NCBI GenBank assembly: GCA_030386875.1
Contig: CM059575.1
Location: forward strand, 42,128,859-42,192,858
Length of the DNA stretch: 64,000 nucleotides
Reading direction: 5' to 3'
From: Morinoia aosen
Lineage: Eukaryota; Arthropoda; Malacostraca; Amphipoda; Talitridae
Shown here: one piece after another, positions 1 to 64,000 of the stretch
Layout: every line of letters starts with the position of its first letter
Numbering within the stretch: position 1 is the first letter of the stretch
Position numbers and translations under genes: made by a program
The notes under the pieces: model-generated
Told to the model about the DNA's origin: nothing
Databases searched by the model: none
The model's input: only the letters and a program-made list of their open reading frames with translations

Positions 1-1340
1 TTATCGGTCGTTAATGAGGACATCACTCCATAAGACTGGTAGAACATGAGCTGTCGGCGATTTGCAGACCCTGTAACCGGTGAGGGTAGGCGACACGAGA
101 GCGGCCGCAACACCGCGGTCTGCTGCTGCACCCTGCGCCGCAGTACCGCACCGCGGCCCGCTGGACGGACCTCATGAGCGCACCACCACTGATCAATATA
201 ATGGAAGTGTGCCAGTGGCACAACAGCCACCAGCTCCATATTGATCCCGGCCCTGAGTAACGTGTTGCCCTTCCTGCCGTGCTCCCCTCCCTGGCGCCAC
301 CCACGCATACATGCACCGCTCCCCCCTGACCCATCCTCACACCAACTCATGTATCACAGCGCTCGTTACACACGGCTCAAACTAAAAAATAAATAAATAA
401 AGAATATCCCCACGAAAGCATCAATTTTTTCATCCTGAGAACTTGAAACTAACCTTGTCATAGGGTTTACTTAATGAACAAATCAAGAGCACCTTGCACC
501 CAAAAATATCAAGGGAGTAGACGACACACTCAAGATTAGGAATTAAGCAGGCACCCTTTAATACAAAAACAAGAAACAAAAATTAGGCTGCCAAAAGAAC
601 AGCCATTAATTTAATGTGGGAGCATAAAACCGTACTTCGACAATAACCGTTGAATTCAACATTAATGAATTGTGGCGACTTGGAACGGACAACGAGATAT
701 GAAAAGCAACTTCCACTAGCGTCAGTTACCCACTCTGCATGCACCACCGCACACACTTGGTCTGCAGTAACGCACACACTTGCAACAGCAACGTACACAA
801 CACACACTAGCTTAGAGCAACCTACACATCACACACACGCGCAGTAAAGCATCACCAACATAGGTCGATGGCGGCGCCGCACTTGCCGCAATTATTGAGA
901 GGCGGCGAACAAATTGGGCGCGGAGATGAGCGCTATCGCACCGCATGTGATGAGGATGACGACCTTGGCATTCGTGCGATTATCGCACCGCAATAACGCG
1001 GGCTGCCTCTCAGGCGCTGCCACGCACCGCAGGACAGGCGAGCTGCGCAGCACACCGCTGCACCTAGCAATTAATGGCGCTACAAGTCCGCAGCATTCTA
1101 CGGAGCTCATGCCGGCCAGCTTCTGGACGCAAACTATATTCACATTCGAACAACACACGAGGCCCTAGGTGAATACAAAGCGAAACCCAGTGGATTTTCA
1201 CATACGTATGATTTTGATCCACTTTCAACGTGTTTAATTTCGTAAAATATCGATTGCATGCTACTGCACGCAAGTTAATACAAGCACTGATTACTAATTC
1301 TTTCAGTGCAAAAATTGATATATAATGTGTCAACGTTGTG

Positions 1341-1343
<3 letters not shown>
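1..1343. other. Unassigned sequence with a GC-rich patch
   Basis: No gene, RNA gene or known mobile element is recognised. Positions about 40-330 and 860-1110 are clearly richer in G+C and CpG than the AT-rich surroundings. Open frames here reach about 105 codons but have no recognisable motif, and GC-rich stretches lack stop codons by chance. A CA-rich stretch lies at about 740-840. Confidence 0.5.

Positions 1344-1397
<54 letters not shown>
1344..1397. repeat. (TA)n microsatellite
   Basis: About 27 uninterrupted TA dinucleotides. The tyrosine/isoleucine-alternating open frame across it on the minus strand is a by-product of the repeat. Confidence 0.97.
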
Positions 1398-1404
<7 letters not shown>

Positions 1405-1453
1405 TATTAAAGTGCACGCATTAGAGTACCGAAATGAGAAGATTCATACAAAT

Positions 1454-1794
1454 CAGATTAGATGATAGTTTAAGCCTCCCTAACCAATAAAAAAAAGTTC
1501 CAAAGAGAGGAAGAAGGCACCATTTACTATTAAGATGTGAAAAAGCAGAATCTATACAGAAGAGGCATAGAAACAATAAGTTGAGAAAGACGTTTATGCA
1601 ACAAGATAAAAAATGACGAAGAAAGAAGGAGGTGTCGAAAAATAAAACAGCAGTGAACCAAAAAAGATGACCCAACACAAACACATATTCTATTCCAACA
1701 AAAGGAAGACCAACCTAACCTTTAGCTTCAGACCTCACATATTCCCCCTGGGAGCGCTAATTTCCCTTGATACAATAGTCGTCTCCCTGAACGG
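1454..1794 (-). repeat. R350 SINE-like repeat, copy 1
   Basis: A nearly full-length copy of a family found sixteen times in this window. Read on the + strand it begins with the GATTAGAT-type tail and the box AAGCCTCCCTAACC. It then has an A/G-rich middle with AGAGAGGAAG, a GAAGAAAG segment and a block near GGGAGCGCTAATT, and ends with a degenerate form of the terminal CCCCTGAGGGG hairpin. The simple-repeat end is read as the retrotransposition tail, so the sense strand is taken as minus. No coding potential or clear pol III promoter boxes were recognised, so SINE is a working label. Confidence 0.75.
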
Positions 1795-2769
1795 CACGTA
1801 GAATAGAAATCATGGCACAAGTGGCTAAATATTCTTTGACGCACTTTTCCCTGCACGGATTTTCATTTGAAATTATAGCCCTACTCACAAAACTTACGGT
1901 ACAACACTTTGAAATGAAGATTTGATTTACTAAATATCTAAGTAATTCCAACAACGAAGAAAAATTTTGTAAGCATAATCCAGAGAAGTCCTCGCAACTT
2001 CTCTACTTCATCTATTCTGAAGAAGGGCCTGGAAAGAATGACATACACCCTGGTATTTCCTCACCTTCAAGTATGCAAGAGTGAAAACAGTGAAAATTAC
2101 TTTTAGAAGAGGCTTTGTCGTTATCTCGGCTCAGATACCAGTAGATGTTCACGTTATGTTAGATCTAGAGGCATCTCAAGATCCTGACGGTTTATTTTTG
2201 GCCAAGTTTCTGCCCGTCACGATGGGCTCACACTCCAATCTCATGTCTCAACAACCTTGCTAAACTAGACTCCTACCAAGGAGCGCAATAGTTCGCTCTT
2301 CTCTAAATATTTCAAATAGAAGAAATATTCAAAAGTGGAAATCTTCACTTAATTTATGCCACTCGAAGCTCGAGAGGCTTTCAAAATGACTGAACCCCAA
2401 CATTTTACGCTCTTGTTTTCGTTTAAGAGACATTTATTTATATTATTTCACCTACATTTCAACTGCATTTTCATGTTAGGTTAATGTAACTCGTAATTTC
2501 CGTTTCTGTGGAAATAAACCATTTCTGACATAGGCTACAATCACTCGAAATTCAAGATATCTTGGAACGTGAACTGCTGGTGACACGAGAGTACGACAAT
2601 TCGCCGAGACCTTCGATAACTTGGAAAGGCGTGCCAGTCGTGGAGGCAGTCACAAGCGAGTCAGGATTCGTCAGCAATAAACTTTACCGCAGTAGATATT
2701 TTACCAAAGTTTTTCAATCAATTTCCCTGCGGAAATACATAAAGTATTTATGCAGAACATCCCAAGGTA
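1795..2769. other. Unassigned AT-rich sequence
   Basis: No feature is recognised. Short open frames (about 60-75 codons) occur at 2081-2263 and 2562-2789, without motifs, splice context or similarity I can name. The second runs into the adjacent R350 copy. Confidence 0.5.
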
Positions 2770-3153
2770 CATCAGGTGCATCAGATTAGATTATAGGTTA
2801 GTTTAAGCCTCCCTAACCGCTACAAAAAAGAGCGTATCGAAGAGAGGAAGGAGGAAAACACCATTTAGTACGGATATTAGAGAATGCGGAATCTATGCAA
2901 AGGGGCATAGAAGCAGTAAGTTGGGAAAGAAGTTCATGAAACATGATAAAAGTTGAAGAAGAAAGTATTAGGTGCTGAAAAACAGGACAGCAGTGAACCG
3001 AGAAAAGTGGTCCTTAACATAGCAAAAAATATTTTATTTCTACAAAAAGAAGACCTACCTAACTCTCAGCTCAGGCCCTCACATCTTTCCCTGGGAGCGC
3101 TAATTCCCATAGATACAATAATTGTATTCCCCTGAGGGGCATCAGGTGCATCA
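2770..3153 (-). repeat. R350 SINE-like repeat, copy 2, with target-site duplication
   Basis: A full-length copy occupying about 2784-3139. It is flanked by a direct repeat CATCAGGTGCATCA at 2770-2783 and 3140-3153, a 14-bp target-site duplication with no mismatch. The left end carries the AGATTAGATTA tail. The right end carries two short hairpins, GATACAA/TTGTAT (one mismatch) and CCCC-TGA-GGGG. A variable-length duplication plus a simple tail is the signature of target-primed reverse transcription, so this copy defines the family boundaries. Sense strand minus, judged from the tail. Confidence 0.85.
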
Positions 3154-3961
3154 ATTAAACAGTCGTTGCTCAACGTACAACTTGCTAGCATAGTTGCACG
3201 TCTTGGTCGTGCTATTCGTAAAGTGGCAGTAACGCAAAAATTCCTTTAGCTGCTCTACAATACAGTGTAGAGCGAGTTTTTCTCCCGAAGCTTCGTATTA
3301 ACCAAGAAGCTAGGCTATTTTTGTATATCGAAATAAGTCAACGGTAGAGCCCCCGTCACATTCCAAGACAAACCTATAAAAAACGCATTTCGGCCCAATC
3401 TGTTGCGTTTGACCTCCACAACAATCCGTCAGCGTACAATGACGTTTTAACGGGTTGCAAATGTGTCAAACTGAAGAGGAGCCTCACACTATTACGCAAT
3501 CTAAAATGGGAATAACCGTCGCTCGTTCAATTCCACAATATGAAACAGAAAAAAAAAAGTGAAAGACTCGTGGTTTACAGTCACATGACTTTCGCTGGGT
3601 GTCTTCCATCAGCGGTACATCGATTTTCAATAGCGTGATGCAACCCCGCCTACAACACCCTTCCCCGTTCCCTACCTGCCGCCCTATAGCTCGCCACGCA
3701 GCCTCTTCAATTATTTACTCACCTCGCCAAGCAGCAAAAGCTCATCACTTCGTGCACGTCTTGGCTGACAATTTACAAAAGACAAGAATCTCTAAAAATT
3801 TGGACACTTACTACAGTACACGAAGTTTTTTTTAAATTCTACATCATTCTTCACAAATTTAAGGGAAAATAGTCACTACAATCGTTTACCTCAATTTGAG
3901 GTAAAATACGTTCAGAGCAAACTTCAACGAAAAAAAGAGGGCAGCCAAAATCAAAATTGAC
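3154..3961. other. Unassigned AT-rich sequence
   Basis: Nothing recognised. One open frame of 78 codons at 3599-3835 has no recognisable motif. Confidence 0.5.
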
Positions 3962-4110
3962 TGTGTGAGTTAGTTTAAGATTCCCTATTAAGCCACATCA
4001 CAAAGTGCCCCAAAGAGAAGGTAACAATCAGTATGGATATCGAAGTACAGGGACTCTACGCACACGGTGAGTTCACCACAACATCACCTGCGCATTGAAA
4101 CTGTAGATGC
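3962..4110 (-). repeat. R350 SINE-like repeat, copy 3, truncated
   Basis: Only the tail-proximal part is recognisable: a diverged AGTTTAAGATTCCCT box, the CCCCAAAGAGAAGG segment and the GACTCTACGCACA segment. The remainder of the family consensus is missing, as expected of a 5'-truncated copy. Degenerate, so the limits are approximate. Confidence 0.55.
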
Positions 4111-4229
4111 CTTTAGTGAATTTGCTATTAAATTCTACTTCTGCGCTCTCGCTTTCGGGCCCATTTCTGCGGCAACATACCGTAACGCAGCACGGAAGCA
4201 AAGAGAAGCGTTGCGCGGTACAGGTTCAC

Positions 4230-4285
4230 CTCCTCCCTTCTTCCCTCCCTCCCTCCCTCCCTCCCTCCCTCCCTCCTTCCCTATC
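4230..4285. repeat. (CCCT)n microsatellite
   Basis: A pyrimidine tract with a regular CCCT core at about 4242-4275 and CTT interruptions on both sides. It is followed by a short (CACCCG)n run at about 4315-4335. It creates proline/serine-rich open frames on + and glycine/arginine-rich ones on -, all discarded. Confidence 0.95.
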
Positions 4286-4289
4286 TGAG

Positions 4290-7200
4290 CACCGGTGCTG
4301 GAGTGAAAGCACCTACACCCGCACCCGCACCCATAAAAACAAACACAGACGACCCGCAAAAAAAGCGGTTCCTTGGAAATCGAAGCATAAGAAACTCCAT
4401 CCCTGCTCCTCGACTGGTGTGACAGAACTTCCATCAGACATGGCCAATACCAAATGCACTTATAAACTATAAACAGTACTTAAACAGTAAAGCTGTACTG
4501 TACTGAACTTATAGTGTAAAAAACAATACTTGACTCGAAAAATGGAGAAAGTCTTCTCGTAATTCGTTGGCGAACGAAAAATTATGCTAACTTATTGATT
4601 TTCCACGCGTTAGAGTTACCTTCAAAAGAGCAATACTGACGAAATCTATTATTGATTCGTTAATTAAGCCTTTACTAATCAAGTCCAAACGGAAAACTAA
4701 CAGATGACAAGAGAATGCAAAACGTTGATTGTATGATTTGTAATAATTTTCATCGGTAACGAAAAAAACACATCGTTTGTATCACTAGACAGTCGGGCGG
4801 AAAGCAAGATAAAGGATGTCAGGTTTTAAACCTTGACGTCAGAGTTTCAACAGGCCGCAATGACCGGTCCTGTGAGACAATTTTTTTTTAAATGAAATAG
4901 ATACGAACAGCACCGAGAAAACTTCTGAAGTTCAGCTGAATGGTACACCGAACTCTTTCACAAGAAGGAATGAGAGAAACGAGACATAGCCGGTACAAAC
5001 AGACACAGAGACGGATTAGGGAGGCTTTAACTGTCTCAGTTGAGGGCTTCCAAACATGCCTCCGAAGACAAGCAAGTGCATACGCTACTGCGAGAACAGA
5101 ATAGGACATAGCAAAGCAATGAGCTCTCGAAAGGAGCTCAGGATTTCAATCTACTCTCCTTCTGCTTAATAAGGGAATCAAACTCCAAGTTATAAGGTAA
5201 CTCCCTTGCAGCTCAAGTACCAGCCAACGGGCTCAAACTCTTGAAAAAAGGAAAAATTATGCTTACAAACATTTCATAACGTAACAACAGAGTATTGACT
5301 TAGCTCTTGAAAGTTGAAACATTCAACGTTCAAAAATAATTTCAAGCCTAACATCTTTCGTGAATACTATCCTCAGTTCACTGAACACTATTAAATGATT
5401 TCTGGAACAATGAAAATGCAAGTAAAGCTCGAGTGTAGAACGTAGGGCAAATTAACGTGGAAATTGCTAGGGGGACAATATTTTAACCTGAAGAACTTTT
5501 AGAAGTAGCTTACGAGTTTCCTGGCACAAAACTAATTCAAATTTGAATATACTGGTACTTCTAAAAATTATAGGGTTTGCCAAATGAAATAGCGGCCGAA
5601 TCCAACACTTTTACATACGATAAGGATCATGAGAACGGGGGAAAGGTTGAGTAGCTGTGAGGGAAGTGGCACACGGAGGGATGAAGAAACATCCCATAAG
5701 AAACATTTCAACCAATTAAGATTAGTTTCATCACAATTGAAAGACAGGATGCGCACAAATTACAGAAACGGACGAGACTGTGATAAAAAGCAGGTGTACC
5801 CACAAAAAGTAAATAGAACACCTTTAAGAAAGGCACCCAGCAAAAACGAAGGGGATTCATTTTGTGAATTAAAATTTTCAACAGATAAATGCATTTCGGC
5901 TGCTCAACACGTGCTTATATAAGATCTCGTCTCCCAGTAAAGCAAAATATTGCAATACCAACACTACGAGCACCACACACCTTGGCAGAAGATCGTTAGT
6001 TAAATCCCAAAATAAGCTGGATCATAACTTCTTTTTGCTTACTGAAAGACAAAGGTACTGTCGTAATGTTTGAATGAAAAGTAATCGAAATGAAAAGACC
6101 AATGAGGAACAGTGTCGAGGTACGAATCCAGGGCTTGAGCGCTGACAGTGACAACATAATGAGCCGCACCTCCGCCCAAACTCGACTCGCCAGCACCACC
6201 TGGTGAAGGTCTTGATGAGCGGCGCTGCCGTAACGGCGTGGGGGCGCCTGCCGCTGTGACCCCGCCTCAGCGCTCAGCCGCACGCCTCGCTCGTAGGTCG
6301 CTACCGCTCGTAGTGATGAGTCGCAGCATGGAGTGTGAGCACAGCACAGCACTTACATCTAAATGCAGCACATGAACCACTGCTCATATTTCTAGAGCAA
6401 ATTGCGCACTTTAGACTTGAATGAAGCAGAGCATATAATAAACTTCAAATTCATGGGACCAAAATAAATGATCAAGTATGTTTATTGGTGAAGATAATTT
6501 TTTATAAATTCGGTAAACCCGAGGCAGTTAATGGCAATTGCACTGTCTCCTGTCTTCATACTACTCGAACACGACTTTGAAAATCCATCCAAGAGTAAGC
6601 ATCAGCAAATAGCTGCCGTAGAGTGTGCTAGGTCTACTTTAAAAACGAGTTTCTAGTACCGCTAGTGATCACTCAACGATATATTTATGTTGAGCCGAAC
6701 ATCACCTGAAGGAGGAACTCGCAATGCCGTCCGCTGTTGAGGTTGCACTACAGCATCGTACTGCACAAGAGCACCTCACCAGTCACCACTCAATACCAAC
6801 AGTTAACCTAATCGCACGCAAGTAATCAACACAGTCAAATAACTAACATTCCTTACATCCAATTGGTCAACGCAGGTAAAATGAGCGGGCCACAAACGAA
6901 GGAACATACGCATAACCAAGAGTGTCTTACATACTTCGTTCTGTCATCCTTTTTAAGTCAAGTACTCGCGAGCCATTGATTTTTCAGTAGTTGAGTTCAA
7001 AATTTCCTCGCATTGACGAAGTTTACCGGTGCACATCGATGTTTTCAAATATTCAGATCATCCACTGTTTAGGTGAGACAATCTTACATCTTATACGTTA
7101 CCAGTTAGGTAGCAGAATTTAATTTGTGTAAATAGCTCTATATATGTAGATACCAGATGTTTAGATCCGATACATAGCAGGCAATGATTACTATATTCAC

Positions 7201-7377
7201 GGTAGCAGTCGAAATGCACATGTGATTATTTAGGCATCCCAACAGGCACGGTTGATCCCAACATTAATACCAAATATCCCCATCGGATCGCTCTCGCTGG
7301 TCATGCACTGGGCGTACTTCGAGCGGAACACTCAGTAGTAATTTTTACTATCCAATCAATCATGAATGGATTAAATA
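4290..7377. other. Unassigned sequence
   Basis: No gene or mobile element is recognised. A GC-rich, CpG-containing patch lies at about 6150-6350. Open frames of 73-118 codons occur on both strands but show no motif. A short run at about 5020-5045 resembles the reverse complement of the R350 start box but is not followed by the rest of that repeat. Confidence 0.5.
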
Positions 7378-7617
7378 TTAGTCATGATAACGCAATAATT
7401 CATTCATCAAATATATTTGCTCTTCCTCTCCCGTTTCTTGCAAATAAAATTCATCATTCGACTCGAAATCCAAGAACGGAGGCACTAGAAAATGTTCAAT
7501 ATATTGATTTTTAAACTTATAATGAGAACAACTACGATAAAAGACATAATAAAGAGTTTCATGTACCGATAAAGGACGACGACAAATCTGACAGGGAACT
7601 ATTGGTCTCATCCTCAA
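7378..7617 (-). pseudogene. Probable LINE reverse-transcriptase C-terminal remnant
   Basis: A 79-codon minus-strand frame contains CQICRRPLSVHETL, then a Cys-Ser-His-Tyr segment, and ends with an acidic stretch and LMNELLRYHD. The arrangement Cys-x2-Cys, a hydrophobic/His segment and a later C/H pair resembles the zinc-knuckle-like end of the polymerase in Jockey/I-type non-LTR retrotransposons. The rest of the polymerase is missing, as in a 5'-truncated insertion. There is no ATG at the edge of the frame. A pyrimidine-rich run ending in CTAG lies upstream on the same strand (about 7655-7675), so a host exon cannot be excluded. Family assignment is from memory of motif shape. Confidence 0.4.
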
Positions 7618-7619
7618 AC

Positions 7620-9879
7620 ACCGAAAACAAGGAATTTTTAAGTAAAAATCAACCTAGAAAAAAAAGATGAATAATCCTTTGGTAAATACGCTAATTTTGT
7701 TCTGCAATGCTGGAAAAAGGGGAAAAAATAAAAAAAATAAACAGAACAAAATAACATTGCAAAAAATAAAAACAAGCTAATGCAATGATGTTTATTCAAC
7801 AGTGACGTGAATTCTTGTAAAAAAAATTAATGCAATTTGGTGCATTAATGAAACGTTAGGTTTCATTTTTGGTATTCCCTTTGCTATAACAATGAAAAAG
7901 TATCTTGAAAAACAAGTATCGCATTCAAGATATGATCAGCTCTACGAGATGGGAAAAAGTGTCCCTATTGGGTTAATTAAATTCTTCCAATTAACCAGAG
8001 AACTTAGAAAAATGTTAAAGCAAATCATAGCTGATAAAACTTACCACACAATTTGCTTTTTTACTGAACTATTCAGGGTTTTTTAAAATTCAAATTTCCA
8101 TTAGGGTAGATAGTATTACTTCGCTTGAACGGTAACTTGTAACAATCGAAAGTGTTTCAAGCATTCCATGAAAGCAATTCGTTGTATTCGTTGTATAAAC
8201 GTTGTATAAACGTTTTTTTTATAAAAATTCGTTGTATAAACAACCAGGAAAACGTAAAAATACTAAAATCTGCAAAAGATATGAGTAACAAGAACGTTCG
8301 CCATCAACTCCAGGTATCGGAAACTATTTTGATGATATGATCAAACCCAAACGTAGTCCTTGGAAAAGGATGGCTACTCGGTTACTCATTTTCATTCAAC
8401 ATCAAGTCAGAATAACAGGAAAGAATTGTCCAACCTTATTTCGTTAACACCACCACAAAAAACATCTGCTTTTCTAGAAAAAAAAACAAAGACTGCATTA
8501 TAAATAATGATCAGAACATATATGTGAACACATATATGTATATATAAAATATATTACAACAATACACATGAACCACGCGACAATCTGTTACGCACATCAA
8601 GCTACAAGAAAATAAGTAACACATCAAGCAACAAGAAAAATAAATCTTAAACTAGAAAATTTGCAAACAAGATGTTGATGAAATGCATGCAGTAAGCATC
8701 CGATGAACGAGACGAGCTTCATCACAAATCATACAAGCCGACTGTGCAGAAGAGTGCGAGATGATACATTACAAGAAACACTACCGCCCGAGTTAACAAG
8801 GCAGATGATACGAGAGGGAGACACCCTACAAGAATGAACAGTTAGTCGAACCGCACCAGGTCACTGTCACTGACGGTCGATGCAGCAGCGTTCATCAGGC
8901 AGTCATTCGCTCGAGCAAGGCTCGTAAAAGCAAATTCGCACTGCACCAAACGCTTTAAATGAACCTCAACGCAAAATTTTACATCCCGTCAGATTTAATT
9001 ATTCCGTTAACTATTTAAAACATTTTTTTCCAAACACCTTCAGAAAGAAACGAGAAGTTTATAACATGAATATAATTCAAGCGTATGTTATGTACATGGA
9101 AAACACACGAAAAAATAGAACAATTCACGGGATGGTGAGGAAATCACTGCGGTTTCATATAAAAAATATTCTCCTTAATGTATACATAACCGATTTAACG
9201 TGAGGGACCTGTACAGTATTAGTGCTATGTTAGTGTTTGTACTATGACTGCTTATACTGTTTTTTTTTTGTCACATACACCTGAGTACATATACGCGTAT
9301 TATACTAACACGATGGTCAAGTATAGTAATATGATGGACCTCCTTCCGAGAAAATTACACCAGCCTCCCTAAGTAGAACTGACGGTGGAAGTTTCAGGAA
9401 AGACCAAACTTTTAATGTTTTCTTCAACTAAAACAGTCGTTGGTACAGATTTTTCCAAGTTAATAAAGTAAGAGATAAGGCAAGTCTAACAGATAAATAT
9501 GTTCAAGTTATTCAAGTCGTTGGCAACCCTTATTCAGTGCTAATTCCTACCCAGATATAGCTGGTTATCTAACAAGCCAACTAATTCACCATTTGACCTT
9601 GAAGAATCAACATTCCGCAAAGAAGTAAGTCAAACGTTCAGCCATATGAGAACTTCGTCACGCGGGCCAAAGCCTTCCGATGTTTGCACTCGTTTCGAAT
9701 GAGTCAGGGCCAGAACCGAAGGGAGCCCCACGAGGTAAGAAGTAACAAAATTTCAACGCCTCACTTTCTGGCTGGCCTCTAAAGGAGTGTCAAAGCAAAT
9801 CCGACCATCCCACCCTCGACATTAGCCAAGAATTTGGCGTATTAGCTGCCAGCGTCATGACAATCCACTGAGGGCTGAT
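7620..9879. other. Unassigned AT-rich sequence with small repeats
   Basis: No gene is recognised. It holds a short tandem of CGTTGTATAAA units at about 8177-8242 and an 11-bp perfect hairpin at 8516-8539 (ACATATATGTG, 2-nt loop, CACATATATGT). It also holds a T8-9 run near 9260. Confidence 0.55.
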
Positions 9880-10500
9880 GCAGTAGGGTCTAACCTCCTA
9901 TGCTCAAAGTAACAAGCATCCTTCGGCGAACGAGTGCAGGAAATTATTGAACTGGATTAAGATAAATGGCTTGGTCATCAAGTTCTTCTCTGATGAATAG
10001 ATTTTTACGATTGATAGGGTCTTCAATACACGGAATGATTGCTGGATCGCCTCCTCGATCAGTGAAGTCCAACACCCGATGACAACGAAGGAGCCAGCTA
10101 GCGTTATCGCCATTTGTGTGAGTTCAAGTGAGGGCAAAGTGTTAACCGACTTCTTCGTCGATTGCGGGGAAGTTAATGCCGCGGTCTATTGCAAGGTCCC
10201 GGAGACAAAATAATACCTTCGATGAAGGAAAAAGTGGCTGGTTAGTATGTGTCCAACAGGATTCGGCTCCAGCCAAAACGGCAAAGAAAACGGCAACTTG
10301 TTCAATGCAATGGGTCCGGGGTGCGATTCTGGAATAAGGATTTGAGGCCCTCCAGCTCGCTTGATCTGAACTCATTGGACTATTTCTAGGCGCGAATCGA
10401 AGCCAAAGCTTGTGAGACGCATCACAACAGCGTCACGGCCAACCCATTAAAAGCGTTTCTTCGAAGTCTGCCATCACTTTAGTCAATGTGTCATGTGGAA
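9880..10500 (+). pseudogene. Decayed mariner-like transposase (Tc1/mariner superfamily)
   Basis: Conceptual translation with several frame changes gives, in order, pieces typical of mariner DDE transposases. KFFSDE with an IFTIDRVFN follow-up (first catalytic Asp region) lies near 9970-10030, and VLTDFFVDCGEVNAAVYCKV near 10138-10195. QQDSAPAKTAKKT (second catalytic Asp) lies near 10258-10300, and LNPLDYFLWARIEAK (third catalytic region) near 10360-10410. Internal stops and frameshifts show it is inactive. Terminal inverted repeats were not identified. It converges on the next pseudogene, the two 3' ends touching at about 10470-10500. Confidence 0.75.
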
Positions 10501-11330
10501 CAGCAGCAATTTCTTCACTTATTGCAACTTTCAGATCACGGAGTGTGATAGGTTTGTTGCAGTATCCTTTACTTCGAAAGTAATCTCATAAGAATTCACA
10601 AACCTACAAATCTGGCGAAGGTGCAGGCCAGTGGACATTGCCGAAACGTGAGATCACGTGTTAGGGAAACTTTTTTCGACAACTGCCATGGAATCATTGG
10701 ACGTGCGGGCTGTGGCTCTATCTTGTTGGGACCCCATGTCTGCCATGTTCATCCCCTTAGTGTCCAGTTGTCGCCACACAAAATTGCGCAGCATTGCGAC
10801 ATAACGTGCAGCATTCAATGTTACACCAAAACCGTCTTCTTAAAAAAAAAATAACGCCCAACGATTCCCACTTCGGATATTTCAGCCCACACTGTCAGTT
10901 TTGCACTGTGCAGTGATTTTTGATACAAATCTTGCAGGTTGTCCGCAGCCCAATAGCGACAGTTTTGTTTGTTTACTCAACTGTGCAAGTGAAAGTGCGC
11001 TTTATCGTTCATCATGGACAAAACATCATCAGTAGCAAGAACATCAAGCATTCTCCCACAGAACAGACGCCGTGCATTATAATTACGTTTGTGAATCTTC
11101 TGCACGATCATAATTTCCTAAGGATGAAATTGTAACACATCCTTCAGGATGCGCTACAGCTAGCGACGAGACGAGCTCAGAGTTAGAGCACGCCGCCCAG
11201 TGGAGCGGCGAGGACTTCGAAGAACAGACTCTTCCTTTGTCGACATTTTCCGGCGATCGCACCGTGCGGGACCACCAGCCGACTTCTGCTTCATGACTGA
11301 TCCAGCTGTGCAAAAAGAGACAACCCAACG
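10470..11330 (-). pseudogene. Second decayed Tc1/mariner-like transposase, opposite strand
   Basis: On the minus strand, fragments appear in the order expected for an IS630/Tc1-mariner relative. An N-terminal helix-turn-helix-like piece (RTVRSPENVDKGR) lies near 11260, and a DLYQKSLHSAKLTVWAEI piece near 10890-10930. A TLNAARYVAMLRNFVWRQL piece lies near 10750-10815, QQDRATAHTSNDS near 10690-10715, and ITLRDLKVAISEEIAAVP near 10495-10550. These sit in different frames with stops between, so the gene is dead. The sequence differs from the neighbouring + strand copy, so the two are from different subfamilies. Confidence 0.7.
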
Positions 11331-11339
11331 CAATATCGT

Positions 11340-14300
11340 GCTGCGTTCAGGTATCGAACCATTTCGCGGAACGTAGAACTGTGATCACAGAATCATTACT
11401 TTTGAAGAAATGTTCAACAGCGAAAATCAAATGCTAGACGGTCCAATGCGCCATTGCTACTGAAACAGGACGCTCTAACCTACCAAACAACAGGTCCCTC
11501 ACCCTGCTATTCCACTCCTACATCTGATACCACGCAAGTCAAACCATGCGTTCCTTTTGCGCTACCCTGTAAAATCGCACACGAATTGCTTGCTGAGAGA
11601 AATATTCACAATGAACTTCTCAAATTTCCAAATCACAATTTTTGGCCTAGATGCGAGATGAAAAGCACTGGGGAGAATAAAGCTTAGTACATACACAGCT
11701 GCATTGCAGGAAAGTACTAGTCATGGTTGTTAGGTTTGAAAAACGTAGCTCAAAACAGAATTTCTGCCAACCATTTATAACATTTGTTTTCTCAATCGAA
11801 AAATGAAATGTTTTTGTCTTTACAAAGCAACAATGGTGAGCATTCAATGATAATTGGCCATGAATTTCTCCATACTCAGAAATTCAATGAGATATACTGA
11901 TAAGAGAAGTAACGACACACTAAGCACACGAACATGTCTTTACGTCACAATAAACCGACTACCCTATTCATATAAAACGCATTTTTTCTCGTTATTTAGA
12001 AACGTTTCACCCTACTGACACTAATGATGTGGCGCATTTGGTATCCGTGGAACTTATGACGATCAATGGTGATAACAATTTAATGCATATAATTTATTCA
12101 AAACGCCCTCTTGAAAACAGGCATTTTCATCATCAGTCCCGTCGTCCTTTGTAATATATGAAGAATACACTTGCTGGTATTTTTTTCCAACTCATGTAGC
12201 ATGCCTGAACTACATGTTAAGGTGTAAGACTAGCAATTTTGCTCGGTTTCCATTTCGACTAATCACTCAGACGTGTTGTCACTCATAATATATAGATATT
12301 AGTTCACCCTACACACGGATCTAAACCTCGCATCCATGCGACTAGCTGAAGCTGGTACACAAACCTATTTTTTCGTTGATCATATAATGTGTTCAGTGCT
12401 ATACCAGCAATGATAGAAACATGCTTTTGACGGATTTAATTCTGTCCACTACAGATATGCAAGAGAAACGCCAGTCTACGTAAGTAAAAATTACACAGTA
12501 ACATTGTATGTAAAACAGTAAATGAATGATCATAAACAAGAATACAGTTACGTCCAATTATTGATAACACAAAACGAAACGGAGTTTCAGAATTAGTTCC
12601 GGGAAAGGACAGCTGAACGAACGTACTCTACTACAAGTACCTCATGAGTTACAGAGGCACGCGCAAGATGAGCTAGCACACGGCCAAAGAAAGCGACGCC
12701 CAAACGAAAAAGTGAGAGAGAGCGGAGGCGGTGTTATACAGCGCAGCTCAGTAACGGTGTTCCATAACGGCACTGAGACGGGCGGGAAACGTGATGTCGA
12801 CCTGCCTTCACACGCTAGCCCCGTTCGTTAACCTGCAGCCAGCATCCTCACTCTGCAATGCGACATTCAACCCTAGATCTTCCATATCCATAACGCTTAA
12901 CTCACTGCTTCACACTATCAATGCTTACAATGAGAAATACTTGATCTTTTTTTATACGGCAAGAAGGCAGCAATTGTTTGCCTATGTAACATTTCTAATT
13001 TTGTAATGGTTTTCAACTTAAAATTATCATGAAATTATAATCATACAAACAAGCTAGACAATTCTAATAATCGGGTTTTACACCGGAAACTGAAAATAAT
13101 TCTAAAAACATGCAAACCAGTGAATGATAAATAATAACGAACAAGATTAAATTCATCAGAGTCAAAGTGACCCTTCATTAACAAACGTGCAAAGAAAATG
13201 TTCAACTGATCCTTTTAGGCAAGGCCACATTTAAATCGGATTCGTAGTTCCAAAGTGTGTTAGAAAGTGAAAGTTCAATCGCAAAATTGAACAAAGCGCA
13301 TGAGACGACTTCGTGGCCTGCACGGCATAGCAGGTGGACTTCGCGAACACAGACACAAAGCACAATCTTGACTTGGACAAACCAGGACAGCGATGTATCG
13401 CTTACGATGCTTTTCACCTCGACTTATATTCAAGTTCGAGAAACGGATTATACGAGCATAAAATGAACAGCTCTGGAGCTCTCAAGCGGGTGTCAATAAG
13501 AGGCAGCGATGGTAGTCATTTTTGCGGCATGAAAAAGATGCAGAGGCTGCAGAGCTCATTGCTTCTCGCTAGGAAATTATCCCCCATCAGCTGCAGAACT
13601 AAGCGAATCCCACCGTTCATAAACAATGAAGTGACCAAGGACACGCATGATTGAGACTTCCTGTGACAAAGTACAATTCTTGCCTTCCCTCATTTCAGAA
13701 TTAATTTGAAGAGAGAGTATAAATCAAAACATGGCAAGTTATGCAAATAATGAAAGCATGCATCTTCTGATGAACATAAAAAACCTTTCTCATAATAAAC
13801 AGACCTAGTACAGGAAACATAATTTCCTGACATAAATCACAACTGCTTCATTAGATTTAGAGATGAATTTACGTCACATGAATTAGGCTCCGTAATGCGT
13901 TTGCATTAAGTCGTGCACACGGAGGCCACTATCACCTTATCGGATGTCGTGATTATGCAGCCGTCGGCAAAGGAGCCGCCACACGGCGGCGATGAAATGG
14001 AGTATGAATACAAGCTACGTTGAACGCTGGAGTGGCGCGCACGGTGAGGTTCTACACTTCGCAACAAAAAGAAAGTGGGCGATCAAAACGATAGCAAACA
14101 AAGAAAATAATTAGTTATTTAATTCATCACAGGGTACCAATAAAGACCGGAAGAGAAAGCTACGAATGAAGGTAGATGAAAGCTAGTGTGGACAACGCAG
14201 TATGGGATCGCTCCAAGCGCGTCGCATGGCGGCACCTGAGCAGCGATGGCGAGACCAAACCCAGCACAGAGAGCAGCAGGTCAAGTTTGAGCAGGTTAAC

Positions 14301-14820
14301 AGGTGCGTATATTATAGACATACAACTTGAACGAAAAAAAAATTGAATAAAAAGCATAATCAATTCTAGAATCAAAATTCTCTTAGCCGTAAGATCACGA
14401 TTTATGGAGCTTAGATATGAACTATTTCAATTCATAGTGAGAAAGATGCGTAGCGTATATTGAAGACCTATACTTAAATATAACCTATATAACCTATATT
14501 TACCTACAAAGTAAAGTGCATTCCTCCTAAGATGAATTCTCTTTGCGTAAGCTTTTAATTCGCGTAGACGAAGAGCAGTTATGGTTTACTTAAATAATTT
14601 GTTGATCGAAAAGTAAAAAATATTTGTCGGAGCAACAATATACAAGAAAATTAGAGTACAAAACTAAATGCACAGAAGAAAAATTGGCATTGAAAGAAAA
14701 CAGATTGCAAGGATAGACCTCCAATCCTTACGTCTCTGTATACTGATAGAAGTTTGCTGCCTCATCGTACTCTGTACACAAGAATAAGTTAAAACTCTTC
14801 GCTTCAAGCTCTGCGAAAGT
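11340..14820. other. Unassigned sequence
   Basis: No gene, RNA gene or mobile element recognised. The longest open frame (106 codons, 13334-13654, +) has no motif I recognise. Moderately GC-rich patches occur near 12640-12830 and 13930-14060. Confidence 0.5.
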
Positions 14821-14960
14821 GGACTGGAAATGTTTTCGTCACACGGTGAGAGCAGCCGGGAAATGCTTTCGCCCCACACTGTGAGAGCAGCCTGGAAATG
14901 CTTTCGCCCCAAGCGTGTACGCGGCTGTGCAGTGGGCGGCGGCGGTGGCGGCGGCAGTAG
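14821..14960. repeat. Three-copy 33-35 bp tandem repeat plus a GGC run
   Basis: The motif GGAAATGCTTTCGCCCC with preceding GAGAGCAGCC recurs with starts of GGAAATG at 14826, 14859 and 14894. It is followed by a (GGC)n-like run at about 14934-14956. The overlapping glycine-rich and proline-rich open frames on both strands derive from this composition. Confidence 0.8.
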
Positions 14961-17119
14961 ACGCTCGCTCTCTAAGCAAAGCAAGGCGGCGATGCGAACA
15001 CGTCACAGCTCGCGTCGCCCCGCTGCTCACAAAGCACCTGACCATCACTTGCTATTACGACTCACATCTACGAGGCACAACCTAACATTCTTTGTTAGGT
15101 CAAGCGGCTAAAATTTCATCACTAGAAAGGGGTACACATACAATAAAATGAAAACCTTTGCTGGGTTCGATCAACGCTCCCGATTGGTTGTACTGGTTCT
15201 ACAGCAGTGCCCTTTTCTACATTTGAACCCGCAATATGTTCTCCAGCATACGGCTCACATGAAGTTTACTCCTAAAATTAGCTATATCGATTGCAGCCCA
15301 AGCTCCGCATAAAAGACGAAAAAGCATTGAGAAAATGACACGTGATAGTCATGTATGAAGTAATTTGGTTCTTGTGAGAAAACTGTTACGATTTTCAAAA
15401 CTAAGTTCTCCAAATCAAATGATCTCTGCAAATAAAGTTGATGAATTAAAACAGTTAGTGCTTGATCCAGTACCGTTTTGCTCTGCGCGATCACACTCAA
15501 AACGATGCAGAAAGATCTTGCGCAAAAATTTGACACACTTCCCATGAAGGTAAATTTCCCACATGGCAAAAAACCTTTGACTGAAATGAGACTCTAGAAG
15601 GACGAAAATTTCGAGCTCAATGGCAAATTCCAGATACAAAACAAAACAGAGAAAAGGAGGGCGAGACGCAGACAGGCTGCAAATGTAGGAGAGAGAATGA
15701 GGACGACCCAGTCTGGCTGCAGGGTCAGAGTAACGGAGCAGCCAGCAGCACTCAGGAGAGGTCGTGCACGTCCACGCACACCAGCAGTTCCCGCCTCAAC
15801 ACCACCGCTGACTGGCCATCTTTCTATTGGTCGTGTTTTTTGTGCATAAGCTCCAAACATGCATTACCTGCGGCAGTAGAGCAATTACTTCCGATCTATA
15901 AAAACGCTTCAATCCTTCTAAAATATAAAAAAGTGTAATAGCAATTCACGATCACTCTTTTTCAAGCCTGCTAAAGCAGCTATTTATCTCACGAACTTCA
16001 ACGAAGGCCTACCGTCTAGTAACAGCATCAGTATCGTTACCGCACAAACGAATGCAGGTTGTACGAAGAATTAGAGGTGCCACGCATGCAGTCCATAATG
16101 ACATTCAACCCTTTACAATCAGACTTTTCTTGCGAGTATTACCGTCATTACAACAACCGTTATAAGACCGGTACAAGCATCCGGGTGTTGCAAACATCAG
16201 AATGAGGTAAAACGTCCACTCGGCAATGAATATCAAAATACACGTTAAGCACAAATTAGACGCGACATAAAACATAAGTTTTTTTCAAATATATATTTTT
16301 TTTCGTTGTAGTCAGTAGGGGATTAACTTAAGACTGCCAGAGTCATGGTCCTGTTGATGGATAACATATCAATTGGTGAATACCTCCTCAATCAGCAAAT
16401 AGGATTATTCCACTCTAAAGCAAATAGCATTGAAATTTAATGGCGTTGTGCTCTTCAAATGATCATTACAGTGAGATTCACTTTCTGACTATGGTATTTA
16501 CTACTGGCAGTAAGTACTGCTTCTGTAATTCTGATAAAATTTTATTTCAGCGTATTCAAGACAAGAAAAAGTCGGACTGCAATAAAATGCGCAACGAACG
16601 AATCTTCAAGCAACAATTCTAAAATTACAATGAATCACACGAACAGAGAAGTTAACCTCGGGACAGAATGCCGTTGGAAAATTACATCATAATCTCAACC
16701 CTTTTAACGCGAGCGTAATTTATCAAATCAGGCAAGTTAAATAGCCAACCACGCTAAAATGGAGCGGCTTCACAAGCACTCCGATGCCAGAGACGGTCAC
16801 GCAGATATTCAGCACATCTGAAGCAAGGGAACAGAGAAGCCACTCTTTCAACACGTAATGTACTCCTTGCATGATACAGCTACTCTCTACTCTAAGGAAA
16901 ACACAGTGCTTTTCACGCGTCTCTTATGTAAACTAGATATACTTGCGCCTTCTTTGCATTATGGATACATTAGATTAGATGCACAAACTGACGACTACAG
17001 CAAATCACACGCAGCGTTTGACTGTGTAACGAAGAGGCGCGTATGATTATAAAAGACTTCCTACATTGAGCACGTATTGATTGGCCGCGTGCCAAGGTCA
17101 TCAAGGCGTAGCCATTTCA
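14961..17119. other. Unassigned sequence
   Basis: Nothing recognised. A GC-rich patch lies at about 15660-15830. A GGGTTCGATC string at 15165 resembles a pol III B box, but there is no matching A box or cloverleaf around it. Confidence 0.5.
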
Positions 17120-17465
17120 CGATCAAAATAAACATTAGATGTTAAATTTTAGTCACCGTAACGGCAACAAAGGTGTTCCAAAGAGAGGAAGGAGGAAGGC
17201 ATCATTTAGAATGGGCTTAAAACGGGGGATCTACGCACGCGGTACATAAAAACAGGAATTTGAGAAAGAATTTCACCTAGCACGATAAAAGTTGAAGAAG
17301 AAAGTAATAGGAATTGAGAAAAAAAAACAGAAGTAAACCGAAGATAGCCCGTAACAAAACAAAAAACCTATTCTATTTCAACAAAAGGCTTACCTAACCT
17401 TCAGCTCGGGACCTCACATATTCCCCCTGATTGCGCTCACATATTCCCCTTGAAGGCGATCAAAA
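17120..17465 (-). repeat. R350 SINE-like repeat, copy 4
   Basis: Contains the CAACAAAGGTGTTCCAAAGA box, the GAAGAAAG segment and the CTCGGGACCTCACATATTCC block. A short direct repeat CGATCAAAA at 17120-17128 and 17457-17465 probably is its target-site duplication. The tail box is diverged. Sense strand minus as in the other copies. Confidence 0.7.
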
Positions 17466-18237
17466 AGGAAGAGACCTAGACAGAGTAGGGCCATAAAATT
17501 CGTTAGTATTCACTGCAATAGCTATTTTTTCCTATCCTCTAGTCCATAAACGCCTGCTTCTTCACAACTGGGAACGCCCCAAACTTAACCCAAGTGATTT
17601 CACGGGGGAATCCGATTTGTGCAGTTGTGTTGAATGAACGAATAAAAAAATTATTTTCATAAGTAATGCTAAGAAATGAACAGAAAAGCAGAATTCAATC
17701 ACGCGTACAAAAATTTCTCCTGGTATGTTTATGACCACACATAAGCTGATAAACTAGGCTTCAAAACCAAGAATTTTGTATTTTTTCCAACTTTAAGGTA
17801 AAGAAAGAATTAATAAATGAACACTTTCTTACGACAGAGCTCATTTTAACCATTTCTGAATAGTGTTCACAGAAGCCAAATTAAACACGCACACTGCATG
17901 GGACACCAGCAGCAGGCAACCAGGCAGCGTGCAGCGCGCGGCGAGAGGGAGGCGCTCGCTAGCTCCAAGGCCCGACACGGCGCTTCAGCAGCAGCCACAA
18001 GCTCCACCGACCACTATGAACCTGAACATGAACAGCATTTGTACAGAACCTAAGCAAATCGGGCCTGGTTAGATCGAATTATGAAGACGAAGAGTTCAGT
18101 TAGAAGCTAACGAGGTTTACAAAAAATTGTCAAGTTAAAATACTGTTTCGTTTTTAATGAATAAACCCTGAAGTCAAATTTACTTCAAATCTGTAAGTAG
18201 CAACGAACAATTACTTCAACAATCAAATAGGTTTAAG
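17466..18237. other. Unassigned sequence
   Basis: Nothing recognised except a GC-rich patch at about 17880-18010, open in one frame for 69 codons without any motif. Confidence 0.5.
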
Positions 18238-18547
18238 GATTATATTATGACCTAGTTTAAGCGTTAACTACATCGAAGGCGTTCCAACGCGAGGAAGAAC
18301 GAAGATGCTATTTCGTGCAAAATTTGGGAAACGGGGACTCCATACAACATCCCAAGACATGGAAACATCAAGTTAAGAAGGAAGTTAATGAAACATGATG
18401 AAAGTTGAAGAAGAAAGTATCAAGTGCTGAAAAAAGACAGCAGTAGACCACAATAAAAACATAACAAAAAACAATAAAACTTTTTCAACAAAAAGTAGAC
18501 CAAACTAAACTTTGGGTCGGGACCTTACAAATTCCTCCTGGGAGAGA
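18238..18547 (-). repeat. R350 SINE-like repeat, copy 5
   Basis: Recognised by TAGTTTAAGCGTTAACTACA (diverged tail box), the GCGAGGAAGAACGAAG segment, TGAAAGTTGAAGAAGAAAGT, the CAGCAGTAGACC segment and GGGAGAG at the far end. The terminal hairpins are missing, so this is probably a 5'-truncated copy. No clear target-site duplication was found. Confidence 0.65.
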
Positions 18548-19764
18548 TACAAATTTACATCCAACTGCGTAGACATAAAAACAATTCACTTACACAAAAA
18601 CGACACCTCTGATGTTCTGAACGACATCTTAGAAGAAGGCTTTTTAGCGAACCTGGTTTTGTAGAAAATCTGTCATGATTAACATTCTTGGGACAATCAT
18701 GGATCTCTTAAAGATCATATCCCTCAGTCGCAAAAATGAGAGAAGTCGTATTTGCCAATCGTTTTCCCTCTCCAAAAGAATTGCAACCCGCACAAAAAGA
18801 AATTATTTTCATTGTAAACCTTAGAACATCGATGTCCACATATCTTCGAGAATTTTCTGAGAAACTCATTCTAACCTCGTTCGATTTCGGTTGCCAGCGC
18901 TGCATGGTCTCTTAGAAAAATTTCCTAAAAAATCAAAATGGGGTCTAACGTAATTTGTAGGTTTTCGGTGCTATGTCAGCCCAAAACAGGTTCATGGCAA
19001 ATCCAATAGGAAACCAATAAAGAACAAAGAATTAGTGCCAATAAATCCATCAAGCATTCGAGGAGAAAATTAAGAACATTTTTTCCAAAATTTGTATCCT
19101 CACTCAAACTCAACCCAGTTCTTCTAGTAGTTATCTGTGATACAAAAACAACAATCTACTAAGTAGGTCTTACAAAATAATGCACTCGATGACAACCGAC
19201 CAGAGGCACACTCTCAGTTTACCTTTTTGACGAATCATCGAAAATCATACATTCGGTTCGGTGTCAGGCTGCATATTATGTATGCCTATCGCCATTACAG
19301 CGACTATGTATAGACGCCCCTTGGTCGTCAACGACACTTTCTGCCTCTGATGGAGGATAAAATTATCCTTGCTCTGAAGACACAACTAAGCATGATTTTG
19401 CACGGCAGGCGACTATAAAAAAGCCTAATTATGGTTCTGTGTTCTGTACATACTCAAATATATGCACATACACTTATAATCTTTTATATGCGGGCATATA
19501 ATACTTATAATATAGAAATGCTGTACAAATAATTATAAGTGAATTTGAATGTATTTATGAGAGCGTGTACTGAGTAACACAAAAGTGCTCAAGTTTAAAT
19601 GAAATTTTAAACTATGATTTGATTCTTTGATGGCCGCCCGCCATGCACGATCATCCCCAGTTATTTACTTGGCAGCAACGATAATTTTATCCTCTTTCTA
19701 CGCCGTAAAAAGTGTCTGGTGATAGTTAAGCGTCAATACATAGTTGCCACAGTGGCGATAGTCA
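18548..19764. other. Unassigned AT-rich sequence
   Basis: No gene or mobile element recognised up to the target duplication of the foldback element. Confidence 0.5.
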
Positions 19765-20036
19765 CCGTCGACTAGTGATGTACCGATGTATCGGTATCGG
19801 TATCGGTATCGGCAGTATCGGCCATTTTTAGTGGTATCGGTATCGGCAAAATCCGGCCGATACTTTACCGATACTTTCCAAAAATACGTATTTTATCATT
19901 AAAATGAAGGTCATAAATCATGAAAGTAAAAGTATTTAACCTAATAATACCCGTTGTGTGTTTATTTATATATTTATTTGGTGTCCGCGTTGTGTGATTT
20001 TGCGGTATCATGGATACCAAATTCCTCAGTGTAACA

Positions 20037-21212
20037 TTAAGGGGAATATCTTGAGCCAAATTCGGCCCCGGCGGCTCCCCCCACTGAAAACTTTTTTTTT
20101 GTTGAAAAAGGCTTCTTAGGGGATGGGTTAATGTGCCATGAAATTTTATGGCCCTACGGACACTAAAACCCTCCCCAGGGGGGTGAAAAGGGGACCGAAA
20201 ATGATAAATTTGAGGCCCAGTTTTGAAAAAAATAGAATAAATTTGAATTTGAAAAAAAGCCGAATTTTAGTTTGTTAGAAATGTTCCAAGGGTTCTAAAA
20301 CTGTCTTTGTTTTTGTTCTAGCATCAAAACTGAAGGAGGAGTTTCAATCTGAAATATCAATAAAACTATATCAAAAAACGCATTTTTCGTCAAAAAAAAA
20401 AGAATAAGGCCTAAATCGAGAAAATGACACGAGTAAAAAAGATTTCCTTTCACGAAATACATATACTGGCCAATATTCAAACAAATCGGACGGAAAAAAT
20501 TGATAAAGTCTGATCATGGTGATTACTGAAATAAAATGTATTATTTTTATTTACTCATAAGTACGATATTTCTTAGATCTTTACTTGAAATTCACAAGAA
20601 AAATGCTGCTCCTTGTTCGTACATCGAAATAGATCAAGGAAGCTGCATTCATGTACAAAAAATTTTCGTTATATTCAAATTCAATAGACACAGTTCGTTT
20701 TTGGGATGTAGTGAAAAATTTTCCTTTTTTACCATTCAAAACGCTACTTCTCCTCGAGTTTTGATGCTAGAACAAATCCAAAGACAGTTTTAGAACCCTT
20801 GAAACATTTCTAACAAACTAAAATTCGGCTTTTTTTCAAATTCGAATTTTTTGAAGAAATATATAGCTCTAAACCCAAAAAATTGTTGCTGAGTTTTGAA
20901 ATTTCAAAAATTTTTGAAAAAAATAGAAAAAATTTGAATTTGAAAAAAAGCCGAATTTTAGTTTGTTAGAAATGTTCCAAGGGTTCTAAAACTGTCTTTG
21001 TTTTTGTTCTGGCATCAAAACTGAAGGAGGAGTAGCAATCTGAAATATCAATAAAAATATACCAAAAAACACATTTTTCGTCAAAAAAAAATAAGGCCTA
21101 AATCGAAAAAATGACACGAGTAAAAAAGGTTTACTTTCACAAAAGACATATACTGGCCAATTTTCAAACGAATCGGACGAAAAAAGGAAAGATCTCGAGA
21201 TATTCCCCTTAA
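20037..21212. mobile_element. Nested TTAA-flanked element
   Basis: TTAA at 20037-20040 and 21209-21212 flanks 1,168 bp that begins GGGGAATATCTTGAG and ends with the near-perfect inverse (CTCGAGATATTCCCC). The right arm of the host foldback preserves the uninterrupted sequence (AACATTGAAAGAT), which shows that this block was inserted at a TTAA. TTAA duplication is characteristic of piggyBac-type transposition, but the GGGG start is not the usual CCC start. No transposase is present. Inside, about 280 bp is directly repeated (20221-20505 and 20915-21190), with part of it inverted between (about 20735-20875). Confidence 0.7.
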
Positions 21213-23633
21213 AAGATGGCGTTTCCATGCATTTAAATATTTGAAATTTTATCAGGATAGGTTTTGTTAGGATAGATTAGGTTAGCTAAGATTAGGATAG
21301 GCTAGGTTAGCACAGGTTAGGTAATACTGACAGAATTTTTTATCGGGTCCGCCTAGCTTAACGATGACATTGTCCATGGAATCTCAGCGGGCCCTGCTAC
21401 CATCTAATAATACCCTTGGTTTATTTGGAGTCCGCTTCTTTCATTTTCTTTGTCACGCTCATGAGGAGAGTTAAAGTGACCGTATCTGTGATACGAGTTT
21501 CACCAGTGCGTAAGAACAAGAATATTTTTCATCACGAGCGCTGTTAGGATGAATACATTCGTTGGGCACCACATTTGGAAAATTTGTTCAAGAAAGTTAG
21601 CGAGTCCCGTAATTTTTGACGGGCTGTGCGTACTTGTAATCAAATAAAGAGCCTATTCATAACTAGTAAATTAGATAGCTAACTGTTGAATTATAGCGTT
21701 CAATCAGGCCCGCTAACTGAATTCACTACTTTGAATTCCCGATGAGTCACGGTCATAACTGAAAGCTATGTAAAATGAATAGTTAAACCCTGTAGCTACA
21801 TAAAATTTTTATACTTTTACGACTAAACCTTTATAGTTTGACTTAATGTCCATATCTTAAAGTATGTGACAGGCTAACAAAAACCAAACCAATTTAATAA
21901 AGTTGAAGGTGCATTTGAAAGTTTTTGTGAATTTAATATAGAAATTGCCGAAAATTCTATTTTAATTTAGCTTGTAAATCGCCAAATATTACGAAGCTAA
22001 TAATTTATTTTAACTTAGCATGCATATCACTGTTCTTTACGAATCTTGCATTTTTCTTCTATGGTAAGATATTTGAACAATTCACGAACAATCTTATAGT
22101 TCAATACATCTGAACGGGTCAGTTGATTGTTTTCATCGCAACTTGATGAATTTAAAAACGAGGAAAATTCCAGTGAACTTAATCATATTTACTAGGAATA
22201 CGTTTCGGAGTCCAGCTCCATCATCAGTTCGTAAAATTAAAATTCATTACGACTACAATAAAAGAAAAAATAAAATGTTGGATACAGTCATTAAAGAAAA
22301 TCACGAAAACAAAAAAAAATCAAAACATGTCCCAGAGAAAGTAAAATCGACATGATCTACTTCCAATTTACGATGGGTAGGAACTGTCAGAATTGTTGAA
22401 GGCCAGTTTTCGTTTAAAAATATGTAGCGACTCTGAAATTCTGAGGTCACATGTAGTTGAAGCCGAATCTAAGATTTTGAAGTCCGCAGAGGATATCGGT
22501 TCGTTGCATTTTACTGCGTGATAACGTACGAATTGTGCGAATTCATTCCCTGTGCGGAAGCTTCAACCCCGATGTTCGGCCATTCTGATATAAAAATTTT
22601 GTGCCGTAATGCCGACGTACGATGATATGCACTGCACACAACTGTAAGAATAAATCAGAAAGGCTCTTTCTCCATCAAAAGCGTATCCTTGTACCGGAAT
22701 TGTATAATTTTATGGTTGCTTCATTTTTCCGGTACATGGATACGCTTCCGATGGAGATGCGAACCTCGATCTCTGATTTATTTTTAACAGTTATACAGTT
22801 GTGTGCAGTGCACATCATCGTACGTCGGCATGACGTCACGAAATTTTTATAACAGAATGGTCTAACATTGGGGTCGAAGCTTCCGCGCGGGGAACTAATT
22901 AGCTTACTCCTCACACTCCGCAGTACGTATTCACGCAGTAAAATGTAACTAAATCATAGATTCGGCTTCAACTACATGTGACGTCAGAATTTTAGAGTCG
23001 CTACATATTTTTAAACGAAAACCGGCCCTCAACAATTCTGATAGTTCCTACCCATAACAAATTGTAACTAAATAGTAATCTTGTCGATTTTAGTTTTTCT
23101 GTGACGTGTTTTAATTTTATTTTTATTTTCTTGATTTCCTTTAATGACTGTATCCAACATTTTGCTTTATCTTTTATTGCAGACATAATGATTTGTAAAT
23201 TTACGAACTGATGATGGATCTGGACTCCGAAATGTATTCCTAATAAATATGATCAAGTTCCTTGAAATTGTCGTTTTTAAATTCTTCATCTTATAGATGG
23301 TTGCGTGTTTACGGGTATTTTCGGTTTCGGGGCTTACCGAATTTTAATATTTTCTTTCGCCAAAGTATGTACTCGTATTTGGTGTGAATAACACGAAAAT
23401 GACAATCCTTTTTTGGAGAAATTATTGTTTTGGTCCACTTTTGGAGCCAGTTGCTATTATAGCTAGTCTACATTACGTTGCAATACGATTAGAAACACAT
23501 ATCTATTGAACGGATTTCATTTTGTTGTTTTTCTCAACAATATAGTTAACATAGCAAGAGCGTTTTATTTTTCACAATCGGAAACTTTTTTGTCAAAATT
23601 TTTGTATTATTAAATATATAATGAAATAATTTT

Positions 23634-23660
23634 ATTATAACTCCCATGTGGGAGTTATAA
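23634..23660. repeat. 26-bp perfect palindrome
   Basis: TTATAACTCCCA, a TG centre, then TGGGAGTTATAA. It lies in the right arm of the foldback element. Confidence 0.85.
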
Positions 23661-24735
23661 TGGTTTCATTTTAATACAAGTGTGCACGGCCCGCCAAAAA
23701 TGGGATTCAATACTTTTCATGAACGAATTTTCAAGATGTAGATGATGAACAAATACAGTATATCCATCCTAACAGTACCCGTGATGAAAAATATTTTTCG
23801 CACCGTTGAAACTCGTATCACAGATACGGCCATTATAACTATCCTTATGAGCGTGAGTGACAGAGAAATGGAAGAAACAGACACCAAACAAATAAACCAA
23901 GGGCAAGGGTATTATTAGGTAGCAGCATGACCCATGGAAATGCCGAGGACAATGTCATCGTTAAGCTAGATGGAAACATGGGAAAATTCCGTCAACATTA
24001 TCTAACCTATGCTATCCTAATTCTATGTCGTGACTCGCACCGCCGCAAAGCACGTTCACGACGCGAAGGCCTAGCGATCGTCATTACATGGTAGCAACTG
24101 CGGTTCTTGTAGACCCTACACCACTAATACGTTTTCCACTGTTGCCAATACGTAGAACGGAAAGTCGGGTAGGTTTAAAATATTTATGCCGAACACATAT
24201 GCACAAGAACACACAAAGCTCTCTTGACTCGGAGTTCCCCTCTGGTGACAAATCACCATTACTCAAAAATGAATACTTCGGGCAAAGCTATTCACCAAAT
24301 TACCATATTTAATTCAATGTCTTTTAATTATTCAATATGGCCTGAAAGCTGCACAAAAGCGACATGGTTAGGAAAATGCGCAAATTACGGCGATCACAAC
24401 AACCTATCCAATACTACTAACCTATCCTGATAAAATTTCAAACATATCATTGCATGTACAGACGATCTTTCAATGTTACACTGAGGAATTCGGTCTCCGT
24501 GATACCGCAAACTAAGACATCCTATGTTTCTTAAGAAGCGGACACCGAACTAATACATAAACTAACATACAACGGGTATTATTAGGTTAGATGATTGTAA
24601 AAGTATCGGTATCGGTAGTAGTATCGGTCAAAGTATCGGTATTTTCAAGTATCGGAGTATCGGTATCGGCCAAAAAATGGGTATCGGTATCGGTATCGGC
24701 CAAAAAAATGGTATCGGTACATCACTACCGTCGAC

Positions 24736-25646
24736 ACATATAGTCGCCGCCATAATCAGTCTGGATCTATTTGAACTTTCATTTTTCAATGGGTTCCACA
24801 ATCTGGTGGGTCAGATTACACGAGTTACATCACCGAGTATCGCGCAAATTTACGAGTTTTTAAATAACCAAGAAACAACCAGGATGCTTAATGAGTTGAT
24901 TTTGTATAATGAAAGGTGTTATCAAAAATAACCTCTTACATTTGTTTCTTTAGAAATTTTTAGGAAATTAGTATGTTTTCCATTTTCGATGAATTTTCTC
25001 CCCATGAGAGAAGCGTAAAACCGCACGATGTAAAATCAATCAAAAATTACATGCACCCGGTTAAGAATAGATGACTTCGCCACCAGGCGATAGAGTAATG
25101 AGAAAAGAAGAAGCCTTCTCTCGACTGCTGCTTCCTTCAATTCCCATTCACTGCAACAGTTCAACACAACGTGTGAGTTTCGAGTGGGTTTCTGGCCATT
25201 TAGAGAGCATTAGAACCTGTTGTAGGAGCGACCACCATGCGAAGTGGATAGGGAGAGTCGCGAGTGCGGTCGCTGGAAGAGGCAGCAGACGCACACACTC
25301 TCGCACAGCCCGGCAAGCAGCAACAGCAACAATACGGCAGAGGGCAACAACCAGCCGTGGCAGCCACGCCGCGGTGACGCAAGCACTTGGCAGTACACAC
25401 GCGCGCAGCTATCTCGCTTGCTATAGCTGGCGCTGCTCCCTTATGCTCGGGGGCACCTGCCTCCACCGCTCCAACAAGCAACGCCATCAAGCGACAACAT
25501 CCATCAAAACACTGCATGTCCAACAGTTAAAACCCTTGTGTTGTACTAACACGAATCAATTCAACAGCCCCGTAAACTAAGCAGCAGGACTTATTTTACT
25601 AAATCATATACAAGCACCGTCAGTGAGTACTGCATGAAAAGCAACT
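24736..25646. other. Unassigned sequence with a GC-rich patch
   Basis: About 25240-25460 is GC- and CpG-rich. It sustains an open frame of 169 codons on + (25071-25580) and 107 codons on -. Both are rich in Arg/Ser/Ala/Thr or Cys/Leu and show no domain, so they are treated as composition artefacts. A first exon or promoter-proximal region is possible but unsupported. Confidence 0.45.
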
Positions 25647-25992
25647 GATAGCTTACTCATTATTATTATTATATAAGAAAGTTTTAGCCTCCCTTAACCA
25701 CGACAAAGATGTTCCAAGAGAGGAAAGAGGAAGACACCATTTAGTATGGAGTTGAGGGAACGCGGAATCTATGCACAAGGTGCACAGAAACAGTAAGCTA
25801 GGAAAGAAGTTCATGAAACAAGAAAAAGTTGAAGAAGAAAGTAGTAGGTGCTGAAAAACAGGACAGCAGTGAACCGAAAAAAGATGGTCCGTAACAAAGC
25901 AAAAACCTATTTTATTACAACAAAAAGGAAGCCTACCTAACCTTTAGCTCGGGCCCTCGCATGGTTCCCCTGGGAGCGCGATAGCTTACTCA
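25647..25992 (-). repeat. R350 SINE-like repeat, copy 6, with target-site duplication
   Basis: The repeat spans about 25660-25979 and is flanked by GATAGCTTACTCA at 25647-25659 and 25980-25992 (13 bp, no mismatch). Its tail is (TTA)n-like rather than GATTA. It stops at GGGAGCGC and lacks the terminal hairpins, so it is a 5'-truncated copy with a sharp breakpoint. That is the behaviour of target-primed reverse transcription. Confidence 0.85.
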
Positions 25993-26149
25993 ACATAATT
26001 AGGCGCCCCAAAGACTATCATCATAAAAATACGCACGAAGTTAACAAAGAAAGGGAACCAAGAGCCAGAAAAGAAGAAGAGATGAAAAACATCGCTTTCA
26101 TATTTGAAGTCAATATTTTAGGCTTCTCAAAAATAAGTATTTGCTTTTC

Positions 26150-26208
26150 ATTATTAATATTATAATTATTATTATTATTACTATTATTACTATTATTATT
26201 ATTATTTA
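26150..26208. repeat. (TTA)n microsatellite
   Basis: An imperfect ATT/ATTACT trinucleotide tract. It is short and shows no associated gene. Confidence 0.9.
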
Positions 26209-26747
26209 ACTCATTGTTTAATCTTACGTCAGCACCGACTTGAGAGATACACAGAAACTCGGCTAAGTTGAAGTCTAAGTGACACTACAGGGGCGCAAAA
26301 TTTTCGTGTCTCGGTTTATTCAACCAGATACGCTCGCAAAAAGATGGCGTAAGCCTCTCGATGAGAACGAAAAGGCGAAGTAAAGATGAAGAATAAAAGA
26401 CGGAGACAATCGTACAGAAAGTCGGTAGCACGGTATGCCTGCCCCTCTCTCTGACACACACAAGATACAGAGAAACTTAGCGTGATAAATAAGGTCTACC
26501 TAATACGAAATTCAAATCCACAACAGGCTTATTCAACAAGTGTTGCCGAGCCTGTGATGAGAAGTCAGGATTTTCACTAAGTAGTTATTTGCTCATAAAA
26601 ATAAGATTAACAATTAGGATTAGCGGAGAGAAAAGCAAAATAGAAGTGTGAAAAGCGTTTGAGTGACAAAGTAGACTTACGCAAGAAGGACATCACTGTT
26701 TTAATTCACAGAGTCTCATGCACGATATGAAGCGTTCTACAGTTGGA
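26209..26747. other. Unassigned sequence
   Basis: Nothing recognised between the trinucleotide tract and R350 copy 7. Confidence 0.5.
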
Positions 26748-26972
26748 TTAGGTTAGATAAGTTAGTTTCAGCCTCCCTAACCCCAACAAAAGTATTATAA
26801 AGGAGAGAATGGTGGCACCATTTGGTTGGTAGTTTAAGAAACGACGAATCTATGCACAAGGTGTGTTTCCCCACAAAACCTCCTGCATAAAAACTGTACA
26901 TTAGGAACTGAATTTACGAAATAAGATAAAAGTGGGAAAAAATAACAGGTGCTCCACAACAGGACAGCAGTT
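26748..26972 (-). repeat. R350 SINE-like repeat, copy 7, truncated
   Basis: It begins with GGATTAGGTTAGATAAGTTAG and CAGCCTCCCTAACC and ends at GACAGCAGT. It lacks the hairpin end, so it is 5'-truncated. It abuts the possible Tigger remnant that follows. Confidence 0.75.
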
Positions 26973-26974
26973 AA

Positions 26975-27205
26975 TATTGGACAATACGTCTGATGTCGAA
27001 GAGGATGAACAAACTCATTCGCCGACGTCGGCTGGTACAAATAGAAGCGAGGTGGCTTTCAATGCCGTTTAGCAATGGGTAAAAAGTTTTGAAGCTTATC
27101 AATTGAACAACGCCACGCAAGATAACGCACAATTACAAGAGGATTTTATAGCTTGGCAAAGAACAGCGATACTCAAAATTAGAGCAGAGTTACAGAAGGT
27201 TGAGT
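26975..27205 (+). pseudogene. Possible pogo/Tigger-type transposase C-terminal remnant
   Basis: One frame reads LILDNTSDVEEDEQTHSP, then NRSEVAFNAV, a TAG stop, QWVKSFEAYQ and FIAWQRTAILKIRAELQKVE before a final stop. An acidic linker followed by an amphipathic region with AF-A---W-E spacing and a late basic helix resembles the C-terminus of Tigger/jerky-type DDE transposases. The in-frame stop and missing catalytic core make it a fragment at best. The assignment rests on general shape and is uncertain. Confidence 0.35.
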
Positions 27206-30200
27206 ACAGAAGGCGCGATACAATATAAAGGGAAGGCGAATTGACAAACATGATAAGTTTCAAGTCGTCTTAAAAAGGAAATCTGATAGTCTTCGTTGAA
27301 ATCAATTTATATATCAGCTGAAGTCAGAAGATTAATTAAAATCCTAAATTAGCGTTGTCGTTAAATGAATTAAAATAAGAAATTAGCGCTAGCGTGCATT
27401 GCTAACGGACACCCGCTGATAGAAATCTCGTGCCAACAGCTTGTTCGTGTTCCCTTTCATTGACTTTTGTTCGAGCTAGACATTTCAAGGAAATCAATTT
27501 TCCTATTGATATGAACACAGAAGTGAAAATAGTGCCCATCCATTACCAATGAGGTGTGTCTTGTTTTCACACTGATTGTGGCGAACTCGGTGTTCAGTCA
27601 CCCAGACGTAGTGCCTCAGTATTACTTCCGACTTCGAGTCATTCATAGAGTCCTGCATAGCCCACATTCTTGGATTTAAGTTTTTAATGCATTTATAAAT
27701 TTTTCCTTCTTTGCAAGCCATCCTTAGGAATCAAAATGTACAGAGAACAACACAAACGCACTCAGCTTAAAAAAACTGTGATAACCACATAAAGACGACC
27801 AATATGTATAAAGCGTTGCAATTAAATTATAACGACAACCATACTCTCAAGTATGAACTAAGAATTTAAATATTACACAGGAATTTCAGCACTGCAAAAA
27901 AAAGTATAACTAGTAAAATTTCGTAGGCCAGGTTATAGAACAAGATATCCTCAATTCTGTGGCAACACAAAACCGAAGCTCGTGTTTGCTTCCACTGAAA
28001 TCAATGAATATTCAATCTCAAAAAAAAACGTATGATCTAACGAGAATCGCAGGTGCAATATATATCTTATATGTCGTAAAATAATGACCTGATTAATTTA
28101 ACCTTTGAAATAATTCAATAGCAGGTATCAGAATGGTAGGAGTTAAATACACAAAGTTATTGAGAAATCGTCACAGAGAACCAGGAAATACGACGCAGAT
28201 AATACCAACGTTCACCGTAGAAGAACAAATATCAGGGAATAAAAACACCTCAAATTGGTTCCTGGGCAAATATTCAATCAGTTACTTTATGGTGACGCTT
28301 TACATGTAAATTACACTTTGTAACTTTGGAATTGCAGAAGAAGTATGACTACTAAAACTGAAAGGTAAAACGGATGGAAGAGAAAGGGAAATAACTATGA
28401 GAAATATTTTCAAACCTCTTTTTTTAGAGACAAAACAGATTCCAATGAAGCCTATCCTATAATGGTCCCAAAGCCCAACATCTAGTTCTTCAAGAAATGA
28501 ATCCTTTAAGCCTTTACAATGCCTAATTTGTGCGGTCAGGAGTCACCGCAATCGAACCTCACTAAAATGTAAACGCCGAGAGAAGTAACGATCGTTTCCC
28601 AACTCAGCAACGAACATGACACAAGTCACGGCCACACAAGTGTACTGGACGTTCTCAAATGACACAGCCGGGTGAACCCATAGTAACGCAGTGAAGTAGC
28701 TCTTTTATTCACCATGGGCCTTAATTAACTAAAACATTCCCGCGGTAAAGAAATTTAATAATTGCAACATAGCTAATATTACTCAGGGTTCAAGTTTAAA
28801 TACATCCCAAACTTTAGTGAAATATTTTCCAGTACTAAATCGCCCTTACTTTAATCGAAAATTGCAACAAATGAAAGAAAGGAGATGCTTAGCTATTCTA
28901 TTCCTCAGAAATGATTGGCGTACGCACGACAAAAGAGCATTAACATCATCCCAGCGTGAGTTTCCACGAGCGCACTATGATGCGCAAGTCATGTCTAGAC
29001 ATGAAGCAGAATTTTTCCCCAGGCGAGAACTAAGAGCGATGAAGCAAATCGTGTCAGTGGGTATAGGGCACAGACTACTCATGTGGGAACGCAGCCTCGC
29101 GGCAGGACATCACCTTCCTGCGGCAAACCACCGTTAACCAGGAGTAATCCAATCAGTCTCGTTCTCAAGCACAACCAACCCGCGAAAAATAATCGGACCG
29201 TAGACGGTCACGCTCTCACCATCTACAGAACAAGATTTCAAAACGTCTCGTTTACGAGGATGAATTTTCTCACAACGTCTTGGCGTCAGAAAAGAACAAG
29301 GAGCTTCACTATTTTAGAAACATTCAATGCGAGAATTGCACCTTCAGCTAAGTGTACGTTAGAAATTTCAAAAGTAAATCGAAGCTAATTGAAATCAAAA
29401 GTGAAGGAATCTTCTAATTCAGAACTTTAACTAAACTTCATAAAAAAACGGTTTCTACTGGCACATGAAAACCTATCCTACCATAAAAATAAACTGGCAC
29501 CATAATGATGAAAAATTTCAAATTTATCACTAGAGCTATAAGATTTATGGTGTTTGGTACCAATGTCTCGAATGGAACAGTGATGAAATCGCCTGAATTG
29601 CACGCAGGCGAGAAAAAGCCCGCGCGTGAGATCACCCAAACATAAAAGTCTGGTAAAAATTGGGCATTTAAAAATTCAACTTCCCATTTACTTACACAAA
29701 GTTCAGTTGCGTTTTGAATTAATGTAAATCAAACCGTAAGGAATAAACAAAGACTTGACTTTATGCGCACCGCAGCGCACGAAGTCAAACACTTTTTAGG
29801 TTTGAACGGCACGATCGTTCTTTATTCATGTGGAACCTGAATCACAACTTAATGTCTAGACTCTTAAAATAAAATATTCATAAAAATACTGAGGCAAACT
29901 CTCATTGTCATGCGTCCGTGTTTACTACTGCTGGTTTACGAACTGAACACCCGGTAAAGAATGAACACCATCGCCGACAACACTACAACTGCTGAACGCT
30001 AAACGTGCCAACGAACCAAAAAAAATCAAACAACAGCTGATTTAACCGATATTCATGTGATCGCCAAGGGATTGCATGAGACTATAAAGCTGTGCTTCGT
30101 ACGAAAGAGAACAGAGACTAAATCGTATTTACTACGAAATTAGTAGCGGAATAAGGTGACGGGCCAACACTGAAACAATATATACTTTCTCTATTTTGAC

Positions 30201-31150
30201 GCTAACGTACATCAGAACTGTACGAAAAAATATTCGCTCACGAAAATTTGCCAACTATAGTTTAATATGGGGTCCCACGTACAATAAGTTCGTCCAGGGC
30301 ATCTCGCGAACGTGTTTCGCGTGAATTGAACACAAGATGATTTTCAGCCAGTCATTGTTAACAACCAATGAGTGCTGTTAGAACATTATAAAATAAGGTA
30401 ATATACTAAGGTAGTTTCCCAGTTTTAAGACATAACGACATGAGAAACATGTAATTTATCTATCAACAGCAGACCCCGTTTTTGGTTACAAGACAAGCTC
30501 GCTGTTCCTCCTATAGGCTCGTACATCGCTATGTCGACCCAAAACCAAACTATCCTTTTAGCTTATGCGCTGCTGACAGCTCTCAGCTGAATTTTACTTG
30601 ATAACACACAACATATCATCTTGCAAGAAACACTCAATAAACCAGCTCAATTACCAGTTATCCAGAGTAAGAAATTAGAGCAATTTAGCATTGATCTTTC
30701 TTTTGTTTAGTAGTTTGAGTTTGTTAAATAACTTACATGAAAGAAATAGTGAAAATCATTCCTTCAAAATAGACAATTTTCATATTCCACTCAAATTTTT
30801 CATCACAAGAATATTGCCGTCCTCCCAAAAACCGGAAAATTAACCTAGAAACTTAACGACACGAAAATATTTCTATGCGAAAATAATGAACAACATATTT
30901 GAAAGATTTTCAGAAAAATTTGAACATATTAGCGCTTATAAAACTTATTCGTTTAAACCTAAAGAAGTTTCACACAATTAAACATCACAGCGTAACAATG
31001 TCAAGAAATTCATTAAGGAAAATCTTCATGATTCGGTAGTGTCAACGTCCTGTGCTTGCGCTTGGGTGATAGGTTACGAGTGGGATTGACTGAAAAAATG
31101 TCAACAATAACTGTGCATACATGATAGAACAAAACACTCCGGTGGATTGA
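27206..31150. other. Unassigned AT-rich sequence
   Basis: About 4 kb in which I recognise no gene, repeat family or RNA. The longest open frames (106 codons at 28817-29137, 101 codons at 29083-29388, +) have no domain signature. Confidence 0.5.
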
Positions 31151-32200
31151 GCTATTGACTCGTTGGAGATTCGAGTGCTAGTAGGAAAGTCAACAGAGGA
31201 GATCGGAGAAGGGGGCGGCTGCAAAATGGCGCATCATGAGTAAGTGAAGCCGGGGAAGACCAGTAAGCAAGCGGCGGGCAGGTGTGAGGAGGTCAACGCT
31301 CGGCAGGAGAGGAGTCGCCACTTCACAGCAGTTGACGACGCCAAGATATAGGGGCTCGCAGTAGGGAAGGGGGAGTCGCTCGGGCGGTCCTAGTCCTACA
31401 ACCATTCTCTACTTCACGCGGCACTCGCTACAACACGCTCGACTTGGGCAGCAACGAGCGGTGGGCGCAGTGCGCCAGCTCCACAAGCGCTACTTCGTAA
31501 CGGACAGCAGTAGTCACTGCAAGTAACTAATTCACAACTCACTAAGCAAAGAACGTAGCAAGAGTACCAAAGAGTTTACGTGAAAATTAAAATCGATAAA
31601 AAAATCAGAGTGAACCGAAACAACTAGGATAACTATTTTTGCAACGGCCAGAAAATACTACACGAATACCTGCAATACCCAATGAAAAAGCTGAAACTGT
31701 TCGGCTATGCCTATAGGCAAATAATAATTATGAAAAAGCGCCGAACTGAAGACCCGGACACATGAGCGAATACTAGTCACCCAACGCGAGCCCAGAGGGC
31801 ATTACCAGGGGCCAGGAACTGAGGAGAGCACTGAAGTGCAACGAGGAGCTCTAACTTGAGCTGCGAGAGGGGGAGAGGAGGGGCAGGACAGGTCAAACAA
31901 AGTGAGGCGAGGACCGGTCCAAGAATGTGCAGGGGGATGAGGGGCAACGGCAGGTCCCAAGTGCCCAAAAGCGGCAACACCCAAAGCTCTTTAAATTGCC
32001 CTGCGCTGCACAACAGCTTACACTTTGCACTCTTATCCAGCGATTCACGCACAAAATCGCAATACAATTCCCGCAGTTGCTCGGCGACAAGAGTGCTATA
32101 CTTTAGCCTGTGATGCTCAACTACGCAACACGCACTGAACGTTGTTATAAACCTAATTTCATCATCGTCACTGCAACGCAAGCAGTCGACACATACTCAG
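31151..32200. other. GC-rich patches without recognisable genes
   Basis: Two CpG-containing stretches at about 31160-31510 and 31780-32000 stand out from the AT-rich flanks. Open frames of 134 codons (-) and 85 codons (+) overlap on opposite strands and have biased composition, so neither is called a gene. A promoter or first-exon role is possible but nothing in the sequence shows it. Confidence 0.4.
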
Positions 32201-35200
32201 TGGATGCACAAAACGTTATATTCGGTGATTTTTAGTACTAATTTTTGCACACAAGAGCTCCTAATTAGAATTCTGACACTATTGGTGTAACAAGCTAATG
32301 CGCACGCTACAGTTAGTGACGATGAGTTCCGACTAATAAATGTAACTGACAGCTGTCACTTTTGAACGAGTCAAAAAATAAGAGAAATAAAAAAGAAGCA
32401 AGATAAACGATAATATTTCAACAGCAAGTTGTGCAATGGAGCCATCAAAAAACTGAGCCAAACGTACTGTTTGTAACTGACAGATATGAGCGGAAAATGA
32501 AAACAACCATGAACGTTGGAAATGCAGAAGACACCCAGTGCCTTCGATCTACTTCACCGGGGCTCAAGCTTGCCCATTGAAGAAGCTCTTCACAAGGTAA
32601 TGATGCCTGCAATAACGGAGTTGCATTACCCTGCCATATATCTTAGTTTTCAAAACGAAGATAGACTAAAGAAGATAGACGAGGAATATTACATCTAAGT
32701 TGTAATGTGGAACTGCATTACATCAAAAATTTTATAAATTGCTTTCCTATTCAATTGAGATGCAGATAACACTTAAAAAACGAAAACACCTAAAAAAAGG
32801 TAAGCACCAAAAATATAAACAATTATACGATTGAATTTTTGATCTGCTGAGTAAGTAGTAAATTTTAGCAGATGAGTCATTTAGCTTACACTAATTAACA
32901 TTTCTTAACAAAAACAATTGTTCAGAGAAACACACTCTTCAGATGTAAATGTACTATCGGAAAAAATTAATTAAACGTGCTCGTGAAAATGTAAGAATCT
33001 AGTACAAAAGAGGAAATAGTTCTTCTTGGATTTTGAATATGTTCCGACTACTGCTCTAAACTTTTGTTAGTTGGTCAGCAAATATTTCATATTTAGTGAT
33101 CCTCACCAGTACCCTCAGAAAAGCAGGTTAAGCGCACAAGCAACAATAGTCAATTGGCGAGCTGCAATCACACTCGTTATTCATCACAATCGAAAAGAGG
33201 AATGAAGAAAAGCAGTCATACCTAGCTTGCTGAATAATCAAGATAGCATGCATTCAACACTTGAATTGCGCCGTCTGTCTCCGGAATGGACTACTCCGAT
33301 CTAATACAGTGACGCACCGCACTGGTAGGCTTTATAAATATCTCACAAAGCATCGAAAACGTAACTGAAATCATAAAAAGGGGAATAACATTTTGCAGGT
33401 GTGTGAGTTAATTCATTTTTCAAGTACTTAGTTCAATTAGCAACAAAAGCTAGCCATGAAGTATATTTTAGTGCAGTAGCAAACCCGAGGGGTGAGAGAT
33501 AAATTCTTATTTAAGGTGGCATGATGCTTCGTACATGAGATCTGTTTCACTCCGATCGAACCTCCCAGTACTACCGGGCCAAAACTCAAACCCAAAGCAG
33601 AGTTCAGCGATGTCAGCAAAAAAGATTTTCATGGGATGATTGATTTATTCTTAGCGTAAATATTTGTACATGTAGTATTTCCCTTCCCAAAAAAGTTGTA
33701 GCACGTACAGCTTTCAATTTTACAGAAGATGAAGGAGGCACTTAGAATTGAACAGAGTTCAGCTTTTTCGCTCATAGGGAGGTTGAAATTTTCTACAAAT
33801 TAATTTCATTCAATGATACTAAACGAGGTACAACTGGATGGTTTATTTGAGTTTCCCTTGAGTTCGGGGGCGGAGGTGGCGAACCTCGGCATGAATAAAA
33901 CCTGTAATCGCTGGTCATCACCACACGGGAAGGTTTATGACAAATCATACCTATATGATGTGCCACAACAAATTTAGCAATGAAGTGCCGGCAAATACTT
34001 CATAGACTAAATAATTTAAGTTAATTTTTTCCTATCAAAAATGTTACATTTCTCGAGGAATAACGAACTATTATGGGAATATCAACCACTGCGGTGTTAT
34101 TCACTAATTTTTGCTAGAGAGCCACTTCGGCATTGATTGAGAGAGCCGGAGCTACTGCAAGTTAGCGTATATTATATAAACCATACATAAATTTATCTAT
34201 TTAGATATTTTTCGAGAGCCGTAAATTGAGTTATCGCGAGCCACGCAATGAATACCAATGAACCATTGACTAGGACTAGGTAAAGCTGGTTATGTCTAAG
34301 ACGTTAGATGGGAAAAGTATCATGGACGTCAGATTTGACAAGATGGCATTAATGTACAATTTTCTTGAAATCATACTTGTAAATTTTGTTCCTCTCGCAT
34401 ACTTACGTACGTAACTTAATTGATCGCCCTTTAATATTTGTGAAAGACCTCCTTCCAAGTCGACGTAAGAGAAAAATCTCAGCCAGCGAGAAGCTCTTAT
34501 TCTTCGTACACCTGATGTGTCGCCACGCACCTTAGGTCTCTCTCGGCTCTTCCTGCCGTCACCGCAGTGTAGTTAGTACGCACCCAATCACTGATCGTTA
34601 TTGTTTGTCATCATCGTTATTATCTAACTAAATTACCGGGATGGTTCATCCACCGACGTATCATTATTTGATACGAGCGACCCTAGTCATCATGCGGTGC
34701 TGCTAAATCTTTAGGCCAGCATGGGTCAGCGTGGAGCTTCGGCGCGGGAGTGACCTGGGCAGCAGAAGGACCTAACGCCAACGGCCTTATCTATTTTGGT
34801 ATGTCGACTGGTACTATGCCATTCTTCGAAGTTGGTCCTCAGGACGCATTTTTTAGTGTTCCTTGTCTGGAGGGAAAAGATCCCCAAACTTCTGTGTACT
34901 TTTCGGGACCGTAGGACTTTTGGTCCATTCCACCTAACGAATCACTCCTAGGAGTAATGTGGATATTTAGCCGTTCATGTGCGTATTCCACTATTTTCAT
35001 CGATTTGTTTCTTAGTGTCCTGAATGTATACCGTTTTCTTTTCTTTTATCTTCCGATAGGTTTTTTGAAGTAGGTGGCTGAAAGCGAGTTTAGGTATATT
35101 TGTAATTTTGTCGTAATAAATGTAAACGCTAATTTCCTTGATTCTCCTTTCACTTCCTCTCGGTTTCCATCAGCTTTGCTGGAAAACTAGTGAGCTTAAC

Positions 35201-37404
35201 TCACACCTAACCTCTATTGGAAAATTTTGTATAATTAAAGGAAAATTGAAAAAAAAAATCGGAAGTCAATAAATTAAAATTAGTTATTTCGGTCAGCTCC
35301 TTTCACAAGTGGGTATTTCGCGAATCGAAAATAGTAAGCAAATCTGGCGAGAAGAATTCCTTCAGCGCAACTCGGCCACCACAAGCACCCGGCAGTGACT
35401 GCACTTCCGCAGCTCGCGTGGCTGTCACTTGGCGCATGGTGCATTTGAACCAAGCACGAAATGTAAATTATTCAACACTAATCCAGATCCCATACTTTCC
35501 AGTATGTGGGAATCCCATAAAATCAACTAGACCAAGTTGCTTCTGATCGTGCTCAACTCTACGCTATAGACCAACTAACAGCACACTCACTGCGCTCTAC
35601 TTGGTCGATTCTTAACAATTATACTCGAAAACTCTTCGTAGTGCTGAGCTTAAATTCTTTCCTCTAAAATTCACTATCTTACAGCCTAGTAAGAAAATTT
35701 AAAACTTAAGCGAATAAAATTCAAGAGTGCAGACATACCCTAAATGGTTCTCTAAATTCACACGTACGACACATTATGAGCCATTTTTACCCCAGAAGCA
35801 CACTAGGTGTGTTACGCCGTGAGATGGGTTACTCAGGTTGATACGTTCACATTTTGCGATTTAAAATCAAAATATGAAATGCAGATTAAGAACTTACACA
35901 GTCTTTTAGAGTTGAACATTGTAACGTCGAAATATTCAATTTCCTAGAAAAGAAATTATTACCTGATGCCATCATGGCCTTTAACCCATTTTCCCTGCAA
36001 CAGAGGTCAATAGTATCAGGAGAGAAAACAATTCCAAGAAAAGGAGCGATAAGTTCATCGTGCGAGCATAATAAAGATATGAACTGATACGAAGACAAGC
36101 AACAGATAAGATTAGCCAAGGTAGAGACGTGGCTGGTCACATCTCCCTCCAACAGAGCCCGCAGTTCCCCAACTACGACACCTAACCTCTTTTCACGACC
36201 CAGGTTACAACTGGTTCAACCAAGGTCGAGAGGTAGGCGAGGTAGTGCCTGAACATCACGCATGTGATAATCAGCAGCAGCAAATTTTGTCAACAGCGCG
36301 AAGAAGGTAAGCATTTGATAACATAGCCTGCTGAGCTCTAACGGCTGAAGTCTTTGTGTTTAGAACTCGGCGTTGAGTTCAACCACCCAAAAACACTTAG
36401 TATTCCAGGTAAAATATCGAGCGAGAAATCCAAACATCAAATTTCATTTACTAACCGTTGGGGGCCCTACAGAACGTGTCTGCGCGTTTGCTTGAGCTTC
36501 ACAAAAAGTCAACTAAACAATTTATAGGCAAATTACCTAACTAGGCAAAATTAATAACCCAATAAAGTACCAAGACTATGTACAATATTACAACCTAACC
36601 TAAGCAATATGGCAAATAACTGCCGCCTTATTTCACGGTAAATTTGAGCCATTTAACACACACGAGAGGTTTACACAGAATTTCTAGGCGCAGAAATGAA
36701 GAACACTGAGCAACCTACGTGCAAGTGTTTCTCAGCACACGCGTGTCACCAGTTGGGGCAGTGCGGGGGTCGCGAGCCTGGCACAGCGACCACGAGGTGC
36801 CGCCTTCAGGGAGCGCGCTCAGCAGCCAACACGTGACACTCACACACCACCATAGGGTCAACACAGAAACACTCCCTTCAAATTGTTTCCAATGTTTGAC
36901 AAAACAGCACGTTCACTGGTGTAAATCAAAAGAAGCACTTTTTACAAGCAGAGGATAAGCAGAGGACGAGCAGAACTCGATCCTTTAAAGAAAAATACAT
37001 TTACTTGGCTACGATAAGGGAGATATTTCTGTTCAAAAAACTTCAAATGACGAAAAACAACAAATTATGGAAAACATAACCTTCTTTCCTCAAAACCATT
37101 GGAACACAGGAACGCAGTTAAACCTAACTACAGTAGATGTGAGAAGCCGTTAAGTTCCCCCCACATAAAAAACAAAATACACATAGCTAAGCTCTAGCAG
37201 AGAAGAGTTAAGCTTCTCTCCAGCATAAAAAAGAAAACTTTAATGTTCACATTCATTCTGTGGATAAAAGCAAGTAAACTTGAGCTAATGTGCGACTGGT
37301 TTAGGACCGCGGACGTGTGTCGCGTCTAGCCACTTCCGAGCTTATCTTTCAGCAGCCCCCCTCCCCCTCCAAGCAAAGTGCCACTCAACTGCTTGATTGA
37401 TTTA
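32201..37404. other. Unassigned sequence
   Basis: About 5.2 kb without a recognised gene or repeat family. The 60-codon frame at 32516-32698 (+) has a protein-like composition but no splice context or motif I can name. A GC-rich patch lies at about 36720-36830. Confidence 0.5.
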
Positions 37405-37703
37405 TAGATTATAAGTTAGTTTCAGCCAACCTTACCATAACAAAGATGTTCAAAGAGAGGCAGGATGGAGTACGGTGTTAAGGGAATGCGGAATTTATCA
37501 ACAAGGTGCGTTCCCGTGCAGAATCCCTCGCGCATAGAAACAATATGTTAAGAAGGAAGGTTAGAAAACAAGATAAAAGTTGAAGAAGAAAGTCAAAGGT
37601 GCTGAAAAACTGAACGGTGAACTGAAAAAAATCAACCTTAACACACAAAAAAAACATTTTATTCCAACAAAAAAAAGGATTTCAACAAAAGACCTGCTTG
37701 CCT
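37405..37703 (-). repeat. R350 SINE-like repeat, copy 8
   Basis: It begins TAGATTATAAGTTAGTTTCA and carries AACAAAGATGTTCAAAGAGA, the GTTGAAGAAGAAAGT segment and the GCTGAAAAACTGAACGGTGA segment. It is followed almost directly by a second, shorter copy. Confidence 0.75.
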
Positions 37704-37705
37704 GT

Positions 37706-37895
37706 CATTATTATATTATTTAAAAACTTCCCTGCCATAACCAAAGCGATCTCAAGTGAGCGAAGAGAAGTACCAATTAGAATGGACAGTAGAAAGTGAA
37801 GAATCTATGCACTGGTGTTCCTACACTGGGTACCTCGCGCACAGGAACAGTAAGTTAAGAAGGGGAAGAAAAGACAAAGAAGAAATAGCGAAGTA
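37706..37895 (-). repeat. R350 SINE-like repeat, copy 9, truncated
   Basis: An ATTATTATATTATT tail leads into AAACTTCCCTGCCATAACCA, the GAGCGAAGAGAAG segment and GAATCTATGCAC. The hairpin half is missing. It lies in the same orientation right next to copy 8, which suggests insertion into or beside the simple tail of an older copy. Confidence 0.65.
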
Positions 37896-39965
37896 AGCAT
37901 GAAAGTAGAAAGAAGTATGTTGGGCACAAAAGAAATATCTCCAGCTGACCTACGAGTATCTATAACTAGGGTAACCAAACAGCTTCGCATAAGATTGCGC
38001 AAAAAAATTTCGTTCGACTCGTCCCATCGTCGCCCTCAAGTTTTATTATTTTTTATACGCCAATCTCGAGAAGTCATTTTTTTAGCAGTACCTGTCCCAT
38101 CATATCTCAACGCCGCCTTCAATTTTTCACCATCATTTTTACGTCGATGTCGAAAAGTTTTTTCTTACCAGTACCTGAAACTAAATACCCTGGTTCTTTC
38201 ACGCAGTTCACCATAATTGCTGTGTGAGAATTAGCAATACTGAGGTAGTTCGCAGACGGTTTCGACGAGTAAATACGACCATTGCTGGTATTTGAAGGCA
38301 AATGTTTTAGACGAGGAAGAAGTTTGTTGACGTTCCAATGGAGATTTCCATCCATTCGGTGCATTACAACTTCAACTTCAACTTTCTGCTTATTGTTTAT
38401 ACGAATTAACATATCTATCGAGAATAAGGGTGCTAGTATACTAAGTACCGTCCTAGAAGACATGTCCGACATTTGAGTCATCCCTACACAAAATCAAGGA
38501 CACATCGCCGGAAAATAAAATCTGTGGCGACCTTTCACTCACTGATTGAATGTAAGTTATGTGTCTCGACATCAAAATGATCCCGGCACACCATGCATTT
38601 CACTGTCGAGGTCGAACACGGATGTTCGATCCTTTTCGACTCTAAAAGCAATTTTTCCTCAGACTATCAGCGGCTACTCAACAAAACTGATATAGACATT
38701 GTCAGACTCACATGACGTTCTCCTCAACCACCTAACATTAAATTGAACCAAAACATTTCATTGACTGTGTTCTAAGACAGACTTTTTAAAAGCAAGGAAA
38801 ATTACAACCGAAAAATCCGCTAAGTCACCGAAGATAAAAGCACAGTGCAATGACAATCCAAATGAACGTGAATTCCATCGCAGGAATTTGAGCTCCGAAC
38901 TCGCATGCGACGACGCGGCTAATCTGGCCAGGCCTGCAGTTCTCATGCTTCGGGCGGGCAGGGATGCGCAGCCGTCCGTCAACTGGAGGTCGTAGTACCA
39001 CCTTGTGAACTACTCAACATCCAACTTATTCATCCATCCGTCCCTCGAGTGATTACGTTCATTTCAATCTAAAATCACTGGGTCCACTGAGATATTCAAA
39101 CTTTGTAAGAGATCTGCGGTGAAAGTTTTACTATGTTGGATGGTTCTCACTAATGTTACTGAATATATGAGCCAAAGTCAAAATGCCTTACTCGGATCCC
39201 TACCATATTCAAAAGCCTTCGATTTGCTAGGGCTCAAACTCTGTCTCTCTACGTCACAGAAAGTGTGAGAAGTGCAGAAGACAACCTACCTCCCCCCCCC
39301 CCCCCCTCCAAAAAAAAAACTTAGGGTAACATGATGCACAAGGCATGCAATTAAATATCTTACGCTGCCATCTCATCCGAAAGGGTTGAACAAACTACGC
39401 ACAGAAATTCAGGTAAGTTTTGTTCCATGTGCGTTTTTCCGACGCGTCATTGACGCACACAATACGCGTAACATGTATTGCACGCTGTCTATCAACTTTA
39501 AATTTTCTCAAATACCAGATTCTGTATTAGCTTTAGAGCCTAGACGTCTTCAAAGCTAACTCACAATTTGAAAGGAAAGAAATATTGGTTCAAATTAAAA
39601 CAATCGAGAACGCCAATCGAAGTCGCGGATTAGGCATCCTCCACAAACAAACGCATCATCAATCGCACATCACTGGGCATATACATGCAGTTTAAAATGG
39701 ACTGTTCTAGAGGAGACAGAGAGCTCAGATTCTCAATTTATTTATCCTATTTTCTGAATACGAGCGAACAAACAGCATGAAAAGCAGAGCGGGTGTCTAT
39801 CGACCAATCAACGAACGCATTGAAGAACAGTGAGGAACAAATTTAGAAATTTAAAAGTACCTATTTTCTATCTTGCCAACATGTTTCTATGATTAATCCC
39901 TCAGCTGCGGTTGACACATAAACGGTTTTTCACAGCGACCTATTAATATCGACAGTGAGAAGATT
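37896..39965. other. Unassigned sequence with a C/A homopolymer junction
   Basis: No gene is recognised. A run of about 15 C followed shortly by 10 A lies at 39291-39320. The open frame of 120 codons at 38119-38481 (-) has no motif I recognise. Confidence 0.5.
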
Positions 39966-39969
39966 AATT

Positions 39970-40012
39970 AGACAGTTAAACGACACTTACCTGTAAGTGG
40001 ATGTTTGACTTG
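39970..40012 (+). repeat. 43-bp near-palindromic spacer S, copy 1
   Basis: The centre is CACTTAC-CT-GTAAGTG. Outward, AGTTAAAC on the left mirrors GTTTGACT on the right (AGTCAAAC in reverse complement), so the two arms match at about 14 of 17 positions. AATT flanks both sides. The inverted reading contains CAGGTAAGT, a consensus 5' splice-site string. Function unknown: it could be a recombination site, part of the element, or the original target. Confidence 0.85.
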
Positions 40013-40219
40013 AATTCTTCGGCGCCTTGTCATTGCGTGGCATAAAGTGAGAGACGATCGTCCGGGCACGTGGTTAGCAGTCAGTCTTCAAAGTTAGATG
40101 TCCGGGGCAAATAATAACTCCATTGCGTGGCATAGCAGGGATGGGTGATAATTGATAACTCTCTTAAATTAACATGGGCGGGCACTTTATGCCACGCAAT
40201 GACAAGGCGCCGAAGAATT
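40013..40219 (+). mobile_element. E1: 207-bp non-autonomous DIRS-related unit
   Basis: It has inverted ends of about 38 bp (AATTCTTCGGCGCCTTGTCA on the left and its inverse on the right). Its first ~85 bp share AATTCTTCGG, CCTTGTCAT, TAAAGTGAGAGACGATCGTC and GTGGTTAGCAGTCAGT with the 5' end of the full element E4. Further in it has GGGGCAAATAATAACTC, related to the E4 3' end. Fourteen bases of the terminal repeat (CATTGCGTGGCATA, 40031-40044) recur internally at 40121-40134, like the internal complementary region of DIRS elements. It has no coding capacity and would depend on an autonomous relative. Confidence 0.8.
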
Positions 40220-40262
40220 AGACAGTTAAACGACACTTACCTGTAAGTGGATGTTTGACTTG
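40220..40262 (+). repeat. 43-bp near-palindromic spacer S, copy 2
   Basis: Same sequence and orientation as copy 1, exactly 250 bp downstream, between E1 and E2. Confidence 0.85.
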
Positions 40263-40469
40263 AATTCTTCGGCGCCTTGTCATTGCGTGGCATAAAGTGA
40301 GAGACGATCGTCCGGGCACGTGGTTAGCAGTCAGTCTTCAAAGTTAGATGTCCGGGGCAAATAATAACTCCATTGCGTGGCATAGCAGGGATGGGTGATA
40401 ATTGATAACTCTCTTAAATTAACATGGGCGGGCACTTTATGCCACGCAATGACAAGGCGCCGAAGAATT
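40263..40469 (+). mobile_element. E2: identical second 207-bp unit
   Basis: Base-for-base the same as E1 as far as I can compare, so S+E1 and S+E2 form a perfect 250-bp tandem duplication or the trace of a dimeric insertion. It lies tail to tail with E3 across the inverted S. Confidence 0.85.
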
Positions 40470-40512
40470 CAAGTCAAACATCCACTTACAGGTAAGTGTC
40501 GTTTAACTGTCT
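40470..40512 (-). repeat. 43-bp near-palindromic spacer S, copy 3, inverted
   Basis: Reverse complement of copies 1 and 2. It marks the point where the orientation of the units switches. On + it shows CAGGTAAGT. Confidence 0.85.
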
Positions 40513-40554
40513 AATTCTTCGGGCCTTGTCATAAGCTAGGCCTAAAGTGAGATT

Positions 40555-41664
40555 TTAAAGAGAGTTATATGTTTGCCCCGAGCTTAGAACAATTTCGGCA
40601 AATTCATCGGTCGTGATGGGCTTGTTGTAGAAAGTGGCGAATGTCACACAATTCTTCCATCCTGCAGTTTTGAGTACATTATCCAAGTTCCCAATTTCAT
40701 TATAAACTTTAGAAACAGCGGCAGATCTGGTACTATGTGCTCCATAGAAGTCGACATCCACTCCATTTTCATATAGAACTTTCTTTAGCCACCTACTAAT
40801 GGTGCTTGTACCAATTTTAGCATGAGGAGCTTGATAACTTATTAACATCTGATTTTCTCCCTTACGGAGCTTCTTCGTGCGTTCGAGATATTCTGATAAA
40901 GTTTTATATACACATAATGAAGGTTCATTGTATGATTTAAGAGTTATTATTCTATTTCTATTATTCCGATGAGAGTGATGTTTCAAATGACTTTTGATAA
41001 AAAATGAAATCGAAGAGTCGCCCCGTTTCATATTGTCTATTTTTAACAGAGACAAAGTTTGTACTCTCTGGGCCGTAATGAGAGCCAGCAACATAACAAG
41101 TTTGTGCGTTAGAGTTTTAAGATCAAGCTCCCATAATGGATGTAAGTTTTTTAAATAATTCAGCACAATACTGGCATCCCAAATGACTTCATATTTAGCC
41201 TTCAGTGGAGATTTTTCGAAAATGCCTTTCATAAATCTCGTCACAATTTTGTTCTCTCCGATACTAATGTCGTTTAACGGAAGTATAAAGTTTGATAAGG
41301 CCGACCTCGCAGAGTTGACGGCGCTATAACTTGCATCATCATTGAACAAGTTTTGCAAGAAATTCAGAACAGAATTCAAATTGTATTCAAGGGGATCAAT
41401 TTTCCTTGAAATACAGAAACGTATCCACTTTCCAATATATGTTTTGTACTGCTTATGGGTTGAAGGTCTCCAGGAGCACATGATAGTGTTGGTAACGTCT
41501 TCCGAAAAGCCTCTCTTTTCGCACAATCCCCTGATACGCGACCTCCAATCAGTCTCATCTGGGAATGGAGAGCATGATGATTCTCCGAGAAAGGGAGTTT
41601 CAATACATGTTTGGGGAGAAGAAGTGGAGGCATTACCAATAGGCTCAGGAGTTTCGGGAACCAC
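40555..41664 (-). CDS. Tyrosine recombinase of the deleted copy E3
   Basis: An open frame of 369 codons from a nominal GTG, differing from the E4 enzyme by Asn for Ser near residue 300 and Pro for Ser near residue 35. All signature residues are present: Arg in TAQRVQTL (residue 200), His and Arg in GAHSTR (310, 313), Trp in GWKN (336) and the nucleophile Tyr in TFYNKP (346). There is no ATG at the edge of the frame. In the full element this protein is expected to be made by a frame change, reinitiation or splicing, and E3 may lack what is needed. The stop lies 42 bp from the element end, next to the inverted repeat. Confidence 0.75.
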   Translation of the reverse strand: MVPETPEPIGNASTSSPQTCIETPFLGESSCSPFPDETDWRSRIRGLCEKRGFSEDVTNTIMCSWRPSTHKQYKTYIGKWIRFCISRKIDPLEYNLNSVLNFLQNLFNDDASYSAVNSARSALSNFILPLNDISIGENKIVTRFMKGIFEKSPLKAKYEVIWDASIVLNYLKNLHPLWELDLKTLTHKLVMLLALITAQRVQTLSLLKIDNMKRGDSSISFFIKSHLKHHSHRNNRNRIITLKSYNEPSLCVYKTLSEYLERTKKLRKGENQMLISYQAPHAKIGTSTISRWLKKVLYENGVDVDFYGAHSTRSAAVSKVYNEIGNLDNVLKTAGWKNCVTFATFYNKPITTDEFAEIVLSSGQTYNSL

Positions 41665-42290
41665 GCTTGCGTGTGCCAGAGAGGGACAACTACAATCCCT
41701 TCTGCTTTTTCCTCCACTATCTTCTTCAGAGTTTTCATGATCATGCTGAAAGGAGGAAACGCATAAAAATTTAGTTTACTCCAACTCTCACTAAAGGCAT
41801 TTATGAAGATAGCATTAGGATCCGGTTTCCATGCTACATAACTTTCAAGTTTGAAGTTTAGTTTCGATGCAAAGAGGTCAATATTTGGGACACCTAAATA
41901 ATCCGTAATTTGTTGGAAAACTTCTTGAGAGATACTCCATTCAGTAGCGTGATGAAATACCCTACTAGCTTTATCCGCTAGCACATTTTCCGAGCCTTGA
42001 ATAAATTCTGCCGATATCCAAATATTGCCTCTAATAGCCCAATTCCATATTTCTTTCGAAATCTTGTTGCAAATGAGGGAACTCAAACCTCCCATATGAT
42101 TGATATATTGAATAGCTGTCATGTTATCGCTTTTAATTCGAATATGGCAATTCTTTTCATTTTTACATGAACTATTTAGCCCATTCAAGATTGCTTTCAT
42201 CTCAAGTGCATTGATATGCAGGCAACTATCAATCTCAGACCATGGGCCACCATCGCAATTACCATCTCGGCACCACGTCTCAACGATCAC
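41376..42290 (-). pseudogene. Truncated RNaseH-methyltransferase fragment of E3
   Basis: The frame starts in element leader sequence and runs through the GGCAC junction into the RNase H region at CRDGNCDGG. It has therefore lost the reverse transcriptase and the first RNase H catalytic Asp (the YTDASSSGWG segment of E4). It retains the Glu (NALEMKAIL), Asp (KSDNMTA) and Asp (VLADKAS) residues and the DLFAS/FPPF methyltransferase-like region. No ATG begins it. It overlaps the recombinase frame by 289 nt, as in E4. Confidence 0.8.
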
Positions 42291-42361
42291 TGACTGCTAA
42301 CCACGTGCCCGGACGATCGTCTCTCACTTTAGGCCTAGCTTATGACAAGGCCCGAAGAATT

Positions 42362-42404
42362 CAAGTCAAACATCCACTTACAGGTAAGTGTCGTTTAACT
42401 GTCT
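42362..42404 (-). repeat. 43-bp near-palindromic spacer S, copy 4, inverted
   Basis: Between E3 and E4, same orientation as copy 3, again bounded by AATT on both sides. Confidence 0.85.
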
Positions 42405-42446
42405 AATTCTTCGGGCCTTGTCATAAGCTAGGCCTAAAGTGAGATT

Positions 42447-43556
42447 TTAAAGAGAGTTATATGTTTGCCCCGAGCTTAGAACAATTTCGGCAAATTCATC
42501 GGTCGTGATGGGCTTGTTGTAGAAAGTGGCGAATGTCACACAATTCTTCCATCCTGCAGTTTTGAGTACATTATCCAAGTTCCCAATTTCATTATAAACT
42601 TTAGAAACAGCGGCAGATCTGGTACTATGTGCTCCATAGAAGTCGACATCCACTCCACTTTCATATAGAACTTTCTTTAGCCACCTACTAATGGTGCTTG
42701 TACCAATTTTAGCATGAGGAGCTTGATAACTTATTAACATCTGATTTTCTCCCTTACGGAGCTTCTTCGTGCGTTCGAGATATTCTGATAAAGTTTTATA
42801 TACACATAATGAAGGTTCATTGTATGATTTAAGAGTTATTATTCTATTTCTATTATTCCGATGAGAGTGATGTTTCAAATGACTTTTGATAAAAAATGAA
42901 ATCGAAGAGTCGCCCCGTTTCATATTGTCTATTTTTAACAGAGACAAAGTTTGTACTCTCTGGGCCGTAATGAGAGCCAGCAACATAACAAGTTTGTGCG
43001 TTAGAGTTTTAAGATCAAGCTCCCATAATGGATGTAAGTTTTTTAAATAATTCAGCACAATACTGGCATCCCAAATGACTTCATATTTAGCCTTCAGTGG
43101 AGATTTTTCGAAAATGCCTTTCATAAATCTCGTCACAATTTTGTTCTCTCCGATACTAATGTCGTTTAACGGAAGTATAAAGTTTGATAAGGCCGACCTC
43201 GCAGAGTTGACGGCGCTATAACTTGCATCATCATTGAACAAGTTTTGCAAGAAATTCAGAACAGAATTCAAATTGTATTCAAGGGGATCAATTTTCCTTG
43301 AAATACAGAAACGTATCCACTTTCCAATATATGTTTTGTACTGCTTATGGGTTGAAGGTCTCCAGGAGCACATGATAGTGTTGGTAACGTCTTCCGAAAA
43401 GCCTCTCTTTTCGCACAATCCCCTGATACGCGACCTCCAATCAGTCTCATCTGAGAATGGAGAGCATGATGATTCTCCGAGAAAGGGAGTTTCAATACAT
43501 GTTTGGGGAGAAGAAGTGGAGGCATTACCAATAGGCTCAGGAGTTTCGGGAACCAC
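42447..43556 (-). CDS. DIRS tyrosine recombinase (E4)
   Basis: 369 codons from a nominal GTG. A basic N-terminal SAM-like core-binding region (residues about 45-150) is followed by the catalytic domain. Catalytic set: Arg200 in TAQRVQTL, His310 and Arg313 in GAHSTRS, Trp336 in GWKN and Tyr346 in TFYNKP. It joins circular cDNA to chromosomal DNA, replacing an integrase. The frame stays open upstream of the GTG (reading SLAHASVVPET) and has no nearby ATG. It overlaps the end of the RT polyprotein by 289 nt in another frame. On the minus strand a pyrimidine-rich run ends in CAG at 43638, just upstream, a candidate splice acceptor. Confidence 0.85.
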   Translation of the reverse strand: MVPETPEPIGNASTSSPQTCIETPFLGESSCSPFSDETDWRSRIRGLCEKRGFSEDVTNTIMCSWRPSTHKQYKTYIGKWIRFCISRKIDPLEYNLNSVLNFLQNLFNDDASYSAVNSARSALSNFILPLNDISIGENKIVTRFMKGIFEKSPLKAKYEVIWDASIVLNYLKNLHPLWELDLKTLTHKLVMLLALITAQRVQTLSLLKIDNMKRGDSSISFFIKSHLKHHSHRNNRNRIITLKSYNEPSLCVYKTLSEYLERTKKLRKGENQMLISYQAPHAKIGTSTISRWLKKVLYESGVDVDFYGAHSTRSAAVSKVYNEIGNLDNVLKTAGWKNCVTFATFYNKPITTDEFAEIVLSSGQTYNSL

Positions 43557-45391
43557 GCTTGCGTGTGCCAGAGAGGGACAACTACAATCCCTTCTGCTTT
43601 TTCCTCCACTATCTTCTTCAGAGTTTTCATGATCATGCTGAAAGGAGGAAACGCATAAAAATTTAGTTTACTCCAACTCTCACTAAAGGCATTTATGAAG
43701 ATAGCATTAGGATCCGGTTTCCATGCTACATAACTTTCAAGTTTGAAGTTTAGTTTCGATGCAAAGAGGTCAATATTTGGGACACCTAAATAATCCGTAA
43801 TTTGTTGGAAAACTTCTTGAGGGATACTCCATTCAGTAGCGTGATGAAATACCCTACTAGCTTTATCCGCTAGCACATTTTCCGAGCCTTGAATAAATTC
43901 TGCCGATATCCAAATATTGCCTCTAATAGCCCAATTCCATATTTCTTTCGAAATCTTGTTGCAAATGAGGGAACTCAAACCTCCCATATGATTGATATAT
44001 TGAATAGCTGTCATGTTATCGCTTTTAATTCGAATATGGCAATTCTTTTCATTTTTACATGAACTATTTAGCCCATTCAAGATTGCTTTCATCTCAAGTG
44101 CATTGATATGCAGGCAACTATCAATCTCAGACCATGGGCCACCATCGCAATTACCATCTCGGCACACCCCCCATCCGCTTGAACTCGCGTCAGTGTATAT
44201 CACTACTTTAAACTCTTCATGCTTGATAGGACAAAAAGATTTAAACACATTCTCAATCCACCATCTTATATCAATTTTTGAGTCTTCTGATAGTTCAACA
44301 GAAGCATCAAATTCACCTCGACTTAGTTTTAGCCCAAAGTTTTTGTTCTGCTCAAGAGACCTATAGTTGAGAGCTCCAAACTGCACTCCAGGAAAGCAAG
44401 ATACCAAGCATCCAATATACATTGCCAAGTCTCTAATGCTAATTCTAGACTTAGTCTGAAGCTCGAGTGACTGATTATAAATCTTCACTTTTTTCTCGTC
44501 CGTCAAATAAACTTTCATGTTGACTGTATCGATACGAAACCCCAAGAATTGAATATTTCGAGAAGGGATTAAATTTGACTTATCATGATTGATCACAAAC
44601 CCAAGACTCTCAAAAAGTTCAATGGTCGATGCGACATTAGTCAAACACTCCTGATAAGAAGTACCAATCAACAGTGAATCATCCAGGTAATACGTTGACA
44701 GAAACCCTCGAGACCGTAATGAAGCAAAAACCGGCTTCAACAATTTCGTGAAGAGTCTGGGCGCACAAGAGAGCCCATTCGGTAAGCACGCGAACTGATA
44801 CAGCTGATTCATCCAGGTGAAACGTAAAAAACACCTGAATCTATTAGCAACAGGGACAGTAAAATATGCATTTTTCAAGTCCACCGACGCCAGAAAATTT
44901 CCTTGCTCAATTAAACCAAGAGTGGTTTGCAAAGTTTCCATTTTAAATTTCTTGTAAGTTACATACTTATTTAATTCTGCAAGGTCTAAAATTATTCTGA
45001 TCCCACCATCGCGTTTCGGACGCGTAAATATTTTGGACACAAACTGAAAAGCAGAATGAACAGCAGGTTCAATTACCCCCGTTTTAAGGAATTCTTTAAT
45101 TTTTTCGTCAACAAGCTTGGACTCTTTCATAGAAAATTCTATTTCTTTAGGAGGGATTACACGCAAGGGCACTTTATCAGAAAATTCAATTTCACAACCA
45201 GATACAAGATCTATAATGAATTTATCTGTCGTTAAGGTACTCCACACCTTTGAAAAATTTTTAATATTGCCAGCATTGAAACCACAAGTCTTTACAGGAG
45301 AACTAACCTGTTCTAATAATTTCTGCCCCTTTGCTTCCGAGCATGTCCGGAGGGGCGCCGACCGTTTCCCGAGCGTTGTACTTGGTAAGGA
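43268..45391 (-). CDS. RT-RNaseH-methyltransferase-like polyprotein (E4)
   Basis: The frame is open from just after a TAG at 45392-45394 to its stop at 43268, about 707 codons. It overlaps the end of gag by 79 nt in the -1 frame and has no early ATG, so a -1 frameshift or similar is expected. Counting from Trp at about 45244: RT motif SVDLKNAYF (Asp ~123), YYLDD (~186-190), then RNase H residues Asp353 (YTDASS), Glu385 (NALEMK), Asp410 (KSDNM) and Asp461 (VLADKAS). A region with DLFAS (~493) and AFPPF (~532-536) follows, resembling the Dam-like adenine methyltransferase domain of DIRS elements with FPPF in place of the usual NPPY-type motif. It copies element RNA into DNA. Confidence 0.85.
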   Translation of the reverse strand, partial: SLPSTTLGKRSAPLRTCSEAKGQKLLEQVSSPVKTCGFNAGNIKNFSKVWSTLTTDKFIIDLVSGCEIEFSDKVPLRVIPPKEIEFSMKESKLVDEKIKEFLKTGVIEPAVHSAFQFVSKIFTRPKRDGGIRIILDLAELNKYVTYKKFKMETLQTTLGLIEQGNFLASVDLKNAYFTVPVANRFRCFLRFTWMNQLYQFACLPNGLSCAPRLFTKLLKPVFASLRSRGFLSTYYLDDSLLIGTSYQECLTNVASTIELFESLGFVINHDKSNLIPSRNIQFLGFRIDTVNMKVYLTDEKKVKIYNQSLELQTKSRISIRDLAMYIGCLVSCFPGVQFGALNYRSLEQNKNFGLKLSRGEFDASVELSEDSKIDIRWWIENVFKSFCPIKHEEFKVVIYTDASSSGWGVCRDGNCDGGPWSEIDSCLHINALEMKAILNGLNSSCKNEKNCHIRIKSDNMTAIQYINHMGGLSSLICNKISKEIWNWAIRGNIWISAEFIQGSENVLADKASRVFHHATEWSIPQEVFQQITDYLGVPNIDLFASKLNFKLESYVAWKPDPNAIFINAFSESWSKLNFYAFPPFSMIMKTLKKIVEEKAEGIVVVPLWHTQAWFPKLLSLLVMPPLLLPKHVLKLPFSENHHALHSQMRLIGGRVSGDCAKREAFRKTLPTLSCAPGDLQPISSTKHILESGYVSVFQGKLIPLNTI

Positions 45392-46500
45392 CTAAATCTA
45401 CCCGTTCTTCTTCCAGTGGAGCTACACCTTGCTCTTAAACTGGGAAATCTAGAACTTGCTCCTCTGCTTCTGCTTTGAAAATTACCTCTATAAAACTTAT
45501 CTTGCCCAATGTGAGCAGAAATTTTATTCAACTCCGTAATTTCCTTCACTTTCTGACTGAAATTTTCTCCTAGTAACCAAAGGCCAGAAAAATTTTCTTC
45601 CCTTTTACAGAGCTTTGCCCAATTGGAAGGCAAATCAGGCTTCATAGCCTCCTTCCTGCAGTTGACCAGGTCCAAGTTAGCAGTTCCAATAAAAGCAACT
45701 GAATCTGAAAGGTCTTTAATAATCTGAGTTAAATCAAGATTATCCTGAGAATCTTCTTTAATGGCTCCAAAGATTTTTTCCATGCATTTGCCAATTGGGG
45801 TCAAACTCGTTAGGATGCTCTTTTGAATTTTCTGCAACTCGCATTCACGTTGCTTAGTTTTTGCGGGTAAATAGTTAAAAACTTCCGGATTCAGTTTAGG
45901 AACTTCTAAGAAGGAACAATTTTCCGGTCTCACATGAGTTTCTTCTCTTCGTTTTTTAGAATTTTCAGAGCTAGATTTGGAAATCATCGACGCGATCAAT
46001 GAAGAAACTTCATCATTAATATTGGGACCAGTTAATTCTGCGTTCTCAAATTCTCTTTCAATCTTGCTCAAAAGAGATTCCTCAACACTCTCTTGTTCAA
46101 TTTCCAGAGAATCCTCTTCAAAACATTGCTCTTCATTAGACAATTCGAACATAGGCATAATTTCGGCAGTTATATTCTGAGCTATAGAATTCCCTAATTT
46201 AGAAATATTTTCATTCATTTTGGCAAACCCATCCATCATAACTTCGCAGATCTTGTCCAAATCACCATTCCCCTCCAAATTCTTCCTTTTCCCCGCAGCA
46301 CTCTTTACATGACTGGGACCCGCGGAAGAGCCAGCTTTGTCACTTTTAGAAATTTCAGCATCTTTTTTCCTCTCTTGGGACACAGAATTATCTTTATTCT
46401 TCTCACTTCGTTTACTAATTTTTACTTTTTCCGCCACACTCAAATTTGTTTCACTTTCTGCAGGTGGGTCAACTCCCACCAGGTCCGCAAGAGAAGCCAT
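45313..46500 (-). CDS. Gag-like protein of E4
   Basis: 395 codons from ATG at 46500 (reads MASLADLVG). The ATG has A at -3 and G at +4, a good eukaryotic initiation context, and the frame has no earlier ATG. The N-terminal third is charged with Lys/Glu/Ser. The middle carries acidic segments and a helical region near ELQKIQKSILTSLTPIGK. The last ~55 residues are very Arg/Gly/Ser-rich (RGNFQSRSRGASSR and onward), suitable for nucleic-acid binding. No CCHC zinc knuckle is present. Position (first frame after the leader) supports the Gag call more than sequence does. Confidence 0.7.
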   Translation of the reverse strand: MASLADLVGVDPPAESETNLSVAEKVKISKRSEKNKDNSVSQERKKDAEISKSDKAGSSAGPSHVKSAAGKRKNLEGNGDLDKICEVMMDGFAKMNENISKLGNSIAQNITAEIMPMFELSNEEQCFEEDSLEIEQESVEESLLSKIEREFENAELTGPNINDEVSSLIASMISKSSSENSKKRREETHVRPENCSFLEVPKLNPEVFNYLPAKTKQRECELQKIQKSILTSLTPIGKCMEKIFGAIKEDSQDNLDLTQIIKDLSDSVAFIGTANLDLVNCRKEAMKPDLPSNWAKLCKREENFSGLWLLGENFSQKVKEITELNKISAHIGQDKFYRGNFQSRSRGASSRFPSLRARCSSTGRRTGRFSPYQVQRSGNGRRPSGHARKQRGRNY

Positions 46501-46671
46501 TTCAGTAAATTTTTTAATTATGATTATTTTCAATCACTGAAACACACAATATAATTTTTTAATCGAAATTTTATTATCTTAAGATATTAGATCTACAATT
46601 TAGCTTGATCAAACCTAAATTCATTTCTATTCATCTAATGATTGGTCGGTCGATTTAAAAGTTTCAATGCG

Positions 46672-47176
46672 GTTACCCAGCTTATTTTCAAAAATAACTA
46701 GAGCAGCAGAAGAGCATAAAACTTCCATTACAAAGGTTTTACCAGGTTAAATTAAAGCTGTAATCACGCCTAAGGGAGATTACCCAGGTAAGCAATAATT
46801 GTCACGCCTAAGGGAGACAAACCTGGTGCTTTAATATTACAATTTTAGTCACACCTGAGGATGACTAGCCCGGTCAATAGGTATAGAAGCTTGTAATCAC
46901 GCCCAAGGGAGATTACCCAGGTAATTAGTAATTGTCACGCCTGAGGGAGACAAACCTGGTGCTTATCAATACAAATTTAGTCACACCTGAGGATGACTAG
47001 CCCGGTTATTAGTCATAAAAGCTTGTAATCACGCCTAAGGGAGATTACCCAGGTAGTTAGTATTGTCACGCCCAAGGGAGACAAACCTGGTGCTTAGTTT
47101 ATTTAATCAGGCACAAGGCTGATTTTCCAGGCAAAATTCTATTGTTTGCATAGAATTGAATGAAAAGCTGGGTAAC
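46672..47176 (-). promoter_or_regulatory. Leader array of ten stem-loops enclosed by a long-range stem
   Basis: Between the 5' inverted repeat and gag. On + coordinates the stems are AAAAC/GTTTT (46721-46740), GTAATC/GATTAC (46760-46783, 46893-46916, 47025-47048), TTGTC/GACAA (46799-46820, 46932-46953, 47063-47084), TAGTCA/TGACTA (46846-46867, 46978-46999) and AATCAG/CTGATT (47105-47124). Three modules form a ~133-bp higher-order unit repeated 2.7 times. Stem sequences differ between modules, while loops of most look like CACGCCTAAGGGAG. Most hairpins are followed by a CCAGGT, CCTGGT or CCCGGT box. GTTACCCAGC (46672-46681) can pair with GCTGGGTAAC (47167-47176), extended by TTTTC/GAAAA. A packaging, translation or reverse-transcription signal is inferred. 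Confidence 0.7.
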
Positions 47177-47397
47177 AAGCATCTATGCCCCGCAGTTAAC
47201 TTTTAAATTCACCGCGACAACTTTAAATCTGATATTAATCTAGTTAAATAATAGAAGTTCACCGACTAGTTAATCTTCACTGCGAACGCACACAAGGACC
47301 GACTGGCACCACGTCTCAACGATCACTGACTGCTAACCACGTGCCCGGACGATCGTCTCTCACTTTAGGCCTAGCTTATGACAAGGCCCGAAGAATT

Positions 47398-48173
47398 ATA
47401 GTTAACAGTATCAGAGTTTTGCTATGCACAAATAGGACATTTATTTGAAGTCACTAAACATTTTTAACATGGTTTACATAAGGTCCGAAATAAGCGAGCT
47501 ATTCATAAAATTCCAGGTCCTTAGAGCGTGCTACACTTCCGATACGAACCGCTGTTACATACACCTGCCACACAATAAATAATAATAATCCCAACACAGG
47601 TGCGGGATGAGTTTACAATATTAAGCGATCATCATAGAAACAATCTGAAAGAGGGTTCTAAATAATAATGAACTTCAGGCCAAGAGCGACCTACACACGC
47701 AGCGGCACATAAACTTTGGTTAATACAATCAACTAACACCTTCAAAAAGTAAAAAATAAAGGTAAAAAAATTTCTTTCAGCCGCTTAAATAACTATTATT
47801 TTACCGCTCTTAAATTACAAGTGCACCACACAAGTTTCTTCATAAAAACGAAACAAGAAGTCTTTTCCATGAGCGGTGTCGAACAGAAATTGTACATAAT
47901 ACTTACTTTTCCTCAATATGCCTGTACAACAGCGAACCTGCTTCATCAGGAGATCAAAGAAACAAAAAGTACTTATGAAGTAAATTTTAACCTTAGCGAA
48001 AAAATGAAGGAAAGAAGAAAAAATGAGAACAAAGTATATTGTTTGATTCTTATAACACACACGCAATGAATTGCAGGCACACGAGATACTAATTCAGGAC
48101 GATAATTGGACAGCAAAATAATCCCTGAATGACAGTGCGTGGTTAGTATTCAAAAAAGAGCAAATTTGATTAC
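47398..48173. other. Unassigned AT-rich sequence
   Basis: Right flank of the DIRS array. No repeat family or gene recognised. Opposite-strand open frames of about 80 codons at 47815-48069 have no motif. Confidence 0.5.
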
Positions 48174-48605
48174 TAAGTTAGATTATACGTTGAATCAAGC
48201 CTACCTAAAATCACCATAGGTTTTCCCGAAAGAGAAACGAGGAAGGCATCATTGAGCATGTAATTAAGAGAAGGAACGAGGAATCTTTGAACGGAAAGAT
48301 ATTTTTCAACTATGAAAGATCTTTGAACTAGAAAAAAAAACGAAGAATCGACGAACTGTGTTCCCCACACCCTGCGTATAGAAACAGACAGGATTAAACG
48401 CAGTCAATGTAACTAGATGAAACTCGGAGGACAAGTGATGGGTGCTTAAAGAAGGGCAGCAGTGAGCCGGAAAAAGATGGTACGTAAAAGAACATAAAGA
48501 TTCATTCTATCCCAACTGAACGGAAATACCCATCTAACCCTAACCATCAGCTCGGGACCTCACATCTGTACCCCAAGAAATAATAGTTGTATCTCCCTGA
48601 AGGGC
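48174..48605 (-). repeat. R350 SINE-like repeat, copy 10
   Basis: The AAGTTAGATTATACGTTG tail leads into AATCAAGCCTACC. Further on are AGAAACGAGGAAGGC, GGGCAGCAGTGAGCC, CTCGGGACCTCACATCTG and a diverged terminal hairpin CCCTGAAGGGCC. At about 430 bp it is longer than the others because of an inserted duplication-like segment around 48270-48350. Confidence 0.7.
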
Positions 48606-49136
48606 CAAAACGTAAATTAAGCAAGAAATAGTTTATCTGGCAGGGAAATCGCTTCAGTAAGATTCCAGATAAAAAGTCTGGAGAGTTCTAGTTTATCACG
48701 CATGCGATGAACCCAGCTCGTATAAGATAAAATTCGTTATCAGCAAACTCAAGGACAAAATGGTGGTGAGCCAACAGCGAGCATGTACGTACATCTGCAG
48801 TAGAAGAGCTATTCTCCCAGGCAGAGATACAAGGCAGGAACGATATGCACACATGTGAGCAGGCAGATATCTGGTCTGACAAACACACAGACGTGCAATA
48901 GAATAGATGTGCAATAGAAGGCAGAATAACTACTGTTTACTTGCACGCAGACATAAAATGCGGAAACTACTACCATCATACACAAGACCCTCCGCACTGA
49001 GCAAGCTTTAGCGCAGTTACCTCTGAGTTAAGCTGCTGTTGTATGAGTTACGCCCGCCACGGCCTCACGAGGGCCCATCGGGAATACCTGTACAGCCTTT
49101 AATTGTAGTTTGCAGAAACAAATAAAGCAATTTCTA
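48606..49136. other. Unassigned sequence
   Basis: Nothing recognised. Overlapping open frames of about 60-70 codons on the minus strand (48688-48997) in different frames show no domain. Confidence 0.5.
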
Positions 49137-49526
49137 GGGACATTTTCTTCCAGATTAGATTAGATTATTAGTTAGTTTAAGCCTCCCTATCAGCAACAAA
49201 GGCTATCCAAAGAGAGGAAGGAAGAAGGCACCATTTAGTATGGAGTTAAAGAAAAGTGGAATCTATGCAGAAAGGGCACAGAAACAGAAAGCTAAGAAAG
49301 AAGTTCATGAAAAAAGAAAAAATTGAAGAAGAAAGTGGTAGGTGCTGAAAAACAGGACAGCAGTGATCCGAAAAAAGATGGTCCATTACAAAACAAAACC
49401 TATTCTATTTCAACAAAAAAAGAAAGCCTACCAAACCTTTAGCTCAGGCCCTTGCATAGTCCCCCTGGGAGCGCTAATTCCCATAGATACAATAGTTGTA
49501 TCCCCCTGAGGGGACATTTTCTTCCA
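49137..49526 (-). repeat. R350 SINE-like repeat, copy 11, with target-site duplication
   Basis: A full-length copy flanked by GGGACATTTTCTTCCA at 49137-49152 and 49511-49526 (16 bp, no mismatch; three G are shared with the terminal CCCCTGAGGGG hairpin). It has a clear GATTAGATTAGATTA tail, the AAGCCTCCCTA box and the GATACAA-TAG-TTGTATC hairpin near the other end. Together with copy 2 it fixes the family boundaries and the retrotransposition mode. Confidence 0.88.
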
Positions 49527-50026
49527 TTGCCATCCCTGACATACAAGCGGATTACACTTTTAATTAAAAATTTCGATTCTTTTTCGTAATTTCCTGTGGC
49601 AAAATTGAGATCGCTGTCATGTTACTATACAATCGAGTCATTTGAGGGCTCATTACACTGTCCGGCAGGCTGGTGAAGGTCAGCGTTTCGATCACGGTGT
49701 ACCGTGGTGCGATATACACATGTTTTTGGCGGGAAAGCTGGCTAGGAAGCTCAGTTCAGATGAGACACCAAAACGGTCGTGTGCAGGCCCTCGCACACAG
49801 GCAAGGTCGCTTACAGTTTACACCACAAAAACCCGCACAATCTGAGACACACTGCTCGGCTTGCCCGATGCCAAAATCTATACAATGCCTCAAAACAATA
49901 ACATCACTTGGTCACATATGCTGTCAAATGTATTTCGGATGGCATGAAAAAGCAAGTATCGAAATGCACGTTATCGATACTGCAAAAAAAATTCGACATC
50001 AATGTAGCGATCGAGATTAACCAAAC
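49527..50026. other. Unassigned sequence
   Basis: An open frame of 115 codons (49673-50020, +) runs through a moderately GC-rich stretch, but no family or splice context is recognised. Confidence 0.5.
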
Positions 50027-50345
50027 TAGATTATGTAGATTATATCAAAGTAAGTTTGAGCCATCCCAACCCCAACCAAAGTGTTCTCAAGAGAGAAAGG
50101 AGGAAGACAACCTTTATTATGGGATTGAGAGAACGGGGAATTTATGCACAAAGTGAGTTCACACACAAGATTCCCTACACATTGAAACGAAAAGTCAGGA
50201 TGGAAGTTTATGAAACGAGGTAAAAGTTAAAGAAAGAAGTAATAGATGCTGAAAAATAAGACTGTAGTGAACCGAAAAAAAAGGGGTCCGTAACAAAATA
50301 GAAAAGCTATTTCATTTCAATTGAAGTAAAGCCTATTTAACCTTA
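50027..50345 (-). repeat. R350 SINE-like repeat, copy 12
   Basis: It begins TAGATTATGTAGATTATATC and carries GTTCTCAAGAGAGAAAGGAG, the AAAGTTAAAGAAAGAAGTAA segment and AGTGAACCGAAAAAAA. The hairpin end is missing (5'-truncated). Confidence 0.75.
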
Positions 50346-50870
50346 ATTAAGCTAGGAATTGAACATTGATTGACTTCACAAATAAGATAATATAATATTG
50401 ATCACTACAATATTTAAAACACACCCTGCATTTTAGTGGAACATGCATAAAAAGAAACTGTATTGACTGCTGCATGCAAATCAAAGCCGTGAAATGTTCG
50501 AAACAAGCATTTTTTATTCCTCGTTCCGCTGTAGTAATAAAATATTAATTGTTACTTAATTAGCTGAGGATAAGTGGCGACATTAAAAGTGAAGATCTCC
50601 AGCCCCATCTCTCATGACAAGTTGCATCCATTAGACAAAGCACGCAGGTGTGTGAGGTAACAAAAGGACCTTCTCCCCGTATCTACCAGTTAAACTAAAC
50701 GATCTTCTACTTGGACTATTTGGCCCCAAACTGGTAGGCCATAGTTACATTTTCAAGCGAACAACACGGCTGTTGCACGGCGACGACGACCACAAGCAGA
50801 AGGCGGTTGAGGCGAACACCTGGCGAACGCGTCATGGCAGCTGTGCAGCAGAGCATCTGCCGCTCATCTC
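50346..50870. other. Unassigned sequence
   Basis: Nothing recognised. GC content rises from about 50770 into the minisatellite. Confidence 0.5.
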
Positions 50871-51266
50871 GCTCGTGCTGCATGTTGCACCAACGCAACA
50901 GTCAGCTGCTCGTGCTGCATGTTGCACTAACGAAACAGCTGCTCGTGCTGCATGTTGCACTAACGAAACAGCTGCTCGTGCTGCATGTTGCACCAACGAA
51001 AGTCAGCTGCTCGTGCTGCATGTTGCACCAACGAAAGTCAGCTGCTCGTGCTGCATATTGCACCAACGAAACAGTCAGCTGCTCGTGCTGCATATTGCAC
51101 CAACGAAACAGTCAGCTGCTCGTGCTGCATGTTGCACCAACGCAACAGTCAGCTGCTCGTGCTGCATGTTGCACTAACGAAACAGTCAGCTGCTCGTGCT
51201 GCATATTGCACCAACGAAACAGTCAGCTGCTCGTGCTGCATGTTGCACAACGAAACAGTCAGCTGC
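50871..51266. repeat. 37-bp minisatellite, 11 copies, in three length classes
   Basis: The core CTCGTGCTGCATGTTGCAC recurs with CAT at 50881, 50918, 50951, 50984, 51019, 51054, 51091, 51128, 51165, 51202 and 51239. Spacings are 37, 33, 33, 35, 35, 37, 37, 37, 37, 37. The three lengths come from small deletions at one place, between AACGAAA and CAGCTG. The overlapping long frames on both strands (up to 162 codons) exist because the unit contains no stop in several frames. They change frame through the array and are not called as genes. Confidence 0.92.
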
Positions 51267-51504
51267 AGCTCAACTTAGAATTGCTCGCTGGTTGAGATTG
51301 TCGCTAGCGGCTCATAGGCGAACTCAGCACGCACGCCGACCGTGCACATGATACGTCACGTTACACTCGTCAGCCTCCTTCAATAATTCACTCATTGATC
51401 AACTCGCCTCGTTCGAGCTTCCCGCCGCCGGTCCTACGCCAGCTGACGGCCGTCAGACAAACAGGAATCGCACGGGCAGGATAAAGCCGGTTATTCTTCT
51501 GCGT
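51267..51504. other. GC-rich unassigned sequence
   Basis: CpG-containing stretch between the minisatellite and the MITE. No gene recognised. Confidence 0.5.
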
Positions 51505-51733
51505 TTAACCCTTTAACGCCCAAGTGAACTGTACAGTCCTCTTTCAAAAATAACAATAATATATTGTATTTCTTATTCAATTTGTTCACTAATGTGTCCT
51601 TTGAACTTCACTGCCGAGTGGTAGTTCCTTCCCCATCTTGATAACAGTGACTACCTAATGCCAGTGTCGGTTTAGTGATAGTGGTTGTTATAACGGTAAT
51701 ATGAGTATAAAAATGTGGGCGTTAAAGGGTTAA
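51505..51733. mobile_element. piggyBac-like MITE
   Basis: TTAA at 51505-51508 and 51730-51733 flanks 221 bp that begins CCCTTTAACGCCCA and ends with the exact inverse TGGGCGTTAAAGGG. TTAA target duplication with a CCC-starting terminal repeat is the piggyBac pattern. It has no coding capacity, so it depends on a transposase elsewhere. Confidence 0.88.
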
Positions 51734-52087
51734 GGCTCTACCTTAGCTCAATACGCTTCAAAATCATTCCGAGCTACACATACTCTGGAGAATATTCAAT
51801 ACCTCTAAAAACCTGCGCAGCAATGACTTTTATGATTTCCTGGTAAGAAAATTTGGCAAACGTCATAGTTCTTCATTGATGATTACACTAATCTCGAAAA
51901 CTACCGAATCATCATTCTCAGTCGACATCACTTTGATACCGAGTACGGTAGCTATTAATTCTAACGGTCATAATTCATCCTTTCAAATTACACAAGCTTG
52001 GAATTGATACAATATGTCTCTAACAGTTTGAAGCAAGCAGAAAACTGTAGGACAATAAAAACTATAAACGAAGGCTAGAGAACTATT
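51734..52087. other. Unassigned sequence
   Basis: Nothing recognised. Confidence 0.5.
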
Positions 52088-52268
52088 AAGTTAGGTTAGG
52101 ATAAGTTGGTTTGACCCTCCCCAACCACAACAAATGTGTTCACAATAGGGGAAGCAGGAAGACAATTTGGTACGGAATTAAGAGAACGGGGAATCAATGA
52201 ACAATCTGTTCCCGCACCCAGCGCTCAGAGGTCGAATTAGTGAAGGAAGCTCATGAAACAAGATAAAA
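52088..52268 (-). repeat. R350 SINE-like repeat, copy 13, truncated
   Basis: The AAGTTAGGTTAGGATAAGTT tail leads into GACCCTCCCCAACCACAACA, and the repeat breaks off after CTCATGAAACAAGATAAAAG. It sits about 13 bp from the next copy in the same orientation. Confidence 0.7.
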
Positions 52269-52280
52269 GAAAAAAGAAAT

Positions 52281-52620
52281 TAGATTAGATCAGTTAGTTT
52301 CAGCTTCCCTAACCATTACAAAAGTGCTCCAAAGAGAGGAAAAAGGAACGCTCCAACTAGTAGGGCGTTAAGGGTAAAGCGAATCAATGCGCAAGGTGTG
52401 TTCCCACACTAGATCATCGGCGGATAGAAGCAGCAAGTTAGGAAGAAATCTTATGAAAAGATAAAAACAGAAAAATAAAGTAGTATGCGCTAAAAACAGG
52501 ACAACAGTGAACCGAAAAAGATGGTCTATACGAAACGAAAGTCCTGTTATATTTCATCAAAAGGATCTTCGGTGAGAGAGCTAATACCCGTAGATACAAT
52601 CGGTGTACCCTCTTCGGAAA
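52281..52620 (-). repeat. R350 SINE-like repeat, copy 14
   Basis: TTAGATTAGATCAGTTAGTT tail, CAGCTTCCCTAACCATTACA box, CTCCAAAGAGAGGAAAAAGG, ACAGGACAACAGTGAACCG, and a recognisable GATACAATCGGTGTACC hairpin region. Nearly full length, with part of the CTCAGGCCCTCACAT block deleted. Confidence 0.78.
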
Positions 52621-52958
52621 GTGAAATACTCTTAATAACACAAACACATAGCTCAGATCTGCAACAAAGCTCAACACTTTTTTTATAGAATAGTGAGCTT
52701 TGTAGTAAGTTAAGGCGTGAGACATGAGTAAAATAACAGCGCCGAAGGCTTTTGGTCAGGGCAGCAGCTACGCCAACACAATCAACATTAAAAAAAAACA
52801 TCTTCGTGAACCGCAAGTAAATATAGTTAAAGTAAAAAAAATACGACATCTAGGGTACGTGAATTTGATCGGCTAAGCAAAATGAACTATTTCAACAGTG
52901 AAGTGAGTTCGTGCATCACGTGAGGCCTCACTGCAACTGTGTGCACTGTACTCCAATA
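52621..52958. other. Unassigned sequence
   Basis: Nothing recognised between R350 copy 14 and the 14-bp minisatellite. Confidence 0.5.
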
Positions 52959-53240
52959 CCTGCACTCCCTCACCTGCACTTCCTCACCTGCACTCCCACA
53001 CCTGCACTCCCACACCTGCACTCCCACACCTGCACTCCCACACCTGCACTCCCACACCTGCACTCCCACACCTGCACTCCCACACCTGCACTCCCACACC
53101 TGCACTCCCACACCTGCACTCCCACACCTGCACTCCCACACCTGCACTCCCTCACCTGCACTCCCACACCTGCACTCCCACACCTGCACTCCCACACCTG
53201 CACTCCCACACCTGCACTCCCTCACCTGCACTCCCTCACC
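52959..53240. repeat. 14-bp minisatellite (about 20 copies)
   Basis: Unit CACCTGCACTCCCA, with CTCA instead of CACA junctions at both edges and once near 53150. Because 14 is not a multiple of 3, all frames cycle through the same peptide every 42 bp. This explains the His/Thr/Pro-rich and Val/Gly/Cys-rich long open frames on the two strands. Confidence 0.95.
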
Positions 53241-56200
53241 CGCTGGCACCACCACCGACTCGAGCCTGAAGTTCAGAACTCCACTGCCCCACACCAGCTT
53301 TAGTGCTCAGTTCAGCACATGTGGCTCCAGTGCAAGAATGTAAAACGTTAATCGCATACTAAACATCAAGCTCAAAACGAATGAGTAAATGATTCATGAT
53401 TGAGAACATTTCAACGAGCCGTAAAAATTCACCAAAAATCATTCACGTATATTATTATGCCCGCCGTAGAACCGAAAGACGTTCCAATATGATTTCGAAA
53501 ACACGGATTCACAAATTACGATAGGGCCTCCATCAAAACACTATTCCTTTCCGAAAAAAAATAGAAATTAGCAACAAAATCTGATCAAAATATACACATT
53601 ACTCATACTTTTTTTTTGCCCGAACTAACAAATTTACCAGCATAGAAATATGACTCATTCACCCCTTGAACCAACACATCCTACGTTTCACAGCAAACAT
53701 CAAAATCGGAGCCGTTAGCTCGCAGATACTCGTTAGAATAATCAACTAACTATGCCATGACTAGACTTCCTAAAACCGATATTCATCGCACGAGGGTACA
53801 TTTCCAATGCATAAATAGGGAATATTCCCTCCCGATAAATTAAATTACACATTTGGCTTTCACGCGGGCGCAAATCAAGTGAAGTTGAAGTAGCAGAAAA
53901 GCATCGGCAACGAGCACAACTCGGTGAGAAGAGCAGCAAGTAGCAAAAGCAACGTCTCGACCGAGATGGCCCTAGTTTGCGGGCGCATGAAGGAGCTCGC
54001 TACAGCCTTGAACGCTAAACGAACTCTGTAACGCCACGTACTGTGGCTCAGAAATTACGCCGGCCTCCACCTACAACACTAGTCAGCGCAACCATTGCTA
54101 CCTCTATACATCGATTTTTGGCTCTGTTTCCTATTGATATCTAGTGTTGCTCGGTATAAATCTCGCACGATTCACGAACAAATATATATACCACCATATG
54201 AACCTGCCAACGCTGCTTCATTCACGTCCATACACGGATAACATTTGCCAGCTTCACCACAAAAAGTGAAGTGAAGATGTGGCAACGGCGCGATCTCACT
54301 TGGCACCAGCGCGTGACGTTGCTACGGCAAAGGCCTGCTAGGCTCTCTATCCTCGACCCCTCTCTTGTTGCTGTGGTTCTTTTTACTGATGCTTTAGCTC
54401 TGTGCGCTTCCTCACGCCAGTGCTTCTTGCCGGCGTAGCTCTGGCGTGCTCGGGCTCCTGCAATCATCCCATGCACCTCGGTTCCAGCCTGCAGCGACAA
54501 CGCCAATTGCTGAGCATTTCACGGAGTAGCCTTGATGTCCTCCGATCTGCTGAACCCATATTTCTATCCAATCAATGGGAGTAGAAGTCACTGTCTCCAG
54601 TGTGCAGGGGAGGGGCAGTGAGCTCCACTCGACAGTTCGTAGATCCCTTAGTATAGTTCAATTCAGAAGAGCAACTTGATGTGGGGATCAATGCCCGACG
54701 TATAGGCAATACAAATTAGAGACATGAATCTATCATTACATAAGGCAGGTCTTGAGGAAGAGTAACTCAAATCTCCAACAGAAGCATCAAAGAGAAACGA
54801 GGCTGATATTTTGTCTTATGAGTTCTTCATAAAAGATATGCATATAGCAATACCCAGATACAGTTCAGTAACAAACATTTTTGTATCCGCATTCATACGT
54901 TCACGCAAGTCACAAAACTAAAACTACAGGTTCATTCCCATCTACAAAATGCAAAACAAACATTATAAGAACATTAACCTCAATAGATTTCATTTGCTTT
55001 TTGCACGAGAAAAACGTGAGATTGATTAATGCATTCTCTGTTTACAGGTTTAAGAAAAAATTCACTTTCATATGGTTTCTCAAGCTGCTCAGACAATTCA
55101 TGATTGGTGACAATATGAAAATCTTCTATTGATATTTAATCCTGTTCGATAACATCTGAGGTACAAGCAATGCGAGAATTAGTGACAAATGATTAAGACG
55201 GCGACCGAGAACAGGAACACGGTGACCAAAGCGAAGCTCTTTGTGAAAATATCCTAGAAATGTATAATGGTCTAGCTGACAAACGTCCAGCTGTAAGTAG
55301 CAAAAACTGAGTAAGGAGTCACACTTGGGCTTGGACTAAGACACTACTTCAGAAGTATATGATTTCTCAAGTCTGTAACTTGGCTAAACATACTCAGTTA
55401 AACTGTTGGCAGCGACATACGTTTGCAGCTTTCTCCATATAAGCAAGCGCTACTACCAAACCAGTGTTTGGTTTAAGTCTTATTCGTCAAAGAAGAATGA
55501 GATTAAACACTTCTTTCCAAAACACTTATATCATCCAAAAACTGAGGCACATAGTCTAATTATTTTATCGGCTTGCCGCCTACTACGTTTAATTTTTTCA
55601 CACGTCTTGTTTTTATCCGATGTTACAACGAAATTTTTAATTTTATGAACAACTTCGATTGACGATTGCAATGCGTGTTATTTCGGTTCGTCTAGTAGTC
55701 GGTTTAATAAAATATTATAGTGAACCTCCTCATTTGAGAGTAATGGCATAGTCACTATCAATAGGTCGATGCCAAAATCAAATTAGAAATTAATGGAAAA
55801 CAGCCCATTCCGAATTGATTACAAAATTCAAAAATATGTTTTTAAGCACATATGCTCTGGTATTTACACTCATATCAGCAATAAATTCATTTCAAGAATA
55901 CATCACTACCAGAAGGAAATAGATATCACGCTGCAGTCTGAATTTGGCACCGCTTCCCTAAGCTTGTCAGTCTTTTGAAAAAATTGAACATAACGATTTG
56001 AATAGCTAAATAATCTCGAACCTCTACAAGAACCTCAATATTATGCGAGTGGTTAACCACAAAGCCCTCGGATAAAAAGCACAACTTTTCCTCTAAGTAT
56101 CCAAACACGAAAACGATAACAAAAATAAGCAATGAGCCAAATTAAAGCACTAGTAACGAAAATAATAGCTCTTACGGGCTGGTCCTGACTAGTTATATTA

Positions 56201-57400
56201 GTATCAAACCTCTATTGACTCAAGGATGATTCTTTATCATCATCTACTATTTTCCGCAGGAGTTTCTAAAACTTTATGTAGGACAAAGTGCCTTCATGAA
56301 ATCATATCGAGACATGCCATTCCATAAATTAATTTCTGATAAATAATACCGGATTTCAGGTAGTATTTATTTTAAAAGAGAGTGGAACTACAATGCCACG
56401 AATAAAAACTGTGTTCTGCTCCCCATTTAACCCCTTGTTAAAATAACAATGAAATCTAGATCACGATTGAGATCACATTATTACACAGCAAAATTGATCC
56501 ACACTAAGAAATGCAGCTGTCATTGTTAATGAAGGTGCATCGATTGCCAGAACGCTGGTAAGTTATGCAGCAGCTACTTCAGGATTGAGTGCCAGCATCC
56601 GCCCTAGCCCGAGCAGGGAGGGAGGGCGTGTTGCAGCTGACCCACGACACACCAGCCAGGAACGCAAGGTCGCTTCACAGTCGCATGCTCGTTAACGACT
56701 CCAGTATTTAACACTTCTCGACTCCACACAAATGTCATACGTTAAAATTTACTTTTTACTACCGTCAATAGTTCATTACAATTAAGATACGAATATTTGA
56801 CAAGTATACTCACACATAACGTCGTTGGCACATGCTAAACTTGATACAACACGCAATATAACAATTTAATACGAACAAAAGTTTGTTATGAATAACAATA
56901 AAAGATGCAACCAGGGTTGCGACTTGCGTAGTTTGTGGAAGGATAGCCACAACGCTAAGAAATAACTGAGCTGTACACTTATTTTTCGTAAGAAGTCGTA
57001 CCGTACACGAAGCGAAAGTCTTCCTGTTTAACCTCCCATATACATCAAGTGATGCAATTACAGTACGAGACTACCGCTGAGGATCAGTTGCAAAAGATAT
57101 TAAGGCCGTACTTGTCTATTAAAACAAGAATAGAAACTGATTTGTATTGCAGTGTCTGGGCGTCACAGCAACACGTCCTCAATAAGTTAACTATCAATAT
57201 GTCATACACAGGCGAATTTCTGTAATAGCAACGTGTGAACATGCAGAAAAAAACGATAATACAAAACTTAAAATGAAACTTAAAAGAAGAAGTTCCAAGT
57301 TAAATAATTGGAACTGTGTGTTTCAAAACTATAAACTATCTCAAACTGAAATCATATTCATGAATAAGAAGAGTAGTCACGCGTTGAAAATAGCTATAGA
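53241..57400. other. Unassigned sequence
   Basis: No gene or repeat family recognised. GC-rich patches occur at about 53870-54080, 54270-54490 and 56580-56700. None of the open frames (up to 94 codons) carries a domain signature. Confidence 0.5.
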
Positions 57401-60400
57401 ATAGACTGTGAATAGCAACGAGACTGCTTTCACTTCAAGTACAGATAGAACCCAGGTCGTTTACTCGCCCCTTTCTCCGCACGCCTGGCTACGATGAGAG
57501 CGAGCGGTCCTAGTAACCTCACCGCTCACCTCGGTGCAGACTTCGCTTTCCCACTTCTTTTGAGCTGAGTATTCTATGCGAGCCACACGCGCAATGCACC
57601 TCTCATCTCCGTTTAAATGGAGACAACACAGTTGTATTACATATATATTTTAGTTACGACCAATTCTTTCTTCTTACCCATATCAATGCTGGAAATATTT
57701 CGTCAAGCGAAGACTTTAATCGTAAAAAAGATGGTACAAGCATTTACACAGAAATGTTGGCGAAATTTGAAGCAGATCACTCCGTCTTTCGAGCGGAGCC
57801 GCTCGCTTTCAGCCAGAGAGCCTTTATACTCTAGTGCTCTCCTCACCTTGAACTACTTTTAGAATTGTATGCGGCGTCGGACACAGCGCCTCATACATTT
57901 ATATTGAGGCAGCCTCACGCGCACCGCTGTGCAGCTCTCGCTCGAGCAACTGACCATCACTGGCACCTGTTCACGCGTCACCTGCGTGCCTCACAACCAC
58001 ACGTCAGAACACTCATTTCACTTCCCGAGCAATTGTGAATAAGCTTGACTAACAGAGCAAAACAAACGCGATCTCAATACAACGAACACAGACAGGCAAT
58101 AACTACCTCCGTGTACTTTCAAGTTAACTAGTAATGTAATTTATATCGTGAATAAAGTCGTTTCCACTAAAAAGTTGGTCGTAAACCCGTAAGAAAAGAA
58201 GAATTTGCTATGAACCAACTGTGAGGAGGTTTTCAGATGTCATCAGAACGAGTGACACGAGCCATGAAAATAAACACTTTTTGCATTCCTAATGTGACAG
58301 CTATAGTAACTCAATAGAGAAGAATCTGTTAAAAGGGGGTATAAAATGCGAAGCTTGAGTCTGTGAAAGCACGGAAATAAAAACGAGTTGCTTAAAAATC
58401 TTACCCTTATGGAGTACATTAAGAATATCCGTACTTGCATAGGTTGTGATCTCACGACATAGAAATTTCCCTTGAAGGTTAACGCCAAGCGCTTTAACGT
58501 ACTTGTACATAGAAAGACAATTTAAAATGGTAGTAAACTTGGCAACTTTGACCTACAAAACGAAGTGGTAAACTCAGCACGCTCACTTGCATTAAGGAAT
58601 TAATTAATTCATTCATTCATTGATGCCGGGTGATATTACCAGGATAAAATATACAGAAAAGATAAAAATGGAGAACAAATAAAAGATACGTAGGAGTAAA
58701 AAAGAAGGAAGTTAAACAAACACCACGAAGGGATCGTTGGAAGGGGCTCCCAAGAATTTTTACCTGAACTAAGAGAGAATATGCGAACACGATGCAAGTT
58801 CAGGGTCGACGGCAGGAACCATGACTCAAGCGATGCATGTGAGCGTGCCAGGATTATGAAGCGTGGAGGCGAGCAGATTTGAGGGCCAGTCAAACAGCTC
58901 AAGTTCCGTCAACATGCGTCTCGGCTCTTCACGCGAAGGCGGACTTATGGCCCTCTAGGTGTTTTTGCCGTGAGGCGCATGCCTAGAATAGCCCTCTTAC
59001 GCACATGACGTAACTCGCAAGAGACACACTCCAAGAGGCTCACAGAAATTAATTCAATTCATATGTTAACTCATTATAACTTACATGCAAAGCGAAGGTT
59101 TCCATATTTGTTACAAAATTGCGCATGTTATGAAGATTTTGACAAAGTGTTCCACATTTGCTCATCATATAGAAAAGCTAAGACTGCTTGCAGAAGATCA
59201 CCTAGTAAATCAATAGCATGCTTTACTAGGTGGTATCATTTAAAAGATTCTGGGTAACATCATCAGCCAGAATCGGCATTTATATGACTTTAAAAATGGT
59301 AACAGCGATATTTTCGGACCAGAAAACGTGTAAAATACGAAGTGATTTTTGAAGCTAGCTTTTAAATTCACTACTGGGCGATATCTAGTTTTTTGTCCTC
59401 GCTTAAACTACTTAAGCAATAATCATGATACTTGACTTAAAAATCCCGCTCGTTTAGGAAACACCCAAATTAAACAGAAAAATTGCGAAAATGTCACACT
59501 AGGAGAACGGGTAATTCTGTGAATAACTCAATTTTAACGACGTACATATATGCTGGCAACATTACCGGGATATCAACAGTGCATCAGAAATGTTCCACGT
59601 TCATCGTGAACTTCATGAAGCTTGTCCTCTTAGTCACATCACGCACAACGCGGCATTGTGTTGTACTGGAACATTTGCAGCATCCAATCCAGCATACCCT
59701 GGTGGTCTAATGAATATCCTTAACATTTACTTATACTGAATTCGGAATATATGTGGTGGTATTTAATCTAACAATCTTTTTCGACTCCATATGAGATAAG
59801 CTTGCTTTTTAAACCGGCACTAACTTAGACCAGAATATCTTATCACTATTCCATTTGCCTATTTTCTATTTCATCGCTAAATCTCAAACGGGTGACAGCA
59901 ATCGAAAGTAAAAATTTACTGAAACGAGACATTACCATCAGGATGAAGAGGAATGTCAGCATAAGTTGCGAATTTCGGTACCAGTACATCCCTTGTAACA
60001 GCTTCCGCAATCAGACCAGAACACTTCACTTTAAACTGCATCTTCTAAGCAAAATTTGCTTTTTAATCCCTTTCCCCATCATGACTAATCTTAGAGTTTA
60101 CCTTTGCTCAATGAAGCGTTCGAAACTTCATCTAAGTATTTTTTGTGTGATTACGTGATCGTCTACCACTATCGAAATATCAAACGAATGAATATAAAAG
60201 CTAAGACGCACAAATATCAAAAATGTTCGATCTCTGCGACTGGTGTCAAGGAAGAAGACTCATTCGAAACTGCAGCACTTAAAACAAGGGCTGACCCAAC
60301 AGCCATGTTTAACTTTAAGTTAGCTATCTACGTACCTCAACGCGGTTGACGCGCTAAGTTATTTTGGCTACCACCGCCAAGGCCTTGCTCGCAGTTATTA

Positions 60401-62732
60401 TGCGGAGACGCAGCCAAGACATGGTCAGACCACATACACTCGCATTTGGCGCGCGTATGTGTAGAGCAGATAGTGAAATAATTCATGGTACCATCTGTCC
60501 GCTCTACAGTACTTCCAAGATCGGTTCAACCGCGTGTTTGCCTCTACAGCCGCTCTTCCCTCCTCATCCTCTTCTGAACTCCAATTACCTGCATCCGGTC
60601 CTCAAAGACCTGTTCGAGTTTTAGAGATGCTCACTCTAACTAGCACCTGCATATCCATTCTCAGTTTTCTTGTACATAATGCAATATGTTCTTGCTCTGA
60701 TACTGTTGATGCTACTTATCTGATATTGCAATGTTATTCTACTTACGTAACCGAATTCCAACGACACTAGCATACAAATCGTACCTCACAGCCCTTGATG
60801 GTCTTCATGGTTCATCCCTATCATCTTTATACCTTTATCCATCCCTTTATTTTATCTTTACGTCAGCTAATTCGGTAAATAATAAAAGTATTATTTTCGC
60901 GTACTCGTCAAACTTGCTAAATCAGTGGAGCAGATATGATTGGCCCATCTTCATATTATGTAATCGTTTGGGGGCGGCCACAGGTTTCGATTTCACAACT
61001 CTGACTAGTACTAAATTTTATTCCTTATAAAGAAATTTTGTAATTATTAGTTACCAACTAACCATTAATATAACCCCATGTGTAACTAGGCGTAAATATT
61101 CTGAGGGTGAACGGCTTTAAGCTCAACGTTGTTTTTAAGTACTACCGACCCATCAAGTTTCAGGTCAGAAGTACTTTGTACCAAATGCGTGTCGCAACGA
61201 GGCTGACTGTTCTACGTGATTAGCATTTGATGAATGAAAAAGTGTCCTACGATCAGTCAGTGAGTATCAATGCGCAAGGCGTATAAGTATCATATCTTAA
61301 GTATGTTCAGTTACCTACTCGGTGACAATTCAAGTCCCGTAAAGTTAGACAAAGAACCCAAACAAAATGTAATTGCGAAGTCCGGTTACATTTCTTTGTC
61401 GTAAGACAGATTACAGACGGGGATATTTAAGGATAAATAAGTAACTCTCGAGGCTATTATCCTTCAAAAATTAACGAATTGCACGTACATGTTCATGTGA
61501 TATAGTGCAAAGTTATTACGTATGAAGCCATTTTCTTTGACAGAGTATATACTCATGAAATACTTCTTTTATGAGCACATGTAGCCGTAAAGCAATGATA
61601 TATTGTAGAGGAGGCGGCTTCCAGAAGAAATATCCGTCAACTGAGAGACTGTACGTAGCATATCGGTGCGGTTGTGACGGGGTCGCAGTTCAGGCCAGTT
61701 TAGGAGGAGCTGGGCGCTCCCCACACGCTGCCGCCGCTGCTGCTGCTGCTCACTCCGGCTTCTAAGTTCGTCGCTCCCCGCTTTGCCAAGGTCGCCTTCC
61801 TGGGGCCGCCGCTGCTGCTGCTGCTCATCCTACCTTTACCGCCGCACCGCTCTTTTCTCATCCACCTCACCAGTGGAGTCTTTCCCCTCCGGTTTCTCCA
61901 CTTCAGATAACGAGCTACCAACTTCACCGAGTTACACATTTTATCACGCATTTTTGAGATTGGGTTTCCTCGAATAGCATTGCATTGCATTACGTAATAG
62001 CTTTCTAAAACAAATCACTAAACTAGTCTCAATGAATGCAGTTATAATCTCTCACAAAATTACGAAACTTGTGGAGCTAGCAACGGCCACATCAGTCTGG
62101 AAGGCTAGCAAACGCATATCCTGATGAATTTGACACAGAAAGTGAGACGAATCAGCAGAGTAAAACGAAGTAGACTTTCTTTGCAATTCATAAATCGATA
62201 GCGTAAAATAATTCGGGTATGCGAAAAATGCAAATCTCATCGAGAGTAAATCAATAGAAATTAAGCTCATATTACACATAGTGTACCACGCCTCTCAGCT
62301 TCAATTACCCTCTTCAGTACTCCTCGTATGCAGACACTGCTAAACAAGAGAGCACTTGGAAAACTGATTGTTTCTTCAACATACGAGATGTACTAAGTTT
62401 TAATTCATCTCCGTAACAATAGACAGCTGGCGAATTGGTTGCTTAGTTGGTGTCCCCGTTCGCCTTCTTAAATTAAAGTTCCGGAAATGAAAAGTTTCAC
62501 ATAAAGATCAATGGTAAATTCATTTCAGACATAATATACTGAGTGTTAATCAAGCCACACGCAATGAAGTGGATGCCTCAACGCAACAAAACAACTGCAA
62601 ATTTATGTTTTAGAACTGCAGTTCATTTACATTTACTTATTTCGCGTCCGCAACTGAAGGGTTAACTTGGGGAAGAGTCGTGAGGCCAGTATTAAAGATA
62701 CGCTCATGGTACACTTTCAGCTGTTCAAAAAA
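57401..62732. other. Unassigned sequence
   Basis: No gene recognised. GC-rich patches lie at about 57470-57600, 57870-58010, 58800-59000, 60350-60600 and 61600-61870. A short ATTC tandem lies at 58604-58622. Two short GCC/GCT trinucleotide runs at about 61728-61751 and 61805-61827 give opposite-strand poly-Ala/poly-Ser frames. Confidence 0.5.
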
Positions 62733-63091
62733 CAAGAAATTTAGATTGCATTAGATAAGATGCAAGTTTAAGCCTCCTTAACCGTAACAAAGGCGTTCGA
62801 AAAAGAGGAAGGAGAAAGGGACCATTGAGTATGGACTTAGGGAAACGTGGAATCTATGCATAAGGTGCATAGAAACAGTAAATTAAAAAAGAAGTTTATG
62901 AAACCAGACAAAAGTCGAAGAAGTTAGTAGATGCTGAAAAATAGGACACCAGTGAAACGAAAAAAACGATGGTCTGTAATGAAAAAATCCTATTTTATTT
63001 CAATAAAAAGTGAAGGACATCACAAATGCTCCTGGGAGCGCTAATTCCCATAGAAACACTAGCATTATCCCCCCGAGGAGCAAGAGATTTA
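62733..63091 (-). repeat. R350 SINE-like repeat, copy 15, with imperfect target duplication
   Basis: Flanked by CAAGAAATTTA (62733-62743) and CAAGAGATTTA (63081-63091), 10 of 11 matching. It carries the tail, the AAGCCTCCTTAACC box, GAGGAAGGAGAAAGG, GGGAGCGCTAATTCCCATAG and a diverged terminal hairpin CCCCCCGAGGAG. Full length. Confidence 0.82.
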
Positions 63092-63097
63092 AACTTA

Positions 63098-63461
63098 ACA
63101 TTAGATTAATAAGTTAGTTCAAGCCTCCCTAACGCAATAAAATGAGTTACCAAAAGCAGAAAACCTATGTAACTATAGAAAAAAACATTTACGAGCAAGT
63201 TTGTTTCTTACGCATAGGATTCATTACGCGTAAAAGCAACAAGATTGCAAAAAGTTTATGGGACAAGATAGAAATTGAAACAGAAAGGAATTGGAAAATT
63301 AGACAGCTGTGAGCCTGACATCTGATGATTCGTCATGAAACAAAAGAAACCTATTTCATTTCAACCAAAGAAGGCACACTTAACCTTCACCACGGGACCT
63401 AACATCCTCTCATTAAGAGCTCTAATTCCAATAAATACGAAAACAGTGTCCCCGTAGCGGA
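63098..63461 (-). repeat. R350 SINE-like repeat, copy 16
   Basis: ATTAGATTAATAAGTTAGTT tail, CAAGCCTCCCTAACGCAATA box, a diverged middle, then CACGGGACCTAACATCC and the end CCCCGTAGCGG. It lies head to tail just beyond copy 15 in the same orientation. Confidence 0.72.
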
Positions 63462-64000
63462 GTAAATAAACATAATTAACGCTGAGGAATACTTAAACCC
63501 TGTGTAATTAAATTATTAATGGTTGATGCCATTAAAGGAGACATATACAGACAAAGCTTCAGCCGTAATTTTTTATAGCATTGGTACACTAGTGCTATTA
63601 TATATTTGTGAACTTCATTGAATGATTTACGTCTCATGCCTAAAGAATGAAACATAATGAGACAGTATTATTTTCGACAACGCCTGGTACACTAGTAAGT
63701 AACTAGTGTACATTGAACAATTGTCCCCAACTTGAGCGACTGGACGTCACAAAAGTAGCCATGGTTGTATCGCAAATAAGCTTCCACAGATAGAAATCCT
63801 ACATGACACCCGAAAATCACATGAATTGGCTGAACATTGAAATAAAACGAGGCGCAAGATATACTAAAAGTATTTCAACTATATATCAGATTCTTCGAAA
63901 ACTCTAGCTCAACTGAATTTCAGCTCCATTCTGTAGACTCTCAGATACGCCATTTTTAAAGCTAAACATCTTATTGAAATTGACTGATCACTGGCTGATC
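63462..64000. other. Unassigned sequence with a perfect 10-bp hairpin
   Basis: GTACACTAGT (63687-63696), a 5-nt loop and ACTAGTGTAC (63702-63711) form a hairpin. GGTACACTAGT also occurs about 105 bp upstream near 63582. No gene recognised. Confidence 0.55.

Follow-up and report, generated by a model that had tools for sequence, protein, structure and literature searches.

A DIRS1-like retrotransposon of Morinoia aosen carrying a nested, internally deleted family member

Coding content and parts of the locus

The window, by which the whole analysed stretch of 64,000 nucleotides is meant, carries the genes of a DIRS1-like retrotransposon on the minus strand, to which the parts of the elements described below also belong. 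A gag-like reading frame of 406 amino acids (45313..46533) was without a Pfam match and was named gag from its position. A pol frame (43268..45391, stop to stop) showed an RT match above the curated cut-off and methyltransferase-type matches (Dam and PCIF1_WW) below it. The tyrosine recombinase frame (42447..43667, stop to stop) belongs to the phage integrase family and contains the HSTR motif, and a second tyrosine recombinase frame is located at 40555..41664 in a shorter, inner copy. Both the RVT_1 and the Phage_integrase matches exceeded the curated cut-offs; an RNase H-like match below the cut-off was reported only for the frame of the inner copy. The YLDD motif was present as well as HSTR. 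RT, MT and YR domains were found together in one element, as is typical of DIRS1-like elements, the MT domain being represented by the matches below the cut-off.

Four identical copies of a 43-bp sequence, S, were located at 39970-40012 (+), 40220-40262 (+), 40470-40512 (-) and 42362-42404 (-). They lie beside two units of 207 bp that are identical to each other (40013-40219 and 40263-40469), a unit of 1849 bp (40513-42361) and a unit of 4993 bp (42405-47397), and AATT was found at every unit boundary of the locus. An earlier sequence-only reading had given four copies of S, unit lengths of 207, 207, 1849 and 4993 bp and AATT boundaries, and all of these were exact on recheck. The locus contains inverted repeats that are perfect over 84 and 90 nt, and the 1849-bp and 4993-bp units have 1761 bp in common at 99.83% identity; these repeats and this identity are far beyond chance. 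Because of the 1761 bp common to both, the 1849-bp unit was taken as an internal deletion of the 4993-bp type.

Read along the minus strand, the order is body, S, deleted body, S, reversed 207-bp piece, inverted S, reversed 207-bp piece, inverted S and flank. The stretch from the deleted body to the first inverted S (40220..42361) is a complete element of 2142 bp, in which gag, RT and part of pol are missing, whereas the two termini, the two internal complementary regions (ICRs) and an open frame for the YR are kept. The sequence outside it is ordered like a plain copy and extends from 47397 to 39970, with a total of 5286 bp without the nested copy. Its 5' part (42362..47397) contains the left terminus, leader, gag, pol, YR, the left ICR and, of the right ICR, the half formed by S. 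The nested copy separates this from the 3' part (39970..40219), which contains the remaining right ICR, the right inverted terminal repeat (ITR) and the right extension.

The left ITR of the outer element (47325..47397) consists of a divergent portion of about 37 bp, followed by a portion identical to the right ITR. Alignment of the left terminus with the reversed right terminus gave 91.9% over 74 columns, the outer part being divergent and the inner part, about 43 bp, identical. The outermost 47 bp (AATT plus S) had no match in the left terminus and form a right extension, the inverted S of which is located at 39970..40012 in the outer and at 40220..40262 in the inner element. The left ICR is the left terminus in reverse, directly after the recombinase gene, and is complementary to it in 40 of 40 bp (outer element, 42405..42444; the inner left ICR lies at 40513..40552). 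The right ICR starts at the AATT past the left ICR, and all of its 84 bp are complementary to the right end, the edge AATT counted. In the inner element it is arranged as AATT-S-AATT-X1 (40433..40516) and is the perfect complement of both 40216-40299 and 39966-40049. S is thus the right extension, and the reversed S that adjoins the left ICR makes up the outer portion of the right ICR.

Inverted terminal repeats, which membership of the DIRS1-like group requires, were present, as were ICRs complementary to both termini and meeting at the circular junction. A target-site duplication was absent: the two flanks of the window, where alone both flanks were compared, share AATT only (39966..39969 between the flank and the outer right end). 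Together with the RT and YR domains, this layout of ICRs and ITRs bears out the earlier assignment of the locus to the DIRS type.

The score of one arm of S against the other was reached by 17 of 5000 shuffles of the letters of S. A fold as stable as that of the sense strand was found in none of 200 shuffles; for the other strand the result was less clear (12 of 200). The folding had suggested S as a 3' hairpin, which was rejected, as the true right end of the element does not need one. The window had no match in Rfam and tRNA scans.

Related copies in the genome

The right ends of the inner and the outer copy are identical over 250 bp, and their assignment to one copy or the other therefore depends on the relatives. 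The source genome of the window (1.99 Gb in 29 contigs) was searched with an 84-nt probe consisting of AATT-S-AATT and the start of the 207-bp unit. This gave 105 candidates, of which 40 were scored, all with 100% identity. By count the scored matches represent 24 loci, all on contigs C1-C9, and 10 kb were taken at each. Every one of these 24 loci showed a body of the 4993-bp type, whole or broken, followed by S, the reversed 207-bp piece and an inverted S. Since the probe already contained S and the first part of the 207-bp piece, what counts as independent is the presence of the body on one side and of the second, inverted S.

The fixed order in 24 of 24 relatives identifies the 207-bp piece together with S as the right end of one element; in the window, the 3' part of the outer element is the piece that follows S in all of them. 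The sequence-only reading had grouped the locus into units and a spacer, a division that dissolves here into parts of an element. The same order overturned a second arrangement that had been considered, in which body plus S would be the unit and the 207-bp piece a separate mini-element integrated via its ICR.

S itself was found at 103 places in the genome with at most 2 mismatches, and a backward control pattern at none; the repeat counts may be lower bounds. The 100 listed copies correspond to 49 loci, one of them the window. Of the 48 others, 24 are the fetched loci and the remaining 24 were placed by match positions, one of them also by 1.2 kb of sequence. An inverted pair of S about 250 bp apart was present at 45 of the 49 loci. 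The other four are the window itself (+,+,-,-), locus L014 with a pair 595 bp apart and an insertion within the reversed 207-bp piece, locus L017 (+,+,-), and one locus with a single S, alongside which a more diverged partner is visible.

The junction of left ICR and S was searched with at most 3 mismatches and was found at 52 places, 50 in register with a listed S and two not. It was in register at all 49 loci with a listed S, twice in the window. No S apart from the left ICR of a DIRS element was found among the 100 listed copies of the 103. The search for S without a DIRS unit, proposed along with the earlier reading, thus found none among these 100. A plain single-copy host sequence, which that reading had named as its own possible refutation, is excluded as well. 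S was also considered as a host target or a long target duplication; this was rejected, as S is missing to the right of the locus and the listed copies are all joined to the left ICR. In integron-like cassette arrays, site and cassettes are separable and occur apart from each other; such separability was not seen here, S being tied to the left ICR at each of the 49 loci.

The nested anatomy of the locus is regarded as highly probable when taken without any route of insertion. Many copies hardly differ from the outer element, and the family is apparently a young one of the DIRS1-like type. No relatives were found in viral contigs or in contigs of prokaryote genomes.

Several relatives deviate from the plain form. 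At L017 (G000:C6 near 92021555-92022115) the right end is present twice in tandem, 250 bp each, with several base differences and no inner body. Either the loss of the inner body from an older nesting or a duplicated right end could explain this locus. L019 (3302-5164) is another short, internally deleted copy; since it and the inner copy of the window have different deletions, deleted forms arise separately. L028 and L029 (G000:C3 near 41.60 and 41.62 Mb) are about 14.8 kb apart and have their right flank in common, so that a segmental duplication within this region is likely. On C24, two pairs of S (13.29 and 13.31 Mb) are separated by about 14.4 kb.

Nesting junctions, landing site and proposed route of insertion

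The inner element is joined to the outer one at two AATTs. At the left nesting junction (42358..42361; Y'/X), S is followed directly by the body-type left terminus of the inner element; an exact search matched this junction once in the genome, in the window. At the right nesting junction (40216..40219; Y/X1), the inverted S of the inner right extension meets X1 of the outer right ICR; with up to 2 mismatches allowed, two matches were found, both exact, one in the window and one at L017. The insertion of the inner copy is located at S|X1.

The AATTs of the outer element were scored against the circle junction, composed of the inverted-S end, AATT and the left terminus. Among these 82 sites the ICR scored perfectly (40), the two ends, S|X1 and its mirror scored 20, and the rest did not exceed 8.5. 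The best score among 550 other AATTs of the window was likewise 8.5, against 20 at the landing AATT. Junction-like sites make up 3 of the 80 internal AATTs, S|X1 being one of them, and an insertion into a random AATT would strike one about 4% of the time. As only one event was seen, this chance makes the likeness weak evidence for guidance.

Right flanks were compared in 24 distinct cases, i.e. 23 fetched loci and the window; L029 was dropped, its flank being the same as that of L028. The core was exactly AATT in 21 of the 24, with weak preferences beyond it. Gapped, anchored scoring showed no significant likeness of the window's host target to the circle junction (363 of 550 background sites were at least as good); without gaps the likeness was weak (31 of 550).

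We infer the following route. The RNA of the element would be copied into DNA according to the published DIRS1 model, and the ICR would join both element ends, yielding a circle with AATT as its junction. The tyrosine recombinase would then link this junction (Y arm, AATT, X arm) with a target AATT, and the target would not be duplicated. In the window, the target would have been the AATT in the right ICR of a resident copy (Y' arm, AATT, X1 arm), a site that would itself reproduce the circle junction imperfectly. The crossover core is very likely AATT, and S contains one arm of the circle junction as reconstructed here. The idea of S as a recombination site by which units stack as cassettes is thus retained in part: a junction arm lies in S next to the probable core, and a cassette array is not supported. 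Including this route, the locus is read, with a probability of about 0.8, as a DIRS1-like retrotransposon of 5286 bp that has taken up an internally deleted, 2142-bp member of its own family.

Homologous recombination between two copies, at S or at their terminal repeats, could also have produced the same nested anatomy. Such an exchange could act on S and on the right end of 250 bp, both of which are present as identical repeats, and the doubled right end at L017 without an inner body could have formed in this manner. We consider this improbable, because both new junctions are placed exactly at AATT and connect S ends to types of left terminus that are not their neighbours in plain copies, and a crossover within S is not expected to turn S|X1 into S|X. 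A misjoin of two separate copies during assembly is less probable still: the many near-identical copies of the outer element favour such errors, but a misjoin need not coincide with AATT, the assembly comprises 29 contigs, and spacing was plain at 45 of the 49 loci with a listed S. Independent units stacking via S, the cassette-like array of DIRS units proposed in the sequence-only reading, would fit the position of S before the first unit and between each pair and the exact AATT boundaries, but can practically be dismissed, as the same pieces make up one element in all 24 fetched relatives, the left ICR is in register at all 49 loci with a listed S, and the junction of S and left terminus that stacking needs was matched once in the genome by the exact search.

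The position of the inner copy, as one clear event, suggests that the right ICR of the resident copy was used by the recombinase as its attachment site. More generally, right ICRs may serve the recombinase as attachment sites, the near-palindromic S and the alike divergent ITRs giving every copy junction-like AATTs in its interior and making it a landing pad for its relatives; this extension is put forward tentatively, as a possibility that we ourselves rate as somewhat doubtful. If true, it would account for the self-nesting of DIRS elements.

Described elements and further features of the window

In layout the element resembles AcaDIRS1 and LgDIRS1 (PMC3266345), which likewise have a right extension only and ATT at both ends. 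AcaDIRS1 is listed in Table 3 of that paper with a divergent ITR of 36, a conserved ITR of 32, a right extension of 48, ICRs of 45-88 and ends ATT; the corresponding values for LgDIRS1 are a left ICR of 39, a right ICR of 86, a right extension of 48, a divergent ITR of 35 and a conserved ITR of 31. The ICRs found here (40 and 84) are close to these (45 and 88; 39 and 86), as are the right extension (47 versus 48 in both) and the divergent ITR (about 37 versus 36 and 35). In contrast, the identical inner ITR is longer (about 43 bp versus 32 and 31), and the core was taken as the 4-bp AATT instead of the 3-bp AAT. The YLDD and HSTR motifs, which PMC3266345 follows through 28 elements, occur here as well.

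Insertion of DIRS-1 into DIRS-1 was described for Dictyostelium (Cappello 1984, as cited in PMC5633606), and nested elements are mentioned in PMC3266345. The present element, like that of Dictyostelium, inserts into its own copies; the landing site here is the AATT in the right ICR. For insertion at the ICR itself, no description was found in the literature accessible to the search. A preference for the ICR as landing site, if real, would give the insertion of DIRS-1 into its own copies a simple, testable cause.

The TATE tandem clusters of Leishmania braziliensis are similar in that YR retrotransposons are grouped at one site, and differ (PMC6681497) in having split direct repeats and a telomeric repeat as target instead of inverted repeats and nesting. 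Split direct repeats of the order A1-B1-A2-B2 are likewise given for PAT, Ngaro and VIPER; they were not found here, the terminal and internal repeats being inverted. The two copies are an ordinary nested pair in a DIRS1-like family, DIRS insertion into DIRS being already known. The new cassette system that had been claimed gives way to a well-understood DIRS layout, and the locus offers a clean DIRS1-like family with an exact nesting site.

Two further kinds of repeats were observed in the window. The 5' leader of the outer element contains eight tandem hairpins with a near-constant loop at 46754-47096 (-). Their stems are of three self-complementary kinds, TTGTC/GACAA (three times), GTAATC/GATTAC (three times) and TAGTC/GACTA (twice), and each hairpin is preceded by CCWGG or CCGGG. 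Among the 24 fetched loci, the loop motif occurred 7-9 times in 15, was absent from 8 and was found 5 times in L017; the hairpins are perhaps a packaging or translation signal. Minisatellites are located at 50871-51266 (37 bp, 11 times) and at 52946-53240 (14 bp, 21 times).
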